Positions 1-64,000 of a stretch of 64,000 bases of DNA are shown piece by piece (position 1 is the stretch's first letter; the number at the start of each line of letters is the position of its first letter). The stretch comes from Streptomyces sp. AP-93 (lineage in GTDB: Bacteria; Actinomycetota; Actinomycetes; Streptomycetales; Streptomycetaceae). The translations under genes were made by a program, and so were the position numbers. Location: NCBI RefSeq assembly GCF_022808175.1, contig NZ_JALGBX010000017.1:124001-188000 (forward strand). Reading direction: 5' to 3'. The notes beneath the pieces are model-generated. The model did not search any database and was not told where the DNA came from. It saw only the letters and a list, made by a program, of their open reading frames with translations.

Positions 1-1155
1 ACCCCGGGCGACGTGCTCGACCTGTGGCTGGCCGCCCTGGACACCGTCCTCGCCGACGCGGCGGTGCCCGCCCTGGACGACCTCGTCGACGCCCTCGACG
101 CGGGAGGCGAGATCGACTTCGACCAGCTCGACTGGAACCCGCGCCGCGAGGCCGACTTCCTCGACGGGGTCCTCGCCAACCTCTACCTGCTCGCCGTCAC
201 CGAAGGCGGCACGGCCGACGGCCCGGTGCCGCTCCCGGTGCTCGCCGCCTCGATGGTGGTGCCGGACGACATGGGTGATCCCACCGACGCCGTACTGGAG
301 CAGGTCTCGGACGCGATGATGCGCCTCGACGACCAGTTCCGGCAGCTGGAGCCGATCGGGCTGGTCGAGTTCCGCCCCGTCGACGAGGACCTGATGGCGG
401 AGGCCGAGGACGAGGAGTTCCTCGCGAGCGCGGGCGGGGGCGCCGCCCCCGACGAGGACGACGTCGCCCGGTACGGGCTGGTACGGCTGACCCCGCTCGG
501 GCTGTACGGGATCCGGGCCCGCATGCTGGAAGCGGGCGTCGAGGCCCCGGCCGTCGGCGAACTGGCGGACAAGGGCGCGGACGTGCTGCTCGACGTGGTC
601 TCCCACTACTCCGAGGCCGCCGCCCAGGCCGAGATCGAAGAGTGGCTGGCCGGCCGCCCCGTACCCGAAGCCGTCACGGAACTGCTCGCCGCGGCGCGCG
701 GCGCCGATGCGGACGCCCCGCTGCGCCGGCTGCGCTGCCAGCAGGCCCTGGCGCCGGCCGGAGCGGAGGCCGAGCCGGCCGTCCGCGCGGTCCTGGACGA
801 CGCGGAGCTCGGCGGACTCGCCCGGGTCTGGCTGGCCGAGCGCGGGGTGGCCGACGTACCGGCGCCGGACCAGGAGATGGTGTTCTGGCTGACGGTCGAC
901 ACGATCGCGGCGCAGCTCGCCACGGGCGGCGGGAGCGGCGGGGGAGCCGAGGGCGGGGAGGGTGCCGAGGCGGAGCTGCCGCTCCTGATCGAATCGCTGA
1001 CCGCCCATCACGCCGGGTTCTTCGAGCAGGCCTGGCGGGTGGAGCACCCGGCGACGGCCCACGTGCTGGAGGCGATGGGGCGGCTGCACCCCGACAAGAA
1101 GGCCGCCAAGGAGGCCCGGAAGGCCGCGTTCAAGGCGCGTTCGCGCGGCGTGTGA
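1..1155 (+). CDS. Hypothetical protein, 5' end outside window
   Basis: The reading frame is open from base 1 and ends in TGA at 1155, so the gene begins upstream of the window; the GTG at 13 is probably internal. The visible 384 codons encode an acidic, Ala/Leu-rich soluble protein without signal peptide or membrane segments. The C-terminal third (W-L-A-x-R-P-V ... E-L-L-x-A-A-R-G ... V-W-L-A-E ... HPATAHVLEAMGRLHPDK) matches block by block the C-terminus of the protein at 33480-34907, including a start of visible homology near 'DVLDLWLAALD' versus 'AVLRGWVALFD', so about 135 residues are likely missing here. A Gly-rich stretch lies near residue 308 and a basic Lys/Arg/Ala tail ends the protein. 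I do not recognise a catalytic motif; function unknown. Followed by a PHO-box promoter for the next gene. Confidence 0.8.
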   Translation, partial: TPGDVLDLWLAALDTVLADAAVPALDDLVDALDAGGEIDFDQLDWNPRREADFLDGVLANLYLLAVTEGGTADGPVPLPVLAASMVVPDDMGDPTDAVLEQVSDAMMRLDDQFRQLEPIGLVEFRPVDEDLMAEAEDEEFLASAGGGAAPDEDDVARYGLVRLTPLGLYGIRARMLEAGVEAPAVGELADKGADVLLDVVSHYSEAAAQAEIEEWLAGRPVPEAVTELLAAARGADADAPLRRLRCQQALAPAGAEAEPAVRAVLDDAELGGLARVWLAERGVADVPAPDQEMVFWLTVDTIAAQLATGGGSGGGAEGGEGAEAELPLLIESLTAHHAGFFEQAWRVEHPATAHVLEAMGRLHPDKKAAKEARKAAFKARSRGV

Positions 1156-1235
1156 GGCGGCGGTAACCAGCCGTTCCCGAAAGGGACTCGGCCAACGCGG
1201 TCACCGGTCAAGGGGTCGGTCCGTATTCCCGGGTA

Positions 1236-1257
1236 GTTCAGTCGGCGTTCACGTGCG
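1236..1257 (+). promoter_or_regulatory. Putative PHO box upstream of PhoX-type phosphatase
   Basis: Two adjacent 11-nt units, GTTCAGTCGGC (1236-1246) and GTTCACGTGCG (1247-1257), match the GTTCA-start direct repeat of Streptomyces PhoP-binding PHO boxes. They lie 65 bp upstream of the start codon of a secreted phosphatase, the expected location for phosphate-starvation induction. Assignment is by pattern; PhoP binding is inferred. Confidence 0.6.
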
Positions 1258-1321
1258 GGCGGGAGCGTGTGCGCCGACGACCGCACGACAGGCGCACCAC
1301 CTCCCCACCCCTGGAGACCCG

Positions 1322-2785
1322 ATGCCGCTCAGCCGCAGAGATTTCACCACCCGCACCGCACTCGCGGGTGCGGGAGTCGCGCTCACCGGAACGGTCGGCG
1401 CCCTCGCCACGGCCCCCGGGGCCCTCGCCGCGGACGACGGCGCGCCGCAGGACGCGGGTCGTGAACAGGGTCAGGGCAGCCACGGCCACGGCCACGGTTG
1501 CGGCTATGGCCCGCTCGTGTCAGACCCGGCCGGCATCCTGGCCCTCCCCGCCGGATTCGCCTACCGCGTGATCACCCACAGCGGTGTCACCGCGCTCGAG
1601 TCGGGCGAGAGCACCCCGTCCAACCACGACGGCACGGCCGCCTTCGAGGGCCACCGGGGAGTCACCCTCCTCGTCAACAACCACGAGCTGAAGGGCCCGC
1701 GCACGAACTGGACGCACCCCGTCCCGCTCACCGAGGGCCTCGTCTACGACCCGGCCGCGGCCGGTGGCTGCACGGTCGTCGAGGTCCGGCGCGGCGGCGA
1801 GGTCGCCGAATGGGTGGGCATCTCCGGTACGTCGACCAACTGCGCGGGCGGCTCCACCCCCTGGAACACCTGGCTGACCTGCGAGGAGAACTCGGACCTC
1901 GCCGGCAAGAACGGCATGACCAAGGACCACGGCTACGTCTTCGAGGTCGACCCGCACGACCGCCGCGCCAACCTCGACCCGAAGCCGGTCAAGGCGTTCG
2001 GGCGCTATGACCACGAGGCCGTGGTCATCGACCCGCGCCAGGGCCACGCCTACCTCACCGAGGACGCCTCCAACCCCAACGGGCTGCTCTTCCGCTGGAC
2101 CCCGCCGAGCGGCTTCCGCCACGGGCGCGGCAAGCTCCGTACCCTCGCCGACGACGCCGGTGTGCTGGCGGCCGCGAAGTGCTTCGACAGTGCGGGGCTG
2201 TTCGTCGACGACCTCTCGCGGGCGACGAAGATCGGGACCACCTACGGGGTGGACTGGGTGCCGGTCCCGGACCGCGACGGGCGCACCGTGGCGGTGCGCA
2301 AGCAGTTCGGCGAGGCGGCCGTGACCCGTGCGCGCAAGCTGGAGGGCATGTGGTGGGCCGACGGCGGGGCGTACTTCGTCTCCTCCTACGCCCGCGCGGA
2401 GAGCCCGGGCGCGGCGCACGACGGCCAGGTGTGGTTCTACGACCCCAAGCGGCGCACGGTGCGGCTGCAGGTCCTGCTCGGGGTGAACGCCGACCCGTCG
2501 GCGGACGGCGGGTACGACGGCCCGGACAACATCACGGTCTCCCCGTACGGCGGTGTGATCATCGCCGAGGACGGCTCGGGGCTGCAGCACCTGTTCGGAG
2601 CGACCGAGTCGGGTCGTACGTACCCGCTGGCCCGCAACGAGATGAACCTGGGGACGGCCGAGGAGCCGGAGTACTCGGAGTTCGCGGGCGTCTGCTTCTC
2701 GCCGGACGGGCGGACGCTGTTCGTCAGCATCCAGGACCCGGGCATCATGCTGGCCGTCACGGGACCGTGGCGGCGCCGGCGCTGA
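1322..2785 (+). CDS. Tat-exported PhoX/DUF839-family phosphatase
   Basis: Likely secreted phosphatase of the PhoX/DUF839 beta-propeller type (487 aa), releasing phosphate from organic esters outside the cell. The ATG at 1322 is preceded by GGAGA and gives a twin-arginine signal (SRRDF, then a hydrophobic Ala/Gly stretch ending ALA). The mature N-terminus has a short His-rich segment (HGHGHGCG). Motifs typical of the family are visible: 'YEDP/HDR' type acidic loops, WNTWLTCEEN, GRYDHEAV, LTEDASNPNG, DGPDNITVSP and a final 'FSPDGRTLF' blade. Family members bind Ca2+ and Fe3+; those ligands were not verified individually. The upstream PHO box fits phosphate-starvation control. An upstream in-frame GTG at 1253 exists but lacks a ribosome-binding site and would spoil the Tat signal. 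A strong hairpin terminator follows. Confidence 0.88.
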   Translation: MPLSRRDFTTRTALAGAGVALTGTVGALATAPGALAADDGAPQDAGREQGQGSHGHGHGCGYGPLVSDPAGILALPAGFAYRVITHSGVTALESGESTPSNHDGTAAFEGHRGVTLLVNNHELKGPRTNWTHPVPLTEGLVYDPAAAGGCTVVEVRRGGEVAEWVGISGTSTNCAGGSTPWNTWLTCEENSDLAGKNGMTKDHGYVFEVDPHDRRANLDPKPVKAFGRYDHEAVVIDPRQGHAYLTEDASNPNGLLFRWTPPSGFRHGRGKLRTLADDAGVLAAAKCFDSAGLFVDDLSRATKIGTTYGVDWVPVPDRDGRTVAVRKQFGEAAVTRARKLEGMWWADGGAYFVSSYARAESPGAAHDGQVWFYDPKRRTVRLQVLLGVNADPSADGGYDGPDNITVSPYGGVIIAEDGSGLQHLFGATESGRTYPLARNEMNLGTAEEPEYSEFAGVCFSPDGRTLFVSIQDPGIMLAVTGPWRRRR

Positions 2786-2803
2786 TCCGCGAGCGGCGGA
2801 CAT

Positions 2804-2843
2804 GAGAAGAGCCGCCGGGCCTTCGGGCCCGGCGGCTCTTCTC
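2804..2843. terminator. Bidirectional 18-bp hairpin terminator with UUCG loop
   Basis: A perfect 18-bp inverted repeat (left arm 2804-2821, right arm 2826-2843) closes on a C(UUCG)G tetraloop, an exceptionally stable RNA hairpin. It lies between the convergent phosphatase gene (plus) and the small gene 2878-3045 (minus), so it can serve both. There is no clear U-tract, as usual for Streptomyces. Confidence 0.85.
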
Positions 2844-2877
2844 GTCGTCTCACCTGTTCGTCTGTTCGTCTGTTCGT

Positions 2878-3045
2878 TTACTGAGCTTCGGCGCGGCTGG
2901 CCGCGGCCCACTCTTCGAGGAGGAACTCGTACGCCTCGGAGGGCCACTCGCCGTCCACCCGGCTCTCGACGAGCTGCCGGATCGCCTCGTTCGCCTCGGC
3001 GGCGGACGGGCGCGCGGGGCCCGCGGGCTGGAGTGTCTGGTGCAT
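2878..3045 (-). CDS. Small conserved-looking hypothetical protein, 55 aa
   Basis: A 55-residue protein beginning MHQTLQPAGPARP, with an acidic C-terminal helix containing EANEAIRQLVE and EWPSEAYEFLLEEW. No membrane segment or cysteine. The start at 3045 lacks a Shine-Dalgarno sequence, but TAGCCT sits 7 nt upstream of the ATG on the minus strand, the spacing expected for a leaderless actinobacterial transcript. An upstream in-frame ATG at 3087 has no ribosome-binding site. It converges on the phosphatase gene across a shared terminator. Function not recognised. Confidence 0.6.
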   Translation of the reverse strand: MHQTLQPAGPARPSAAEANEAIRQLVESRVDGEWPSEAYEFLLEEWAAASRAEAQ

Positions 3046-3147
3046 GGTTCCAAGGCTACGGGCGGGCACTGACAGCCACCTCCGCATTAAGGGTGGAACA
3101 GATCACCCGGGGAGGGTGTCCGTCGCTCCATGTGCCCGCTCACCTGC

Positions 3148-4428
3148 TCAGAGTGCCTGCGCGGCCGGTTTGACCATGCCCCGCACTGTGCGCGACTTCA
3201 CAAACTCGCCCATGGCCGTCATCTCCCATTCGCCGGAGAACTGCTTGATCAGCTTGGCCATCATCACGCCGGTCTGCGGCTCGGCGCTGGTGAGGTCGAA
3301 GCGGACCAGCTCCTCGTTGGTCGCGGCGTCGATGAGGCGGCAGTAGGCCTTGGCCACCTCGGTGAACTTCTGGCCGGAGAAGGAGTTGACCGTGAAGACG
3401 AGGCCCGTCGCGTCCGCGGGGAGCCGGCCGAGGTCCACGACGATCACCTCGTCGTCGCCCGCGCCCTCGCCGGTGAGGTTGTCGCCCGAGTGCTTGACCG
3501 ACCCGCCCAGGATGGACAGCTTGCCGAAGTAGCAGCTGTCGATGTGGTTGCGCTGCGGGCCGTACGCGATGACCGAGGCGTCCAGGTCGATGTCCCGGCC
3601 GCGGAACGCGGGCTCCCAGCCGAGGCCCATCTTGACCTGGGAGAGCAGCGGGCGGCCGCCCTTGACCAGGGACACGGTCTGGTTCTTCTGGAGGCTGACC
3701 CGGCCCTTGTCGAGGTTGATCTTCCCGGCGCCGGGGGCGGCAGCCGCGACCGGCGCGGGGGCGACCGGTGCGGGAGCGACCGGTGCGGGCGCCGGGGTCG
3801 CTCCGGGTGCGCCGCTGGTGAGCCAGGGCGAGGCTGCGTACGTGGGCGGCGCCGGGGGAGCCGGGGGCGCGGGCGGTGCGGGCGGGGCGACGGGGGCCGG
3901 GGCGGCGGCGGCCGCCGGAGCCGGCTCGTCCTCCACCGAGACGCCGAAGTCGGTCGCGATGCCGGCGAGGCCGTTCGCGTACCCCTGGCCGACCGCGCGC
4001 ACCTTCCACACGCCGCCGCGCTGGTAGACCTCGACGACCACCAGGGCGGTCTCGGTGCCGAGCTGCGGCGGGGTGAAGGCGGAGATCACCGCTCCGCTGC
4101 CGGCGTCCCGGACGGTGGCGGTGGGCTCGATGCCCTGGAAGGTCTGGCCCGCGGCGTCCGGGCTGGCGGTGATGACGATCCGCTCGATGCCGGGCGGGAC
4201 CGAACCGGTGTCCACGGTGATCGAGTCCGGCGCCGTGCCGCCGCCCGAGCGGTAGGTGACGCCGGGGCCGGACGGCTGGTTGAAGAAGATGAAATCGGCG
4301 TCGGAACGCACCTTGCCGTCGGCGGCGAGGAGCAGCGCGGACACGTCGAGCCGCACCGGGGCAGCCACGTCGACCGTCACGCGGACGGCATCGAGCGGCA
4401 GGTTGGAACCAGGGGTCATAGCGGTCAT
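3148..4428 (-). CDS. Double TerD-domain protein (tellurium/stress response family)
   Basis: A 426-aa cytosolic protein with two TerD-type Ca2+-binding beta-sandwich domains joined by a long Ala/Pro-rich linker (roughly residues 165-235). The N-terminal domain carries VRSDADFIFFNQPSGPG and the C-terminal one carries the family signature SVKHSGDNLTGEGAGDDE followed by IVVDLGRLPAD. TerD proteins form membrane-associated stress complexes in tellurite, phage and chemical-damage resistance; the exact role here is unknown. I chose the ATG at 4428 (MTAMTPGSNLPL) because family members typically start this way; a GTG at 4473 and ATG at 4419 are alternatives and none has a strong ribosome-binding site. 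There are no other ter genes next door, so it is a stand-alone tandem form. See the RING protein at 45284 for a second TerD-like domain. Confidence 0.85.
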   Translation of the reverse strand: MTAMTPGSNLPLDAVRVTVDVAAPVRLDVSALLLAADGKVRSDADFIFFNQPSGPGVTYRSGGGTAPDSITVDTGSVPPGIERIVITASPDAAGQTFQGIEPTATVRDAGSGAVISAFTPPQLGTETALVVVEVYQRGGVWKVRAVGQGYANGLAGIATDFGVSVEDEPAPAAAAAPAPVAPPAPPAPPAPPAPPTYAASPWLTSGAPGATPAPAPVAPAPVAPAPVAAAAPGAGKINLDKGRVSLQKNQTVSLVKGGRPLLSQVKMGLGWEPAFRGRDIDLDASVIAYGPQRNHIDSCYFGKLSILGGSVKHSGDNLTGEGAGDDEVIVVDLGRLPADATGLVFTVNSFSGQKFTEVAKAYCRLIDAATNEELVRFDLTSAEPQTGVMMAKLIKQFSGEWEMTAMGEFVKSRTVRGMVKPAAQAL

Positions 4429-4511
4429 GCCGGGAGAACGACCGAGGTGGCTTTGCCGTTCCCTTGCTTTCACCCGGTTTCCCGTTTCTTCACTCTCGCC
4501 CCGCCCGCGCC

Positions 4512-4739
4512 TCAGACGCGGCCCCGGTTGCGGGGGTGGTTCCTGGCGGTCCGTTCGTTGCCGAACTTGTAGGAGCCGGTCCAGCGCGCCATGACGAGCT
4601 GGGCGTCGCCGGCTTCGACCTCGGCCAGGAACGCGGCGGCGCGCCCGCCCCGGAGGGTGGCCGCGGACCGGCCCTGGTGGTGGATGACGACACTCTGGTC
4701 GCCCCGTTGTTCGTACGAGAATCCGTGAGGTTTCGGCAT
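4512..4739 (-). CDS. Small hypothetical protein, 75 aa
   Basis: A 75-residue basic protein starting MPKPHGFSYEQRGDQSVVIHH, with a central segment AAAFLAEVEAGDAQLVMAR and a C-terminal tail rich in Asn/Arg (GNERTARNHPRNRGRV). It resembles short conserved Streptomyces proteins of unknown function that I recall as sharing the 'GNERTARNHPRN' ending. The longer frame starting at 4847 overlaps the promoter of the divergent DUF6325 gene, so the ATG at 4739 is preferred. No function is proposed. Confidence 0.6.
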   Translation of the reverse strand: MPKPHGFSYEQRGDQSVVIHHQGRSAATLRGGRAAAFLAEVEAGDAQLVMARWTGSYKFGNERTARNHPRNRGRV

Positions 4740-4869
4740 GGGCCGAGGGTGCCGTCCCCGGGCGGCGGCCTGCAACGCAATTCCTCGACCCGCGTCGCGA
4801 TGCGGTGCCAGCCCTGCCGAGTAAGATCCCTTTTGCGGTGATTTCATGCGCTACGGAAGAGGTTTGCTC

Positions 4870-5316
4870 ATGCCTGCTGGTGCAGCTCTTACGGTCGAAT
4901 CGATCGGCCCGGTGGACGTCGCCGTGGTCACCTTCGACGGCAATCGGTTCAACGGCGATGTCGCCCCGGCCCTGCGCGAACTCCAGGAGAGCGGAGTGGT
5001 GCGCATCCTCGACCTCACGTTCGTCCGCAAGGAGCGGGACGGCGCGGTGTCCGTGGTGGAGCTCGCCGACTCCGAGGTGGCCGATCAGTTCGAGCGGGTC
5101 CTCGGCGAGGAGTTCGACCTGCTGAGCGACGAGGATCTGGAGACCGTGGCGCAGGGCCTCGCCCCGGAGTCCTCCGCGCTGGTGGTGGTGTGGGAGAACG
5201 CCTGGGCCACGCGCCTGGCCTCGGCGGTACGGGAGTCCAACGGGCAGGTGCTCTTCATGGAACGCATTCCACGGGACGGCGTCGAACGAGCCGTCGCCGC
5301 ACTGACCGAGAAGTAG
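4870..5316 (+). CDS. DUF6325-family protein
   Basis: A 148-aa protein of the family Pfam calls DUF6325: alternating beta/alpha segments VDVAVVTFDGNRFNGDV, VVRILDLTFVRKERDG, DLLSDEDLETVAQGL, SALVVVWENAWATRLASAV and VLFMERIPRDGVERAV. It resembles a ferredoxin-like fold with no evident catalytic residue. The ATG at 4870 follows AAGAGG by 8 nt; the ATG at 4846 is less well placed. It is followed after 12 bp by a SHOCT-domain gene, and this pairing is common in actinobacteria; the pair is probably one operon with a structural or membrane-stress role (inference). Confidence 0.75.
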   Translation: MPAGAALTVESIGPVDVAVVTFDGNRFNGDVAPALRELQESGVVRILDLTFVRKERDGAVSVVELADSEVADQFERVLGEEFDLLSDEDLETVAQGLAPESSALVVVWENAWATRLASAVRESNGQVLFMERIPRDGVERAVAALTEK

Positions 5317-5328
5317 GGGAGGAGAGAC

Positions 5329-5694
5329 ATGCGTCGACGCATGGGGCGCCCGGGACTGCTGGGAGCGATGGCCCGTACGGCGGTGGTGGCGGGAACGGCC
5401 ACCGCGGTCTCCGGCAGGATGCAGCGGGGCCAGGCCGAGCGCAGCGCGCAGCAGCAGGCGGCGGCGGACGCCGAGCAGCAGGCCCTCGTCAACCAGGCGG
5501 CGGCCCAGGCGGCCGCGCAGCAGCAGGCCTGGCAGCAGGCGCAGCAGACGCAGCAGGCCCAGCAGCCGGCCGCCGCGCCGGCTCCCGCGGTCGACCGGGT
5601 CGGCCAGCTCACCGCGCTGGCCGAACTGAAGGCCCAGGGCCTGCTCACCGACGAGGAGTTCGCGGCGGAGAAGGCCCGGGTCCTGAGCGCCTGA
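5329..5694 (+). CDS. SHOCT-domain protein with Gln/Ala-rich coiled coil
   Basis: A 121-aa protein. An N-terminal hydrophobic patch (GLLGAMARTAVVAGTATAV) may associate with membrane. It is followed by a low-complexity Gln/Ala helix (residues about 36-80, many QQA repeats) and a C-terminal SHOCT module (QLTALAELKAQGLLTDEEF then AAEKARVL), a short helical hairpin thought to mediate oligomerisation. A strong GGAGGAG ribosome-binding site precedes the ATG. Co-transcribed with the DUF6325 gene 12 bp upstream. Confidence 0.8.
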   Translation: MRRRMGRPGLLGAMARTAVVAGTATAVSGRMQRGQAERSAQQQAAADAEQQALVNQAAAQAAAQQQAWQQAQQTQQAQQPAAAPAPAVDRVGQLTALAELKAQGLLTDEEFAAEKARVLSA

Positions 5695-5722
5695 CCCCGC
5701 CGCGCCTCCCTGGCAGCCCGGC

Positions 5723-7246
5723 CTAGCCTCCCGTGACCCGTCGCGGGAGGTTCAGGGGGTTGGCCTCGCGGAGTTCCGCCGGGAGCAGGGCGTCCGGCAC
5801 CGACTGGTAGGCCACCGGGCGCAGCCAGCGCTCGATCGCGGTGCCGCCGACCGAGGTGGAGTGGGAGGTCGCCGCCGGGTAGGGGCCGCCGTGGTGCTGG
5901 GCCGGAGCCACCGCCACACCGGTCGGCCAGCCGTTGACCAGGACCCGGCCCGCCAGCGTCGTGACCTGGGAGATCAGCTCCGCCGCCGGACCCGGGCCGC
6001 CGTCCGCCTCGGCGGCCGACAGCTGCAGGGTCGCGGTGAGGTTTCCGGGGAGCCGCCCGAGCAGGGCGGCGGCCTCGTCCTGGCCGGCGTACCGGGCCAC
6101 CACGGTGACGGGGCCGAAGCACTCCTCCAGGAGCACCTCGTAGGGCCCGCCCTCCAGCAGGGTCCGCGCGGGCACGCTCAGGAAGCCCGCGCCGACGGTG
6201 TGCTCGCCGCCCGCGCCGGGGGTGACGGGCGCGTCGACCCCGGGCAGCGCGGCGCGTTCGCGGACCCCGGCGACGAAGTTGTCCCGCATCCGGTGGTCGA
6301 GGAGCACCCCGGGCTCGGTCTTCACGAGGGCATCGGAGAGGGCACCCGCGAGCCGGTCCCCGTCCGCGCCCTCGGGTACGAGGACCAGGCCGGGCTTGAC
6401 GCAGAACTGGCCGACGCCGAGCGTGACCGAGCCGGCCAGCCCGCCGCCGATCTCCTCGGCGCGCTCGGCGGCGGCCGCCGGGGTGACCACGACCGGGTTC
6501 AGGGAACCGAGCTCCCCGTGGAAGGGGATCGGTACGGGCCGTGCGGCGGCGGCGTCGAACAGGGCCCGCCCGCCCCGGATGGACCCGGTGAACCCGGCGG
6601 CGCTGACCAGCGGGTGCCGGATCAGCTCCAGGCCCGCGTCGAAGCCGTGGACCACGGCGACGACCTCGGCCGGCAGCCCGGCGGCGACGGCGGCCCGGCG
6701 CAGCAGCGAGGCGCACAGCTCGGAGGTGGCCGGGTGGTCGGGGTGCGCCTTGACCACGACCGGGCAGCCCGCGGCCAGCGCGCTGGCGGTGTCGCCGCCG
6801 GGCACGGAGAAGGCGAGGGGGAAGTTGGAGGCGGCGTAGACCGCGACCACGCCCAGCGCCACCTTGTAGCGGCGCAGTTCGGGGCGGGGCGGGGCGGTGG
6901 TGGGATCGGCGCGGTCGATGCGGACGTCGAGGTAGGAGCCCTCGTCCACGGCGTCGGCGAAGGCGCGGAACTGGCCCGTGGTGCGGGCGAGCTCCCCGGT
7001 GAGCCGGCCGGGGCCGAGCGCCGTCTCGGCGTCGGCGGCCTCGATGACGTGGGCGGCCGCCTCGTCGAGCAGATCGGCGGCGGCGCGCAGGAAGGCGGCG
7101 CGCCGCGCGGCGTCGGCCAGCGAGCCGCGGGCGGCGTGGGCCGCGCGCACGGCTTCGTCCACCTCCCGGGGTGTGGCCTCCACCGCAACCTGCTCGCGGT
7201 GCTTCCCGGTGCGGGGGTCCACACTCCAGACTGGTGTTGCTGCCAT
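5723..7246 (-). CDS. NADP-dependent aldehyde dehydrogenase (ketoglutarate semialdehyde type)
   Basis: A 507-aa aldehyde dehydrogenase of the family that oxidises 2,5-dioxopentanoate (alpha-ketoglutarate semialdehyde) to 2-oxoglutarate in sugar-acid, glucarate and hydroxyproline catabolism. Seen: Rossmann-side segment YAASNFPLAFSVPGGDTASA, general-base glutamate in PFHGELGSLNPVV, nucleophilic cysteine in GVGQFCVKPG, and ECFGPVTVV near the C-terminus. The substrate is inferred from the family (PFHGELGSLNPV is typical of this branch). ATG at 7246 has an excellent AGGAGGC site. Divergent from an IclR regulator across 156 bp holding inverted repeats, the usual arrangement for an IclR-controlled catabolic enzyme. 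Confidence 0.85.
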   Translation of the reverse strand: MAATPVWSVDPRTGKHREQVAVEATPREVDEAVRAAHAARGSLADAARRAAFLRAAADLLDEAAAHVIEAADAETALGPGRLTGELARTTGQFRAFADAVDEGSYLDVRIDRADPTTAPPRPELRRYKVALGVVAVYAASNFPLAFSVPGGDTASALAAGCPVVVKAHPDHPATSELCASLLRRAAVAAGLPAEVVAVVHGFDAGLELIRHPLVSAAGFTGSIRGGRALFDAAAARPVPIPFHGELGSLNPVVVTPAAAAERAEEIGGGLAGSVTLGVGQFCVKPGLVLVPEGADGDRLAGALSDALVKTEPGVLLDHRMRDNFVAGVRERAALPGVDAPVTPGAGGEHTVGAGFLSVPARTLLEGGPYEVLLEECFGPVTVVARYAGQDEAAALLGRLPGNLTATLQLSAAEADGGPGPAAELISQVTTLAGRVLVNGWPTGVAVAPAQHHGGPYPAATSHSTSVGGTAIERWLRPVAYQSVPDALLPAELREANPLNLPRRVTGG

Positions 7247-7287
7247 GGCGAACTGCCTCCTGGATCTACGCTGACCCGCGCGGATGC

Positions 7288-7310
7288 GTTCAGTATTGTG
7301 AACGCTGTTC
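7288..7310. promoter_or_regulatory. Overlapping inverted repeats, putative IclR operator
   Basis: GTTCAGTATTGTGAAC (7288-7303) is an inverted repeat with 5-bp arms, and its right half also pairs with the next bases as GAACGCTGTTC (7300-7310). Three GTTC/GAAC half sites therefore sit in the 156-bp divergent region between the aldehyde dehydrogenase and the IclR gene. IclR proteins bind such short palindromes; binding by the neighbour is inferred. Confidence 0.55.
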
Positions 7311-7402
7311 CGTTGGATGAATGATCACATCCACCGTGGACTCTATTTCCGTGTCTTCCGGGTTGACAAGTGACAGCAAGAGACAGAGGGGCACCAAGGC
7401 GG

Positions 7403-8188
7403 ATGACGACCACAGCTGAGGCGGGGGGCCCGGGGGCGCCGGCGGCCGTCAAGTCGGCGGTACGCACGGTCCAGTTGCTGGAGCACTTCGCTTCCCGGCC
7501 GGGGCTGCACAGCCTGGCCGACATCCAGAGCGACCTCTCCCTGCCCAAATCCAGCCTCTACATGCTGCTGCGCACCTTGGTGAACCTGGGCTGGGTGGAG
7601 ACGGACGCGACGGGCACGCGGTACGGCATCGGCGTGCGGGCGCTGCTCGTCGGCAGCTCGTACATCGACGGGGACGAGGTGGTCGCGGCGGCGCGGCCCA
7701 CGCTGGACCGGCTCTCCGACGACACGACGGAGACGATCCACCTGGCCCGCATGGACGGGACGAGCGTGGTCTACCTCGCGACCCGGCAGTCCCAGCACTA
7801 CCTGCGGCCCTTCACCCGCGTCGGGAGGCGGCTGCCGGTGCACTCGACGGCGCTCGGCAAGGCGCTGCTGGCCACGCACACGGACGCAGAGGTACGCGCA
7901 CTGCTGCCGCGGCGGCTCGAAGCCGTCACCGAGCACACCATCACCGACCGGGACCGCCTCATCGAGGAGCTGGCACTGGTACGGGAGCAGGGGTACGCGG
8001 TGGACCGGGAGGAGAACACGCTCGGACTGCGCTGCTTCGGAGTGGCGGTGCCGTACCGGACGCCGGCGCGGGACGCGGTGAGCTGTTCGGTGCCGGTGGC
8101 GCGGCTGACGCCGGGGCACGAACGGGGCATCAAGGCGGCGCTGTTCGCGGCGCGCGACCGGCTGTCGGTGGTGACGCGGCGGATGTGA
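7403..8188 (+). CDS. IclR-family transcriptional regulator
   Basis: A 261-aa IclR protein: N-terminal winged helix-turn-helix (AVRTVQLLEHF, HSLADIQSDLSLPKSSLYML) and C-terminal effector-binding domain (RVGRRLPVHSTALGKALLA, EENTLGLRCFGVAVPYR). The motif 'STALGKALLA' is characteristic of the IclR ligand domain. The ATG at 7403 is preceded by a purine-rich stretch; an in-frame GTG at 7370 is an alternative. Divergent from the aldehyde dehydrogenase and most likely controls it through the palindromes at 7288-7310. Confidence 0.88.
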   Translation: MTTTAEAGGPGAPAAVKSAVRTVQLLEHFASRPGLHSLADIQSDLSLPKSSLYMLLRTLVNLGWVETDATGTRYGIGVRALLVGSSYIDGDEVVAAARPTLDRLSDDTTETIHLARMDGTSVVYLATRQSQHYLRPFTRVGRRLPVHSTALGKALLATHTDAEVRALLPRRLEAVTEHTITDRDRLIEELALVREQGYAVDREENTLGLRCFGVAVPYRTPARDAVSCSVPVARLTPGHERGIKAALFAARDRLSVVTRRM

Positions 8189-8229
8189 GGCGGGCCGCAG
8201 GCGCAGGTGGTGCGGTGGACTGCCTGGTT

Positions 8230-8249
8230 CCTCCCCCGGGCGGGGGAGG
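8230..8249. terminator. GC-rich hairpin after the IclR gene
   Basis: CCTCCCCC (8230-8237) and GGGGGAGG (8242-8249) form an 8-bp stem with a 4-nt loop; a second small stem TTCCCCTT/AAGGGGGA follows at about 8253-8269. They end the IclR transcript or structure the leader of the membrane protein gene at 8304; the sequence cannot decide which. Confidence 0.5.
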
Positions 8250-8303
8250 CGGTTCCCCTTCAAGGGGGAGGTGGCGGGGGCGTCGAACCGGGACCGTTGA
8301 GGC

Positions 8304-9296
8304 ATGACCACACGAGCGGTTCACCCGAGCGACACGACGTACGCCACGAGGCCGTCCGCGGCCCCCGTCATGGGGACCGGGCGGCGGATCATGCGGGCGG
8401 TGGCCCTGGCCGCCACCCTTCCGTACCTGGGCCTGAAGGCCGCTTGGCTGGGCGGGAGCCGCATCGGGATACCCGACGGCAGCGTGCTCCTGGAGCCCGG
8501 GCTGTTCTTCACCGTGGCCAACGCCGTCACGCTGGTCATGGACGCCACCGTGATCCTGATCGTTCTGGCGCTCACCCGCCCCTGGGGCATGCGGGTGCCG
8601 TCGTGGCTGCTGGCCATCCCCGTCTTCGCCGCCACCGGCCTGCTCACCCCGATCCTGACCGGGTTCCCGGGCCAGATGCTCGTCAAGGCGCTGGGCATGG
8701 GGGCGGACGAGGCGGCGGGGGCGGCCCAGGAGCCCTTCCTCGACCCGTGGGTGTTCAACGTCGTCTACGGCGGCTTCACGCTTCAAGGACTCGCCCTGGC
8801 CGGGCTGTTCGTGCCCTATGCGCGGGAGCGCTGGGGTCGGCGCTGGCAGGGCGTGCTGGGGAAGAGGCTCCCGTCGTCCACGGGGGTGGTGGCGGGAGCC
8901 TCGGCGGTGACGGGCACGGCGGTGGCCTCGGTGTACCTGTACTGGGCGTTCGGAGGCACGGCAGGGCTGACCGCGAAGCAGGTCGCGGCGTACTCCGCGG
9001 AGACGGGAGTGGTCAGCGCGGTCCACGCGATGTGCGCCCTCATCGCCGCCGCCGGGGCGCTGCTGCTGGCCCGGGGCGGAGAGCGACCGGTGCGAGGACC
9101 GCTGGCGCTCACGTGGATCGGGTCGGCGGCGGCGCTGAGCTGGGGAGCGTGGATGCTGATCGCCGTGCTGGGCCCGGACCCCGAGGGCGAACAGCCTTCC
9201 GCGATGCTCCACTTGGCCTACGCTGGCCAGATGATCACCGGAATACTCGGGGCCCTCGTCCTCACCCGGTTCCTCGCCTCCCGCCGCACGGTGTGA
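8304..9296 (+). CDS. Polytopic membrane protein of unknown function
   Basis: A 330-aa protein with about eight predicted transmembrane helices, for example LFFTVANAVTLVMDATVILI, WLLAIPVFAATGLLTPI, VVAGASAVTGTAVASVYL, AMCALIAAAGALLLA and a C-terminal TGILGALVLTRFL. No transport or catalytic motif is recognised. TTGAGG precedes the ATG at 8304. Its stop codon overlaps the GTG of the histidine kinase (GTGA), so the protein is translationally coupled to a two-component system and may be its sensory partner or target (inference). Confidence 0.75.
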   Translation: MTTRAVHPSDTTYATRPSAAPVMGTGRRIMRAVALAATLPYLGLKAAWLGGSRIGIPDGSVLLEPGLFFTVANAVTLVMDATVILIVLALTRPWGMRVPSWLLAIPVFAATGLLTPILTGFPGQMLVKALGMGADEAAGAAQEPFLDPWVFNVVYGGFTLQGLALAGLFVPYARERWGRRWQGVLGKRLPSSTGVVAGASAVTGTAVASVYLYWAFGGTAGLTAKQVAAYSAETGVVSAVHAMCALIAAAGALLLARGGERPVRGPLALTWIGSAAALSWGAWMLIAVLGPDPEGEQPSAMLHLAYAGQMITGILGALVLTRFLASRRTV

Positions 9297-10711
9297 CGCG
9301 GGTGGGGGTGACGGCGAGGGGGAGGGCCGGCCTGAGCCGGCTGCTGGGGGCGCGGGCCCGGCTGCGCTGGGTGCACCTGATACTCGGCGGGGCCCTGCTG
9401 ATGCCGTACTTCCTGCTCACGCAGGTGGTGGTCGGGGGCCTCGGCAGCGGGAGCGACGCACGTACCTCCCTGCTGCTCAACTTCGCCGCCTATGCCCTGG
9501 CCCTGCCGATCGTCGCCGTGAGCGGGCTGTTCGGACTGGTCCGGCCGATGTCGGTGGCCGCGGTACGGGCCATGTGCGCGGTGCCGGGGGAGCTGCTGGC
9601 CGAGGGGCGGGCCCGGAGCTGGGCGGCCCGGGGGCGGGCCTCGGCCTGGTGGACCCTGCACCTGGGGGTCGGCGCACTGGTCAGCGGGATGAGCCTGGCG
9701 GTACCGCCCATGGCGGTGGTGCTGCTCGCCCTGCCCTTCGTGAGCGCGCTGCGGGAACTGCCGGTCGGGCTCGGCCCGTTCGACGCACAGGCCGAGCCGT
9801 ACGCGGCCCCCCTGCTCGGGATCGGGTTGCTGGCCGGGCTCGTCCTGTGCGCCGCCGGGGCGGGGGCGCTGCTGGCCCGGCTGGCGCCCGTACTGCTCGG
9901 GCCGACGGCGGCGGACCGGCTGGCGGCCGCCGAGGAACGCGCCGCGGACCTGGCCGTGCGCAACCGGCTCGCCCGGGAACTGCACGACGCCGTCGGGCAC
10001 GCCCTGAGCGCGGTCACCCTCCAGGCGAGCGCCGCCCGGCGGGTGCTCGACAGCGACCCCGGCTTCGTACGGGAGGCGCTGGCCGCGATCGAGGACACCA
10101 CCCGGCGCACGGTGGGGGAGCTGGACGCCGTCCTCGGCCTGCTGCGCGAGGGCGACGGAGCGGGCGCCGGGGGCACCGGCCTGCCCGCCGCTCCGACGCT
10201 CGCCGCCGACCTCGACGGGCTGCTGGCCCGCAGCCGGGCCTCCGGGACCCCGATCACCGCCCGCCAGGACCCGGGACCGGCCGGTGACTGGGCGTGGCTT
10301 CCGGCGATCGCCTCCCGCGAGGCGTACCGGATCGTCCAGGAGGGGCTGAGCAACGCGCTGCGGCACGGCACGGGCCCGGTCGACCTGCGGATCCTCGTAC
10401 GGGCGCGCGGTGGACACGGGGAACCGGGCGGGCGGGGCGAGTCCGGTGGAAAGGGTGAGTCCGGTGGGCAGGGGAAATCGGGTGGATGCGAGGAGCACGG
10501 TGGACACCAGAAGCACGGTGGGTACCAGGAACTGGAGATCACCATGACGAACGACGCGGCGGCCGCTCCGGGGGCCCGTACCACCGGGGGCCGCGGGCTG
10601 CACGGCGCCGCCGAGCGTGCCTCGCTGCTCGGCGGGCAAGTCGAGGCCGGGTGGCACGAGGGCCGGTGGCGACTGCGAGCCGTCCTCCCCCTCGGGGAGG
10701 GCGCCCGATGA
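9293..10711 (+). CDS. NarL-type sensor histidine kinase with hexapeptide-repeat insert
   Basis: A 472-aa membrane sensor kinase. The N-terminal half has four to five hydrophobic helices (ALLMPYFLLTQVVVGGL, AYALALPIVAVSGLFGLV, MAVVLLALPFVSALREL, GIGLLAGLVLCAAGAG). A HisKA_3 dimerisation helix follows with phospho-acceptor His at about residue 231 (ARELHDAVGHALSAVTLQ), then an HATPase domain with N box EAYRIVQEGLSNALRHG and G box TTGGRGLHGAAERASLLGG. Between N and G boxes lies an unusual run of seven 6-aa repeats starting Gly-Gly (10409-10534). The GTG at 9293 is chosen because it overlaps the previous stop; GTG 9302 or 9308 are possible. Overlaps the response regulator by ATGA, so all three proteins are coupled. 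Confidence 0.87.
   Translation: MTRVGVTARGRAGLSRLLGARARLRWVHLILGGALLMPYFLLTQVVVGGLGSGSDARTSLLLNFAAYALALPIVAVSGLFGLVRPMSVAAVRAMCAVPGELLAEGRARSWAARGRASAWWTLHLGVGALVSGMSLAVPPMAVVLLALPFVSALRELPVGLGPFDAQAEPYAAPLLGIGLLAGLVLCAAGAGALLARLAPVLLGPTAADRLAAAEERAADLAVRNRLARELHDAVGHALSAVTLQASAARRVLDSDPGFVREALAAIEDTTRRTVGELDAVLGLLREGDGAGAGGTGLPAAPTLAADLDGLLARSRASGTPITARQDPGPAGDWAWLPAIASREAYRIVQEGLSNALRHGTGPVDLRILVRARGGHGEPGGRGESGGKGESGGQGKSGGCEEHGGHQKHGGYQELEITMTNDAAAAPGARTTGGRGLHGAAERASLLGGQVEAGWHEGRWRLRAVLPLGEGAR
10409..10534 (+). repeat. Seven tandem 18-bp repeats in the kinase ATPase domain
   Basis: Seven consecutive 18-bp units each begin GGTGG or GGCGG and encode hexapeptides: GGHGEP, GGRGES, GGKGES, GGQGKS, GGCEEH, GGHQKH, GGYQEL. 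They lie between the N box and G box of the histidine kinase and keep the reading frame. Copies 2-4 are the most alike; later copies have drifted. Confidence 0.85.
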
Positions 10712-11526
10712 CGTCGCCGACCCCGCCGCCCCCGCCGCGGCTCCCGCCGCCGACCCTGTCGCCGCAGCTCCCGCCTACGCCCCCGCCGGCGGCCCCGCCT
10801 ACGACCCCGCCGGAGGTCGCGCCGGTGGCCCCGCAGGTGACTGCGCTGTCGGGCCCGCCGGCCCGCCCGCCGCTGCGGCTGGTCGTGGCCGACGACGAGC
10901 GGATGGTGCGTACCGCCCTGCGGGTCATCCTCGACGCCGAGCCCGACCTGGAGGTCGTCGGGGAGGCGGCCACCGGAGCCGAGGCCGTGGCCGTGGTGCG
11001 GGCGCTCGCCCCTGACGTGGTGCTGATGGACGTGCGGATGCCGGAGATCGACGGCATCCGGGCCACCGAGCGGATCCTCGCCACCATGGCCGAGCCGCCC
11101 CGGATCGTGGTGGTCACCACCTTCGAGAACGACGCCTACGTGTACGAGGCGCTGCGCGCGGGAGCCGCCGGGTTCCTCCTCAAGCGGGCCGCCCCCGACG
11201 AGCTGACCGCCGCGGTCCGGCTCGTGGCCCGAGGGGACTCGCTGCTCTTTCCGGCGGCCGTCCGCTCCCTGGCCGCCGCCCACACCGCGCCCGGGGCCGG
11301 CCCGGCCGCCGCGCGCTGGGTCGCCCGGCTCACGGACCGGGAGGCCGACGTACTGCGGCTGATGGCCACCGGGCTCTCCAACCACGAGGTGAGCGAGCGG
11401 CTCGGGGTCGGCCCGCAGACGGTCAAGACGCACGTGGCCGCGGTCCTGGCCAAGACCGGCTCCCGGGACCGGACCCAGGCGGTCATCGCGGCGTACGAGG
11501 GGGGCTTCCTCATGAAGAAAGGCTGA
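10708..11526 (+). CDS. NarL/LuxR-type response regulator with Pro-rich N-terminus
   Basis: A 272-aa response regulator. The receiver domain starts near residue 56 (LRLVVADDERMVRTAL) with the phospho-acceptor Asp at about residue 108 (VVLMDVRMPEIDG), Thr in VVVTTFEN and Lys in FLLKRAAPDEL. The C-terminal LuxR HTH is LTDREADVLRLMATGLSNHE followed by VKTHVAAVLAKTG. Compared with ordinary members of about 215 aa it has an extra proline-rich leader of roughly 52 residues. The ATG at 10708 overlaps the kinase stop (ATGA), supporting this start despite the low-complexity leader; a GTG near residue 44 would give a normal-length protein. Paired with the upstream kinase. Confidence 0.87.
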   Translation: MTSPTPPPPPRLPPPTLSPQLPPTPPPAAPPTTPPEVAPVAPQVTALSGPPARPPLRLVVADDERMVRTALRVILDAEPDLEVVGEAATGAEAVAVVRALAPDVVLMDVRMPEIDGIRATERILATMAEPPRIVVVTTFENDAYVYEALRAGAAGFLLKRAAPDELTAAVRLVARGDSLLFPAAVRSLAAAHTAPGAGPAAARWVARLTDREADVLRLMATGLSNHEVSERLGVGPQTVKTHVAAVLAKTGSRDRTQAVIAAYEGGFLMKKG

Positions 11527-11588
11527 GAACTCCGCCACAATCGGGGCAGAGCGGAACGGCTGGGACGGCCGGGACGTCCTTCTGGGGG

Positions 11589-13043
11589 ATGAACAAGACG
11601 ATCAGGCGTGCGTCGGTCTTCTGTCTGCTTCTGGTGCTGGCCCTTTTGGTGCGGGTCACCTGGGTGCAGGCATACCAAGGCCAGGCCCTCGCAGACGACA
11701 CCAACAACCGGCGCAACCTCATCGGGAAGTACGAGAACCCGCTGGGGAACATCATCGTGGGCGGGGAGGCGATCACCGGTTCCAAGGACACCGGCGGCAA
11801 GGACTTCCGGTACAAGCGGACCTACACCGACGGGCCGCTGTACGCGCCGATCACCGGTTACAGCTCCCAGGCCTTCGGGTCGAGCATGCTGGAGGGCGTC
11901 TACAAGAACATCCTCAACGGCACCGACAACCGGCTCAAGACGATCATGGACACGCTCACCAACAAGCGGGCCGCCCCGGGCAACGTCCTGACCACGATCG
12001 ACAAGGACGTCCAGAAGGCCGGCTGGGACGCGCTGCAGGGCAAGCAGGGCTCGGCCGTGGCCCTCGACCCGGCGACGGGCGAGATCCTCGCCGTCGTGAA
12101 CAACCCCTCCTTCGACCCGGGCACCATCTCCGGCGCCGGAGAGGCGGAGCAGAAGGCCTGGGAGGAGCTCAGCGCCGACAAGGGCAAGGCCATGGAGAAC
12201 ACGGCCCTGCGCAAGCCGCAGGCGCCCGGATCCACCTTCAAGCTGGTCACCCTGGCGGCGGCCATCGAGAACGGCCTGGTCACGAACATCGACACGCCGA
12301 CCGGGATCCCCGGCGACTACACGATCCCCGGGACGCGGACCAAGCTGCGCAGCGAGGTGGACGACTCGCTCTGCAACAACGCGACCCCCCGCAACGCGCT
12401 GAAGCTGTCCTGCAACAACGTCTTCGCGGACCTCGCCCACAAGCTCGGCCAGGACAAGATGCGCGCCATGGCGGAGAAGCTCGGCTTCAACGTGGTGCAG
12501 AAGACGCCCGTCTGGACCACCCCGTCCAGCAAGTACCCGACGGAGAAGATGTCGGTCGACCAGGTTGCCCAGACCGGTATCGGCCAGTTCGACGTCCAGG
12601 CCACCCCGCTCCAGATGGCCATGGTGACGGCCGCGATCGAGAACGGCGGCAAGCTGGTCTCCCCGCACGAGGTCTCCGAGGTCACCGACTCCAACGGCAA
12701 CGTGCTGGAGAGCTTCAAGAACCCGAAGTCCGAGCAGGTGATGAGCGCGAAGACCGCCTCGATGGTCCAGGACGCCATGCGGACGGTCGCCACCGAAGGC
12801 GGCGGCAAGAACGTCCAGATCCCGGGCGTCGAGTCGGGAGCCAAGACCGGTACCGCCCAGCGCGGCGTGAACAACAGCCTGCCGCCGCTGGCCTGGTACA
12901 CCACGTACGGAAAGATGAACGGCAAGCAGATCGCGGTCACCGTGGTGATCGAGAACTCGGACACCGACCGCTCCGAGATCGGCGGCGGCAAGCTGGCCGC
13001 CCCGGTGGCGCAGAAGATGATGCAGGCCTGGCTGAAGAAGTAG
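11589..13043 (+). CDS. Class B penicillin-binding protein (PbpA/FtsI-like transpeptidase)
   Basis: A 484-aa class B penicillin-binding protein that cross-links peptidoglycan outside the membrane. It has a single N-terminal membrane anchor (SVFCLLLVLALLVRVTWVQA), a pedestal domain, and the transpeptidase domain with Ser nucleophile motif STFK at residues 215-218, SCN in LKLSCNNVFADL and KTG in SGAKTGTAQRG. These three motifs have the correct order and spacing. Length and anchor fit the short PbpA type of actinobacteria. A G-rich site precedes the ATG. A hairpin terminator directly follows, and it stands as a single transcription unit downstream of the two-component system, which could regulate it (inference). 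Confidence 0.92.
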   Translation: MNKTIRRASVFCLLLVLALLVRVTWVQAYQGQALADDTNNRRNLIGKYENPLGNIIVGGEAITGSKDTGGKDFRYKRTYTDGPLYAPITGYSSQAFGSSMLEGVYKNILNGTDNRLKTIMDTLTNKRAAPGNVLTTIDKDVQKAGWDALQGKQGSAVALDPATGEILAVVNNPSFDPGTISGAGEAEQKAWEELSADKGKAMENTALRKPQAPGSTFKLVTLAAAIENGLVTNIDTPTGIPGDYTIPGTRTKLRSEVDDSLCNNATPRNALKLSCNNVFADLAHKLGQDKMRAMAEKLGFNVVQKTPVWTTPSSKYPTEKMSVDQVAQTGIGQFDVQATPLQMAMVTAAIENGGKLVSPHEVSEVTDSNGNVLESFKNPKSEQVMSAKTASMVQDAMRTVATEGGGKNVQIPGVESGAKTGTAQRGVNNSLPPLAWYTTYGKMNGKQIAVTVVIENSDTDRSEIGGGKLAAPVAQKMMQAWLKK

Positions 13044-13051
13044 AACTGGGC

Positions 13052-13082
13052 CGCGCCGGGAACCGGCAGGATTCCCGGCGCG
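13052..13082 (+). terminator. Hairpin terminator after the penicillin-binding protein gene
   Basis: CGCGCCGGGAA (13052-13062) and TTCCCGGCGCG (13072-13082) form a perfect 11-bp stem with a 9-nt loop, 9 bp after the stop codon, followed by TTCTCCTT. Confidence 0.85.
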
Positions 13083-13093
13083 TTCTCCTTCCC

Positions 13094-13597
13094 ATGATCA
13101 GGACCGCGCAGCCCGAAGACCTCGACGCCATCGCCGCCCTCCACACCCGGGCCCGCGCCACCTACTACCGGGGCCGGACAGCCGAAGAGGTCTATGGCGG
13201 CGCCGCCGAACTGGCGCGGACCCGTGAGGGCTGGTCCAGGGCGGTGGCCCGGGACGCGGCCGACGGCGGGGTGCTCTGCGCAGAGCGGGACGGCGAGCTC
13301 ACCGGGGTGGCGGCCTTCCGCACCGCCGACGGCGAGACCACCCTCACCCAGCTGCACGTGGACCCCGTCCACTGGCGCCGGGGCACCGGGGCGGCCCTGC
13401 ACGCCGCCTGCCTCGACGCCTGGCGCCGCGCGGGCATCCGCAGGGTCCGCCTGGAGGTCTACGAGCACAACCTCCGCGCCCAGGCCTTCTACGCCACCCA
13501 CGGCTGGCTCCCGGACCCCGCCGGCGCCCGGGCCGCGGGCTCCCACCGCATCCTGTGGCTCACGGTGGACACGGTCGGGGACCCGTCCGAGGGATGA
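13094..13597 (+). CDS. GNAT-family N-acetyltransferase
   Basis: A 167-aa GNAT acetyltransferase. It opens MIRTAQPEDLDAIAALH (typical beta1-alpha1), the acetyl-CoA binding motif A is LTQLHVDPVHWRRGTGAALH (Arg-x-x-Gly-x-Gly/Ala variant as RRGTGAAL), and the later strand-helix is VRLEVYEHNLRAQAFYATHGW. Substrate cannot be told from sequence. The ATG follows the upstream terminator by only 11 bp and has no Shine-Dalgarno, so the gene may be read leaderless or by read-through. Confidence 0.82.
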   Translation: MIRTAQPEDLDAIAALHTRARATYYRGRTAEEVYGGAAELARTREGWSRAVARDAADGGVLCAERDGELTGVAAFRTADGETTLTQLHVDPVHWRRGTGAALHAACLDAWRRAGIRRVRLEVYEHNLRAQAFYATHGWLPDPAGARAAGSHRILWLTVDTVGDPSEG

Positions 13598-13671
13598 CCC
13601 GTCCGGGGAATGAGACGCCGCCGCGGATGGTTGAACACGGAACAGTTGACTCCGTGGAGAGAAGAAGGAAC

Positions 13672-14382
13672 ATGCGCGTCGAGATCTGGAGCGACATCGC
13701 CTGCCCGTGGTGCTACATCGGCAAGGCCCGGTTCGCCAAGGGGCTGGCCGGCTTCGCACACCGCGAGGAGGTCGAGGTGGTCTACCGCTCCTTCGAGCTC
13801 GACCCGAACGGACCCAAGGGCCAGGTGGCGCCCGTCGTGGAGATGCTGGCCAAGAAGTACGGCCGCACCCTCGAAGAGGCCCGCGGCATGGAGGAGCACG
13901 TCGCCGCGAGCGCCCGCGCCGAGGGGCTGACATACCGCACCGAGGGCCGTGACCACGGCAACACCTTCGACATCCACCGCCTGCTGCACCTGGCCGCCGA
14001 CCGCGGCCGCCAGGAAGAGCTGCTCGACCTCGCCTACCGCGCCAACTTCGGCGAGGAGCGCTCCGTCTTCGACCCCGAGGTCCTCGTGGAGCTCGCCGTC
14101 GAGGCCGGACTGGATGAGGCGGAGGCCCGCGCGGTGCTGGCCGACGAGTCGGCGTACGCCGCCGAGGTGCGGGCCGACGAGCGCGAAGCGTCCGAGCTGG
14201 GCGCGAACGCCGTACCGTTCTTCGTGCTCGACCGTCGCCTCGGGATCTCCGGGGGCCAGCCCGCCGAGGTGTTCACGCAGGCGCTGGAGCAGGCCTGGGC
14301 CGGCCGCGAGGTCCTCGTGCCCGCCGCCCCCGAGGGCGAGGCGTGCGAGCCCGACGGCGCGTGCGCGGTGCCGCGCCCGTAA
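13672..14382 (+). CDS. FrnE/DsbA-like disulfide oxidoreductase
   Basis: A 236-aa cytoplasmic DsbA-family protein of the FrnE branch: thioredoxin-fold N-terminus with active-site CPWC (SDIACPWCYIGKARF, residues about 11-14), a helical insertion, and the cis-Pro region NAVPFFVLDRRLGISGGQP. FrnE relatives act as thiol-disulfide isomerases or in oxidative and cadmium stress; some act in polyketide pathways. Extra cysteines near the C-terminus (EACEPDGACAV) may be a second redox pair. The ATG at 13672 has an AAGGA site 5 nt upstream and is preferred over in-frame upstream starts. Confidence 0.88.
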   Translation: MRVEIWSDIACPWCYIGKARFAKGLAGFAHREEVEVVYRSFELDPNGPKGQVAPVVEMLAKKYGRTLEEARGMEEHVAASARAEGLTYRTEGRDHGNTFDIHRLLHLAADRGRQEELLDLAYRANFGEERSVFDPEVLVELAVEAGLDEAEARAVLADESAYAAEVRADEREASELGANAVPFFVLDRRLGISGGQPAEVFTQALEQAWAGREVLVPAAPEGEACEPDGACAVPRP

Positions 14383-14465
14383 GGCGTCGTCATAAGTAAT
14401 CCTTTGGTATGGTGCGCCAAACTCGGCAATGGACTTTGGGGTGGTCCTGGCGCAGAGTGAAGGTC

Positions 14466-15524
14466 ATGGACCTCCTTGCGCCCGAAGCCGTCCGCGACGA
14501 GTTCGCGCACTCCACCACCTATCTCAACACCGCCAATTGCGGGATCCTCCCGCGAGCCGCCGTCGCCGAGGTGCGGCGGCTCGCGGAGGCGGCCGGGGCC
14601 GGACTCCCGGCCGGCTTCGGCGACTTCGGCCGCGTCGAACGGGTCCGGGAGGCGTTCGCCCGCCTCGTCGGGGTCCGGGCGGACCGGGTGGCCGTCGGCT
14701 CGGCCGTCTCCACCCACGTCGGCCTGGTCTCCGCCTCCCTCCCGGCCGGATCCGAAGTCCTGTGCCCGGAGGGGGAGTTCGCCTCGGTCATCAACCCCTT
14801 CGTGGTGCGCGACGACCTCAAGGTCCGCTTCGCCCCGCTGGAGTCCCTCGCCGAAGCCGTCGGCCCGGACACCGCACTGGTCTCGCTGAGCGCCGTACAG
14901 TCCGCCGACGGGCGTACGGCGGACCTGGCGGCCGTACGCGCCGCGACCACCGCGCACGGGGCGCGGATGCTGGTCGACGCCTCGCAGGCGGCGGGCTGGC
15001 TGCCCTTCGACGCGAGCCCCTACGACTACACGGTCACCGCCGGGTACAAGTGGCTGCTTGCCTCGCGCGGGGTCTCCTGCCTCACGGTCTCGCAGGAGGC
15101 CCAGGACGCCCTGACCCCGCTGCACGCCGGCTGGGTGGCGCTCGCCGACATGTGGGACGCCATTTACGGCCCGCTGCGGGAACTGGCCCACGGGGCACGG
15201 CGCTTCGACGAGTCCCCGGCCTTCCTGGCCTACCACGCCGCCGAGTCCTCGCTGGCCCTGCTGGAGCGGATCGGCATCGACGCCGTCCACGCCCACGACA
15301 CCGCACTGGCCGCCCGCTACCGCGCGGGCCTCGCCCGCCTGGGCCACGAGCCCGTCCCGGGCGGATCTCCGATCGTCTCGGTGCCGGGCCTGGCCGGCCG
15401 TCAGGCCTCCCTGCTCGCCGCCGGTGTGGTCACGTCCGCCCGCGCGGGCCATCTGCGGGCCTCCTTCCACCTCTACAACACCGAGGCGGACGTGGACCGG
15501 CTGCTGAACCTCCTGGAGGGCTGA
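14466..15524 (+). CDS. Class V aminotransferase-fold PLP enzyme
   Basis: A 352-aa PLP-dependent enzyme of the aminotransferase class V / cysteine desulfurase fold. The N-terminus YLNTANCGILPRAAVAEV is the usual substrate-loop region, VDASQAAGWLPFD contains the PLP-binding Asp and Gln, and the Schiff-base lysine is in DYTVTAGYKWLLASRG. It lacks the reactive cysteine loop of IscS-type desulfurases near the C-terminus, so a lyase or aminotransferase role is more likely. ATG at 14466 has AAGG just upstream. Convergent with another PLP enzyme 5 bp beyond its stop. Confidence 0.84.
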   Translation: MDLLAPEAVRDEFAHSTTYLNTANCGILPRAAVAEVRRLAEAAGAGLPAGFGDFGRVERVREAFARLVGVRADRVAVGSAVSTHVGLVSASLPAGSEVLCPEGEFASVINPFVVRDDLKVRFAPLESLAEAVGPDTALVSLSAVQSADGRTADLAAVRAATTAHGARMLVDASQAAGWLPFDASPYDYTVTAGYKWLLASRGVSCLTVSQEAQDALTPLHAGWVALADMWDAIYGPLRELAHGARRFDESPAFLAYHAAESSLALLERIGIDAVHAHDTALAARYRAGLARLGHEPVPGGSPIVSVPGLAGRQASLLAAGVVTSARAGHLRASFHLYNTEADVDRLLNLLEG

Positions 15525-15529
15525 CCGGA

Positions 15530-16621
15530 TCAGGCGGAGGGCGGGGCCGCCGCCGACCAGGCGGAGCCCGCCGCCGCGAGAGCCCCGGCCGGGTCCACCG
15601 ACAGGGCCGCGGCCAGGGCCGTCAGGCAGGCGCCGACGGTGTCCGGGGAGGCCGCTGTGCCGTAGTGGTTGACCCGGACCATCTCCCGGGCCAGCGCGCC
15701 GCCGCCCGCCGCGAGCGGGGCCGCCGGATCCGCCGCCAGGGCCTTCGCCACCACCAGGGAGGCCTCCGGGACCCGCAGGGTGGTGGCCACCGGGGCCGCC
15801 GCCTCGTCCCGGCCGACGTACGGGGCGATGCCCAGCGCCACCGCGCCCGCGCGGGTCGCCGCCGCCGCGGCGGCGTGGCGGGCCGTCACCGCCGGCAGGC
15901 CCTCGGCGGCGATCCGGTCCAGGCAGGCCTCCAGCGCCAGCATCTCCAGCTGCGCCGGCGCGTGCGGCAGGGCCGTGCGCCCGCTGTCGATCCAGCGCTC
16001 CTTCCAGTCCAGCAGGGAGAGGTACGAGCGGCGCGGCGCCGAGGCGTTCTCCGCGAAGCGGGCCCAGGCGCGGTCGGAGACCGACACCGCGGAGACGCCC
16101 GCCGGTCCGCCCATCGCCTTCTGTGCGCCGATCACGCACAGGTCCACGCCCCAGGCGTCCGGCAGCAGCGGCTCCGCGCCCACCGAGGCCACCGCGTCCA
16201 GCATGAACAGCGCCCCGTGGGCCCGTACGGCCTCGCCGATCTCCGCCACCGGGTTGGTGTTCCCGGTGGCCGCCTCCGCGTGGACCAGGGAGACGAAGTC
16301 GATCTCCGGGTGCTCCGACAGGGCCCGGTCCACCTGAGCCGCGGACACGGCCGTGTCGAAGGGGACCTCCAGGTCCACGACGCTCGCCCCGCAGTCGCGC
16401 AGCCAGTTGCCGAAGGTGGTCCCGTAGGGGCCGGTCACCACGTTCAGCGCGGTCGAACCGGGCCGCGCGCCCGACCGGATGCACCCCTCCAGCGGCAGCA
16501 GGGCCTCGCCCTGGGTGATCACCACGTCGGCCCGGGTCCCGAGCAGCTCCGCGACCCCCCGCTCGATCGACGCGAAGCGCGCGGCGGTCAGGGGCGGAAG
16601 GTCCAGGAGGGGGTGGGTCAC
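15530..16621 (-). CDS. Alanine-glyoxylate/serine-pyruvate-type aminotransferase
   Basis: A 363-aa class V PLP enzyme resembling alanine-glyoxylate aminotransferases. Seen: TGPYGTTFGNWLRDCGA, the E-x-A-T-G-N-T-N-P segment (HAEAATGNTNPVAEI), PLP aspartate in FMLDAVASVGAEPL and the Schiff-base Lys in CVIGAQKAMGGPAGVS. The GTG at 16621 is the start. It converges on the other class V enzyme and is divergent from the amidohydrolase at 16776. Amino donor and acceptor are not predictable. Confidence 0.83.
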   Translation of the reverse strand: MTHPLLDLPPLTAARFASIERGVAELLGTRADVVITQGEALLPLEGCIRSGARPGSTALNVVTGPYGTTFGNWLRDCGASVVDLEVPFDTAVSAAQVDRALSEHPEIDFVSLVHAEAATGNTNPVAEIGEAVRAHGALFMLDAVASVGAEPLLPDAWGVDLCVIGAQKAMGGPAGVSAVSVSDRAWARFAENASAPRRSYLSLLDWKERWIDSGRTALPHAPAQLEMLALEACLDRIAAEGLPAVTARHAAAAAATRAGAVALGIAPYVGRDEAAAPVATTLRVPEASLVVAKALAADPAAPLAAGGGALAREMVRVNHYGTAASPDTVGACLTALAAALSVDPAGALAAAGSAWSAAAPPSA

Positions 16622-16775
16622 GGCGCCGCTCTCTTCGTTCTCTCGGTCTGGGGTCGTGCTCTGGGTCTGTGGTCGTGCTCCGAGTCCGGGACGGCTCTTG
16701 CGGTCCTGGGCCGTTCGTCCGGAAAAGTCCGGACCGACCTGGAGAGCCTACCGAGCCCGCGCATAGAGTGCGGCC

Positions 16776-17912
16776 ATGAGCGACGAGGTCAACGGTGACG
16801 GCGCGAGTCCGGGGCTGCCGCACGTCAAAGGGCGGGTACTGCACGTCAAGGGGCGGGTACTGGTCGGGGCCGAGGAGGTCCGCGACGAGCTCTGGGTGGT
16901 GGGCGGCCGGATCTCCTACGAGCGTCCGCGCGGTGCCCGGGAGGTCACCGAGGTCACCGGGTGGGTGCTCCCCGGCCTGGTCGACGCGCACTGCCACGTC
17001 GGGCTCGACGCCCACGGGCCGGTGGACGCGGACACTGCCGAACAGCAGGCCCTGACCGACCGGGACGCCGGCACCCTCCTCATCCGTGATGCCGGATCCC
17101 CGTCCGACACCCGCTGGATCGACGGCCGCGAGGACCTGCCGAAGATCATCAGGGCGGGCCGGCACCTCGCCCGCACCCGCCGCTACATCCGCAACTTCGC
17201 CCACGAGATCGAGCCCGCCGACCTCGTCGAGTACGTCGGCCGCGAGGCGCGGCGCGGCGACGGCTGGGTCAAGCTGGTCGGGGACTGGATCGACCGCGAG
17301 GCCGGGGACCTGACGGCCTGCTGGCCGCGCGCCGAGGTCGAGGCCGCCATCGCCGAGGCCCACCGCCTCGGGGCGCGCGTCACCGCGCACTGCTTCGCCG
17401 AGGACTCCCTGCGGGACCTGGTCGAGGCGGGCATCGACTGCATCGAGCACGCCACGGGGCTGACCGAGGACACCATCCCGCTGTTCGCGGAGCGCGGGGT
17501 GGCCATCGTCCCGACCCTCGTGAACATCGCGACCTTCCCGAAGATGGCCGCGGGCGGCGAGGCGAAGTTCCCGCGGTGGTCGGCGCACATGCGCCGGCTG
17601 CACGAGCGGCGCTACGACACCGTCCGCTCCGCCTACGACGCGGGCATCGGGGTCTACGTCGGGACGGACGCGGGGGGTTCCCTGCCGCACGGCCTGGTCG
17701 CGGCCGAGGTCGGCGAGCTCGTCAAGGCCGGGATCCCGCCGCTGCAGGCCCTCTCGGCGACGGCCTGGGGCGCGCGCGAGTGGCTCGGCAGGCCCGGCCT
17801 GACCGAGGGCGCGCCGGCCGACCTGGTGGTCTACGAGGCAGATCCGCGGGCCGACGTACGGGCGCTGGCGGAGCCGCTGCGGGTGGTGGTGAACGGCACG
17901 GTGGTGGCCTGA
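16776..17912 (+). CDS. Amidohydrolase-family metal-dependent hydrolase
   Basis: A 378-aa protein of the imidazolonepropionase/prolidase-like amidohydrolase group. Metal motifs in order: HxH in VDAHCHVGLD, a Lys that can be carboxylated in GWVKLVGDW, His in VTAHCFAEDSL, His in CIEHATGL and Asp in YVGTDAGGSLPHG, a complete set for a binuclear TIM-barrel hydrolase. Likely substrates are cyclic amides or dipeptides, unproven. TAGAGT lies 6 nt before the ATG and no ribosome-binding site is visible, suggesting a leaderless transcript. Close to the N-terminus a 21-bp tandem duplication repeats HVKGRVL. Confidence 0.85.
   Translation: MSDEVNGDGASPGLPHVKGRVLHVKGRVLVGAEEVRDELWVVGGRISYERPRGAREVTEVTGWVLPGLVDAHCHVGLDAHGPVDADTAEQQALTDRDAGTLLIRDAGSPSDTRWIDGREDLPKIIRAGRHLARTRRYIRNFAHEIEPADLVEYVGREARRGDGWVKLVGDWIDREAGDLTACWPRAEVEAAIAEAHRLGARVTAHCFAEDSLRDLVEAGIDCIEHATGLTEDTIPLFAERGVAIVPTLVNIATFPKMAAGGEAKFPRWSAHMRRLHERRYDTVRSAYDAGIGVYVGTDAGGSLPHGLVAAEVGELVKAGIPPLQALSATAWGAREWLGRPGLTEGAPADLVVYEADPRADVRALAEPLRVVVNGTVVA
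16821..16862 (+). repeat. 21-bp in-frame tandem duplication in amidohydrolase
   Basis: Two adjacent 21-bp copies (16821-16841 and 16842-16862) differ at a single base and encode HVKGRVL twice in the N-terminal beta-sandwich of the amidohydrolase. The near identity indicates a recent event. Confidence 0.9.
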
Positions 17913-17913
17913 G

Positions 17914-17950
17914 GGGCACGGGGCCGATGGGGCCGATGGGGCCGATGGGG
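17914..17950 (+). repeat. GGGGCCGAT tandem repeat, potential G-quadruplex
   Basis: Five GGGG runs occur within 37 bp: one in GAGGGGCACG followed by GGGG units separated by the 5-nt spacer CCGAT. This fits four-tract G-quadruplex rules on the plus strand and lies immediately after the amidohydrolase stop. Confidence 0.6.
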
Positions 17951-18135
17951 CGCCCGAGGGTGCGAGGCCGATGGGGTGCGAGGGCGCCGGAGTTGACGGG
18001 GCGTGACGCCGGCGGCCGCGCGGTCGTTGTGTACGCCCGGCACGGGTCCCGGCGGACAGGATTCCCGGGATGAGAGGGAACTCCCGTTCCGGGTGAGGCG
18101 TATTTATTCGAACCTATGCCTGGAAACCACCCTTT

Positions 18136-18162
18136 GGGGTGAACTCACGTCGGGTTCACCCC
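18136..18162. promoter_or_regulatory. Perfect 9-bp inverted repeat upstream of LAETG gene
   Basis: GGGGTGAAC (18136-18144) and GTTCACCCC (18154-18162) form a perfect inverted repeat with a 9-nt spacer, 105 bp before the start codon of the surface protein. It could be an operator for a dimeric regulator, or a hairpin. The GTTCACCCC half resembles a single PHO unit, but no direct repeat is present. Confidence 0.55.
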
Positions 18163-18267
18163 TGTTCACTCTCAGTGCGTAAAGATTCCGGGGTCGAGGC
18201 CGTCGGCGCGCGCAATGTCCCCCATTGGCGGCGCGACGGCTCCCATCTCCCTGGGGGTTCCACCACC

Positions 18268-19194
18268 TTGAACAGCAACACCTTCCGCATGCCCGTGGCC
18301 GCGCTCGTCGCCACGGGAGCGGTTGCCCTCCTCGCCGCCCCGCCCGCCTTCGCCACCGGCTCCGCCGGTTCCACCGGATCCCGCCCGGGCGAAGGCAAGG
18401 CAAGCGCCGTCGTCCTGCGCACCACGCTGGACGTGGGCCTGCTCAACAAGACCGTGCACGTCCCGCTGAAGGCGACCCTCAACGAGGTCAGCGCCCCGGC
18501 GGACGCCGAGAAGACGGCGCTGACCGTCACCCTCGACGGGGTCGACGGAGGGAGGCCGGTGCGCATCCTGCGCGCCGACGTCGCCACCTCCAAGGCCACC
18601 GCCGACTCCCACCGGGCCGTGGCGGAGGCCAACCTCGCCAAGGCCCGGGTCCACGTACCGGGCCTGCCCCTGCTGTCCCTGATCCAGGTGGAGAAGGTCA
18701 GCTCCAAGGCCGTCTGCGAGGCGGGCAGGAAGCCGGTCGCCACCTCCAACGTCCTGGGCGCCGTGACCGTCCTGGGCAAGAAGGTCACCCTCTCGGCGGG
18801 CGGCCCCACCAAGGTCGAGGTCCCCAAGGTCGGCCTGGTGAGCCTGGAGCTCTCCGCCGCCGAGACCACCTCCACCACGGCCGCCGCGGCCGCGCTGCGG
18901 CTCAAGGTCTCGGTGAACCCCCTCGATCTGAACGTCGCCCAGGTCGAGGGCGAGATCGTGCTCGCCGAGGCCCGCTGCGAGTCCCCGGCCGCCCCCGCCC
19001 CCAGCGCCAGTGCTTCGAAGCTGCCCGAAAACATCAAGCCCCAGACGGGGACCGCGGGCGGCTCCGGGTCCCCGGCCGGCCTCGCCGAGACCGGAGGCGG
19101 CTCGCTCACCCCGTTCGTGACGGGCGGTGCGCTGCTCCTGCTCGGCTTCGGCGCCGCCGCACTGGTCGTGACCCGGCGGGGCAGGGCCTCGTAG
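18268..19194 (+). CDS. LAETG-anchored secreted surface protein (SCO1860-like)
   Basis: A 308-aa exported protein covalently attached to the cell wall by a class E-type sortase. It has an N-terminal signal peptide (hydrophobic stretch to AAPPAFA), a mature domain with two cysteines (VCEAGRK and ARCESP) that may form a disulfide, a Ser/Pro/Gly-rich wall-spanning segment, then LAETGGGS, a hydrophobic helix (ALLLLGFGAAALVV) and a basic tail TRRGRAS. I recall relatives as 'SCO1860 family LAETG-anchored protein' beside cobalamin genes, as here. The likely start is TTG 18268, 10 nt after GGGGG; ATG 18289 lacks a ribosome-binding site. The binding partner is unknown. Confidence 0.82.
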   Translation: MNSNTFRMPVAALVATGAVALLAAPPAFATGSAGSTGSRPGEGKASAVVLRTTLDVGLLNKTVHVPLKATLNEVSAPADAEKTALTVTLDGVDGGRPVRILRADVATSKATADSHRAVAEANLAKARVHVPGLPLLSLIQVEKVSSKAVCEAGRKPVATSNVLGAVTVLGKKVTLSAGGPTKVEVPKVGLVSLELSAAETTSTTAAAAALRLKVSVNPLDLNVAQVEGEIVLAEARCESPAAPAPSASASKLPENIKPQTGTAGGSGSPAGLAETGGGSLTPFVTGGALLLLGFGAAALVVTRRGRAS

Positions 19195-19272
19195 GCCGGG
19201 GACGTGTCCTTCGGGGCGGGCGCCGGGGGTGGGGGCAGCCGCCGGGCCCGCACCGCCCGCCGCCGCCGCGCC

Positions 19273-20547
19273 CTACTTCGTCGCGCGCGTCAGTCCCTGC
19301 TCTGCGGCGCCGCGTGACATCACGGCCTTCGTGATCTCGCGGTCGGCGGCGGCGTACGCGCCGTCGCCGGAGGAGGCGGCTGCCTCGCAGGAGGTGCAGA
19401 CGACGCGGAACGGCGGCCGCATGTCCGAGAACTGGGTGAGGTACTCGGCCTTCACCACCTCCCAGCGGCCCGGATGCGCGGCCGCCGGGGCGAAGGTGAA
19501 GCGGGGGACCGAGGACATGTTGCCGCGGGCCTTCTCGGCCTCGTAGAAGCTGGCCACCTGGTCGCCCATGCCGTACACCACCCAGGTGCCGTTGACCTTC
19601 TCGTACGGCTGCGGCACGTGGTTGTGGGTGCCGAGGATCAGATCGATGTCGGGGAGGCCGTCCGCCCCGCGCGAGGCGGTCAGTGCCCGGGCCAGGTCCA
19701 GTTGCTGCCGGTCCGGGGCGGTCTGCCACTCGGAGCCCCAGTGGACGCTGAGGACGACGACGTTCGCGCCGGCCGCGCGCGCGGCGCGGGCGTCGGCGAT
19801 GATCCGCGCCGGGTCGATCAGGTTCACGGCCCAGGGCTTGCCGTCGGGGAGCGGGATGCCGTTCGTCCCGTACGTGTAGTCCAGTTGCGCGACCTCGGCC
19901 CCGCCGGCTTCGAGCAGGGCCGGGGCCTTGGCCTCCTCGGCGCCGCGGGCCGAGCCGACGTGGCGGATGCCGACGCGGTCGAGGTGGTCGAGGACGCGGG
20001 CGAGGCCGTCGTACCCGTCGTCCAGGGTGTGGTTCGAGGCGGTCGAGCAGCTGTCGTAGCCGGTGTCCTTGAGGGCGTCGGCCAGTTGGTGCGGGGCCTT
20101 GAAGAGGGGGTATCCGGTGTAGGGGCCGCCGGGCCGGCCGTACGGTATCTCGTGGTGGCATATCGCCAGGTCGGCGGCGGAGACGATGGGCTTGACCCCG
20201 GCGAGTATCTTCCGGAAGTCGTATCCGCCCTTCTCCGCGGAGTCGTCGGCGGCCCGCTGGATGATCGACGGGTACGGGATGATGTCGCCGGTGCCGACGA
20301 GGGTGAACGGCTTCCCGTCGGGCACTGCTGTGGCCGTGGCTCCGGCACCGGCACCGGCACCGGCTCCGGCTGTGGCTCCGGCCGCGGCGTCGCGGCCCGG
20401 ACTCGCCGCGGCCCCCGGCTTGGCCCCCAGACGCTGTTCGGCCGACCCGCCGCCGTCCCGGCCGGCCAGGTGCGTCACGCCGTAGGCGGCGCCTCCCACC
20501 ACGGCCAGTCCGGCCACGGCCGCACCTATCTTCCCGACTGTCTTCAT
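19273..20547 (-). CDS. CapA-family (poly-gamma-glutamate synthesis-like) secreted protein
   Basis: A 424-aa protein with an N-terminal membrane anchor/signal (KIGAAVAGLAVVGGAAYGV), a low-complexity Ala/Gly linker, then a CapA-type calcineurin-like fold: VGTGDIIPYP, ASNHTLDDGYDGL, VVVLSVHWGSEW and LILGTHNHVPQPYE, which hold the metal-binding Asp/His positions of the family. C-terminal CTSCEAAA could be a redox pair. CapA proteins take part in polyglutamate capsule export, but no capBC genes are nearby, so this is a stand-alone actinobacterial form with unknown substrate. ATG 20547 is preceded by a G-rich tract. Confidence 0.82.
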   Translation of the reverse strand: MKTVGKIGAAVAGLAVVGGAAYGVTHLAGRDGGGSAEQRLGAKPGAAASPGRDAAAGATAGAGAGAGAGATATAVPDGKPFTLVGTGDIIPYPSIIQRAADDSAEKGGYDFRKILAGVKPIVSAADLAICHHEIPYGRPGGPYTGYPLFKAPHQLADALKDTGYDSCSTASNHTLDDGYDGLARVLDHLDRVGIRHVGSARGAEEAKAPALLEAGGAEVAQLDYTYGTNGIPLPDGKPWAVNLIDPARIIADARAARAAGANVVVLSVHWGSEWQTAPDRQQLDLARALTASRGADGLPDIDLILGTHNHVPQPYEKVNGTWVVYGMGDQVASFYEAEKARGNMSSVPRFTFAPAAAHPGRWEVVKAEYLTQFSDMRPPFRVVCTSCEAAASSGDGAYAAADREITKAVMSRGAAEQGLTRATK

Positions 20548-20693
20548 CCCCGTACCCCCCGGTGTCGCGCGGTCGCTGCCTGCGAAAATAGTCGCGCACT
20601 GGTGAGGGCGTCCCCGTGTACGACTCACGGAAACGCGCCGTGGGGGTGAGGCCCGCGCGGGCGGGGGCGGGGCCCACCCCGGTGGTTGTGCCT

Positions 20694-22130
20694 TCAGCTC
20701 CTGGTCAGCGTGCCCGCGAGGGCCAGGTCGAGGGCCTGGAGGAGGCGGCCCGTCGTCGCGCGGTCGCGGACCGCCAGTCGCAGCCAGGAGCGGTCCAGGC
20801 CCGGGAAGGTGTCCCCGCGGCGCACGGCGAAGCCCAGCGCGCGCAGGCGGGTGCGGATCTCCGCCGCGCCCTCGACCCGGATCAGCACGAACGGCCCCGC
20901 CGCCGTCCCCGCCACCGATATCTCCTCGAACTCCGCGAGCCCCGCGAGCAGGTGCTCCCGGTCCACCGCGATCTGCCGGGCCGCGGCCTCCGCCTCGGCC
21001 AGCGCCGCGGGGGCCACGCACGCCTCGGCCGCCACCAGCGCGGGCGTGGACACCGGCCACAGGGGCTGCGCCGCCGCCAGCTTCGCGATCACCCCGGGCT
21101 CGGCCAGGACATAGCCGATGCGCAGCCCGGCCAGGCCCCAGGTCTTGGTCAGGCTCCGCAGCACCACCAGGCCCGGTACGTCCGTCCGCCCGGCCAGCGC
21201 CTCGCGTTCGCCGGGGACCGCGTCCATGAAGGCCTCGTCGACCACCAGGATCCGCCCGGGCCGGGCCAGCGCCGCCAGGGTCGCCGCCGGGTGCAGCACC
21301 GAGGTCGGGTTGGTCGGGTTCCCGACCACCACGAGGTCGGCCTCCTCGGGTACCGCCGCCGGGTCCAGCCGGAAGCCGTCGGCCGCCCGCAGCACGACCC
21401 GCTCCACCTGGTGGCCCGCGTCGCGCAGGGCCGCCTCCGGCTCGGTGAACTGCGGATGCACCACCACGGGCCGTACGGCGCCCAGCGCCCGCGCGATCAG
21501 TACGAACGCCTCCGCGGCGCCCGCGGTCAGCAGCACCCGCTCGACCGGCAGCCCGTGGCGAAGGGCCACGGCCGCGCGGGCGGAGCGGCCGTCGGGGTAC
21601 GCGGACAGGACGTCGAGCGAAGCCGCGATCCGGTCCTTCAGCCACTGCGGCGGGGTGTGGGACCGTACGTTCACCGCGAGATCGACGAGCCCCGCGCCCC
21701 CGTCCGAGACCTCCGCGTCCCCGTGGTGGCGCAGGTCGTGGGTGTGGGCCGTGGCGACGGCGCAGGTCGCCGCCACCGACCGGCGCTTGGGCACGAGGAG
21801 TTCCCCGCCGCCGGCGAGTGCGGCCGCCTCCGCCACCGACGCGGTGCCGGCGGCCTCGCGGGCGGCGTCCGAGGGGTGCGGTACCGGGATCGCGGCCAGC
21901 CGCTCGGCGGGGTAGCTCAGCAGGGGCACGCCGAAACGTTCCGCCGCACCCGCGATCCCCGCCTCCAGCACCTTCCCCTCCACGGTGGCCAGGGCCGTCA
22001 CCGACTCCGACGCCAGCCCGGCGCCGCGCAGGGTCTCCTCCACCAGCGCGCACACCTCCGCCACGGACACGCCCGCGCGGCCGCCGACCCCGACGACCAG
22101 TTGCGTCGCGTACTCGCCCAACAGGTTCAC
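20694..22130 (-). CDS. cobC: CbiG-C/CobE domain fused to CobC-type PLP aminotransferase
   Basis: A 478-aa fusion. Residues about 1-115 form a CbiG C-terminal/CobE-like domain (VVGVGGRAGVSVAEVCALVE, LATVEGKVLEAGI, LLSYPAERLAAIPVPHPSD). Residues about 145-478 are a histidinol-phosphate-aminotransferase-like CobC domain with PLP motifs VVVGNPTNPTSVLHP, VVDEAFMDAVPGE, Schiff-base Lys in LRSLTKTWGLAGLRIGY and the Arg in RDRATTGRL. CobC-type enzymes make or attach the aminopropanol linker of cobalamin (L-threonine-phosphate decarboxylation). GTG 22130 follows GGAGAACGG. Divergent from a ZIP transporter and 0.9 kb from cobB, so it belongs to the cobalamin block. Confidence 0.85.
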   Translation of the reverse strand: MNLLGEYATQLVVGVGGRAGVSVAEVCALVEETLRGAGLASESVTALATVEGKVLEAGIAGAAERFGVPLLSYPAERLAAIPVPHPSDAAREAAGTASVAEAAALAGGGELLVPKRRSVAATCAVATAHTHDLRHHGDAEVSDGGAGLVDLAVNVRSHTPPQWLKDRIAASLDVLSAYPDGRSARAAVALRHGLPVERVLLTAGAAEAFVLIARALGAVRPVVVHPQFTEPEAALRDAGHQVERVVLRAADGFRLDPAAVPEEADLVVVGNPTNPTSVLHPAATLAALARPGRILVVDEAFMDAVPGEREALAGRTDVPGLVVLRSLTKTWGLAGLRIGYVLAEPGVIAKLAAAQPLWPVSTPALVAAEACVAPAALAEAEAAARQIAVDREHLLAGLAEFEEISVAGTAAGPFVLIRVEGAAEIRTRLRALGFAVRRGDTFPGLDRSWLRLAVRDRATTGRLLQALDLALAGTLTRS

Positions 22131-22237
22131 CCGTTCTCCGTCGTCGTGTTCGTGTTCGTGCTCGTGTGCGGCCGGCCCGTCAACCCTCCGTGGTCCGCCA
22201 CCCGGGCGCGGAAGTGCGCGGGCGGCGCGGAGTCGGT

Positions 22238-22996
22238 ATGCAGGGGCACATGGCCGTGATCGTGGCGTTGGGTGCGTTCCTGATGACCCTGGCAGGCGGA
22301 TGGACGGCGCAGCGCGTCACCGACCGCCGCCACCTCGTGCTGGGCCTGGCCGGCGGGCTGATGCTCGGCGTCGTGGGCCTCGACCTGCTCCCGGAGGCCA
22401 TGCACGCGGCCGGCGACGAACTGTTCGGAGTCCCGCTCGCCCTGCTGCTCTTCGTCGGCGGGTTCCTCGCCGCGCACTGCGTGGAACGCCTCCTGGCCGT
22501 CCGTCAGGCCTCCCACGGGGCCACGAACGGCGACGGGCACCCGGACCACGGCAAGAGGGTCCCCCAGGTCGGCCTGACGGCCGCCGCCGCCATGGTCGGC
22601 CACAGCCTCGCCGACGGGGTGGCCCTCGGAGCCGCGTTCCAGGTCGGCGGGGGGATGGGCGTGGCCGTGGCGCTGGCCGTCATCACCCATGACTTCGCCG
22701 ACGGGTTCAACACGTACACCCTCACCCGGCTGTACGGGAACGCCCGTCGCAAGGCCCTGCTCATGCTCTTCGCGGACGCGGTGGCCCCCGTCGTGGGCGC
22801 CGCGTCCACTCTGCTGTTCACCCTTCCGGAGGAACCGCTCGGGGCCTACCTCGGCTTCTTCGGCGGCGTCCTGCTGTACCTGGCCGCCGCCGAGATCCTG
22901 CCCGAGGCCCACCACAAGCACCCCGCGCTGTCCACCCTGATGTGCACCGTGGGCGGAGTGGCGGGGATCTGGCTGGTCGTGGGCCTGGCGGAGTGA
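22238..22996 (+). CDS. ZIP-family metal transporter
   Basis: A 252-aa membrane protein with about eight helices and the ZIP signature: helix IV AMVGHSLADGVALGAAF and helix V VITHDFADGFNTYTL, with the conserved His and Asp/Glu metal ligands, plus AAEILPEAHHKHP in a late helix. ZIP proteins import Zn2+ or other divalent metals. Embedded between cobC and cobB, it is a candidate cobalt or zinc importer for cobalamin synthesis (inference). GGAG precedes ATG 22238; ATG 22250, preceded by AGGGG, is an equally plausible start. Confidence 0.85.
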   Translation: MQGHMAVIVALGAFLMTLAGGWTAQRVTDRRHLVLGLAGGLMLGVVGLDLLPEAMHAAGDELFGVPLALLLFVGGFLAAHCVERLLAVRQASHGATNGDGHPDHGKRVPQVGLTAAAAMVGHSLADGVALGAAFQVGGGMGVAVALAVITHDFADGFNTYTLTRLYGNARRKALLMLFADAVAPVVGAASTLLFTLPEEPLGAYLGFFGGVLLYLAAAEILPEAHHKHPALSTLMCTVGGVAGIWLVVGLAE

Positions 22997-23022
22997 CCGG
23001 GCCGGCCCCGGGCGTTTCCGGT

Positions 23023-24528
23023 TCACCGATGCGCTGCCGCTGCCGCTGCCTCGGCGAACCGCAGGGCCACGGAGGGCTCCGCCGCCCAGTGCGTGTGCAG
23101 GTAGCTGGCGTGCACCCCGTCCGCTACGAACCCCTCGACCCGGCGTTCCGGATGCGTGAAGCCCCACGCCGGTGCGGCGCCGGCGCCCGGCTCGATCACC
23201 GTCCGGTGGAACTCGTGCCCGCGCAGCCGGGTCCCGGCCGGTGCGAGGACGCTGTCGGAGACGGCGACCGCCTCGCGGTAGCCGAGCGTGAGCCGCTCCG
23301 ACATCCGCGCGTCGGCGTCGAGCACCCCGCACATGGGCTTCCCGTCCAGCGAACGGGCCAGGTACAGCAGCCCCGCGCACTCCGCGGCCAGCGGACCGCC
23401 GGCCGCGGCGAAGGCGGCGACGGCCTTGCGGAGCGGCTCGTTGGCTGACAGCTCCGGGGCGTACACCTCGGGGAACCCGCCGCCGATCACCAGGCCGGTG
23501 GTGCCGGGTGGGAGCGCTTCGTCCCGGAGGGGGTCGAAGGTGACCACCTCCGCCCCGGCGGCGGTGAGCAGCTCCGCGTGCTCGGCGTAGGAGAAGGTGA
23601 ACGCGGCCCCGCCCGCGACGGCGATGACAGGTGCGGCGCCGCCGCTGGGGCTCCGCCCCAGACCCCGCGCCTCAAACGCCGGCGAGGCTGATATTTGCCG
23701 CTGAGCGGCATCTTCCAGCCCGTCCGGCGTTTGAGGACCAGGTCCGGGCAGAGCCCGGTTTCGGGAAGGGGCGGGGTGGGGGAGAAGAACTTGGTCCGGA
23801 GCCCAGGCTTCGCACGCCAAGGCCGGGGCCGTCCTGGCCAAGGCCATCAGGGCCTCCAGGTCACAGCCCTGGCGGACCTGCTCGGCCAGGGCCGTCACGG
23901 AGTCGAGGGCATCCCGCCGCCGCTCGGCGACCGGCACCAGCCCCAGGTGCCGCGAGGGCGCGGCCACCTGCGGAGCCCGCCGCAGGACGCCGAGCACCGG
24001 CATCCCCGCTTCCTCCAGCGCCTCCCGCAGCATCACCTCGTGCCGGTCGGAGCCGACCTTGTTCAGGATCACGCCGCCGAGGCGCACCTGCGGGTCGAAG
24101 GAGGCGAAGCCGTGCACCAGCGCCGCCACCGACCGCGACTGCGAGGACGCGTCGACGACCAGCACCACCGGCGCCCGGAGCAGCTTCGCGACCTGCGCCG
24201 TCGACGCCAGTTCGCCCCGCCCCGCCGCCCCGTCGTAGAGACCCATCACGCCTTCGATGACGGCCAGATCGCATCCGGCGGCCCCGTGCGCGAACAGCGG
24301 GGCCACCAGATCCGGCCCGCACATGAAGGCGTCCAGGTTGCGACCGGGCCGGCCGGTGGCCAGCGCGTGGTAGCCCGGGTCGATGTAGTCGGGCCCGGCC
24401 TTGTGCGGGGACACGGCGAGGCCGCGCTCCGAGAAGGCCGCCATCAGGCCCGTCGCGACGGTGGTCTTGCCGCTGCCGGAGGAGGGCGCGGCGATGACCA
24501 GTCTCGGTACGTTGAACGAGGTCACCAC
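23023..24528 (-). CDS. cobB: Cobyrinate a,c-diamide synthase with repeat-derived linker
   Basis: A 501-aa glutamine-dependent amidase that converts cobyrinate to its a,c-diamide. The N-terminal CbiA ATPase domain has P-loop APSSGSGKTTVATGLM, KAGPDYIDPGYH and EGVMGLYDGAAGRGE. The C-terminal class I glutamine amidotransferase domain has GGGFPEVYAPELS, the catalytic Cys in LAAECAGLLYLA and the His in VHASYLHTHW. Between the domains, residues about 256-294 (PGPGPQTPDGLEDA ... SPAFEARGLG) are encoded by a copy of a dispersed palindromic repeat that keeps the frame. The GTG at 24528 overlaps the cobO stop by 7 nt, so the two are translationally coupled. Last gene of the riboswitch-controlled run. 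Confidence 0.92.
   Translation of the reverse strand: MVTSFNVPRLVIAAPSSGSGKTTVATGLMAAFSERGLAVSPHKAGPDYIDPGYHALATGRPGRNLDAFMCGPDLVAPLFAHGAAGCDLAVIEGVMGLYDGAAGRGELASTAQVAKLLRAPVVLVVDASSQSRSVAALVHGFASFDPQVRLGGVILNKVGSDRHEVMLREALEEAGMPVLGVLRRAPQVAAPSRHLGLVPVAERRRDALDSVTALAEQVRQGCDLEALMALARTAPALACEAWAPDQVLLPHPAPSRNRALPGPGPQTPDGLEDAAQRQISASPAFEARGLGRSPSGGAAPVIAVAGGAAFTFSYAEHAELLTAAGAEVVTFDPLRDEALPPGTTGLVIGGGFPEVYAPELSANEPLRKAVAAFAAAGGPLAAECAGLLYLARSLDGKPMCGVLDADARMSERLTLGYREAVAVSDSVLAPAGTRLRGHEFHRTVIEPGAGAAPAWGFTHPERRVEGFVADGVHASYLHTHWAAEPSVALRFAEAAAAAAHR
23646..23760. repeat. Dispersed palindromic repeat, copy A, inside cobB
   Basis: Left part GGGGCTCCGCCCCAGACC and CCTCAAACGCCGGCG (23647-23686) and right part CCGTCCGGCGTTTGAGG (23720-23736) are arms of the same repeat found at 27293 and 39741. 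This copy is in the coding sequence of cobB, in frame, with a short AT-richer core (ATATTTGCC) between the arms. It encodes the linker between the two catalytic domains. Confidence 0.82.
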
Positions 24529-25121
24529 TCGATGCCCTTCTGGCCCTTCTGGCCGGCGTCCATCGGGTGCTTCACCTTGGTCATCTCAGTGACGAGGTCC
24601 GCGAACTCCACCAGCTTCTCCGGCGCGTTGCGCCCGGTGATCACCACGTGCTGGGTGCCGGGACGGTTGCGCAGCACTTCGACGACCTCGTCGACGTCGA
24701 TCCAGCCCCAGTGCATCGGGTACGCGAACTCGTCCAGCACGTACAGCTTGTGCGTCTCGGCGGCCAGGTCGCGCTTGACCTGCTCCCAGCCCTCCTTGGC
24801 CGCCTGCTCGTTGTCGAGCTGCGCGTCGCGCTGGACCCAGGACCAGCCCTCGCCCATCTTGTGCCAGACGACGGAGCCGCCCTCGCCGGAGGCGCCGAGC
24901 ACCTTCAGCGCGTTCTCCTCGCCGACCTTCCACTTCGCCGACTTGACGAACTGGAACACCCCGATCGGCCAGCCCTGGTTCCAGGCGCGCAGCGCCAGAC
25001 CGAAGGCCGCCGTCGACTTGCCCTTGCCCGGCCCGGTGTGGACGAAGACGAGCGGGCGGTTGCGGCGCTGACGCGTCGTGAGTCCGTCGTCCGGAACGAC
25101 GGACGGCTGTCCCTGCGGCAT
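24522..25121 (-). CDS. cobO: Cob(I)yrinic acid a,c-diamide adenosyltransferase
   Basis: A 199-aa CobA/CobO-type corrinoid adenosyltransferase that attaches the 5'-deoxyadenosyl group from ATP to Co(I). P-loop variant HTGPGKGKSTAAFGLALRA, VFQFVKSAKWKVGEE, and Walker-B-like LYVLDEFAYPMHWGWID are diagnostic. Its ATG overlaps the stop of the chelatase gene (TAATG) and its stop overlaps the cobB start, so it is the middle of a tightly coupled operon. Confidence 0.95.
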   Translation of the reverse strand: MPQGQPSVVPDDGLTTRQRRNRPLVFVHTGPGKGKSTAAFGLALRAWNQGWPIGVFQFVKSAKWKVGEENALKVLGASGEGGSVVWHKMGEGWSWVQRDAQLDNEQAAKEGWEQVKRDLAAETHKLYVLDEFAYPMHWGWIDVDEVVEVLRNRPGTQHVVITGRNAPEKLVEFADLVTEMTKVKHPMDAGQKGQKGIEW

Positions 25122-27244
25122 TACGCGGCCCTCCTGAGGGTCGGGGATGGGGTACGTACGTTTTTGACGAGCCCGGCCAGCGAATCGGCCCGCAGCCCGT
25201 CGAGGGTGACGGCCGGGCCGCCCAGATCGGCGGCCAGTACGCCGGCCAGCCCGAGCCGGACCGGCCCCGACTCGCAGTCCACGACCACGGACGCGACCCC
25301 GCCGGCCGCCAGCAGCCGGGCGCTGCGCGCCGAGAGCTCGCGCGGCGTGTCATGGTGCGGGCCACCGACGGCGCCGGCCGAGGTGGCCCGCCCGTCGGTG
25401 ACGACCACGAGCAGCGGCCTGCGGCTCGGGTCCCGCAGCCGTTCGATCCGCAGCACTTCGTGGGCCTTGAGCAGCCCGGCGGCGAGCGGGGTGCGCCCGC
25501 CGGTCGGCAGCTTCTCCAGCCGGGCCGCGGCGGCGTCGACGGAGGAGGTGGGGGGCAGGGCCAGTTCGGCCGAGGAGCCCCGGAAGGTGATCAGGCCGAC
25601 CTTGTCCCGGCGCTGGTAGGCGTCGAGCAGCAGGGACAGCACGGCCCCCTTGACCGCGCTCATGCGCTGCCGGGCGGCCATGGAGCCGGAGGCGTCGACG
25701 AGGAACAGGACGAGGTTGCCCTCGCGGCCCTCGCGGGTCGCCTGCCGCAGATCGTCCTTGCGGACGACCAGCCCGCGCCCGGTGCGTCCGCGCGCCTTCT
25801 GGTGCGGGGCCGCGGCGTGGACGGTCGCCGCCAGGTGCAGTTTCGTCAACTGGCCGCGGGGGCGCTGGGCGCCGGTGGTGCGGCCGTGCGCGGTGCGGGC
25901 GCGCGAACGCCGCCCGGACGCGCCCTCGCCGAGACCCGGGACGCTGAGCATCTTGGTGCGGAACGGCTCGGCCGCCCGTACGGGCGCTTGCTCGGCCGGA
26001 CCGTCCGTCGCCTCCTTCTCCTGGGCGGAGGGCTGCGTCTCGGGCTGCTGCTCGGGCTGCTGCTCGGGCTGGGCCGGGGCCTCCGACTCGGCCTCGGGCG
26101 CGTCCGGTCCGGACCCCTGCGGGGGTACGCCGCCCCCGCCGTCGGGGCCGCCGCCGTCCGGGCCGTCGTCCTGCGGACCTTCACCGGGCCCCTCCGGCTC
26201 CGGCTCCGGCTCGGGCTCGGGGTCCGGCTCGTCGTCGGGGAACCCGTCCAGGATCCGGTCCAGCTTCTCCTCGTCGAGACCGGGCGCGTCGAAGGGGTTG
26301 CGGCGGCGCCGGTGGGGGAGCGCCAGCAGGGCGGCCTGCCGCACGTCCTCCTTGCGCACCTCGGTCCGCCCGGCCCAGGCGGCGAGCGCGGTCGCGGTAC
26401 GGGCCATCACGATGTCGGCGCGCATGCCGTCGACCTCGAAACCGGCGCAGGTCGCCGCGATCTGCAGCAGCGAGGTGTCACCGAGGCGCACCCGCGGGAG
26501 CAGCGCCCGCGCGGCCACCACCCGGGCACGCACCTCTTCCTCGTCCCCGGACCAGCGGCCCGCGAAGCCCGCGGGGTCGTCCTCGTAGGCGAGGCGGCGA
26601 CGCACGACCTCGACCCGCTGGAGGGGCTCCCGGGAGGCGGCGACCTCGACGGTCAGGCCGAAGCGGTCGAGCAACTGGGGGCGGAGCTCGCCCTCCTCGG
26701 GGTTCATCGTGCCGACGAGGAGGAAGCGGGCGGCGTGCCGTACGGAGACGCCCTCGCGCTCGACGTAGGAGGCGCCCATCGCGGCGGCGTCGAGGAGCAG
26801 GTCGATGAGGTGGTCGTGGAGCAGGTTGACCTCGTCGACGTACAGGATCCCGCGGTGCGCGTCGGCCAGCAGGCCGGGCTCGAAGGCCTTCACGCCTTCG
26901 GCGAGGGCGCGTTCGATGTCGAGGGCGCCGACGAGCCGGTCCTCGGAGGCACCGACGGGCAGCTCCACCATGCGGGCGGGCCGCGCGGCGGCCGGTCCCG
27001 GCTCGTGGGGGCCGTCGGGGCAGGCGGGGTCCGGGGCGGTGGGCGCGCAGCTGAACCGGCAGCCGGGGACCACGTCCACCTGCGGCAGCAGGGTGGACAG
27101 GGCGCGGACGGCGGTGGACTTGGCGGTCCCCTTCTCACCGCGCACGAGGACACCGCCGACCGCGGGGCTCACCGCGTTGAGCAGCAGCGCGAGGCGCAGG
27201 TCGTTCTGGCCGACCAGTGCGGTGAACGGGTAGGGCGTGCTCAT
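25121..27244 (-). CDS. Cobalto/magnesium-chelatase-type AAA+ and VWA subunit
   Basis: A 707-aa fusion of a ChlI-like AAA+ ATPase and a ChlD-like von Willebrand A domain, the motor part of class I metal chelatases that insert Co2+ or Mg2+ into tetrapyrroles. Seen: Walker A VRGEKGTAKSTAVRAL, Walker B ILYVDEVNLL, VGTMNPEEGELRPQLLDRFG, an acidic Pro/Glu/Gln-rich linker (residues about 345-415 with PEPEPEPEPE), then the MIDAS motif DASGSM with later VTDGRATS. Partner would be the large CobN subunit, which is not adjacent here. ATG 27244. In an operon with cobO and cobB (1-nt overlap with cobO). Confidence 0.9.
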   Translation of the reverse strand: MSTPYPFTALVGQNDLRLALLLNAVSPAVGGVLVRGEKGTAKSTAVRALSTLLPQVDVVPGCRFSCAPTAPDPACPDGPHEPGPAAARPARMVELPVGASEDRLVGALDIERALAEGVKAFEPGLLADAHRGILYVDEVNLLHDHLIDLLLDAAAMGASYVEREGVSVRHAARFLLVGTMNPEEGELRPQLLDRFGLTVEVAASREPLQRVEVVRRRLAYEDDPAGFAGRWSGDEEEVRARVVAARALLPRVRLGDTSLLQIAATCAGFEVDGMRADIVMARTATALAAWAGRTEVRKEDVRQAALLALPHRRRRNPFDAPGLDEEKLDRILDGFPDDEPDPEPEPEPEPEGPGEGPQDDGPDGGGPDGGGGVPPQGSGPDAPEAESEAPAQPEQQPEQQPETQPSAQEKEATDGPAEQAPVRAAEPFRTKMLSVPGLGEGASGRRSRARTAHGRTTGAQRPRGQLTKLHLAATVHAAAPHQKARGRTGRGLVVRKDDLRQATREGREGNLVLFLVDASGSMAARQRMSAVKGAVLSLLLDAYQRRDKVGLITFRGSSAELALPPTSSVDAAAARLEKLPTGGRTPLAAGLLKAHEVLRIERLRDPSRRPLLVVVTDGRATSAGAVGGPHHDTPRELSARSARLLAAGGVASVVVDCESGPVRLGLAGVLAADLGGPAVTLDGLRADSLAGLVKNVRTPSPTLRRAA

Positions 27245-27292
27245 GCGGTGGCCCCTTCTGGAGCGTGGGTACGGATACGCGTGCGCGGGCCT

Positions 27293-27475
27293 CCTGGGGC
27301 TCCGCCCCAGACCCCGCGCCTCAAACGCCGGCGGGGCTGAATGTGGCCGGCGTCAGCCTGGACGTGCGGGCCACAGCCGAAAACCAGCCCCTCCGGCGTT
27401 TGAGGAGCGGGGGTCCGGGGGCTGGCCCCCGGGTACGGCGCCGCACGCGGCAACGGGTCCGGGGCGGAGCTCCGG
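27293..27475. repeat. Dispersed palindromic repeat, copy B, between cobQ and chelatase
   Basis: The left arm (27295-27338: GGGGCTCCGCCCCAGACC then CCTCAAACGCCGGCGGGG) and right arm (about 27386-27420: CAGCCCCTCCGGCGTTTGAG then GAGCGGGGGTCCGG) match copies at 23646 and 39741. It fills most of the 280-bp gap between cobQ and the chelatase gene, otherwise empty; the remaining bases to 27524 are GC-rich with short inverted repeats and no gene. Confidence 0.85.
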
Positions 27476-27524
27476 GGAACGGGGGAAGGGCGGGTAGGGG
27501 ACAGCCCCCGCAGGGCTGCGCCGC

Positions 27525-29048
27525 TCATGGCGCGCCCGGCGGGAGGAAGGGGAGGCCCGACGGGGCGCCACCCTCGATGAGCCGCATCAGGGCGCCCGTG
27601 TCCGCGTGCTCCGCGATCAGGTCGCCGAGGAGGTCGAGCTGCTCCTCCCGCAGGGAGGAGAACGACGTGTCCGGCGCCGGAACGAAGCGGCGGCCCGCAG
27701 CGGCCGCGACCTCGCGGAGGAACGCCCGGCGGAAGCCGTCCGACTCCAGCGAGCCGTGCCAGTGCGTGCCCCACACCTCCCCGACCCGGCACCCGTCCAG
27801 GAAGGGGGTCCCGCCCAGGACTTCGGCCACGCCGTGGTGGATCTCGTACCCCTCCACCGGCTCGCCCAGCGCCGAACCCACCGGCCGCGCCAGGGTCTTC
27901 TCCCGCTCGAAGCGGACCCGCACGGGAAGCAGCCCGAGCCCCGGCACGGAGCCGGCCTTCGACTCGACCTCGTCCTCGATGTGTTCGCCCAGCACCTGGA
28001 ACCCGCCGCAGATGCCCAGGACCGGCCGGCCCTCGGCGGCCCGCCGGGCCAGCGCGTCCGCCAGGCCCCGCTCGCGCAGCCAGGCCAGCGCCTTGACCGT
28101 GCCACGGGTGCCGGGGACGACGACCAGGTCCGCGTCGGCCAGTTCCTCGGCCCGGTCCACGAACCGCACCACCACGCCCGGCTCCGCCGCCAGTGCGTCG
28201 ACGTCCGTGAAGTTGGACATCAGCGGCACCGCGCAGACCGCGACCCGCAGCACGTCCTCGCCGACGGGCGGGGCGACCACGGATTCCCGTACCGCACCCC
28301 GCAAGGAGACCCGCAGGCCGTCCTCCTCGTCGATGCCCAGCCCGTGCTGGAAGGGGAGCACGCCGTACGTGGCGCGCCCGGTGAGGCCGCGCAGCATCTC
28401 CATGCCCGGTTCCAGCAGGGTGACGTCGCCGCGGAACTTGTTGACCAGGTAGCCCGCGATCAGCGACTGGTCCTCGGGAGACAGCAGGGCCGTCGTACCG
28501 AAGAAGGACGCGAAGACGCCGCCCCGGTCGATGTCGCCGACGACGACCACCGGGAACCGCGCGGCCCGCGCGATGCCCATGTTCACGATGTCGGTCCGGC
28601 GCAGGTTGATCTCGGCCGGGCTGCCCGCCCCCTCGCAGATCACGGCGTCATACGTGCCCCGCAACTGCTCCAGGCAGTCCGTGACGATGCCGAGCAACTG
28701 CTCCTGGCGCCCCCCGTGGTAGCCGCGCGCGCTCATCTCGCCCACCGGCTTGCCCAGCAGCACCACCTGGCTGCTCCGGTCGCTGCCGGGCTTGAGCAGC
28801 ACGGGGTTCATCAGCGCGGTCGGCTCCACGCGGGCCGCCTGGGCCTGCATGGCCTGCGCACGGCCGATCTCGGCGCCCTCCCTCGTCACGAAGGAGTTCA
28901 GCGACATGTTCTGCGCCTTGAACGGGGCCACCTTCACGCCCTGCCGGGCCAGCCACCGGCAGATGCCCGCCGTGACCACGCTCTTGCCCGCGTCCGAGGT
29001 CGTACCGGCGACGAGGAGACCCCCGCCGCGCTTCGCGCCGCCGCTCAT
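27525..29048 (-). CDS. cobQ: Cobyric acid synthase
   Basis: A 507-aa glutamine-dependent amidase that amidates four side chains of adenosylcobyrinic acid a,c-diamide to cobyric acid. The N-terminal ATPase domain has P-loop-like [41 protein letters not shown] and [15 protein letters not shown]; the C-terminal glutaminase domain has the Cys in [12 protein letters not shown] and His in [12 protein letters not shown]. All are hallmark CobQ motifs. The ATG at 29048 overlaps the cbiB stop (ATGA). Second gene after the cobalamin riboswitch. Confidence 0.95.
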
Positions 29049-30031
29049 GCGCGCCGCCCCTTCTTCTTCGTGTGCGCCATACGGGAGACCAGCGTCTGGG
29101 CGACCAGCGTCCGGGCCGCCACACAGGCCCCCAGCGCCACCCACGTCACCTGGCGCGACAGCCGCACCGCCCGTTCGATGTCGGCGACCTCCACGGGCCG
29201 CCCGGCCGCACCGTTGAGCACGGCCCGGTGCTCGACCCGGCCCGCGTACGCCAGGGTCCCGCCCAGCCGTACGCCCAGCGCCCCGGCGAAGGAGGACTCC
29301 ACGGGCCCCGCGTTGGGGCTCGGGTGCTTGGCGGCGTCCGCGCGCCAGGCCCGTACGGCCCCCCGGCGGTCGGGCCCGGCCAGTACGGCGGCCAGGGCCG
29401 TCAGCCGGGCGCCCGGCCAGCCGGCCACGTCGTCGAGCCGGGCGGAGGCCCAGCCGTAGCGCAGGTGGCGGGGAGACTTGTGGCCGACCATCGCGTCCAG
29501 GGTGTTCACGGCGCGGAAGGCGAGCAGCCCGGGGACGCCCGCGACGGTGCCCCACACCAGGGCCCCGACCACGGCGTCGGAGGTGTTCTCGGCGACCGAT
29601 TCGACGACCGCGCGGGCCATCTGCTGCTCGTCCAGCGCCTGCGGGTCGCGCCCGCACAGGTGGGGCAGCCGCTCGCGGGCCACTTCGGCGTCCCCGGCGG
29701 CGAGCGCCCCGCCGATGGCGCGGGCTTCCCGGCCCAGCGAGGTGCCGCCGACGACGGCCCAGGTGGCGGCGGCGGTGAGGGCGATGCGGGCGGCCGCGGG
29801 CCGGGAGCGCACGGCGCGGGCGCCCAGCGCGCCCACGGCGGCCGCGCCTCCGGCGCACAGCAGGGTGTGCAGGGCGCCCCGCGCGCGGTCGTCGCGCCAC
29901 AGGGCGCGTTCGACGGCGGCGGCGGCTCGTCCGAAGGCGGCCACGGGGTGCCCTCGGCGCGGATCCCCGAGGATCCGGTCGCCGATCAGGCCCGCCGTGA
30001 CGCCGTACGCGAAGACGCGATCGGCACGCAT
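29045..30031 (-). CDS. cobD: Adenosylcobinamide-phosphate synthase (CbiB/CobD)
   Basis: A 328-aa integral membrane protein that joins cobyric acid to aminopropanol phosphate. Motifs of the family: [18 protein letters not shown] at the N-terminus, [39 protein letters not shown] and [18 protein letters not shown]. Several hydrophobic helices are visible. Start ATG 30031 ([10 protein letters not shown]); the upstream in-frame extension to 30214 runs through the riboswitch and is not coding. First gene of the cbiB-cobQ-chelatase-cobO-cobB run. Confidence 0.93.
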
Positions 30032-30074
30032 GGTGGCAGGTATGTCCTCACTCAGGGTCCGCGCCCTGGTTCGA

Positions 30075-30215
30075 CGTGTCCGGCGGCGAGAGTTCCTGGC
30101 TCCCGGCCGCACACGGCCGAAGGCTCGCGTGCGCCGGTGACAGTGGCGGGACCGCGCCGGATTCGCACCGGACTTCCTCTCCATGCCGCCGTAATGGCTC
30201 GGGCAGTCCACCACG
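30075..30215 (-). ncRNA. Cobalamin (B12) riboswitch
   Basis: Read on the minus strand, the leader of cbiB contains the conserved core: GGAAGTCCGGTGCGAATCC, then GCGGTCCCGCCACTGT (30131-30155 region), a variable arm, and GGGAGCCAGGAACTC (about 30087-30101), the B12-box element. These segments match the order and wording of cobalamin riboswitches (GCCACTG and AGCCAGGA boxes). It ends about 45 nt before the cbiB ATG; a small AGGG/CCCT hairpin lies between, next to GAGGAC, suggesting translational control. Boundaries are approximate. Confidence 0.92.
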
Positions 30216-30283
30216 CAGCGCGAAGGCCCGTCAACTCGCCGTTGACCTGCGGCGGGGTGGCGGGGGAGGGGGTCCGGGCATGC

Positions 30284-30320
30284 GAAAGCTCCCTCCGGTA
30301 CGAACCCGGAGGGAGCCTTC
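30284..30320 (-). terminator. Hairpin terminator of the pit operon
   Basis: Left GAAAGCTCCCTCCGG (30284-30298) pairs with CCGGAGGGAGCCTTC (30306-30320) with one G-U type mismatch and a 7-nt loop. It lies 20 bp beyond the stop of the small membrane gene on the minus strand and upstream of the riboswitch, separating the two units. Confidence 0.85.
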
Positions 30321-30339
30321 GTACGTGCCGTCCCGCGCC

Positions 30340-30561
30340 TCAGGCGACGATCAGGTAGATCCCGTAGGCCACGGCCGCCGCGCAGAGCGCGAAGCAGGCG
30401 TACGCACCGCTGCGGGCCAGGGTGGCGGCGCCGCCCTGTTCGGTGGCGGCCTCGTGCTTGGAGAGCCCCATCAGGCCCAGGGTGAACAGGGTCACCAGGA
30501 CGACGGTGGCGGAGAGGCTGACCCCGAAGACGGAGCCGAGTGCTTCCCAGTCGATCTTCAT
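30340..30561 (-). CDS. Small two-helix membrane protein downstream of pit
   Basis: A 73-aa protein with two transmembrane helices (VSLSATVVLVTLFTLGLMGL and AYACFALCAAAVAYGIYLIV) joined by a short polar loop EAATEQGGAATLARS. No catalytic residues. It follows the pit gene by 28 bp on the same strand, so it is probably co-transcribed and phosphate controlled. I recall a small hypothetical gene beside pitH2 in S. coelicolor in the same position. Confidence 0.72.
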   Translation of the reverse strand: MKIDWEALGSVFGVSLSATVVLVTLFTLGLMGLSKHEAATEQGGAATLARSGAYACFALCAAAVAYGIYLIVA

Positions 30562-30589
30562 ACCGCTGAATCCTCTGTCGTTCTCGGGG

Positions 30590-31861
<1,272 letters not shown>

Positions 31862-32183
31862 TTACCCAGGCTTCTGTTTGACGTCAGTGGTTCGTGGACC
31901 GTAGATAACCTGGATGAACGGAAGGTGAACTGACAGGGTTCATGCGGTGTATCGGCACGGCACCCGATCGGGACCTTCGTCCCGGGAAGTGCGTTGATAT
32001 ATCGATTAATGCATGTCGCAGCAGGGGTGTCCGCGCGCTTCGGGGCAGGACTTCCGGTAACCCGCCCGCACGCCCGGGACCCCCGAAGAGAGCTAGATCA
32101 CCTTCCGTGCCACCCCTCGGGGGCGCCGGCCGGAGTCATTCCCTCCGGTGGCCCGCCGACCCGTCCGCCTCGACACTGGAGCA
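31862..32183. other. Divergent 322-bp region upstream of pit
   Basis: No gene supported. It contains the PHO box (31909-31930) for the minus-strand pit gene, an isolated AT-rich patch (31994-32014, containing TTGATATATCGATTAATGC) that stands out in this GC-rich DNA and could be a promoter for the plus-strand hydrolase, and an unremarkable GC-rich remainder. Confidence 0.7.
31909..31930 (-). promoter_or_regulatory. PHO box upstream of pit
   Basis: On the minus strand two adjacent 11-nt units read GTTCACCTTCC (31920-31930) and GTTCATCCAGG (31909-31919), an excellent match to the PhoP direct-repeat unit, followed by a degenerate third unit TTATCTACGGT. Located about 50 bp before the pit start codon. 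Confidence 0.82.
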
Positions 32184-33326
32184 GTGCGTACCGCCACAGC
32201 GACGGCAGCGGCCGTCACCACGACCCTGCTCGGCGCCGGCGCGGCCGCCGTCACCGCCGCCGCGCTCGCCGGCCGGTACGCCGCCGACGCGGCCCTGCGG
32301 ACCGAGCCCGGCCGCCCGCTCCCCGGCAGCCCCCGGCTCACCGTCCATTCCACCGCGGCCGGCCGGGTCGAGCTGACCCGGTCCCTCGCCTCCCTGCGCC
32401 CCGGCACCTACGGGCTCACCGCGCCCGGGGTGCACGCCGTGGTCGGGCCCGTCCTCCCCGACGCCCCGCACGGCCCCGACACCGTGGTGCGCCGGCTCCT
32501 CGCCGTCACCCACGGCAGCCTCGACCCCGGAACCCGCGTCACCCTCACCCCCCAGGTCCACCTGGGCAACCCGCGCACCGCCCTCGGACTGGACCACGCC
32601 GACGTGGACGTCCCCGGGGAGCTCGGCGCGCTGCCCGCCTGGTTCGTGCCCGCGGCCCGCGACACGTGGGTGATCACCGTCCACGGGCTCGGCGCCACCC
32701 GCGAGCACCCGATGACGGTCATGCCCTTCCTCCACCGCAACAAGCTCCCCGTCCTGGACCTCGGGTACCGGGGCGACCTCGGAGCCCCCGAGTCACCGGA
32801 CGGCCTCGGCCACCTCGGCGAGTCCGAATGGCGCGATCTCGACGCCGCCATCCGCTACGCCCTGCGCTACGGCGCCCGCCGCGTGGTCCTGCACGGCTGG
32901 TCGACCGGCGCCACCATGGCCCTGCACGCCCTCGAGCGCTCGGCGGTGGCCGACCGGATCTCCGGACTGGTCATCGACTCGCCCGTACTGGACTGGCACG
33001 CCACCCTGCGCGCCCTCGCCGCCGCGCGCCGCACCCCGGCCCCGCTCCTCCCGTTCGCGGTCAAGGCCGCGGAGGGCCGTGCGGGCCTGCGCGCCGACCG
33101 GCGGGCCCCGGGGTCGGATCCGGCCGCGCTGAAGGTGCCCGTACTGATCTTCCACGGCCCCGACGACGCGATCGCCCCCTGGGAACCCTCCCGCCGGCTC
33201 GCCGCGGCCCGCCCCGACCTCGTCACCCTGCACTCCGTTTCCGACGCCGCCCACGGGGCGATGTGGAACGCCGATCCCGCCGCGTACGAAGAGGTGCTGC
33301 GCCGCTTCCTGACCCCTTTGATGTGA
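32184..33326 (+). CDS. Alpha/beta hydrolase, membrane-anchored
   Basis: A 380-aa alpha/beta-hydrolase. The N-terminal Ala/Thr/Val-rich hydrophobic segment (TTTLLGAGAAAVTAAAL) is likely a membrane anchor. Catalytic fold motifs: TWVITVHGLGATREHP (oxyanion region), nucleophile elbow LHGWSTGATMALH with Ser, LIFHGPDDAIAPWEPSRRL carrying the acidic residue, and His in SDAAHGAMWN near the C-terminus. Substrate unknown; esterase or lipase is likely. The GTG at 32184 (VRTATATAAAV) has GGAG just upstream; GTG 32148 is an alternative that would add 12 residues. Confidence 0.82.
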   Translation: MRTATATAAAVTTTLLGAGAAAVTAAALAGRYAADAALRTEPGRPLPGSPRLTVHSTAAGRVELTRSLASLRPGTYGLTAPGVHAVVGPVLPDAPHGPDTVVRRLLAVTHGSLDPGTRVTLTPQVHLGNPRTALGLDHADVDVPGELGALPAWFVPAARDTWVITVHGLGATREHPMTVMPFLHRNKLPVLDLGYRGDLGAPESPDGLGHLGESEWRDLDAAIRYALRYGARRVVLHGWSTGATMALHALERSAVADRISGLVIDSPVLDWHATLRALAAARRTPAPLLPFAVKAAEGRAGLRADRRAPGSDPAALKVPVLIFHGPDDAIAPWEPSRRLAAARPDLVTLHSVSDAAHGAMWNADPAAYEEVLRRFLTPLM

Positions 33327-33479
33327 CGGACCGGGTGACGGACCGTCGGACGAGTTGTCCGAAGACTGCGGGGCGGACGGGGCGGGGAGGGTGGGTTGTC
33401 CCGTTCTGTACCCAGGGGGCCTTGTGGCAATGGCTGGTTCCGTTTGGGCTTTCGGCCAGTGACGGGCGAGACTGCTCAC

Positions 33480-34907
33480 GTGACGTCCCGAAAGCCTGAT
33501 GAGCAGTTGGCTCGCGACTCCAGACTCCGACTCGTCGCCCCGCGGTCCGTGGCCACGGCCCGCAAGGCGGTGACCGACCGGCGCACCCGGACCGCCCCGC
33601 GGCCTCCGGCGGGCACGCCCGCCACGGCCGACCTGGCGAACAGGGCCCGCGCCTCCCTCACCGACGCGGTACGGCTCGCCCGCTGGGCCGAGCTGCACCT
33701 CGGCGGCGCGGACGGCGCCGGGCCCGCCCCGGCGGGCGCCCTGCCCGCCGCCGAAACCGAACGCGCCGCCGCCCAGCTGAGCCTGACGCCGGGCCAGATC
33801 CGGGTCGGCTGGGACCGCGCCCGGCTCGCCGGCCTGATCGAGATGCACGGCGGGCACGCCCGCCCGGGCTGGCGCCTGCGCGCCTGGAACCGGGACGACA
33901 CCGCCGTCCTGCGCGGCTGGGTCGCCCTCTTCGACGCCTGGTCACTGGTCCACCCGGCCCCCGCCGACATCGCCCCCGCGGCCGTCGCCGAGGTGGTCGA
34001 GGCCATGCCCCAGCTGCTCTCCCTGCTCCAGCTCTCCGCCGGTCCCGTGACCGTCCCCGATCTGCTGGACCTGCTCGGACAGCGCGTCGACGAACTGCGC
34101 GACGAGCGGTGCGAGGTCCCCTACGAGTCCACGGCGCAGGCCGCCGCGACCCCGCAGGCCGGTCCCGCACCGGCCGCGCCGCCCGTCCCGCTCGCCCGGC
34201 TGCTGCGCTGGGCGCTCGGCGGGCTCGCCGCCGTGGACGCCGTCACCCTCGGCCCCGCCCGGGCCACCCTCACCCCGCTCGGGAGCTGGGCAGTCTGGGT
34301 CAAGCTGGAGCAGATCTGCGTCGCCGCGCAGAGCCCCGCCGGGAACATCGAACAGTCCGCCGCCGCCATGCTCCACGGCTGCGCGCGGCTCACCCCCGGC
34401 CCGGCCCGCGCCGAATACCTGGCCTGGCTCGCCGCCCGGCCCGTCGGCCGCGCGGTCTCCGAACTGCTGCACGCGGCCCGCGGCGAGGACGCCCTGTTGC
34501 GCGGGCTCGCCTTCGAAGCCCTGCGCGTCGTCGGAGCCCCGGCCGAACCGGAGGTGCGGGGGGCCTCCCGGGAGCCCGCGCTGCGCCCCTACGCCCTGCT
34601 CTGGCTCGCCGAGCACGACGGGGTCGACCCCGACGAGGCGCAGGACGTGCTCACCGCCGAGGAGCAGACCTGGCTCTGGGTGGACACCGCGGCCGCCATC
34701 GCCGACCACGGCGAAGCCGAGCTGCTGGCCCGCCACCTGGACTCGGCGGTGCGGACCACGGTTCCGCGGCTGCTGGACGAGGTCCGCGCGGTCGGGCACC
34801 CCCGCACGGTGCAGGTGCTGGTCGCGCTGGCCGCCGCCCATCCCGATCCGGCCCTGGCCAAAGCGGTGCGCCGAGCCGCGTTCCAGGTGCACACCGGCGG
34901 CGCGTAG
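33480..34907 (+). CDS. Hypothetical protein, paralogue of first gene in window
   Basis: A 475-aa cytosolic protein, Ala/Leu-rich, with a basic N-terminus (RKPDEQLARDSRLRLV). The region from about residue 135 follows the same order of blocks as the gene at 1-1155, ending YLAWLAARPVGRAVSELLH, ALLWLAEHDG, EQTWLWVDTAAAI and VGHPRTVQVLVALAAAHPD. A winged-helix-like segment (AAAQLSLTPGQIRVGWDRAR, GLIEMHGG) lies near residues 95-135, suggesting DNA-binding or protein-protein contact. No catalytic motif is recognised. GTG 33480 is the likely start; there is no strong ribosome-binding site. Function unknown. Confidence 0.8.
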   Translation: MTSRKPDEQLARDSRLRLVAPRSVATARKAVTDRRTRTAPRPPAGTPATADLANRARASLTDAVRLARWAELHLGGADGAGPAPAGALPAAETERAAAQLSLTPGQIRVGWDRARLAGLIEMHGGHARPGWRLRAWNRDDTAVLRGWVALFDAWSLVHPAPADIAPAAVAEVVEAMPQLLSLLQLSAGPVTVPDLLDLLGQRVDELRDERCEVPYESTAQAAATPQAGPAPAAPPVPLARLLRWALGGLAAVDAVTLGPARATLTPLGSWAVWVKLEQICVAAQSPAGNIEQSAAAMLHGCARLTPGPARAEYLAWLAARPVGRAVSELLHAARGEDALLRGLAFEALRVVGAPAEPEVRGASREPALRPYALLWLAEHDGVDPDEAQDVLTAEEQTWLWVDTAAAIADHGEAELLARHLDSAVRTTVPRLLDEVRAVGHPRTVQVLVALAAAHPDPALAKAVRRAAFQVHTGGA

Positions 34908-34925
34908 CGCCCGTAGCGGGAGGGG

Positions 34926-34963
34926 CGTACGCGCCCGCAGGTTCTAGACCTGCGGGGCGTACG
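34926..34963. terminator. Hairpin overlapping the 3' end of the VOC gene
   Basis: CGTACGCGCCCGCAGGT (34926-34942) pairs with ACCTGCGGGGCGTACG (34948-34963) with one bulged base; the TAG stop codon of the minus-strand VOC gene (34944-34946) lies in the 5-nt loop. It separates two convergent genes and may terminate both. Confidence 0.75.
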
Positions 34964-35339
34964 TCCCGAAGCTCCACACGTTGCCCTCGGCGTCGCGGGC
35001 CATGTAGTCCCGCGAGCCGTAGTCCTGGTCGGTCGGCTCCATCAGGATCTCCACACCGTGCTCGACGGCCCGGCGGTGGTGCGCGTCCACGTCGTCGACG
35101 CGTACGTAGACCCCGGCCGGGCCGGCCGTCTCCATCGCCTTGTCGAAGGCACCGCCGGTGCCCTTGCTGCCGAGCATCACCATGCCGTTCCCATAGGACA
35201 GCTCGGCGTGCACCACCGCGCCGTCCTCGCCCTCGTAGGCCGCGACCTGGGTGAAGCCGAAGGCTTCCGTGAGCAGGTGGATGGCAGCCTTGGCATCGGC
35301 GTACAGCAGGGTCGGACAGATGGACGGAACGCCTGCCAT
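34944..35339 (-). CDS. VOC-family (glyoxalase/bleomycin-resistance fold) protein
   Basis: A 131-aa single VOC domain: beta-alpha-beta-beta-beta pattern PTLLYADAKAAIHLLTEAFG, VVHAELSYGNGMVMLGS, then GVYVRVDDVDAHHRRAVEHG, DQDYGSRDYMARDAEGNVWS. The 'GSRDYMARDAEGN.W.FGTY' ending is typical of PhnB/YycE-like relatives. Ligand unknown; it could be an antibiotic-binding or isomerase-type protein. ATG 35339 is preceded by GAGGGAG at 9-10 nt. Confidence 0.84.
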   Translation of the reverse strand: MAGVPSICPTLLYADAKAAIHLLTEAFGFTQVAAYEGEDGAVVHAELSYGNGMVMLGSKGTGGAFDKAMETAGPAGVYVRVDDVDAHHRRAVEHGVEILMEPTDQDYGSRDYMARDAEGNVWSFGTYAPQV

Positions 35340-35424
35340 GACGATCACTCCCTCTCGTACCGTGGGCTGACGGTCCGCGGGTGGACAGTGAGCCACGTCA
35401 CAGCATGGCAGGCGCCGCGCGAAG

Positions 35425-36315
35425 TCAGCGGAAGGTGTTGCACTGGGCCATGTCGCCCGTGCGGTAGCCCTGGTAGAACCACTGCTGGCGCTGCTCGGCC
35501 GAGCCGTGCGTCCAGGACTCCGGGGTCACCCGGCCCTGGAACTTCTCCTGGATCCGGTCGTCGCCGACCGCGGCCGCCGCGTCCAGGCCGTCCTTGATGT
35601 CCTGGTCGGTGAGGCTGGTGATCAGGGGCTTGCCCGTGGACTCGTCCGGGGTCTTCGTCGCGTTGTGGGCCCAGACCCCGGCGTAGCAGTCGGCCTGCAG
35701 CTCGACCCGTACCGCGTTGCTGTTCGCGCCCTGCCGGCCGTCCTGGGCCTTCTGCAGGGTGCCGGTCAGGTTCTGGATGTGGTGGCCGTACTCGTGGGCC
35801 ACCACGTACGCCTGGGCGAAGGGGCCGCCGCTCGCGCCGAACTTGGTGCGGAGCTCGTTGAAGAAGCCCAGGTCCAGATAGACCTGCCGGTCACCGGGGC
35901 AGTAGAAGGGGCCGACCGCCGAGGTGGCCGCCCCGCAGGCGGTGCCCACCTTGCCGGTGAAGAACACCGTCTGCGCCGGGCTGTACTGGGCGCCGCGCCT
36001 GGCGAACTCCTGCTTCCAGAAGTCCTGGGTGCTGTTGATCACCGCCACCAGCCGGCAGTCCTCCTTGGTGTTCGCGTCCTGCCCGGTCTTGCAGCTCTGC
36101 TGCACCTGGGCGGCGGAGGAGGCGGTCGACGCGGGCTCGGGGCTTCCGTCGGACAGGCCCAGCTGTTCCGGGCCCACCCCGAACAGCAGGCCCATGATCA
36201 GTGCGATGAATCCGATGATGCCGCCGCCGATCGTGGCCTTTCCGCCCGGGATGCGGCTGCCGCGCACGTCCTTGACCTCGGAAGTGTCCAGATTGGCGTT
36301 GTCGTCGAACTGCAT
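35425..36315 (-). CDS. Membrane-anchored neutral zinc metallopeptidase (YpfJ family)
   Basis: A 296-aa protein of the YpfJ/KPN_02809 zinc-peptidase family. It has an N-terminal cytoplasmic segment ([19 protein letters not shown]), a single transmembrane helix ([18 protein letters not shown]), a Ser/Ala-rich linker, then the extracytoplasmic catalytic domain with the gluzincin motif [15 protein letters not shown] and the third-ligand region [14 protein letters not shown]. Paired cysteines ([20 protein letters not shown]...PFYCPG) suit an exported domain. MQFDD at the start is characteristic of the family. Confidence 0.93.
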
Positions 36316-36503
36316 CCCGCACCGCCCTCCATTCCTGCCGAGGGGGGTACGAGTACACCCCTGCGGTGAGTATCAACCCGTTCATCCTCATACGCCCCCT
36401 GGCGGGGAGGCGTGTTCCGTGGGCCGAACGGGGGACACGGGGGTGGGGGCGGCACCGGTCCCGCCGGGGGCGGGCGGGCCCGAAAGTAGTTGCGCACCCC
36501 CGG

Positions 36504-36509
36504 TAGAAT
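36504..36509 (+). promoter_or_regulatory. TAGAAT -10 element, leaderless-type promoter
   Basis: TAGAAT matches the actinobacterial -10 consensus and ends 7 nt before the ATG at 36517, so transcription would begin at or next to that ATG. No good -35 box is visible at 17-18 nt upstream. Confidence 0.6.
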
Positions 36510-36516
36510 GACTCCC

Positions 36517-36540
36517 ATGGCAAATCTCCTCGCGGATTAG
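36517..36540 (+). CDS. Putative leaderless leader peptide MANLLAD upstream of ABC-F
   Basis: A complete 7-codon ORF (Met-Ala-Asn-Leu-Leu-Ala-Asp, stop TAG) starts at the predicted transcription start and ends 62 nt before the ABC-F start codon. Many ABC-F resistance and ribosome-rescue genes are regulated by ribosome stalling on short leader ORFs; this one is inferred only from its position and leaderless geometry. It could also be chance. Confidence 0.45.
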   Translation: MANLLAD

Positions 36541-36602
36541 CGGCGTAGAAGCATCGCGTCCTGCCCCCCTTCCGCCGTCCCGACCCGCCCTGGAGTATTT
36601 CC

Positions 36603-38201
<1,599 letters not shown>

Positions 38202-38217
38202 GGCCCTTCCGCTTCCG

Positions 38218-38280
38218 TGATCCTTTGCTTATGGATCATTCGGCTCAGACGTGATCCATCATCTGAGTGAGACGGTCTCA
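38218..38280 (+). promoter_or_regulatory. Competing hairpins and palindrome downstream of ABC-F
   Basis: TGATCC (38218-38223) can pair with GGATCA (38233-38238), while ATGGATCA (38231-38238) can instead pair with TGATCCAT (38252-38259). CTCAG and CTGAG arms flank the second. TGAGAC (38268-38273) and GTCTCA (38275-38280) form a separate 6-1-6 palindrome. Such alternatives are typical of attenuators or of paired operators. Confidence 0.5.
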
Positions 38281-38298
38281 TACCGCTCCGTGCCTGAC

Positions 38299-38342
38299 GA
38301 AGGCCCCGGCCGCATCTCCCAGGAGGTGCGGCCGGGGCCTTC
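38299..38342 (+). terminator. Strong hairpin terminator after ABC-F gene
   Basis: GAAGGCCCCGGCCGCA (38299-38314) pairs perfectly with TGCGGCCGGGGCCTTC (38327-38342), a 16-bp stem with a 12-nt loop, followed by CGCTTCTGC. Confidence 0.88.
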
Positions 38343-38554
38343 CGCTTCTGCGCTCCGGCCCCTGACCTGGCCATTCATACCGGGGGAACGGAAATGTGAC
38401 GGAGGTCATGCAGCGGAAGAGAAGATTCCGTTCTGCTCCTGCGTCCACGGCTGAAGAAATGCCGCCGTACCGACCTTGCTGAATGGGTGGCCAGGAAGCC
38501 GGGGAGGGGTGATCATGAGAAGTCCAGAGCGCACTTCCCATAGAGGAGGCACGG

Positions 38555-38776
38555 GTGGCCGAAACTCTGAAGAAGGGCAGCCGGGTAACCGGCGCCGCGC
38601 GTGACAAGCTCGCGGCAGACCTGAAGAAGCAGTACGACTCCGGTGCGAGTATCCGGGCGCTGGCCGAATCGACTGGCCGGTCCTACGGATTCGTCCATCG
38701 GATGCTCAGCGAGTCCGGAGTCACGCTGCGTGGTCGCGGTGGCGCGACGCGCGGCAAGAAGGCGGCTACGGCCTGA
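38555..38776 (+). CDS. Small helix-turn-helix DNA-binding protein, 73 aa
   Basis: A 73-residue basic protein with a helix-turn-helix: LAADLKKQYDSGASIRALAE, then STGRSYGFVHRMLSESG, ending in an Arg/Gly/Lys tail (RGRGGATRGKKAATA). It resembles the small resolvase-tail type HTH proteins widely conserved in Streptomyces. GTG 38555 is preceded by a perfect AGGAGG. It could bind one of the palindromes in the 38.2-38.3 kb region upstream (inference), but its target is unknown. Confidence 0.85.
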   Translation: MAETLKKGSRVTGAARDKLAADLKKQYDSGASIRALAESTGRSYGFVHRMLSESGVTLRGRGGATRGKKAATA

Positions 38777-38946
38777 CCATTTGGTTCCCCTTGGTTCCAA
38801 CGGTTTTCCGTATTCAGCTTCACGGTTCCAGTTCCACCGTCCTTCGGTGACCCCCGGTCGGCTCCATGGCCGGCCGGGTGGTTACTGTGCAGTCACTTAG
38901 GCCGAGATCGCGGCCGAACGACGGCACAACCACCGGAGGCACACAG

Positions 38947-39726
38947 ATGGCTCTGCTCGACAAGGACGGCGTACGGCTCACCGTCGACGACACGGTCGCC
39001 ACGGTGACACTGACCAATCCAGCCAAGCGAAACGCTCAATCCCCCGCGCTCTGGCGGGCGTTGACGGAGGCTGGAAGGTCGTTGCCGGGCACCGTCCGGG
39101 TCGTCGTGCTGCGCGGCGAAGGGCAGTCCTTCTCCGCAGGGCTCGACCGGCAGGCGTTCACCCCCGAAGGCTTCGAGGGCGAGCCGTCCTTCCTTGACCT
39201 GGCGCGCGGTTCGGAGGAACTGCTCGACTCCACCATCGCCGAGTACCAGGAGGCGTTCACCTGGTGGCGGCGCAACGACATCATCTCCGTCGCCGCCGTT
39301 CAGGGGCACGCGATCGGTGCCGGTTTCCAGCTTGCCCTCGCGTGCGATCTGCGCGTCGTCGCGGACGACGTGCAGTTCGCCATGCGCGAGACCGGGCTGG
39401 GCCTGGTGCCCGACCTCGGCGGCACGCAGCCGCTGACCTCGGCGGTCGGCTATGCCCGCGCGCTCGAAATCTGCGCGACGGGACGCTTCGTCCACGCCGA
39501 GGAGGCGGAACGGATCGGCCTCGCGAACCTGGTCGTCCCCGCGGGCGAACTCGACGCGGCCGTCCAGGACCTCACCACCGCGCTGCTGGCTCCGCCGCGG
39601 GACGCGGTGGTCGAGACGAAGGCGCTGCTCCGGAGTTCCCTGGCCCGGCCCTACGACGACCAGCGGGTCGCCGAGCGCGCCGCCCAGGGCCGCCGCCTGC
39701 GGGATTTGGCCGGCCTGTCGGACTAG
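38947..39726 (+). CDS. Enoyl-CoA hydratase/isomerase-family (crotonase) protein
   Basis: A 259-aa crotonase-fold protein acting on acyl-CoA thioesters. Oxyanion-hole segments are RVVVLRGEGQSFSAGLDRQAF and VQGHAIGAGFQLALACDLRV; the catalytic loop is AMRETGLGLVPDLGGTQPL. It has Glu at one of the usual catalytic positions. Family members act in fatty-acid, amino-acid or aromatic degradation; no neighbour indicates the substrate. ATG 38947 is preceded by GGAGG at 8 nt. A repeat element follows its stop. Confidence 0.88.
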   Translation: MALLDKDGVRLTVDDTVATVTLTNPAKRNAQSPALWRALTEAGRSLPGTVRVVVLRGEGQSFSAGLDRQAFTPEGFEGEPSFLDLARGSEELLDSTIAEYQEAFTWWRRNDIISVAAVQGHAIGAGFQLALACDLRVVADDVQFAMRETGLGLVPDLGGTQPLTSAVGYARALEICATGRFVHAEEAERIGLANLVVPAGELDAAVQDLTTALLAPPRDAVVETKALLRSSLARPYDDQRVAERAAQGRRLRDLAGLSD

Positions 39727-39740
39727 CCGCGGCGCCGCTG

Positions 39741-39960
39741 CCGGGGACCAGCCCCCGGACCCCCCGCTCCTCAAACGCCGGAGGGGCTGGATTCGGGCCG
39801 GCGTGGGCTGCACGTGCGCCCCGGAGGGGCTGGTTTGCCGCGCAGTGGCAAGTCCCAGCCCCTCCGGCGTTTGAGGAGCGGGGTCTGGGGCGGAGCCCCA
39901 GGGGGGTCCGGGCAGCGCCCGGGGAACGGGCGAAGGGCGGGGAGGGGACTTCGCCCCGCG
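39741..39960. repeat. Dispersed palindromic repeat, copy C, between ECH and Asp23 genes
   Basis: Contains CTCCTCAAACGCCGGAGG (39767-39784), a partial inner copy GGAGGGGCTGGTTTG (39822-39836) and the long arm CAGCCCCTCCGGCGTTTGAG followed by GAGCGGGGTCTGGGGCGGAG (39857-39896), homologous to copies at 23646 and 27293. It fills most of the 326-bp gap between the two genes (39727-40052); the last 90 bp hold the operon promoter and AAGGGA ribosome-binding site. Confidence 0.85.
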
Positions 39961-40052
39961 CAGCGGTCACCCCGCGGCCGCGTCGGGACGGGCGCCGACG
40001 GGGGCGCCGCCTTACCGTGGGTCGGGAGCCCGTACGCGCGAAGGGATCAGAG

Positions 40053-40487
40053 ATGACCGAGTCCGCCGCCACCGGCAGCACCGCCAAGCCCCCCGCCGAC
40101 CGCGGCCGCACGAGCATCGCCGACGGCGTGGTCGAGAAGATCGCCGGCCTGGCCGCCCGCGAGGTGGTCGGCGTCCACGCCATGGGCAGCGGCAGCGGCC
40201 TCTCCCGTACCTTCGGTGCCGTCCGCGACCGCGTCCCCGGCGGGGCCAAGTCCACCGTCAGCCGGGGCGTGAAGGCGGAGGTCGGCGAAGTGCAGACCGC
40301 CCTCGACCTCGAGATTGTCGTGGATTACGGCGTGTCGATCAGGGACGTGGCCCGGGCCGTCCGTGAGAACGTCGTCTCGGCGGTGGAGCGGATGACCGGC
40401 CTCGAGGTCGTGGAGGTCAACATCGCGGTCAGCGACGTCAAGCTGCCGGACGAGGACGACGAGGAGCCGGAGTCCCGACTGCAGTAG
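40053..40487 (+). CDS. asp23: Asp23/Gls24-family envelope stress protein
   Basis: A 144-aa Asp23 (DUF322) protein: RTSIADGVVEKIAGLAAREV and VVGVHAMG, ALDLEIVVDYGVSIRDVARA, ENVVSAVERMTGLEVVEVN with an acidic tail LPDEDDEEPESRLQ. In Firmicutes Asp23 is an abundant cytosolic protein tethered to the membrane by AmaP and linked to cell-wall stress. First gene of a five-gene operon with three more Asp23/AmaP-type genes. AAGGGA precedes ATG 40053. Confidence 0.9.
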   Translation: MTESAATGSTAKPPADRGRTSIADGVVEKIAGLAAREVVGVHAMGSGSGLSRTFGAVRDRVPGGAKSTVSRGVKAEVGEVQTALDLEIVVDYGVSIRDVARAVRENVVSAVERMTGLEVVEVNIAVSDVKLPDEDDEEPESRLQ

Positions 40488-40497
40488 AGGAGCCCGC

Positions 40498-40740
40498 ATG
40501 AGCATGGCGGTCGTCGGCCTGGTGGCCGGCATGGCACTGGGGTTCGCCGGGTACTTCGGCGGCTTCGGGGCCTTCCTGCTGGTGGCCGCGCTCGGCGCCA
40601 TCGGCTTCGTCGTGGGCCGGTTCCTCGACGGGGACCTGGAACCGGGGGACTTCTTCCGCCCCCAAGGCCGCCCCGGGGACCGCGATCGTGATCGCGACCG
40701 GGACCGGGACCGGGGCGACCGGGGGGACCGGGACCGATGA
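40498..40740 (+). CDS. Small membrane protein (DUF2273-like) of the Asp23 operon
   Basis: An 80-aa protein with two closely spaced hydrophobic helices (VVGLVAGMALGFAGYFGGFG and FLLVAALGAIGFVVGRFL), then a cytosolic tail ending in Arg/Asp repeats (GDRDRDRDRDRDRGDRGDRDR type). Such DUF2273-like proteins accompany Asp23 and AmaP. GAGGAG precedes ATG 40498; its stop overlaps the next gene (ATGA). Confidence 0.82.
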   Translation: MSMAVVGLVAGMALGFAGYFGGFGAFLLVAALGAIGFVVGRFLDGDLEPGDFFRPQGRPGDRDRDRDRDRDRGDRGDRDR

Positions 40741-41099
40741 GCACGCCCCGCCCCACCCCGCCCCGGGTGCCCGCCGCCGAACGGGGAGCCACCCGCATCG
40801 CCGACCGGGTCGTGGCGAAGATCGCAGCCCAGGCCGCCCGGGAGGCGCTGACCCGGCCCGCTCCGGACGCGACCCCGCCGCACGCCACCGTCACCGTGCA
40901 CCACGACATCGCCCGCGTACGGGTGGTCCTGGAGCTTCCCTACCCCTCCGACCTCGCCGCCCAGTGCGCGGCCGTACGCCGCCACGTCGCCCTGCGCGTC
41001 GAGGAGTGCGCGGACATGGCCGTACCCGAGGTGGACGTGGACATCGAACACCTGCGCCCCGCGCGGCCCGCCGCCGGGCGGGACCGGCGGGTTCGGTGA
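40737..41099 (+). CDS. Asp23-like protein, second copy
   Basis: A 120-aa protein with an Asp23-like core: GATRIADRVVAKIAAQAARE, VTVHHDIARVRVVLELPYP, RHVALRVEECADMAVPEVDV. It shares the N-terminal IADxVVxKIA pattern with the 40053 gene and is probably an ancient duplicate. Overlaps both neighbours by 4 nt. Confidence 0.8.
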   Translation: MSTPRPTPPRVPAAERGATRIADRVVAKIAAQAAREALTRPAPDATPPHATVTVHHDIARVRVVLELPYPSDLAAQCAAVRRHVALRVEECADMAVPEVDVDIEHLRPARPAAGRDRRVR

Positions 41100-41626
41100 G
41101 CGCCCGCTTCCGGTCGCCCCGGCGGTTGCCGGCGGCCGTCGGGGCGTTCGCCGTCCTCGGGGTGGCGGGGCTGTTCCTGTACGACCTGGCGGCGGTACGG
41201 GCCCACCGCCCGGGGATGCGCTGGCGCGACGAGCTCTCCCGGGCGCTGGAGCGGCACACCCCGGCCGACCCCGGCGTGCTGATCGGCGGCGGAGTCCTGG
41301 CAGCGGCCGGGGCCGCGCTGCTGCTGTACGCACTCACCCCGGGCCTGCGCGGGATCCTCCCGATGAGCTCGGGGCACCCGGAGGTCCGCGGCGGACTGGA
41401 ACGCAAGGCCGCCGCGCAGGTGCTGCGCGACCGGGTCATGGAGGTGGCCGGGGTCCGGTCGGTGCGCGTCAGCGTGGGCCGGGCCCACATCGGGGTCCGG
41501 GCCGTGTCCCACTTCCGCGAACTGGACGACGTACGGGCCGATCTGGACGCGGTGCTGGCCGTCGGCCTCGACGAGCTGGGCCTGGCCCACGCGCTGCGGC
41601 CGAGGGTACGGGTGAACCGCCGGTGA
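41096..41626 (+). CDS. DUF6286-type membrane protein of the Asp23 operon
   Basis: A 176-aa protein with two transmembrane helices (AVGAFAVLGVAGLFLYDLAA and VLIGGGVLAAAGAALLLYAL) and a C-terminal cytosolic domain with an Asp23-like strand-helix pattern (ERKAAAQVLRDRVMEVAGVR, SVRVSVGRAHIGVRA, ELDDVRADLDAVL). Corresponds to proteins annotated DUF6286. GTG 41096 overlaps the upstream stop. Confidence 0.8.
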   Translation: MSARFRSPRRLPAAVGAFAVLGVAGLFLYDLAAVRAHRPGMRWRDELSRALERHTPADPGVLIGGGVLAAAGAALLLYALTPGLRGILPMSSGHPEVRGGLERKAAAQVLRDRVMEVAGVRSVRVSVGRAHIGVRAVSHFRELDDVRADLDAVLAVGLDELGLAHALRPRVRVNRR

Positions 41627-42171
41627 CCCTCGGGACGGTGAACCGGGTCCTGCTCGCCCTGCTCGGACTGGTCCTGCTGGCGGCGGGGGCGTCGGTGCTG
41701 ACCGCGTCCGGGCCGTTCGAGGGCCGCCACGAACCGCTGCTGGCGCCGCACGGGCGGGGCTGGCCGGCGCCCTGGTGGGCGGTGCTCGCCGCACTCGGGG
41801 TCTGCGTACTGCTGGCGCTGTGGTGGCTGCTGTCCCAACTGCGCCGGGCCCGGCTGGCGGAGGTGCTCGTGGACACCGGGGACGGGGCGTTCGCGGTGCT
41901 GCGCGGGCGGGCGCTGGAGGGGGCCGTCGAGGCCGACGTCCAGGACGCCGTGGAGGGCGTGGCCCGGTGCCGGGTCACGCTGTGGGGGCGGCGCGGGGCC
42001 CCGGCCCTGCGGGTCGCCCTGGAGCTGGAGCCGCACGCGGTGCCGGCCGACGTACTGGCGGCCCTCGCCGGCCCGGTGCTGGGCCGGGCCCGCGACTCGG
42101 CGGCGCTCCCGGCCCTCCCGACGGAGGCCCGCCTCCACGTCACCCCCCGCCGGGCGCGCCGGGTGACGTAG
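41623..42171 (+). CDS. amaP: AmaP-like alkaline shock membrane anchor protein
   Basis: A 182-aa protein with two transmembrane helices (VNRVLLALLGLVLLAAGASVL and AVLAALGVCVLLALWWLL) followed by a soluble AmaP-type domain ending with RLHVTPRRARRVT. In Firmicutes AmaP holds Asp23 at the membrane. Last gene of the operon; GTG 41623 overlaps the previous stop. Confidence 0.82.
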   Translation: MTLGTVNRVLLALLGLVLLAAGASVLTASGPFEGRHEPLLAPHGRGWPAPWWAVLAALGVCVLLALWWLLSQLRRARLAEVLVDTGDGAFAVLRGRALEGAVEADVQDAVEGVARCRVTLWGRRGAPALRVALELEPHAVPADVLAALAGPVLGRARDSAALPALPTEARLHVTPRRARRVT

Positions 42172-42191
42172 GGCCTGTCGCGGGCGGGGCG

Positions 42192-42947
42192 TCAGAAGCC
42201 GTGCCGGGAGCCGCCGTCCACCGGGAGCATGACGCCGGTCAGGTAGGAAGCCGCCGGGGAGAGCAGGAACGCCGCCGAGCGGCCGAACTCCTCCGGGGTG
42301 CCGTACCGCCGCAGCGGGATCCCCGCCTCGTTGCGGGTGCGGGCGAGGTCCGCGTCCCCGTACAGGGCGTCGAGCTCGCGGACCCGGTCGGTGTCGATGC
42401 GGGCGGGCAGCAGGCCGACCACCCGGATGCCGCGCGGGCCCAGCTCCACGGAGAGGGACTTCGCGAAGCCGGCCAGGCCGGGGCGCAGGCCGTTGGAGAT
42501 GGTGAGGCCAGGGATCGGCTCGTGCACGGAGCCCGACAGGACGAAGCCGATGACCCCGCCGTCGGAGAGCTCGGCGGCGGCCGCCCGTGCGAGGCGGACC
42601 GCGCCGAGGAAGACCGAGTCGAAGGCCGCCGTCCACTGATCGTCGGTGTTGTCCGCCGCCGAACCGGGCGCGGGACCACCGACGCTGATGAGGATGCCGT
42701 CGAGGCGGCCGAAGTGCTCGCGGGCCGCGGCGACGAGCCGGGAGGCGGCCCCGGGGTCGGAGTTGTCGGCGGCCACACCGACCGCGTTCGGGCCCAGTGC
42801 CTTGGCCGCGGCCTCGGCGCGCCCCGCGTCCCGGCCGGTCAGCACCACCTTGGCGCCGTCGGCGGTCAGTTCGCGGGCGGAAGCGTAGCCGAGGCCCCGG
42901 GTGGCGCCGGTGACGACGTAGACACGGTCCTTCAGTCCAAGATCCAT
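42192..42947 (-). CDS. Short-chain dehydrogenase-like protein lacking Tyr/Lys
   Basis: A 251-aa SDR-fold protein. The cofactor motif VYVVTGATRGLGYASA is intact and 'SVGGP' takes the place of NNAG. In the active-site region, GLTISNGLRPGLAGFAKSLS aligns with the usual YxxxK segment with Ser for Tyr and Arg for Lys, so the classical catalytic pair is missing. This resembles an atypical branch of SDRs, possibly with a different acid/base set or a non-catalytic role. Transcribed 10 bp after SURF1 on the same strand. Confidence 0.84.
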   Translation of the reverse strand: MDLGLKDRVYVVTGATRGLGYASARELTADGAKVVLTGRDAGRAEAAAKALGPNAVGVAADNSDPGAASRLVAAAREHFGRLDGILISVGGPAPGSAADNTDDQWTAAFDSVFLGAVRLARAAAAELSDGGVIGFVLSGSVHEPIPGLTISNGLRPGLAGFAKSLSVELGPRGIRVVGLLPARIDTDRVRELDALYGDADLARTRNEAGIPLRRYGTPEEFGRSAAFLLSPAASYLTGVMLPVDGGSRHGF

Positions 42948-42957
42948 GCCCGACACG

Positions 42958-43761
42958 CTACGCGGTCGCCACCGGCTCCCGCTCGGATGCGGCGCTCCCG
43001 TCGGCGGCCGCGGCCTCGCGGTCGCGCTTCTCGCGCCGGACGAGCACGATCCAGCCCACCGGCACGGCGGAGGCGAACAGCCACCACTGCACGGCGTACG
43101 CCATGTGCGCCCCGATCGAGTCGTGGTCGGGCTCGGCGACCACCTCGGGCTTGTCGTCGGCCGGTACCGGCGCGGTGAGTTCCAGGTAGCCACCGAGGAC
43201 GGGCCTGCCCAGGTACTGCGCCTGCCGGGCGCTGTTGATCAGCATCACCTGGCGGTCCGGCAGGCCCTTGCGGTCCTTGATGCCGCTGCCGCCGCTGGTC
43301 TCGTCGGCCTTGAGCCGCCCCGTGACCGTGACCTCGCCGGTGGGCGCGGCCGGCACCGGCGGGTAGGCGCGCGGGTCGGCGCCGCCCGCGATCCATCCCC
43401 GGTTGACGAGCACCGCCCGGCCGTCGGCCAGGACCAGCGGGGTGAGGACGTGGAAGCCGACCTTGTCGTCGCTGTCGGTGCGCATGCGCACGACGACCTC
43501 GTGCGCGGAGTCGTACGTGCCGGTGGCGGTCACGGCACGCCAGTAGTCGGCGCGCGGGACCACGTGGCCGGGGGAGGTGACCTCGGTCATGGGGACCGGC
43601 TTCGCCCGCAGGTTCGTCTCGATCAGCTCGTTCTGCGCGACCCGGTGCTCATGGCGGTGGAACTGCCAGAAGCCCAGCTTGATCATCGCGGGGATCAGGA
43701 CGAGGCCGATGAGGGTGAGGCACACCCACTGCCGGGTCAGCACAAAGCGGTACACGCCCAC
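42958..43761 (-). CDS. SURF1-family cytochrome oxidase assembly protein
   Basis: A 267-aa SURF1 protein with an N-terminal helix (WVCLTLIGLVLIPAMIKLGFW), the periplasmic-side domain with RRV/HVVPRADYWRAVTATGTY, GFHVLTPLVLADGRAVLVNRGWI, and a C-terminal helix (HMAYAVQWWLFASAVPVGWIVL) then a basic tail. SURF1 helps load haem a into the cytochrome aa3 oxidase. GTG 43761 is the start. Two-helix topology and motifs are diagnostic. Confidence 0.93.
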   Translation of the reverse strand: MGVYRFVLTRQWVCLTLIGLVLIPAMIKLGFWQFHRHEHRVAQNELIETNLRAKPVPMTEVTSPGHVVPRADYWRAVTATGTYDSAHEVVVRMRTDSDDKVGFHVLTPLVLADGRAVLVNRGWIAGGADPRAYPPVPAAPTGEVTVTGRLKADETSGGSGIKDRKGLPDRQVMLINSARQAQYLGRPVLGGYLELTAPVPADDKPEVVAEPDHDSIGAHMAYAVQWWLFASAVPVGWIVLVRREKRDREAAAADGSAASEREPVATA

Positions 43762-43881
43762 GACGGTACCCCCAGCGGCGAGGACCCCGGCGGCCGGGTG
43801 GCCGTCCGGGGTCGTGGCGGAGAGGTGAGGGGAGGGGGAGAGGAGAGAAGAGGGAACGGGCCGTGGGGAGGGGGACGGGAG

Positions 43882-44115
43882 TCAGACGCGGTCGGTGATG
43901 CCCACCTTCCCCTCCGCGCGGGCGCAGTGCCCTCCGCAGAACCACTGTCCCTCGACCTCGACGCCCTGCCCGATGATCTGGACCCGGCAGTGCTCGCAGA
44001 TGGGCGCCATGCGGTGAATGGCGCAGGAGAAGCAGTCGAAGACGTGCACAGCACCCTGTGCGTGGACTTCGAAGGACATGCCGTAATCGTTCCCGCAGAC
44101 TTCGCAACGTGCCAT
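43882..44115 (-). CDS. Small zinc-ribbon-like Cys-rich protein
   Basis: A 77-aa protein with four CxxC-type knuckles: CEVCG, CFSC, CEHC and CGGHC, with a His-rich spacing (FDCFSCAIHRMAPICEHC), consistent with binding two zinc ions. Start ATG 44115 (MARCEVCG); an ATG at 44124 would add MPR. No further domain. Possibly a metal-handling or protein-interaction factor. Confidence 0.8.
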   Translation of the reverse strand: MARCEVCGNDYGMSFEVHAQGAVHVFDCFSCAIHRMAPICEHCRVQIIGQGVEVEGQWFCGGHCARAEGKVGITDRV

Positions 44116-44234
44116 GCGCGGCATGCTGCGCAGGGCGGACCGCCGGAACAAGATCCACCGGGGTGAGTCGCCGAGCGTGCACCCGGCCGGCCCAACGGGC
44201 GGCCCCCGGAGGTCCCCCCCGGACATCCCCGCGG

Positions 44235-45230
44235 TCAGTCCCGCGCCGGAGCCACGTCCCGCAGCAGCTGGGTGAAGGCCGCCTCGTCGACGACGGGGGT
44301 TCCGAAGGACTTCGCCTTCACCGTCTTGGACGTCGAGGAGTCCGGGTCGTTCGTCACGAGCAGGCTCGTCAGCCGGGACAGGCTCGTCGCGATGTGCAGG
44401 CCCGCCTCCACGGCGCGGTCCTCCAGCAGCTCCCGGTCCACCGAGGTGTCGCCGGAGAACGCGATCCGCATGCCCTGCTTGAGCGGGGTGCCGTCCGCCC
44501 ACCGGCCCGGGTTCGGGTACGGGCACGGCGGCCGCTTGCGCGAGGCCCGCCAGCTGGACCCGGCATTCCCGCCGCCTGCTCCGTACGAGGCCTGGTACCC
44601 GACGCGCGGGGCGGCGGGGGTGTCCGACCACTCCGTCAGCGGCCGGCATTCCAGCAGGGGCAGCCGTACGTTGTCCCGCGCGGCCGCGTGCAGGGACGGA
44701 CGGAACGCCTCCGCGAGGACCCGGGCGTCGTCGAGCGCGTGGTGGGCGCGCTGCTGGACCACGCCGAAGTGCGCGGCGAGCGACTCCAGCTTGTGGTTGG
44801 GCAGCGGGAGGTTCAGTTCCTTCGACAGGGCGATGGTGCACAGCCGCTGACGCACCGGGGCGGTCGCCTCGGCCCGCGCGTATTCACGGGCGATCATCTG
44901 CCAGTCGAAGATCGCGTTGTGCGCGACCAGCACCCGGTCGGCGAGCCGGCCGGCGAACTCCTCGGCGATGTCCTTGAAGAGCGGCGCGTCCTGGAGCATG
45001 TCGCTGGTCAGACCGTGGATCCACACGGGCCCGGGGTCCCGGAGCGGGTTGACCAGCGTGTACCAGTGGTCCTCGACGTTGCCCTGAGCGTCGAGCCGGT
45101 AGACGGCGGCGGAGATTATCCGGTCGTCGCGAGCGAGCCCGGTGGTCTCCACGTCGACGACCGCGTACCCCTGTGGGTACGCGGTCGGCCACATCGTCTC
45201 TGCGGTCGTACGGTCGGCGAGCATGGTCAC
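44235..45230 (-). CDS. DEDDh exonuclease with C-terminal BRCT domain
   Basis: A 331-aa protein: N-terminal DEDDh 3'-5' exonuclease like the epsilon subunit of DNA polymerase III (ExoI YAVVDVETTGLARDD, ExoII VLVAHNAIFDWQMIAREY, ExoIIIe AHHALDDARVLAEAF), then a C-terminal BRCT domain (GMRIAFSGDTSVDRELLEDR, LVTNDPDSSTSKTVKAKSFG, VVDEAAFTQLL). Acts on DNA 3' ends in repair or replication; the BRCT likely docks phosphorylated partners or DNA. GTG 45230 or ATG 45224 are both possible starts. Confidence 0.88.
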   Translation of the reverse strand: MTMLADRTTAETMWPTAYPQGYAVVDVETTGLARDDRIISAAVYRLDAQGNVEDHWYTLVNPLRDPGPVWIHGLTSDMLQDAPLFKDIAEEFAGRLADRVLVAHNAIFDWQMIAREYARAEATAPVRQRLCTIALSKELNLPLPNHKLESLAAHFGVVQQRAHHALDDARVLAEAFRPSLHAAARDNVRLPLLECRPLTEWSDTPAAPRVGYQASYGAGGGNAGSSWRASRKRPPCPYPNPGRWADGTPLKQGMRIAFSGDTSVDRELLEDRAVEAGLHIATSLSRLTSLLVTNDPDSSTSKTVKAKSFGTPVVDEAAFTQLLRDVAPARD

Positions 45231-45283
45231 AGAGGATATCGGCCCGCGCCGACACTCGAAGCCCTACGGCCTTTCAGCTCGGC

Positions 45284-47905
45284 TCAGCTCAGCTCGGCCA
45301 CGAGGTCCCCGGCCGTCACCCGGGCGAAGGACCCGGGTACTTCGGCGGGTCCGGGGAAGAGCCGGTAGGCCGTCCCCGAACCGCCCTCGGGGGCCACGCT
45401 CGCGCAGGTCAGTGCGAGGAACGCGCGCTTCCCGGAAGCCAGTTCGGCCGCCTCCGCGTAGGCGTCCAAGCGGGGCCGGCGCTCCTCGGGCGGCTCCAGG
45501 GCGTGGATCCTGGCGGAGAAGGCGGCCGGATCCTCACCGTCCGCGGCCCGGTAGAGCCACACCTCGTCCGAGACCGAACTCTCAGGAGCCCGCCGGATCA
45601 CCGCCACCTCCCGGGTACGGGCCGCCGCCCGCCACACGGAGAGGTCCCACAGGGTGGTGCGGGTGCCGGAGCCGAAGTGGGCGCAGACGTCCTCCGCGGC
45701 GGCGGCGAGCCGTTCACCGCCGGAGGCGCCGACGCTCTGGAAGGAGCCCGAAGGGGGCAGGTGGACGTCCGCCCACAGGGCCCGCCGGGCACTCAGGTCC
45801 ACCACCATCGGCAGGTAGGCCCGGGACTCGCCCGCCAGGTCGAAACGCTGGCGCACGGTCCGGGGATCGTACGAGGCGCCGCGCGGAGCGTCCGCCGGCA
45901 GGGCCATGAAGCCGGCGAAGGCGTCCGGCAGCTCCTCGAACGGCACGTTGTTGAAGCTGAACACCAGCGGCACCGCGTACGCGTCCCCGTGCGCGGCGAG
46001 TTTCACCAGGTCCAGGTCCACGTACTCGGTGGCCCCGGCCGGCGCCGGCGCCGAGGTGAGGTCGCCGGAGTGCACGGCGGCGCCTTCCGGCCCGTGCCGG
46101 AGCCGGGTGTAGTCGCACTGTCCGGTGAACCGCCAGTCCGCGTCGAAGAAGGCGACGGACAGGTCGAGGTCGGTGCGGTTGCCCGCCGGTTCCGTCCAGT
46201 GCAGGAAGAGCCGCAGGACATCGCCCGTGGGCAGGGTCTGGGTACTGCCCCGGGGGACCGCGACCAGGGTCCTGGCCGAATCCCGCTCCGCGAAGGGGAC
46301 GACCAGGTCCGCGAGCGCGGAGTCGAGCACCGCCAGTTCGTACGGATCCTCCCCGGGCCGGGCGAACCGGCGCAGCACCTCGGCCTCCAGCATCCCGGCG
46401 ACCTCCCGGACCAGTGGCTCCGGCAGCGGCGGGCGGTCCTCCGCCACCGAAAGGGCGCGGGTGACCTCGCCCCGCGGGAAGAACACCCGGCGCGCACCGA
46501 GCCGGTCCTCGGCGCGCACGCGCAGCGCCCCGAAGGCGGAGAGTAGCGGGCCGGGCCCCACGGAAGGCAGCCCGCGCTCCAGCGCCCGCACGAGCTCCGG
46601 GACGGGGCGTTCGCCGGTGTGCAGACGCAGCAGGTGGTCGAGGCGCCGGACGAGTTCGCCCGGCCGCTGCCCGGCCAGCGCGGCGGCCTCCCTGGGGGTC
46701 CCGTCGGCCAGGGCCCGCTCCAGGCGCCCGCCCCAGGACGCCGGCCGGATCCGGTCGTCCTCCACGCGTACGGCGTCCGGATGCGCGGCAGCCGAGTCCC
46801 GCAGGGCCGCGCCCAGGGCTCCGGCGAGCGGGGTCCCGCGCAGGACGGCGAAGGCGAGTGCGGCCCGGGGGTGGCGGGCGTGCTGCTCGAAGGGGTGCAG
46901 GGTCTCGGCGGCCCGCTTCCACGCGGTGGGATGGCGCAGCAGGTCCTCGACGAGGAAGGGCACCGGCAACGCGTCCAGCAGGGAGAGCAGTTCCCGTCGC
47001 AGCGGCCGGCCGAGGGAGACGAACCGCGCGGGAAGGGGCAGCAGTCCGGGATTGCCTCCGGAGGCCACGGCGAGCAGCCGCAGCACGTCCGTGGCCGTGG
47101 TCAGCCACTCGGACAGCAAGGGCCGTACGACGTCACCGGCGCCGCGATCGGTGAGCAGCGTGGCGAGCACCAGCGCCTTGGTCTCCCGTACGGGGATCTC
47201 CTCGGGGAGCTCGCCGCGGGCGGCCGGGGTCAGCGGCAGCAGCGTGACCAGGTCCACGCGGTCCTGCGGGGACAGGGGGGTCGCACGGGCGAGCAGCGCC
47301 GCCACGATCGGCGTGGCATCGGCGGCCGGATCGGTGCCGAGCCGCAGCAGCCGGAGCGGGCCGGGGTGTGCGGGCCTGGCCGCGCCGATGGCACGTACGG
47401 GGCGCAGGAACGGATCGGCGGGATCGAGCCGCCGGTGGCACAGCGGGCAGCCGGAGTAGTCGGCGCCGTCCCAGCACAGCCGGCACACGAGGTGGGCGCA
47501 CGGTGAGACCGGGAAGACGGTGCGCTGCTCGCCGCAGAGCACGCAGGGGTGGTCCGCCTGCTGGAGGAGGTGGGCGAAGACCCGGTCCACGTAGAGGCGT
47601 TCGGTGTCGCGCGGGGCGACCACCGGTATCGCCGGGAAGCTGCGGAAGAGCGGGGTGTGGCTCCGGTCGGAGCCGAGCAGGTCGTCGACCAGGGCGACGA
47701 GCCGGCTGTGTGCGGCGGCCAGTTCCTCGGTGGGCAGCGCGGCCAGGGCCGCGTAGAGCTCCGGGTCCAGGATGTGGCCGCGTCCCAGGAGTTCGGCTTC
47801 GAGTCTGCGCAGGGCGGGCCCGCCGGGTGCGGCGGCCTGGGCGGGTGTCCCGCCGATGTGGAAGCTCTGGAGTCGGCGCAGCAGGACGGACTCGACAGTG
47901 GCTAT
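45284..47905 (-). CDS. RING-domain protein (SCO0854-like) with TerD-like C-terminus, ATA start
   Basis: An 873-aa protein when read from ATA 47905, preceded by a perfect GGAGGG 8 nt upstream; relatives I recall (MXAN_6230/SCO0854 RING family) begin at the same point (MATVESVLLRR). The shorter form from GTG 47623 drops about 94 residues. N-terminus is helical; a RING C3HC4-type finger (CVLCGE...CAHLVCRLCWDGADYSGCPLC) lies at about residues 121-156. A long helical middle follows. The C-terminal part, GNRTDLDLSVAFFDADW then AVHSGDLTSAP, TEYVDLDLVKLAAHGD and FSFNNVPFEELPDAFAG, follows the TerD-domain pattern. Likely a stress- or damage-response scaffold (inference). Faces TetR upstream and exonuclease downstream. 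Confidence 0.85.
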   Translation of the reverse strand: MATVESVLLRRLQSFHIGGTPAQAAAPGGPALRRLEAELLGRGHILDPELYAALAALPTEELAAAHSRLVALVDDLLGSDRSHTPLFRSFPAIPVVAPRDTERLYVDRVFAHLLQQADHPCVLCGEQRTVFPVSPCAHLVCRLCWDGADYSGCPLCHRRLDPADPFLRPVRAIGAARPAHPGPLRLLRLGTDPAADATPIVAALLARATPLSPQDRVDLVTLLPLTPAARGELPEEIPVRETKALVLATLLTDRGAGDVVRPLLSEWLTTATDVLRLLAVASGGNPGLLPLPARFVSLGRPLRRELLSLLDALPVPFLVEDLLRHPTAWKRAAETLHPFEQHARHPRAALAFAVLRGTPLAGALGAALRDSAAAHPDAVRVEDDRIRPASWGGRLERALADGTPREAAALAGQRPGELVRRLDHLLRLHTGERPVPELVRALERGLPSVGPGPLLSAFGALRVRAEDRLGARRVFFPRGEVTRALSVAEDRPPLPEPLVREVAGMLEAEVLRRFARPGEDPYELAVLDSALADLVVPFAERDSARTLVAVPRGSTQTLPTGDVLRLFLHWTEPAGNRTDLDLSVAFFDADWRFTGQCDYTRLRHGPEGAAVHSGDLTSAPAPAGATEYVDLDLVKLAAHGDAYAVPLVFSFNNVPFEELPDAFAGFMALPADAPRGASYDPRTVRQRFDLAGESRAYLPMVVDLSARRALWADVHLPPSGSFQSVGASGGERLAAAAEDVCAHFGSGTRTTLWDLSVWRAAARTREVAVIRRAPESSVSDEVWLYRAADGEDPAAFSARIHALEPPEERRPRLDAYAEAAELASGKRAFLALTCASVAPEGGSGTAYRLFPGPAEVPGSFARVTAGDLVAELS

Positions 47906-48049
47906 GGGTGTTTCCCTCCGTGAACGTGAAGAACGGGGGCGGGGAGTGGGCGCGCGGGGTCGTCGTAGGAGTGTGAGAAGGATGCGCGCCGGGGAGCCGC
48001 CCCCGTGTTCACGGATCCCATCACGGCGCCGTGGCGGGGCGCAAAGGAA

Positions 48050-48673
48050 TTACGGGGCCGGCGCCAGCAGGGCCTTCACCAGGGCCCTCAGGGACAGTTG
48101 GAACAGCCTCTCCGGATCCACCGGCCGGGCCAGCGCGCGGGCCAGCGGCGGGTCGTGCGGGGCGTCGGCCGGGTCCCAGAGCTCGCTCTCGGCGGGGGAC
48201 TGGGCGGGGGAGCGTTCGCGATTGCGCTCGACCAGTACGAAGCCGATGATCTGGAACTGGATCGCGCGCACCGCGTCCGCGGCCCGGGTCCCGCGCAGAC
48301 CTGCCGCGTGCACTTCGTGGACCAGGGCCTGCTGGGCGGGCAGGAACATCCGGTCGGTGAGGCCGCGCTCGTGGACCATCGCGATCAGGTGCGGGCGCTC
48401 GCGCAGCTCGCGGCGCAGGATCCGGGCGACCGAGAGGATGCGGTCGCCGGGGGTGCGGCCGGCCGGCCGGATGGCGCCCACCTCCTCCACGGTCCGCTCC
48501 ACGAGGGCGTCGAGCAGTGATTCGCGGTTGCCGACGTGCCAGTAGATGGAGGTCACCGCGGTGCCCAGCTCGGCGGCGAGCTTGCGCATGGTCAGGGCGG
48601 CCGGGCCGTGCTGCTTGACCAGGGACGCGGCGGCGTCCAGTACCTCCGCGCGGGTCAGCGTGGTTCTGGCCAT
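48050..48673 (-). CDS. TetR-family transcriptional regulator
   Basis: A 207-aa TetR protein: N-terminal DNA-binding helices (TRAEVLDAAASLVKQHGPAA, LTMRKLAAELGTAVTSIYWH) and a C-terminal ligand domain (HLIAMVHERGLTDRMFLPAQ, ADAVRAIQFQIIGFVLVERN). Diverges from the acetoacetate-decarboxylase operon across a control region with a TGTAAC palindrome, so it probably represses that operon until a small-molecule ligand binds. Start ATG 48673 (MARTTLTRAEV); an upstream in-frame ATG at 48721 lies in the control region. Confidence 0.9.
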   Translation of the reverse strand: MARTTLTRAEVLDAAASLVKQHGPAALTMRKLAAELGTAVTSIYWHVGNRESLLDALVERTVEEVGAIRPAGRTPGDRILSVARILRRELRERPHLIAMVHERGLTDRMFLPAQQALVHEVHAAGLRGTRAADAVRAIQFQIIGFVLVERNRERSPAQSPAESELWDPADAPHDPPLARALARPVDPERLFQLSLRALVKALLAPAP

Positions 48674-48747
48674 GGCGTCCGTCCCAACTTTCTGTCGATC
48701 CGTCAGATCGGTTACGTGCAAGGGTCTTTACCCTTCATCGGTGGCGG

Positions 48748-48762
48748 TGTAACTGTGTTACA
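48748..48762. promoter_or_regulatory. Putative TetR operator TGTAAC-N3-GTTACA
   Basis: A perfect inverted repeat with 6-bp arms and a 3-bp spacer, the size expected for a TetR operator, in the 156-bp divergent region between the regulator and the decarboxylase operon. It touches the first of three 15-bp direct repeats. Confidence 0.65.
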
Positions 48763-48805
48763 GAACCAGCTGCGTCAGAACCGACTGCGTCAGAACCGAC
48801 TGAGT
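48761..48805 (+). repeat. Three tandem 15-bp repeats in TetR control region
   Basis: Units CAGAACCAGCTGCGT (48761), CAGAACCGACTGCGT (48776) and CAGAACCGACTGAGT (48791) are contiguous and nearly identical, ending 24 bp before the ATG of the decarboxylase-family gene. They look like iterated binding sites or an mRNA leader repeat. Confidence 0.85.
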
Positions 48806-48829
48806 CCTGGACGAAGGATGGTGCGATAG

Positions 48830-49627
48830 ATGGCACGCGTACGGTACGGAGCGCGCACCGAGGCAGAGATCGCCGCCGCGCGCGAAAAAGGTTCCAAGCT
48901 CCCCGACATCTGGTCCACCGGTGTGGTGGCCGTCTGGGAGACCGACCCGGACGTGGTGGCGGCGGTCCTCCCGCCGCCGCTGAAGCCCACGGAGCGGCCC
49001 CTGGTGCGGGCCAACATCAGCAAGGTGGACCTGCCCGGCTACCCGCTCGGCGCCGGCTCGGTGGCCGTCGCCGCCCAGCACGATGGGGTCGAGGGCTGGT
49101 ACCCGCTGGTCATGCCGATGAGCATGGAGCGCGCCCTGATCGGAGGCCGCGAGGTCTTCGGCGAGCCGAAGAAGCTCGGCGAGATCACCGTCGAGCGCGA
49201 GGGCCTGGTCGTCCGGGCCTCCCTCGCCCGGCACGGGATCGCCTTCGTCGAGGTGCGCGGGGCGGTGGACCGCGCGCTGCCGCTGCCCGAGCCCACCGTG
49301 AAGACCGACTTCTACTTCAAGTTCCTCCCCGCGGTGGACGGTTCGGGCTTCGACGCCGATCCGGTGCTGGTGCACTGCACCCGCAACGAGAAGGTCCGCA
49401 AGCTGGAGCACATCACCGGCGACGTGGTGCTCCGCGAGTCGATGTTCGACCCCGTCGCCGACCTCCCCGTACGCCGCCTCGTCGAGCTCACCATCGGCGA
49501 GAAGACCACCGACCAGCGGGGCAAGGTCGTCGAGCGGGTCAGCGCCCAGGCCCTGCTCCCGTACATCCACCAGCGCTACGACGACCCGATGCAGATCCTC
49601 GACGGACCGCCCGAGGGGAGCGTCTGA
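48830..49627 (+). CDS. Acetoacetate decarboxylase-family protein
   Basis: A 265-aa member of the acetoacetate decarboxylase (ADC) superfamily. The active-site motif GREVFGEPKKLGEI carries the adjacent lysines that in ADC form the Schiff base (second Lys perturbs the first), and the surrounding PLVMPMSMERALI and TVKTDFYFKFLP fit the fold. The family includes decarboxylases and C-C bond isomerases/hydrolases of 3-oxo acids. First gene of a plus-strand operon; ATG 48830 with GAAGGATG just upstream. Substrate is unknown. Confidence 0.86.
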   Translation: MARVRYGARTEAEIAAAREKGSKLPDIWSTGVVAVWETDPDVVAAVLPPPLKPTERPLVRANISKVDLPGYPLGAGSVAVAAQHDGVEGWYPLVMPMSMERALIGGREVFGEPKKLGEITVEREGLVVRASLARHGIAFVEVRGAVDRALPLPEPTVKTDFYFKFLPAVDGSGFDADPVLVHCTRNEKVRKLEHITGDVVLRESMFDPVADLPVRRLVELTIGEKTTDQRGKVVERVSAQALLPYIHQRYDDPMQILDGPPEGSV

Positions 49628-50511
49628 TGCGACTCGAACCGGGACAGGTGGCCGTGGTCACCGGAGCCGCCAGTGGCATCGGCCTCGCCATGGCCCGCCG
49701 CTTCGCCGCCGAGGGGCTGAAGGTGGTCCTCGCCGACGTGGAGGAGGGCGCCCTGCGCAAGGCCGCGGACGAACTCGCCGCCGACGGCGCCGAGGTGCTC
49801 GCCAAGATCGTCGACGTCAGCGACCGCGACTCCGTGATCTCGCTGGCCGACGCCGCGTACGAGACCTTCGGCGCCGTGCACGTCCTCTGCAACAACGCGG
49901 GCGTCGGCTCCGGCGCCGAGGGCCGCATGTGGGAGCACGAGCCCAACGACTGGAAGTGGGCCTTCTCCGTCAACGTCTGGGGGGTCTTCCACGGCATCCA
50001 GGCCTTCGTCCCCCGCATGATCGCGGCCGGCGGCCCCGGCCACATCGTCAACACCTCCTCCGGCGACGGCGGCATCGCCCCGCTGCCCACCGCCTCCGTC
50101 TACGCGGTCACCAAGGCGGCCGTGGTCACCATGACCGAGTCGCTCTACGCCCATCTCAAGGCCGAGGGCGCGGCCATCGGCGCCTCCGTGCTCTTCCCCG
50201 GACCGCACATGCTGCGCACCGGCCTGTGGGAGTCGCACCGCAACCGGCCCGACCGGTACGCCAAGGAGCGCCCGCGCAAGTCCCCGTACCGCAGCCTCGA
50301 CCAGTACGAGGCCGCCATGAAGCAGGCCGGCCACGAGGTGAACTTCACCCCGGTCGAGGACGTCGCGGACCAGGTCGTGGACGGCATCCGCGCCGACCGC
50401 TTCTGGATGCTGCCCGACAGCGAGCACAGCGACCGGCAGATCCGCGCCCGGTCGCAGTCGATGCTCGACCGCGCCAACCCCGCCTACCTGGAAAGCTTCA
50501 TCCTCGACTGA
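49627..50511 (+). CDS. SDR-family NAD(P)-dependent oxidoreductase
   Basis: A 294-aa classical short-chain dehydrogenase: cofactor motif VAVVTGAASGIGLAMARRF, NNAG in VLCNNAGVGSG, catalytic Ser in VNTSSGDGGI and YxxxK in VYAVTKAAVVTMTESL. A C-terminal extension carries YKERPRKSPYRSLDQYE and ends DRANPAYLESFILD. It is coupled to the decarboxylase gene through a TGATG stop-start overlap, so the two act in one pathway, probably reducing or oxidising a ketone/alcohol before or after decarboxylation. Confidence 0.9.
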   Translation: MRLEPGQVAVVTGAASGIGLAMARRFAAEGLKVVLADVEEGALRKAADELAADGAEVLAKIVDVSDRDSVISLADAAYETFGAVHVLCNNAGVGSGAEGRMWEHEPNDWKWAFSVNVWGVFHGIQAFVPRMIAAGGPGHIVNTSSGDGGIAPLPTASVYAVTKAAVVTMTESLYAHLKAEGAAIGASVLFPGPHMLRTGLWESHRNRPDRYAKERPRKSPYRSLDQYEAAMKQAGHEVNFTPVEDVADQVVDGIRADRFWMLPDSEHSDRQIRARSQSMLDRANPAYLESFILD

Positions 50512-50523
50512 GGAGCCTCAATC

Positions 50524-51810
50524 GTGAGTGCGTACGAAGACCCGTACCTGATCATCTCCTCCGACTGCCACGCGGGGCTGCCCACCGAGCAGTACCGCCC
50601 CTACCTGGACAGCGCCTTCCACCCGCAGTTCGACGAGTTCCTCGGCGAACGCGACGCCCGCCGCGCCGAGGCAACCAAGCTCGGCGTGCGCAACGAGGCC
50701 TTCGCCGAGAAGTGGTTCCACGACCACGAGGAAGGCCTCAAGGGCGGCTGGGACGTCACCCAGCGGCTGAAGGAACTCGACGGCGACGGCGTGGCCGCCG
50801 AAGTCGTCTTCCCCGACGCCGACGCCGTGGACAGCCAGACCGCCGCCCCCTTCGGGGTGGGCCTCGGCCTCTCCGGCGACCAGGACCCCGAGCTCGGCAT
50901 GGCCGGCGCCCAGGCGCACAACCGGTGGCTCGCCGAGTTCGTCTCCGAGAACCCCGAGCGGCACTGCGGGGTCGCCCTGCTGCCCATCACCGGCGATCCG
51001 GACAAGGTCGTCGCCGAGATATACCGCGCCAAGGCGTCCGGGCTCGGCGCCCTGATGATCCCGGCCATGTGGGTGGACAAGGCCCCCTACCACGACCGCC
51101 GTTACGACCCGGTGTGGGCGGCGGCGGCCGAGACGCAGATGCCGATCGTCACCCACTCGGGGTCCTCGCCGCGCCACGAGTACGGGGACCACCTGGGCAT
51201 CTTCGTCTCCGAGGTCACCTGGTGGCCGGCCCGCCCGCTGTGGTTCCTGCTCTGGTCCGGGGTCTTCGAGCGGCACCCGGGGCTCAAGTTCGGCGTCGCC
51301 GAATCGGGCTGCTGGTGGCTGCCGAACCAGCTCTGGTTCATGGACCGGCTCTACCTCGGCGCGCACGGCGGCAAGAAGCTCTCGCCGTTCGAGGAGCTGA
51401 AGCGGCCGCCGAGCGAGTACCTGGACCGGCAGGTGTTCATCTGCGCCACCAACACCAAGCGGCGCGAGCTGGCCCAGCGCTACGAGATCGGCGTGGACAA
51501 CATCCTGTGGGGCTCGGACTTCCCGCACCCCGAGGGGACCTGGCCGAACACCCGGAACTGGCTGAAGAACACCTTCCACGACATCCCCGTCGCGGAGACC
51601 CGCCGGATGCTGGGCCTGACCGCGGCGGAGGTCTTCGGCTTCGACACCGAGAAGCTGGCGCCGATCGCCCGCCGCATCGGCCCCACCCCGGCCGAGCTCG
51701 GACAGGGCGAGGACCAGGCGGCCGTCGAAGCCTCCTGGGCGCGCTCGCGCGACGTGGGCCGGCACTGGCTCACCGACAACGACTTCCCGGTGCTGGGGGT
51801 GAACCCGTGA
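50524..51810 (+). CDS. Amidohydrolase-2 family protein, first copy
   Basis: A 428-aa TIM-barrel protein of the amidohydrolase-2 (ACMSD-like decarboxylase/hydrolase) group. The N-terminal metal motif is IISSDCHAGLPTE, that is D-x-H rather than H-x-H; later elements are AHNRWLAEFVSENPERH, MPIVTHSG, VAESGCWWLPNQLW and NILWGSDFPHPEGTWPNT with the final Asp. GTG 50524 follows GAGGAG. In the same operon as a paralogue with GTGA overlap. Confidence 0.85.
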   Translation: MSAYEDPYLIISSDCHAGLPTEQYRPYLDSAFHPQFDEFLGERDARRAEATKLGVRNEAFAEKWFHDHEEGLKGGWDVTQRLKELDGDGVAAEVVFPDADAVDSQTAAPFGVGLGLSGDQDPELGMAGAQAHNRWLAEFVSENPERHCGVALLPITGDPDKVVAEIYRAKASGLGALMIPAMWVDKAPYHDRRYDPVWAAAAETQMPIVTHSGSSPRHEYGDHLGIFVSEVTWWPARPLWFLLWSGVFERHPGLKFGVAESGCWWLPNQLWFMDRLYLGAHGGKKLSPFEELKRPPSEYLDRQVFICATNTKRRELAQRYEIGVDNILWGSDFPHPEGTWPNTRNWLKNTFHDIPVAETRRMLGLTAAEVFGFDTEKLAPIARRIGPTPAELGQGEDQAAVEASWARSRDVGRHWLTDNDFPVLGVNP

Positions 51811-53042
51811 CCGACGCGACGGACGCGACGGACCGCTACACGGTCATCTCGGCCGACTGCCACGCGGGCGCCGACCTGCTGGACTACAAGCCGTACCTGG
51901 AGAAGCGCCACCACGAGGAGTTCGACGCCTGGGCCGCGACCTACGTCAACCCGTACGAGGACCTCCTCGCGGACACGGCCGACCGCAACTGGAACTCGGC
52001 TCGGCGCCTGGCCGAGCTCGAAGCCGACGGGATCGTCGCGGAGGTGCTCTTCCCGAACACCATCCCGCCGTTCTTCCCCAAGGCCTCGCTGATGGCACAG
52101 CCCCCGACGGCGGCCGAGTACGAGATGCGCTGGGCCGGGCTCCAGGCCCACAACCGGTGGCTGGCGGACTTCTGCGCGGACGCGCCGGGCCGCCGGGCGG
52201 GCGTGGTCCAGATCCTCCTGAACGACGTGGACGCGGCAGTCGCGGAGATCCGCCGCACCCGCAACGCGGGCTTGACCGGCGGCATCCTGCTGCCCGGCGT
52301 CCCGCCCGGCTCCACCGTTCCCGAGCTCTACTCGCAGGTCTACGACCCGATCTGGGCCGTCTGCGACGAGCTGGACGTCCCGGTCAACCACCACGGCGGC
52401 TCCGCCTCCCCGCCGCTGGGCGACGAGCCGGCGGCGCGGGCCGTCTTCATGGTGGAGACCACCTGGTTCTCCCACCGGGCCCTGTGGCACCTCATCTTCG
52501 GCGGGGCCTTCCGCCGCAACCCCGGGCTGAAACTGGTCCTCACGGAGCAGGGCTCCGGCTGGATCCCGGGCGTCATCGAGATGCTGGACTACTACCACGG
52601 CCGCCTGGTCGCGGCCTCGGCCACCGCCGAGGCCAAGTTCGGGGCGGGGCTGGCGGAGTCCATGGGCAAGGGGCCGGGCGAGGTCTGGCGGGACAACTGC
52701 TTCGTGGGAGCGAGCTTCATGCGCCCCCACGAGGTCCCGCTGCGGGACCGGATCGGCCTCGACAAGATCATGTGGGGCAGCGACTACCCCCACGACGAGG
52801 GCACGACGCCCTACTCCCGCGAAGGCCTGCGCATCGCCTACGCGGGCCTGCCCCGCGAGGAGGTCGCCGCCATGGTCGGCGGCAACGCCGCCCGGGTGTA
52901 CGGCTTCGACCTCGCCCTCCTCGACGCGGTGGCCGCCAAGCACGGCCCCCTCGTCTCGGAGGTCGCGCAGCCCCTGACGGAGGTCCCGGCGGGAGCCACC
53001 AGCCCCGCCTTCGCCCGCGGGGGCTCGGTCCGGGTCTGGTGA
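51807..53042 (+). CDS. Amidohydrolase-2 family protein, second copy
   Basis: A 411-aa paralogue of the preceding protein: ISADCHAGADLLDYKPYLEK, AHNRWLADFCADAPGRR, VPVNHHGGSASPPLGD, VLTEQGSGWIPGVIEML and KIMWGSDYPHDEGTTPYS. The two share the DCHAG motif and the order of blocks and are clearly duplicates. GTG 51807 overlaps the stop of the first copy. They may form a heteromer or act in successive steps. Confidence 0.85.
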   Translation: MTDATDATDRYTVISADCHAGADLLDYKPYLEKRHHEEFDAWAATYVNPYEDLLADTADRNWNSARRLAELEADGIVAEVLFPNTIPPFFPKASLMAQPPTAAEYEMRWAGLQAHNRWLADFCADAPGRRAGVVQILLNDVDAAVAEIRRTRNAGLTGGILLPGVPPGSTVPELYSQVYDPIWAVCDELDVPVNHHGGSASPPLGDEPAARAVFMVETTWFSHRALWHLIFGGAFRRNPGLKLVLTEQGSGWIPGVIEMLDYYHGRLVAASATAEAKFGAGLAESMGKGPGEVWRDNCFVGASFMRPHEVPLRDRIGLDKIMWGSDYPHDEGTTPYSREGLRIAYAGLPREEVAAMVGGNAARVYGFDLALLDAVAAKHGPLVSEVAQPLTEVPAGATSPAFARGGSVRVW

Positions 53043-53156
53043 CGCGGAGCGCGGAGACGCCCCGTAGCCACGCGGCCGTCTGACCCGGCGGCCGGCGGCT
53101 CCGGGCGGCCGCGCCGGTCCGCGGGTCCGCCGGCCCGCCGGTCCCGCTCGAGCGGC

Positions 53157-56100
53157 TCAGTCCCTGCGGACGAGCCGCTCCGGCGGGATCAGCTCCGCCC
53201 CGGTGACGTGCGTGCCCGGGCGCAGCTCGATCACCAGCTCCTCCAAGGGGGCGAGCGGCGACAGGTCCACGGTCCCCAGACATTCGCTCAGCACCAGCCG
53301 GCGCAGCGCCGGGACATCGCGCAGCGCCTCCAGGGTGCCCTCCAGCGCGCACCGGATCAGCACGAGCCGGCCGAGGCGTTCGTACGGCAGGAGCGCTCCG
53401 GCCGAGATGGGCGCCGCGTGCCGGATCTGCAGGGCGGTCAGCCCCCTGAGCGGCAGCGAGCGCACCAGCTGGCGGTACTGGCCGCTCCCGGCGACCGTCA
53501 GCCTCTCCACCAGCGGCCAGCGCTCGATCCCGTCGAGCGTCATCCGGCGGGCGCCCTGCCACAGGTGCAGCGCGGTCAGCGAGTCAGCGGCCGGGACGTC
53601 CCCGATCCGCCGCTGCTCCGGCTCGAAACCGATGACCAGCGAGCGCAGACCGGCCGCGCCCGCCAGCGGAGCGAGCGAGAGGTCGTCCCGCAGGTAGCCG
53701 AAGGCGAGGCTGTCCGCCCGGAGTTCGCCCACCACCTCGATCCCGGTGACCTGCGGGCAGTCCAGGACGCCCAGGTGGCGCAGCGAGGACTGCCCGGCCA
53801 GCGGGGACAGATCGGCCAGCCGCGGATTGCGGTGCAGGGTCAGGGACTCCAGGTCCCGCCGCCGCGCGATCTCCGGCGGGACCGGGCCGTCCCAGGTGAC
53901 GTGCAGCCGGCGGACGTGCCGGAGCCGGTCCAGGGCCCGTAACTGTCCGGGCGTCCGCACGTGCAGGTGGGCCGTGTTCATGGGGGCGTCCGCGAGCACC
54001 GTGTCCGCGTACACGTCCACGGGGAACCGCCCCCAGGCGTCGGAGAGTTCGCGGGCCGCCTCGTAGCGGTCGTCCGTCCGGAAGCCGGCGATCACCTGGA
54101 GCGCCCGGTCGCCGCCGACGAGCGCCGCCGTACGGATCGTCGCGGCCGCCTCGGCCTCGACGAGCCCGGCGGGCTCCGGCAGCAGCTCCAGCACCAGTTC
54201 CCCCGCCTTGGCCAGTTCCTCGGCCTGGCCGGGGGAGCGCGGGGGCAGCAGGAGCGCCGTCCGGGCCGTCACCTCGCGCCGGACCTCCGGATCCAGCTCC
54301 GGGGCGTGCTCCAGGCAGGCGGCCGCGAGCAGCACCAGCCGGCTGCGCTCGGGCTCCGACTGATCGGCTCGCGCCAGCAACTGCCGTAGCAGGTAGGAGC
54401 GTTCGTCGGGCCGGGCGTGCCCCACCGCCATCCGGACCACGTTGTCCCAGGTGTACTCGTGGGCGTTGCGCACCAGGACGCCGAAGTCCCGCGCCTCCAC
54501 CGCCGCCTTGGCGCCGAGGTAGTCCTGGAAGGTCTGGTGGACGAACAGGACCGAGCCCGGTACCGGCTCGCGGAGCAGCCCGCTGCGGATCAGCAGGTGC
54601 CGGAACACCGTCTGCGCGCTGCCCTGCGCCCTGACCTGGGGCATGGAGTCGAGCGATTCGGAGATCATCCCGATCGCCTCCTCGGCGGAGGCCTCCACCT
54701 GTCCGTTGCGGATCAGCCAGTACGCGAGGCGCTGGAGCAGCAGGGTCTGCTCGTCCCGGCTGAGGTAGACGCCCTCGACCCCGGAGATGTCCCGTTCGCT
54801 GTCGCGGCGGATCAGCAGCATGTCCAGAGCCGTGTCGTAGAGCTCCTTGCGGGCCCGCGGCAGATGCATCCTGCGGTCCCGGTTGAGTGCGCACAGCAGG
54901 GCGCACATGAGCGGGTTCGTCGCCAGCCTGCCCAGGTCCCGGCGCGATCCCACGGCCTCCAGGAGCGCCTTCTCGTACCGGTCGAGCAGTTTCCGCTCCT
55001 GCTCCCGCCCCGCGCCCTCGCCGTCCGCCTCCTCCCGGGCGGAGTCGTGCCAGTGCGTGATGAAGGCGCCGACGTCGTCGCGGTCCATCGGCAGCAGGGC
55101 GAGGGAGGTGAAACCGTGGGCGGTCAGCCAGTCCTCGGGTACGGCCGAGTGGCGGGTGGTGACCACGAAGCGGGCCGCCGGGTACTCGGTGAGCAGGGCC
55201 CGCAGCCAGGACCCGGTCCTGTCGCGCAGTCGCGGAGGCACCTCGTCCACTCCGTCGATCAGCACCAGCGCCCGTCCGGAGGCGAGGAGTCCGGTGATCC
55301 AGCCCTCGGGAGGCGGCAGCGGGACGCCGGTCGCGCCGAGCCAGTCCTGCGGCCGGGGCAGTCCGGCGGGGGAGTTGAAGGAGCGCAGCGGCAGGACGAA
55401 GGGGACGAGGCCGTTCCAGTCCGGCAGGTGGGGTCCGAAGCTGTTCCGGGCGGCATTGAGGGCCAGCCATTTCACGAGGGTGCTCTTGCCCGAGCCGGCC
55501 GGGCCGCGCAGCAGCACCCGCTCCGTCGCGTTCAGCGCCACCTCGGCCTTCACCGAGCTCTGCAGTCCCGGCTCTTCGAGGAACTCCCCGCCGCTGACCG
55601 CGAGGCTGATGTAGGCCCGGTCCAGCGACCAGTCCTGGCGGGCCTGGCTGAGCGTCAGGCCGAACAGCTGGACCCGCCCCTGGGCCTCGGCGACGTACTG
55701 GGCGTACCGCTCCTCGAAGGCCGCGGCGGCATCGAAGGCCGCGGCGGCCGCGGCGGCCTCCGTGTCCGGTGCGGCCCGGGGATCGGCGTACGGCTCCCCG
55801 ATGGCCGCGGCCTCCTGCGCGTCCGGTGCGGCCCGAAGGCCGTCGCCCTGGGGGGAGCCCCCGTCTCCCGCCGGCCGGCCGTCGAGGCACAGCACGAACA
55901 GTTCCCGGTAGGCGGCCTCCGCCTCGGGGCCCAGTTCCGCGGGCGGCGGGGGCACGGGGACGGGCTCCGGGCCGAAGGCGGCCATGAGGAGGACCCCCGT
56001 CTGCTTCGGGCCGAGCGCGGCGAACGCCCGGCCGACGGCGGACACCGCCGCGGAGCGGGCGGGTTCGTCCAGCCCCGCGCTCGCGTTCGTCAGCAGGGCG

Positions 56101-56252
56101 ACCAGCCTGTGCGCGCGGCGCAGCCGGTCGGTGGCGTCCTGCCTCACCGGCCTGAGCCTGAGCGCCCCCGGCGGCCGGGCCCTGACCAGCGCCCGCGCCG
56201 CGGCGTCCGCCGCCTCCAAGGCGATCTCTTCAAAACCCGGTTCGTACCCCAT
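53157..56252 (-). CDS. NACHT NTPase with C-terminal leucine-rich repeats (NLR-like STAND protein)
   Basis: A 1031-aa STAND-type ATPase. Residues about 1-215 form a helical N-terminal domain (FEEIALEAADAAARALVRAR, RRAHRLVALLTNASAGLDE) joined by an acidic Pro/Ala linker. The NACHT domain carries Walker A VLLRGPAGSGKSTLVKWLAL (about residue 250), Walker B ALVLIDGVDEVPPRL, sensor RFVVTTRHSAVPEDW and the winged-helix region RLATNPLMCALLCALN. The C-terminal 260 residues form leucine-rich repeats (LESLTLHRNPRLADLSPLA, LRHLGVLDCPQV, LGRLVLIRCALEG). This is the architecture of bacterial NLR-like proteins, several of which block phage infection. No dedicated effector domain is obvious at the N-terminus. 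ATG 56252 has GGGGAAGG 7 nt upstream. Confidence 0.9.
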   Translation of the reverse strand: MGYEPGFEEIALEAADAAARALVRARPPGALRLRPVRQDATDRLRRAHRLVALLTNASAGLDEPARSAAVSAVGRAFAALGPKQTGVLLMAAFGPEPVPVPPPPAELGPEAEAAYRELFVLCLDGRPAGDGGSPQGDGLRAAPDAQEAAAIGEPYADPRAAPDTEAAAAAAAFDAAAAFEERYAQYVAEAQGRVQLFGLTLSQARQDWSLDRAYISLAVSGGEFLEEPGLQSSVKAEVALNATERVLLRGPAGSGKSTLVKWLALNAARNSFGPHLPDWNGLVPFVLPLRSFNSPAGLPRPQDWLGATGVPLPPPEGWITGLLASGRALVLIDGVDEVPPRLRDRTGSWLRALLTEYPAARFVVTTRHSAVPEDWLTAHGFTSLALLPMDRDDVGAFITHWHDSAREEADGEGAGREQERKLLDRYEKALLEAVGSRRDLGRLATNPLMCALLCALNRDRRMHLPRARKELYDTALDMLLIRRDSERDISGVEGVYLSRDEQTLLLQRLAYWLIRNGQVEASAEEAIGMISESLDSMPQVRAQGSAQTVFRHLLIRSGLLREPVPGSVLFVHQTFQDYLGAKAAVEARDFGVLVRNAHEYTWDNVVRMAVGHARPDERSYLLRQLLARADQSEPERSRLVLLAAACLEHAPELDPEVRREVTARTALLLPPRSPGQAEELAKAGELVLELLPEPAGLVEAEAAATIRTAALVGGDRALQVIAGFRTDDRYEAARELSDAWGRFPVDVYADTVLADAPMNTAHLHVRTPGQLRALDRLRHVRRLHVTWDGPVPPEIARRRDLESLTLHRNPRLADLSPLAGQSSLRHLGVLDCPQVTGIEVVGELRADSLAFGYLRDDLSLAPLAGAAGLRSLVIGFEPEQRRIGDVPAADSLTALHLWQGARRMTLDGIERWPLVERLTVAGSGQYRQLVRSLPLRGLTALQIRHAAPISAGALLPYERLGRLVLIRCALEGTLEALRDVPALRRLVLSECLGTVDLSPLAPLEELVIELRPGTHVTGAELIPPERLVRRD

Positions 56253-56309
56253 CCCCACGCCTTCCCCCCAGTCCCGGACGCACTCACCCGGAAGCATCTC
56301 GTGAACCGT

Positions 56310-56340
56310 CGGTAACACCGATGGATACCGATCGGTAACA
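56310..56340. promoter_or_regulatory. Direct and inverted repeats in NACHT/hydroxylase divergent region
   Basis: CGGTAACA occurs twice (56310-56317 and 56333-56340, period 23 bp). ACCGAT occurs at 56317 and 56327 (10-bp period), and ACCGATCGGT (56327-56336) is a perfect 10-bp palindrome. The 129-bp region separates the minus-strand NACHT gene and the plus-strand hydroxylase gene, so one regulator could control both. Confidence 0.55.
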
Positions 56341-56381
56341 ACCCCTAGCCGAGCCCCCGAACCCGCCTCTATGGTGCGGAC

Positions 56382-57314
56382 ATGCCGAACCTGCCCGATG
56401 TCGTGCTGTGGTCCATACCCGCCTTCGTCCTGCTCACCGTCGTAGAGCTCGTGAGCTACCGCATCCATCCCGACGAGGACGCCGCCGGGTACGAGACCAA
56501 GGACGCCGTCACCAGCCTCGGCATGGGGATCGGCAGCCTCGGCTTCGACTTCCTCTGGAAGATCCCGATCCTCGCGATCTACACCGCGGTCTACGAGCTC
56601 ACCCCGCTCCGCGTCCCCGTCCTGTGGTGGACGATCCCGCTGATGCTGCTCGCCCAGGACTTCCTCTACTACTGGCAGCACCGCGGCCACCACGTCATCC
56701 GGATCCTGTGGGCCTGCCACGTCGTCCACCACAGCAGCCGCAAGTTCAACCTCACCACCGCCCTGCGCCAGCCCTGGACCAGCGCCACCTCCTGGCCGTT
56801 CTACCTCCCGATGATCGCGCTGGGCGTGCACCCGGCCGCCATCGCCTTCTGCTACTCGGTCAACCTCGTCTACCAGTTCTGGATCCACACCGAGCGCATC
56901 GACAAGCTGCCCCGGCCGGTCGAGTACGTCTTCAACTCCCCCTCCCACCACCGCGTCCACCACGCCTCCCAAGGCGGCTACCTGGACCGGAACTTCGGCG
57001 GCATCCTGATCGTCTGGGACCGGATGTTCGGCTCCTGGGCCGGGGAGACCGACAAGCCCGTCTTCGGCCTCACCAAGAACATCGAGACCTACAACCCGCT
57101 GCGCGTCGCCACCCACGAGTACGCCTCCATCGCCCGGGACGTGCGCGCGGCCACCACCTGGCGCGAGCGCGCCGGACGCGTGTTCCGCGGCCCCGGCTGG
57201 CAGCCCGCACAGGCATCGCAGGCATCGCAGCCCGCCCAGCCCGCCCAGCCCGCCCAGCCCGCCCAGCCCGCCCCGGCCGGGACGCCGTCGCCCGCCCCGG
57301 AGCACGCCGCGTGA
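56382..57314 (+). CDS. Fatty-acid-hydroxylase/sterol-desaturase superfamily membrane enzyme
   Basis: A 310-aa di-iron membrane enzyme with four to five helices and the histidine clusters of the superfamily: FLYYWQHRGHHVIRILW, VVHHSSRKFNLTTAL, and NSPSHHRVHHASQGGYLD, plus DRMFGSW. The set H-x2-HH / H-x2-HH fits sterol desaturases, alkylglycerol monooxygenase (AGMO, TMEM195) and relatives. Next gene is a YhhN lysoplasmalogenase, which makes an ether-lipid role attractive (inference). The C-terminal tail after residue 280 is a QPA-repeat with five 9-bp copies. ATG 56382; a GTGA overlap joins it to the next gene. Confidence 0.87.
   Translation: MPNLPDVVLWSIPAFVLLTVVELVSYRIHPDEDAAGYETKDAVTSLGMGIGSLGFDFLWKIPILAIYTAVYELTPLRVPVLWWTIPLMLLAQDFLYYWQHRGHHVIRILWACHVVHHSSRKFNLTTALRQPWTSATSWPFYLPMIALGVHPAAIAFCYSVNLVYQFWIHTERIDKLPRPVEYVFNSPSHHRVHHASQGGYLDRNFGGILIVWDRMFGSWAGETDKPVFGLTKNIETYNPLRVATHEYASIARDVRAATTWRERAGRVFRGPGWQPAQASQASQPAQPAQPAQPAQPAPAGTPSPAPEHAA
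57228..57272 (+). repeat. Five 9-bp repeats CAGCCCGCC in hydroxylase tail
   Basis: Five contiguous 9-bp copies of CAGCCCGCC (57228-57272) encode (Gln-Pro-Ala)x5 at the C-terminus of the hydroxylase, preceded by GCATCGCAG repeats giving QAS. This tail is a likely length-variable locus. Confidence 0.92.
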
Positions 57315-58072
57315 GCGCCACCGGATCCACCGAGCGCGCGGGGTCCCGTACACCGGCCTGGGTGCGCCCCGCCGTCCCCCCGGGCTCCGGCCCCGCCACC
57401 AGGGCGCTGCTCGTCGCCTTCGCCGTCGCCACCGCCGTGGACCTCGGGTCGCTGCTGGCGGGCTGGCACACCGGGCACCTCATCGCCAAGCCGCTGCTGA
57501 TGCCGCTGCTCGTCGCCTACGTCGTCACCCTGGGCGCCCCCCGGCTGCTGATCGCGGCCCTGCTGTTCGGCTGGGGCGGGGACCTGGCCCTGCTCTTCGA
57601 CGCCGATCCCGCCTTCCTGATCGGCATGGGCTCCTTCGCCGCCGGGCACGTCTGCTACCTCGTGCTTTTCGGCAGGCACAGCCTCTTCGGCAGGCACAGC
57701 CTCTTCGGCCGCCGCCGGACGGGCCCCCTGCTCGGGGCCGCGTACGCCGCCGCGCTGCTGTCCACCGTCACGCTGCTCTGGAGCGACCTGCCCGCGGAAC
57801 TGCGGATCCCGGTCGCCGGGTACAGCCTGCTGCTCACCGCCATGGCCTACCGCTCCAGCGTCCTGGGGCGGCGGGCCGGGCTCGGCGGGGCGCTGTTCCT
57901 GCTCTCCGACACGCTCATCGCCACCGGGGTCGCCGAGTGGCCCCAACTGCCCCGCCCGGACTTCTGGGTCATGGCCACCTACGTGGCGGCCCAGTACCTG
58001 CTGGCCACGGGAGCACTCGCGGCGCAGCGGGCGTACGGTAGGGAGGCCCTACAGGGCTCCACCACTTCCTAG
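57311..58072 (+). CDS. Lysoplasmalogenase (YhhN/TMEM86 family)
   Basis: A 253-aa integral membrane protein of the YhhN family with about eight helices, including HLIAKPLLMPLLVAYVV, LFGWGGDLALLFDADPAFLIG, AFAAGHVCYLVLF-type segment and GALFLLSDTLIATGVAEWP. Conserved Lys, Gly-Asp and Ser-Asp positions of the family are present (GWGGD, LLSDTLIA). TMEM86/YhhN enzymes hydrolyse the vinyl-ether bond of lysoplasmalogen to a fatty aldehyde. The start GTG 57311 overlaps the hydroxylase stop. An 18-bp tandem repeat in one loop duplicates HSLFGR. Confidence 0.88.
   Translation: MSATGSTERAGSRTPAWVRPAVPPGSGPATRALLVAFAVATAVDLGSLLAGWHTGHLIAKPLLMPLLVAYVVTLGAPRLLIAALLFGWGGDLALLFDADPAFLIGMGSFAAGHVCYLVLFGRHSLFGRHSLFGRRRTGPLLGAAYAAALLSTVTLLWSDLPAELRIPVAGYSLLLTAMAYRSSVLGRRAGLGGALFLLSDTLIATGVAEWPQLPRPDFWVMATYVAAQYLLATGALAAQRAYGREALQGSTTS
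57668..57703 (+). repeat. 18-bp tandem duplication in lysoplasmalogenase
   Basis: Two identical 18-bp copies (57668-57685 and 57686-57703) encode FGRHSL twice in an inter-helix loop. Being identical, the duplication is recent. Confidence 0.92.
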
Positions 58073-58090
58073 CCGGAGGACTGCACCACC

Positions 58091-59134
58091 ATGCGCGCCA
58101 CCGTCATCCACGCCCCGCACGACATCCGCGTGGAGGAGGTGCCCGACGCTGCGATCCAGCGCCCCGAGGACGCCGTCGTCCGCGTCCTGCGTGCCTGCAT
58201 CTGCGGCAGCGACCTCTGGGCCTACCGCGGCGAGGCCAAGCGCCAGCCGGGCCAGCGGATCGGCCACGAGTTCCTCGGCGTCGTCGAGGAGACCGGCTCC
58301 GCCGTCTCGGACCTGCGCGCCGGAGACCTCGTCGTCGCCCCCTTCATGTGGTCCGACGGCACCTGCGCCTACTGCTCCGAGGGCCTCTACACCTCCTGCG
58401 AGCACGGCGGCTTCTGGGGCTCGGTCGGCCACGACGGCGGCCAGGGCGAGGCCGTCCGGGTCCCGCACGCCGACGGCACGCTGGTGAAGCTGCCCTCCGA
58501 CGCCGCATCCGACGACCACCTGCTGACCGCGCTGCTCGCGCTGTCCGACGTCATGGGGACCGGCCATCACGCCGCGCTCGGTGCGGGGGTCCGCAAGGGC
58601 TCCACGGTCGCCGTCGTCGGCGACGGCGCGGTCGGCCTGTGCGGGGTCCTCGCGGCCAAGCGCCTGGGCGCCGACCGGATCATCGCACTGGGCCGGCACG
58701 CCGTCCGTACGGACATCGCCAAGCTCTTCGGGGCCACCGACGTGGTCGCCGAGCGCGGCGAGGCCGCCGAGGCGGCCGTGCGCGAGCTCACCGGCGGCCA
58801 GGGCGCCCACTCGGTCATCGAGGCGGTCGGCACCGAACAGTCCATGCGCACCGCCGTGAACATCGCCCGCGACGGCGGGGCCATCGGCTACGTCGGCGTC
58901 CCGCACGGCAGCGGCACCGGCCTCGACCTCGGGGTCATGTTCGACCGCAACCTCACCCTGCGCGGCGGGGTCGCGCCGGTCCGCGCGTACATCCCCGAGC
59001 TGCTCGCGGACGTGCTCAGCGGTGCGATCGACCCGTCGCCGGTCTTCGACCGGGGCGTCACCCTGGACGAGGTCCCGGCCGGCTACCGGGCGATGGACGA
59101 CCGCAGCGCGCTGAAGGTCATGATCACGCCCTGA
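58091..59134 (+). CDS. Zinc-dependent alcohol dehydrogenase-family protein
   Basis: A 347-aa medium-chain dehydrogenase. Catalytic zinc site: Cys in VLRACICGSDLW and Glu/His in RIGHEFLGVVEETG; structural-zinc-like cysteines CAYCSEGLYTSC; Rossmann motif VAVVGDGAVGLCGV. Substrate not predictable; aldehyde or alcohol is usual. ATG 58091 is 18 bp after the YhhN stop and is preceded by GGAGG, so it belongs to the same operon and could convert the aldehyde released upstream. Confidence 0.88.
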   Translation: MRATVIHAPHDIRVEEVPDAAIQRPEDAVVRVLRACICGSDLWAYRGEAKRQPGQRIGHEFLGVVEETGSAVSDLRAGDLVVAPFMWSDGTCAYCSEGLYTSCEHGGFWGSVGHDGGQGEAVRVPHADGTLVKLPSDAASDDHLLTALLALSDVMGTGHHAALGAGVRKGSTVAVVGDGAVGLCGVLAAKRLGADRIIALGRHAVRTDIAKLFGATDVVAERGEAAEAAVRELTGGQGAHSVIEAVGTEQSMRTAVNIARDGGAIGYVGVPHGSGTGLDLGVMFDRNLTLRGGVAPVRAYIPELLADVLSGAIDPSPVFDRGVTLDEVPAGYRAMDDRSALKVMITP

Positions 59135-59148
59135 CCGCAGCGCCCGCA

Positions 59149-59212
59149 GGGCCGCAGCACCGCGGGAACGCAGCACCGTAGGGCCGCAACACCGTAGGAA
59201 CGCAGCAACGCA
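59149..59212 (+). repeat. Two 32-bp imperfect tandem repeats
   Basis: Copies at 59149-59180 and 59181-59212, both beginning GGGCCGCA and containing CGCAGCA motifs, differ at about five of 32 positions. They lie between the dehydrogenase stop and the terminator. Confidence 0.75.
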
Positions 59213-59214
59213 AA

Positions 59215-59250
59215 GAAGGGCCGGGCGGGATGTTCCCCGCCCGGCCCTTC
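59215..59250. terminator. Bidirectional hairpin terminator
   Basis: GAAGGGCCGGGCGGG (59215-59229) pairs perfectly with CCCGCCCGGCCCTTC (59236-59250), a 15-bp stem with a 6-nt loop, between the convergent dehydrogenase and protease genes. Confidence 0.9.
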
Positions 59251-59273
59251 CGCGATTCAGCGGATTCAGCTGG

Positions 59274-60818
59274 TTACTTGACGGCCTTCAGCGCGTCGAC
59301 CACGCCGTAGCCGTAGTAGCCCGTCTGGCCCCAGCCGCTCTCGCAGGTGGTGGCGTCGATCAGCGCGCCCGTCCTGTCGTATATCTGCGACGGGCAGTCC
59401 GTCTTGGTGGCCTGGCCCTTGAGCATCGCCTGGATCATCGCGGGCGAGGCGTACGGGTGGGCGCTCTTGAGGAGCGCCGCGACACCGGCGACGTGCGGGG
59501 CGGCCATCGAGGTGCCCTGCTTGTAGCCGTAGCCGCCGCCCAGGACCGTCGACAGCACGCGGCCGTTGGCGTCCGGGGTGGCCGGGACCTGCCACTTGTC
59601 GCCGCCGGGGGCGGCGACGTCCACGACTCCGAGGCCGTAGCTGGAGTAGTACGAGCGCAGGCCCTTGTCACCGGTCGCCGACACGGTGACCACGCCCGGG
59701 AGCTGGGTGGGCAGGTCGAAGCAGACGCTCGGGTCGATGGTGCGCGGCACCGGGGTGGTGTCGTTCGGGCTGGTGTCGTCGAGGATCGAGTCGCCGGCCA
59801 GGTCGTGGTTCGAGTTGCCGGCCGAGGCCACGTGCAGCGTGCCCTTGCGCTCGGCGTACTTGGTGGCCCGGCCGATGGCCTCCACCAGCGCCTTCTGGTC
59901 GTCGTCCGCCTTGCAGTTGTAGAGCCAGGGGTCGACGTAGTAGCTGTTGTTGGTCACCTCGATCCCCTTCTCGGCGGCGAACATGAAGCCGCAGACGACC
60001 GCCTCGGTGTAGAAGAGGCTGGTGCCGGGCTCGCTCACCTTGATGCCCGCGACCTTGACGCCCGGCGCGACACCGCTGATGCCGAGGCCGTTGCGCGGGG
60101 CCGCGATGGTGCCCGCCACGTGCGTGCCGTGGTCGCTGCCGTCCGCGTACGGACGCCAGGCGCCCTCACTGGTGTCCGCGACGCCGCCGACACAGTTGGC
60201 CGACTGCTCCTTGGAGAAGTTCGGCGCGATGTCGGGGTGAGTGTCGTCGACACCCGTGTCGATGACGCCCACAGTGACGTTCTGGCTGCCATCGTTGATC
60301 TTGTGAGCCTGATCGGCCTTGATCGTCCGCAGGTCCCACTGGTTGGACTCCAGCGGCTCCTGACCCTCCTGGGCCGCCGCTGCGGCCTTGGCGGCGTCCG
60401 CCGCGCTCAGCTGCTGCGTCGCGCCCTCTTCGGTGGTCTGCACCGGCGAGAGGGGGGCGGTACGGGTGGCGCCGACCGAGTCGAACAGGCCGCGGTTGGC
60501 GCGCAGCTGCTTGGCGAAGTCGGGGTTCTGGGAGTGCGCGACGACGACCCCGATCTGCTCATAGGCCGTCACCACCGTTCCGCCGGCCCGCTCGATGGCC
60601 TTCTTCGCCGCCGTCACCGTGGCATAGGTCCTCAGGTTCGCCACGTACGACAGCTTCGGGCCGGTCATCTCGGCCGAAGAGGTCGTAGCCGCGTCCGCCG
60701 TGCCGCTCAGCGGTGCGGCTGAGGCCGCGACCGAGGGCAGGAAGGCGAGCGAGGCGGTGAGCGCCAGGCCGACCGGTATGGCGAGGGCACGCCGGCGGCC
60801 GGATCCCAGATGAGCCAT
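59274..60818 (-). CDS. Secreted S8 (subtilisin-like) serine protease
   Basis: A 514-aa exported protease. Signal peptide: basic start MAHLGSGRRRALAIPVG, hydrophobic core, and an AxA site near ASAAP. An inhibitor-I9-like propeptide spans roughly residues 53-125 (LSYVANLRTYATVTAAKKAI). The S8 catalytic triad: Asp in VGVIDTGVDDTHPD, His in DGSDHGTHVAGTIA, Ser in GYKQGTSMAAPHVAGV, with the oxyanion Asn in ASAGNSNHD. No C-terminal anchor. ATG 60818 follows GGAG by 7-8 nt. Confidence 0.95.
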   Translation of the reverse strand: MAHLGSGRRRALAIPVGLALTASLAFLPSVAASAAPLSGTADAATTSSAEMTGPKLSYVANLRTYATVTAAKKAIERAGGTVVTAYEQIGVVVAHSQNPDFAKQLRANRGLFDSVGATRTAPLSPVQTTEEGATQQLSAADAAKAAAAAQEGQEPLESNQWDLRTIKADQAHKINDGSQNVTVGVIDTGVDDTHPDIAPNFSKEQSANCVGGVADTSEGAWRPYADGSDHGTHVAGTIAAPRNGLGISGVAPGVKVAGIKVSEPGTSLFYTEAVVCGFMFAAEKGIEVTNNSYYVDPWLYNCKADDDQKALVEAIGRATKYAERKGTLHVASAGNSNHDLAGDSILDDTSPNDTTPVPRTIDPSVCFDLPTQLPGVVTVSATGDKGLRSYYSSYGLGVVDVAAPGGDKWQVPATPDANGRVLSTVLGGGYGYKQGTSMAAPHVAGVAALLKSAHPYASPAMIQAMLKGQATKTDCPSQIYDRTGALIDATTCESGWGQTGYYGYGVVDALKAVK

Positions 60819-61073
60819 GGGTTCTCCAGATCATCTTTGAAAAGCCGTCCGGGCGCGGTCGCGACGGACGGGTTCATGACAGGCGAACTTAGCGTTTCCG
60901 TTCCCCTCTGCGCCATTAGTTCGAGGAATCAGTTCCCGAAGAAACAAACAGGTGTTGAACCACCCCGACGCGCCGGACGTGCCGTTGACAGGGGGATCGG
61001 CACCACCGTCCCCCACACGGAGGTTGTTTTGTCCGTCACCCCCACCGCACCCGCGTCACAAGGAGAGTCCCCC

Positions 61074-61445
61074 GTGACCACCGAAGCAGCGCCGCCCCCG
61101 GGCAGTGCGGGAACGCCGCCGGCCCCGGCGACCCCCGGGCCCCAAGAGTTCGTACGCGTCCAGCAGAGCGAGGAGTTCGCCGAACTGCGCCGCGCCCACC
61201 GCTCCTTCGCCTTCCCGCTCACCGTGGCGTTCATCGCCTGGTACCTGCTCTACGTCCTGCTCTCCAACTACGCGGGCGGCTTCATGGGGACGAAGCTCTT
61301 CGGCAACATCAACGTGGCCCTCGTCCTCGGCCTCGGCCAGTTCGCGACGACCTTCCTCATCGCCTGGCTGTACTCGCGCCACGCGGCCGCCCAGCTCGAC
61401 CCCAAGGCCTCGGCCATCAAGGCAAGGATGGAGGCGGGCGAATGA
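61074..61445 (+). CDS. DUF485-domain membrane protein
   Basis: A 123-aa protein with a disordered Pro-rich N-terminus and a DUF485 domain of two helices (FAFPLTVAFIAWYLLYVLLS and NVALVLGLGQFATTFLIAWLY) ending AASIKARMEAGE-like. DUF485 proteins (YjcH type) are encoded next to the acetate permease ActP and are thought to support it. Start GTG 61074 follows AGGAGA by 8 nt; the upstream in-frame ATG 60810 lies in the protease promoter. Its stop overlaps actP (ATGA). Confidence 0.9.
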   Translation: MTTEAAPPPGSAGTPPAPATPGPQEFVRVQQSEEFAELRRAHRSFAFPLTVAFIAWYLLYVLLSNYAGGFMGTKLFGNINVALVLGLGQFATTFLIAWLYSRHAAAQLDPKASAIKARMEAGE

Positions 61446-63097
61446 GCGCCCCGCTGTACGTGGCGGTCGCCGGGGCGGCCACGGCGGGTACGACCACCGC
61501 CGCCGGCGCCTCCGAGCACCGCCCGCTGATCATCACCCTGTTCGGGCTGTTCGTCGTCGCCACCCTGGCCATCACGGTCTGGGCCGGACGCCAGACCAAG
61601 GACGCCGCCGACTTCTATGCGGGCGGCCGCCAGTTCACCGGATTCCAGAACGGCCTGGCCATCTCCGGCGACTACATGTCCGCCGCGTCCTTCCTCGGCA
61701 TCGCCGGAGCCATCGCGCTCTTCGGCTACGACGGCTTCCTCTACTCCATCGGCTTCCTCGTCGCCTGGCTGGTCGCGCTGCTCCTCGTCGCCGAGCCGCT
61801 GCGCAACTCCGGCCGCTACACGATGGGCGACGTGCTCGCGTACCGGATGCGCCAGCGCCCCGTACGGACCGCCGCCGGCACCTCCACCATCGTGGTCTCG
61901 ATCTTCTACCTGCTCGCCCAGATGGCCGGCGCCGGCGTGCTCGTCTCGCTGCTCCTCGGCATCACCAGCGACTTCGGCAAGGTCGTGATCGTCTCGCTGG
62001 TCGGCATCCTGATGATCCTCTACGTCACCATCGGCGGGATGAAGGGCACCACCTGGGTGCAGATGATCAAGGCCGTGCTGCTGATCGCGGGCACGCTGCT
62101 GATCACCTTCCTGGTGCTGTGGAAGTTCAACTTCAACATCTCGGACCTGCTGGGCAAGGCCGCCGACAACAGCGGGCAGGGCGTGAAGTTCCTGGAGCCC
62201 GGCCTGAAGTACGGCAAGGACTCGCTCTCGAAGCTGGACTTCCTCTCGCTGGGCCTCGCCCTGGTCCTGGGCACCGCCGGCCTGCCGCACATCCTGATCC
62301 GCTTCTACACGGTCCCCACGGCCAAGGCCGCCCGTAAGTCCGTCAACTGGGCCATCGGCATCATCGGCGCCTTCTACCTGATGACGATCGTCCTCGGCTT
62401 CGGCGCCGCGGCCCTGCTCGAGCGGGCCGACATCATCGCCTCCAACAAGGCCGGCACCACCGCGGCCCCGCTGCTCGCCCAGGAGATCGGCGGCGGTCCG
62501 GGCTCCACCGGCGGCGCCGTCCTGCTCGCCGTGATCTCGGCGGTGGCCTTCGCCACGATCCTCGCGGTCGTCGCGGGCCTGACCCTGGCCTCCTCCTCGT
62601 CCTTCGCCCACGACATCTACGTGAACGTGATCCGCAAGGGCAAGGCCACCGAGAAGGAAGAGGTACGGGCGGCCCGCTGGTCCACCGTGGTCATCGGAGC
62701 CGTGGCCATCGGTCTCGGCGCCCTGGCCCGCGACCTCAACGTGGCCGGTCTCGTCGCCCTCGCCTTCGCGGTCGCCGCCTCCGCCAACCTGCCGACGATC
62801 CTCTACAGCCTCTTCTGGAAGCGCTTCACCACCCAGGGCGCCCTGTGGTCCATCTACGGCGGCCTGGTCTCCTCGGTCGTCCTGGTGCTCTTCTCCCCGG
62901 TCGTCTCGGGCAAGCCCACCTCGATGTTCAAGGGCGCCGACTTCTACTGGTTCCCCCTGGAGAACCCCGGCATCATCTCCATCCCGCTCGGCTTCCTGCT
63001 CGGGTGGCTGGGAACCGTCCTCTCCAAGGAGAAGGCCGACCCGCAGAAGTTCGCCGAGCTCGAAGTCCGGTCGCTCACCGGCACCGGCGCGCACTGA
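61442..63097 (+). CDS. actP: Cation/acetate symporter ActP (SSS family)
   Basis: A 551-aa sodium:solute symporter with about 13 helices. Features: ADFYAGGRQFTGFQNGLAISGDYMSAAS-type family motif split as AGGRQFTGFQNG and LAISGDYMSAASFL, GFLVAWLVALLLVAEPLRNSG, TAGLPHILIRFYTVPTAKAA and VAFATILAVVAGLTLASSSS. ActP imports acetate, pyruvate-like and other short monocarboxylates driven by Na+. Coupled to DUF485 by ATGA overlap. Followed by a terminator. Confidence 0.94.
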   Translation: MSAPLYVAVAGAATAGTTTAAGASEHRPLIITLFGLFVVATLAITVWAGRQTKDAADFYAGGRQFTGFQNGLAISGDYMSAASFLGIAGAIALFGYDGFLYSIGFLVAWLVALLLVAEPLRNSGRYTMGDVLAYRMRQRPVRTAAGTSTIVVSIFYLLAQMAGAGVLVSLLLGITSDFGKVVIVSLVGILMILYVTIGGMKGTTWVQMIKAVLLIAGTLLITFLVLWKFNFNISDLLGKAADNSGQGVKFLEPGLKYGKDSLSKLDFLSLGLALVLGTAGLPHILIRFYTVPTAKAARKSVNWAIGIIGAFYLMTIVLGFGAAALLERADIIASNKAGTTAAPLLAQEIGGGPGSTGGAVLLAVISAVAFATILAVVAGLTLASSSSFAHDIYVNVIRKGKATEKEEVRAARWSTVVIGAVAIGLGALARDLNVAGLVALAFAVAASANLPTILYSLFWKRFTTQGALWSIYGGLVSSVVLVLFSPVVSGKPTSMFKGADFYWFPLENPGIISIPLGFLLGWLGTVLSKEKADPQKFAELEVRSLTGTGAH

Positions 63098-63132
63098 CGG
63101 CCTGCGCCTCACCGGATTGCTCCGAACACCCA

Positions 63133-63170
63133 GCGTGGCCGTGTCGTATTTCCCTACGACACGGCCACGC
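63133..63170 (+). terminator. Hairpin terminator after actP
   Basis: GCGTGGCCGTGTCGTA (63133-63148) pairs perfectly with TACGACACGGCCACGC (63155-63170), a 16-bp stem with a 6-nt loop TTTCCC, starting 35 bp after the actP stop codon. Confidence 0.92.
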
Positions 63171-63293
63171 CCCGTCTCGTTCATTCGGGCACCCCTACAT
63201 GTCACGGGGTTCGCGTAGGCTCATCGGTAGCGCTCGTACTCTCATCCGCTACGGCGCAAACCTCTACAAACCGGACAGGGGAGGGGGCTCACA

Positions 63294-64000
63294 GTGCTTC
63301 TCGACACTTACGGCCGCGTGGCCACTGACCTGCGTGTCTCGCTCACCGACCGGTGCAATCTGCGCTGTACGTACTGCATGCCCGAGGAGGGTCTGCAGTG
63401 GCTCGGCAAATCGGATCTGCTCAGTGACGACGAGATCGTCCGGCTGATCCGCATCGCGGTCACCCAGCTCGGCATCAAGGAAGTCCGCTTCACGGGCGGC
63501 GAGCCGCTGCTGCGCCCCGGCCTCGTCGGGATCGTCGAGCAGTGCGCGGCCCTGGAGCCCCGCCCCAAGATGTCGCTGACCACCAACGGCATCGGCCTCA
63601 AGCGCACCGCGCAGGCCCTCAAGGCCGCCGGCCTGAACCGGGTGAACGTTTCCCTGGACACGCTGCGCCCCGAGGTCTTCAAGACCCTGACCCGGCGCGA
63701 CCGCCACAAGGACGTCATCGAGGGCATGGCCGCCGCCCGCGACGCCGGCCTCACCCCCGTCAAGGTCAACGCGGTCCTGATGCCCGGACTCAACGACGAC
63801 GAGGCCCCCGACCTGCTGGCCTGGGCCGTGGAGAACGAGTACGAGCTCCGCTTCATCGAGCAGATGCCGCTCGACGCCCAGCACGGCTGGAAGCGCGACG
63901 GCATGATCACCGCCGGTGACATCCTGGAATCCCTGCGCACCCGCTTCACGCTCACCGAGGAAGGCTCCGAGGAGCGCGGCTCCGCCCCGGCCGAGCGCTG
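63294..64000 (+). CDS. moaA: GTP 3',8-cyclase MoaA, 3' end outside window
   Basis: The first 235 codons of a radical-SAM enzyme that starts molybdopterin synthesis by converting GTP to 3',8-cH2GTP. The N-terminal cluster motif is LTDRCNLRCTYCMPEEGL (CxxxCxxC), then VRFTGGEPLLRPGL, SLTTNGIGLK, NVSLDTLRPE and RFIEQMPLDAQHGW, all hallmarks of MoaA. The GTG 63294 follows a GGAGGGGG ribosome-binding site by 6-7 nt. No stop codon occurs before base 64000, so the gene is cut by the window edge. Confidence 0.95.
   Translation, partial: MLLDTYGRVATDLRVSLTDRCNLRCTYCMPEEGLQWLGKSDLLSDDEIVRLIRIAVTQLGIKEVRFTGGEPLLRPGLVGIVEQCAALEPRPKMSLTTNGIGLKRTAQALKAAGLNRVNVSLDTLRPEVFKTLTRRDRHKDVIEGMAAARDAGLTPVKVNAVLMPGLNDDEAPDLLAWAVENEYELRFIEQMPLDAQHGWKRDGMITAGDILESLRTRFTLTEEGSEERGSAPAER

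What the first reader, a model, noticed from the sequence alone, without database searches (positions are those of the whole stretch)
56382..59134. Predicted ether-lipid cleavage operon: AGMO-like hydroxylase, lysoplasmalogenase and alcohol dehydrogenase
Seen: three plus-strand genes with a GTGA overlap and an 18-bp gap. The first carries the di-iron histidine clusters of the fatty-acid-hydroxylase superfamily, which includes alkylglycerol monooxygenase; the second is YhhN/TMEM86, a lysoplasmalogenase. Both known activities release a fatty aldehyde from ether lipids, and the third gene is a zinc alcohol dehydrogenase that could remove it. Such a linked set would be a bacterial ether- or plasmalogen-degrading pathway. 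Plasmalogens are not a well known Streptomyces lipid, so the substrate may differ.
Basis: partly seen in the sequence, partly recalled or inferred. Interest (0 to 1): 0.78.

Follow-up and report, generated by a model that had tools for sequence, protein, structure and literature searches.

The report
Predicted bacterial ether-lipid cleavage gene pair
Two membrane enzymes, related to the two animal enzymes that cut ether-linked chains off lipids, are kept side by side in Streptomyces and some other actinobacteria, which suggests a bacterial ether-lipid breakdown pathway; the alcohol dehydrogenase next door is probably only a neighbour.

Summary
The three genes are as described: FA_hydroxylase (F), YhhN (Y), 4-bp overlap, then 18 bp to a zinc alcohol dehydrogenase (A). 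F and Y are a conserved unit. In 147 genomes of the order, 99 have both, 2 Y only, 11 F only, 35 neither; 79 of 101 YhhN lie directly downstream of F. The pair recurs in other families, there as regulator-F-Y, and on a Streptomyces plasmid between transposases. F keeps 14 of 15 residues published as essential in human AGMO, but neither the tetrahydrobiopterin glutamate (V instead) nor the C-terminal membrane part. Y keeps all eight TMEM86 residues. F has a conserved promoter and operator-like site; the only two other consensus sites in the genome precede an acyl-CoA ligase and an acyl-CoA thioesterase. A is not an obligate part: it follows Y in 39 of 101 genomes, occurs without the pair in 14, and has its own promoter-like element. 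Best reading: F and Y release fatty aldehydes from alkyl and vinyl ethers. The substrate is inferred, not shown.

The parts
56326..56339 (+). operator-like site TACCGATCGGTAAC upstream of F
   Evidence: loose form TAC[CT]N5GTAA[CA] at -65 to -35 in 81 of 85 distinct anchored upstream stretches, backwards control 0 of 85; consensus TACYKRTNGGTAAC has 3 sites in the own genome, control 0
56370..56375 (+). -10-like hexamer TATGGT, 6 nt before the ATG of F; fits a leaderless transcript
   Evidence: -10-like element in 83 of 85 distinct upstream stretches, control 0 of 85; its end lies 6 nt (73) or 7 nt (10) before ATG
56382..57314 (+). F: AGMO-like di-iron membrane hydroxylase, 310 aa
   Evidence: PF04116 E 2e-29; AGMO residue table; tree; model pLDDT 90; the two PDB entries listed in the second look are Scs7p hydroxylase, weak Z 5.6 and 5.5
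57311..58072 (+). Y: YhhN/TMEM86-family lysoplasmalogenase-like membrane protein (GTG start overlapping the stop of F; exact start uncertain)
   Evidence: PF07947 E 1e-33; all eight TMEM86 residues (list from PMC11994398); model pLDDT 90 with eight helices
58034..58039 (+). -10-like element TACGGT of A, inside the end of Y
   Evidence: element upstream of A in 34 of 38 distinct upstream stretches, including 6 of 6 A-only loci; backwards control 0 of 38; 3 loci without an anchor dropped
58091..59134 (+). A: zinc MDR alcohol dehydrogenase; site neighbour, not an obligate part of the unit
   Evidence: PF08240, PF00107; directly after Y in 39 of 101 YhhN genomes; at the same site without F-Y in 6 of 6 regions examined

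Best explanation
F and Y form a two-enzyme membrane module that removes ether-linked chains from lyso-ether lipids. F hydroxylates the carbon next to an alkyl-ether oxygen; the hemiacetal falls apart to a fatty aldehyde and a glycerol (phosphate) derivative, as in AGMO. Y hydrolyses the vinyl ether of lysoplasmalogens to a fatty aldehyde, as TMEM86 and mycobacterial YhhN do. The aldehyde is then oxidised, activated to acyl-CoA and degraded; the operator-like site shared with an acyl-CoA ligase and a thioesterase fits this. Since Streptomyces is not known to me to make plasmalogens, the substrates are most likely scavenged from other organisms. Shown: conserved pairing, residues, promoter-like and operator-like sites. 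Inferred: substrates, products, regulator, and an electron donor other than tetrahydrobiopterin.
For: F-Y co-occurrence 99/2/11/35 of 147 and 79 of 101 adjacent; outside the genus 57 genomes with both, 40 Y only, 62 F only, 178 neither of 337 (Fisher p not corrected for phylogeny). Adjacency in other families as regulator-F-Y, on plasmid NZ_CP020040 where the genes are annotated sterol desaturase family protein and lysoplasmalogenase, and with other flanks in L192, L206, L207. My gene calls give a 4-bp F-Y overlap in 29 of 38 named F-Y loci and in 32 of 53 distinct Y of the unnamed ones. F and Y trees split into matching types (quick trees). 14 of 15 AGMO-essential residues in F; 8 of 8 TMEM86 residues in Y. 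All three consensus operator sites of the genome precede lipid genes: this pair, an acyl-CoA ligase and an acyl-CoA thioesterase. A Streptomyces phospholipase A1 makes lysoplasmalogen from plasmalogen (PMC5095149, passage).
Against: The tetrahydrobiopterin glutamate E137 is V, Y236 is F, and the C-terminal membrane part of AGMO is missing. A characterised bacterial AGMO-like enzyme, PRUB680, cyclises prodigiosin (PMC6667630, PMC7911779, passages). No plasmalogen desaturase found, though without a positive control. Among the 57 class genomes outside the genus with both families, only 3 adjacent pairs were seen, by eye in a truncated list, and none outside the order in the phylum draw (by eye). 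Among 14 named loci with the regulator directly before F, only 4 have a called Y after F. Several linked regulator-type Y have Q where TMEM86A has H104.
Confidence: 0.5

Rival explanations
1. F and Y work together on another lipid: F hydroxylates a lipid chain (fatty acid, ornithine lipid or other membrane lipid) and Y, with changed specificity, hydrolyses the product; the unit is membrane remodelling, not ether cleavage.
For: The FAH superfamily is broad; E137 is V in F; many YhhN organisms lack plasmalogen synthesis according to PMC9052158 (passage); the shared operator-like site fits any fatty-acid chemistry.
Against: Q162, D233 and N235 of AGMO are kept, while six more distant FAH proteins lose Q162; all eight TMEM86 residues are kept; the OlsE model scores 35.8 against a cut-off of 475.
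Confidence: 0.25
2. Sequential cleavage: F desaturates an alkyl ether to a vinyl ether, which Y hydrolyses, so that the two enzymes together cut one alkyl-ether bond.
For: Would explain YhhN in organisms without plasmalogen synthesis. Only 2 of 101 YhhN genomes of the order lack F (G041, G065); the YhhN of G041 is of the other, unlinked type, that of G065 was not examined. Frequent translational overlap.
Against: The known AGMO reaction needs no second enzyme (PMC7911779, passage); F without YhhN exists in 11 genomes.
Confidence: 0.12
3. F is a C-H oxidase of a natural product, hopanoid or carotenoid, and Y is a neighbour.
For: PRUB680, an AGMO-like enzyme, cyclises prodigiosin (PMC6667630, passage).
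Against: Pairing with YhhN in several unrelated contexts; no biosynthetic cluster seen by eye around F in the loci read, whose neighbours were only partly annotated.
Confidence: 0.08
4. The linkage is only inherited synteny of a conserved Streptomyces region, without functional meaning.
For: Most pairs whose surroundings were read lie at one chromosomal site.
Against: Pairs in other contexts and families and on a plasmid; flanking genes and A come and go while F-Y stay together. But F also occurs alone at the site (L120, L124, L126, L128, L132, L133).
Confidence: 0.04
5. One reading: A is a dedicated aldehyde-removing partner of F and Y.
For: F-Y-A order in 39 of 101 YhhN genomes (in one, G090, F is on another contig) and 16 of 38 named F-Y loci; short Y-A gaps, median 30 bp in 40 loci, duplicates included.
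Against: A-only sites and own promoter-like element; A not seen beside the regulator-F-Y loci or the plasmid pair.
Confidence: 0.15

Closest known systems
Alkylglycerol monooxygenase (AGMO/TMEM195)
   Same: FAH di-iron motif; nine histidines, W243, D244, Q162, D233, N235 positions kept
   Different: V for the tetrahydrobiopterin glutamate E137, F for Y236; 310 aa without the C-terminal membrane helices of the 445-aa human enzyme
Lysoplasmalogenase, YhhN/TMEM86 family (TMEM86A/B, L. pneumophila YhhN, M. tuberculosis Rv1401)
   Same: Pfam family and all eight functionally tested residues; spacing matches from D82 to H104 and G182 to D190, one residue longer from D190 to Y213, shorter from K43 to D82
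   Different: encoded in a unit with an AGMO-like hydroxylase; 27% identical to L062, a YhhN of family f5 whose branch is separate in the tree. The named characterised sequences themselves were not compared
PRUB680 prodigiosin cyclase
   Same: bacterial AGMO-like enzyme (PMC6667630, PMC7911779, passages)
   Different: natural-product cyclisation; its sequence and neighbours were not compared here
Ornithine lipid hydroxylase OlsE (NF052566)
   Same: FAH superfamily
   Different: far below the model's cut-off, 35.8 of 475 bits

Membership tests
AGMO | eight-histidine FAH motif plus ninth histidine, W243, D244 | tested here: met
   all at matching positions; residue numbers from passages of PMC3617469 and PMC7911779
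AGMO | Q162, D233, N235, Y236 essential residues | tested here: inconclusive
   three of four kept, Y236 is F
AGMO | E137 for tetrahydrobiopterin | tested here: not met
   V105 in F
AGMO | nine membrane helices, four of them C-terminal, about 445 aa | tested here: not met
   310 aa, last helix 260-268 in the model
AGMO | cleaves alkylglycerols with release of a fatty aldehyde | not testable with these tools
   needs an enzyme assay
Lysoplasmalogenase (YhhN/TMEM86) | PF07947 match over the curated cut-off | tested here: met
   117 bits, cut-off 25.6
Lysoplasmalogenase (YhhN/TMEM86) | eight tested residues K, G, D, H, G, S, D, Y | tested here: met
   K60, G90, D91, H113, G192, S199, D200, Y224 (list from PMC11994398; matched by motif and spacing, not by alignment with TMEM86)
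Lysoplasmalogenase (YhhN/TMEM86) | eight transmembrane helices | tested here: met
   eight helices in a model of mean pLDDT 90; membrane insertion itself not predicted
Lysoplasmalogenase (YhhN/TMEM86) | hydrolyses lysoplasmenyl lipids | not testable with these tools
   needs an enzyme assay
OlsE ornithine lipid hydroxylase | NCBIfam NF052566 score over cut-off | tested here: not met
   35.8 of 475 bits
Sterol C-5 desaturase / carotenoid hydroxylase | clade membership | not tested
   no reference sequences of these families were at hand

The most novel reading that the evidence does not exclude
F makes the vinyl ether that Y then cuts: a two-enzyme route by which aerobic bacteria without plasmalogen synthesis break stable alkyl-ether bonds with a cofactor other than tetrahydrobiopterin, under control of a fatty-acid operator. 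This would explain why YhhN occurs in organisms without plasmalogens.
Probability: 0.12. Interest if true: 0.85.

Novelty: new variant of a known kind. Interest (0 to 1): 0.6.

Why it matters
[quoted passage not shown] A conserved bacterial pair of both kinds gives a concrete, testable ether-lipid breakdown pathway in aerobic soil bacteria, simple enzymes for structure work on a labile family, and a lead to a non-pterin cofactor. Two full-text searches (sterol desaturase with lysoplasmalogenase; YhhN with fatty acid hydroxylase) found no paper in the held library that holds both terms; the library has only open-licence papers, so this does not show that the pair is undescribed.

Tried and rejected
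Gene fusion: an open frame of 512 aa in L176 (Streptomyces sp. DHE7-1) carries both Pfam domains, but the DNA around the junction reads like a normal F end in another frame, so a frame change or sequencing error is likelier than a fusion (by eye); not used. PF10520 as a sign of plasmalogen synthesis: 0 of 147 and 0 of 14, but no control genome rang, so no conclusion. Solved structures by sequence: no meaningful match for F or Y. Foldseek on F: no match at E <= 0.001; the VIA-align second look listed only Scs7p, weak Z. The GPCR/rhodopsin matches of Y have best Z 10.2, which the tool says may be only a common helical arrangement. PADLOC on F and Y: none. Searches for Streptomyces ether lipids or for a fatty-acid regulator with this operator gave listings and abstract starts only, nothing I could use. 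F tree: 210 rows cut to 90 (length 200-450 aa, under 83% identity), quick method without the mixture model; long outgroup branches make the root unsure and support between the two Y-linked groups is moderate. Y tree: 140 rows cut to 49, same method. Fisher tests ignore phylogeny. One search used too narrow an anchor and is replaced. A strict palindrome pattern was first found in 17 of 206 F upstream rows, duplicates included; the looser form is the conserved one, where only F with an N-terminal LPD motif were kept (85 distinct stretches). In the named set F was not called in 3 of 80 loci (L215, L228, L248).
Full report
Observation. The three ORFs lie at the stated coordinates: 56382-57314, 57311-58072 (GTG start overlapping the TGA) and 58091-59134. 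Pfam gives FA_hydroxylase, YhhN and zinc MDR dehydrogenase. The genome search found one FA_hydroxylase and one YhhN match, these two genes.

The pair in the order. Among 147 genomes of the order, 101 have YhhN and 110 FA_hydroxylase: 99 both, 2 YhhN only, 11 hydroxylase only, 35 neither. In 79 of the 101, the hydroxylase lies directly upstream of YhhN on the same strand (266-552 bp between the domains); one of the 79 (G069) has a YhhN with a stop inside, and one of the other 22 (G090) has its hydroxylase near a contig end (locus list). The surroundings of 40 stretches were read. Most pairs sit at one chromosomal site, between exonuclease/SURF1/VIT1/amidohydrolase genes and CopD/CoA-transferase/S8 protease/acetate-permease genes (VIT1, CopD, CoA-transferase and exonuclease by Pfam, the rest named by eye). 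At this site some genomes have F alone, with another YhhN type elsewhere (for example L120 with L119, L124 with L123) or with no YhhN, and some have A alone (L113-L118).

The pair elsewhere. In a draw of 374 genomes of the class, three more adjacent pairs were seen outside the order (G552, G430, G702, read by eye from lists whose hydroxylase rows were truncated). These three and G007, of another family of the order, have a regulator, F and Y in a row; the regulator is GntR/FCD by Pfam in L135 and in Streptomyces seoulensis L175, the others by similarity. In a draw of 246 genomes of the phylum none was seen outside the order (by eye). Outside the genus, 57 of 337 class genomes have both families, 40 YhhN only, 62 hydroxylase only, 178 neither. 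A scan of named genomes with a regulator-type F alignment kept the best 80 of at least 591 loci: F was called in 77, Y follows F in 38, with a 4-bp overlap in 29 of these; A follows in 16 of 38; a regulator precedes F in 14, and in 4 of these Y follows. Gene starts are from my own simple gene caller. On plasmid NZ_CP020040 of Streptomyces sp. 3211 the pair, annotated as sterol desaturase family protein and lysoplasmalogenase, lies between transposase genes, without A in the stretch read. L192, L206 (Nonomuraea soli) and L207 (Kitasatospora phosalacinea) have the pair without any marker of the Streptomyces site in the stretch held.

Trees. F sequences linked to Y fall in two groups, the Streptomyces-site type and the regulator type, each with unlinked members; Y sequences split the same way (quick trees, moderate support, long outgroup branches in the F tree). 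So F and Y types tend to travel together.

F. Using residue numbers of human AGMO from passages of PMC3617469 and PMC7911779, F keeps the nine histidines, Q162, D233, N235, W243 and D244; Y236 is F; the tetrahydrobiopterin glutamate E137 is V. In 42 aligned actinobacterial proteins that position is E in 14, otherwise R, V, Q, T or K. Six more distant hydroxylases lose Q162 (L078, L088, L090, L161, L162, L163). F lacks the C-terminal helices of AGMO. It is therefore AGMO-like, not a proven AGMO. A known bacterial AGMO-like enzyme, PRUB680, cyclises prodigiosin (PMC6667630, passages), so the branch does not fix the substrate.

Y. All eight residues tested in human TMEM86A/B (PMC11994398, passages) have a counterpart in Y by motif and spacing. 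Several other actinobacterial YhhN, among them linked regulator-type ones (L149, L150, L151), have Q at the histidine. The model has eight helices and resembles GPCR and microbial rhodopsin folds at middling Z, as published for YhhN (PMC9052158, passages).

Promoters. Upstream of F in 85 distinct stretches, a TAC[CT]N5GTAA[CA] site lies between -65 and -35 in 81 (backwards control 0), and a -10-like hexamer ending 6 or 7 nt before the ATG in 83 (control 0). The stretches are from related bacteria, so they are not independent. This fits a leaderless, regulated transcript. The consensus TACYKRTNGGTAAC occurs three times in the whole genome (control 0): before F, 15 to 48 bp (depending on the start codon) before a fatty-acid-CoA ligase-like gene, and 11 bp before an acyl-CoA thioesterase gene. 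With even base use about two sites would be expected by chance (my estimate), so the argument rests on where they lie. I could not test their conservation in other genomes.

A. The dehydrogenase follows Y in 39 of 101 YhhN genomes; orthologues of 76% identity or more occur in 60 of 147 genomes, 19 of them without YhhN and 14 of these without F. In 6 of 6 A-only regions read, of the 14, it sits at the same site. A conserved -10-like element lies before A in 34 of 38 distinct upstream stretches, including all six A-only loci (control 0; three loci without anchor dropped). A is best seen as a resident of the site that may still use the aldehyde.

Mechanism. Shown: pairing, residues, promoter-like and operator-like sites. 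From known families: AGMO turns alkyl ethers into aldehyde via a hemiacetal (PMC7911779, passage); YhhN hydrolyses vinyl ethers of lysoplasmalogens (PMC9052158, PMC11994398, passages). Inferred: that F and Y do the same here on scavenged lyso-ether lipids, that the aldehyde enters fatty-acid breakdown, and that F uses a donor other than tetrahydrobiopterin. I put this at 0.5.

Noticed in passing
53157-56258 (-): A 1033-aa NACHT NTPase gene (Pfam) sits directly before F, divergent; relatives of it recur at this place in at least 8 of the 80 named loci (L196, L203, L204, L212, L222, L224, L226, L233) and in L109. PADLOC gives only a weak match, E 7.5e-4.
   Followed up: partly
50524-53042 (+): Two amidohydrolase-like genes (named by eye) with a 4-bp overlap recur at the same Streptomyces site.
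   Followed up: no
L119, L129, L130, L138: A second, unlinked YhhN type lies in another conserved Streptomyces neighbourhood beside a P450-like and, in three of the four, an enolase-like gene (these two names by eye from the sequence starts).
   Followed up: no
L033, L072, L073, L074, L078, L082, L092, L141, L144, L145, L146, L147, L149, L158: 14 of 42 aligned actinobacterial FAH proteins carry glutamate at the position of the AGMO tetrahydrobiopterin residue E137, although a 2013 review says no other FAH protein has it (PMC3617469, passage).
   Followed up: partly
about 57210-57311 (+): The C-terminal tail of F is a low-complexity Ala-Gln-Pro repeat.
   Followed up: no
L176:4001-5536: An open frame of 512 aa joins F and Y in Streptomyces sp. 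DHE7-1; probably a frame change, not a fusion.
   Followed up: yes
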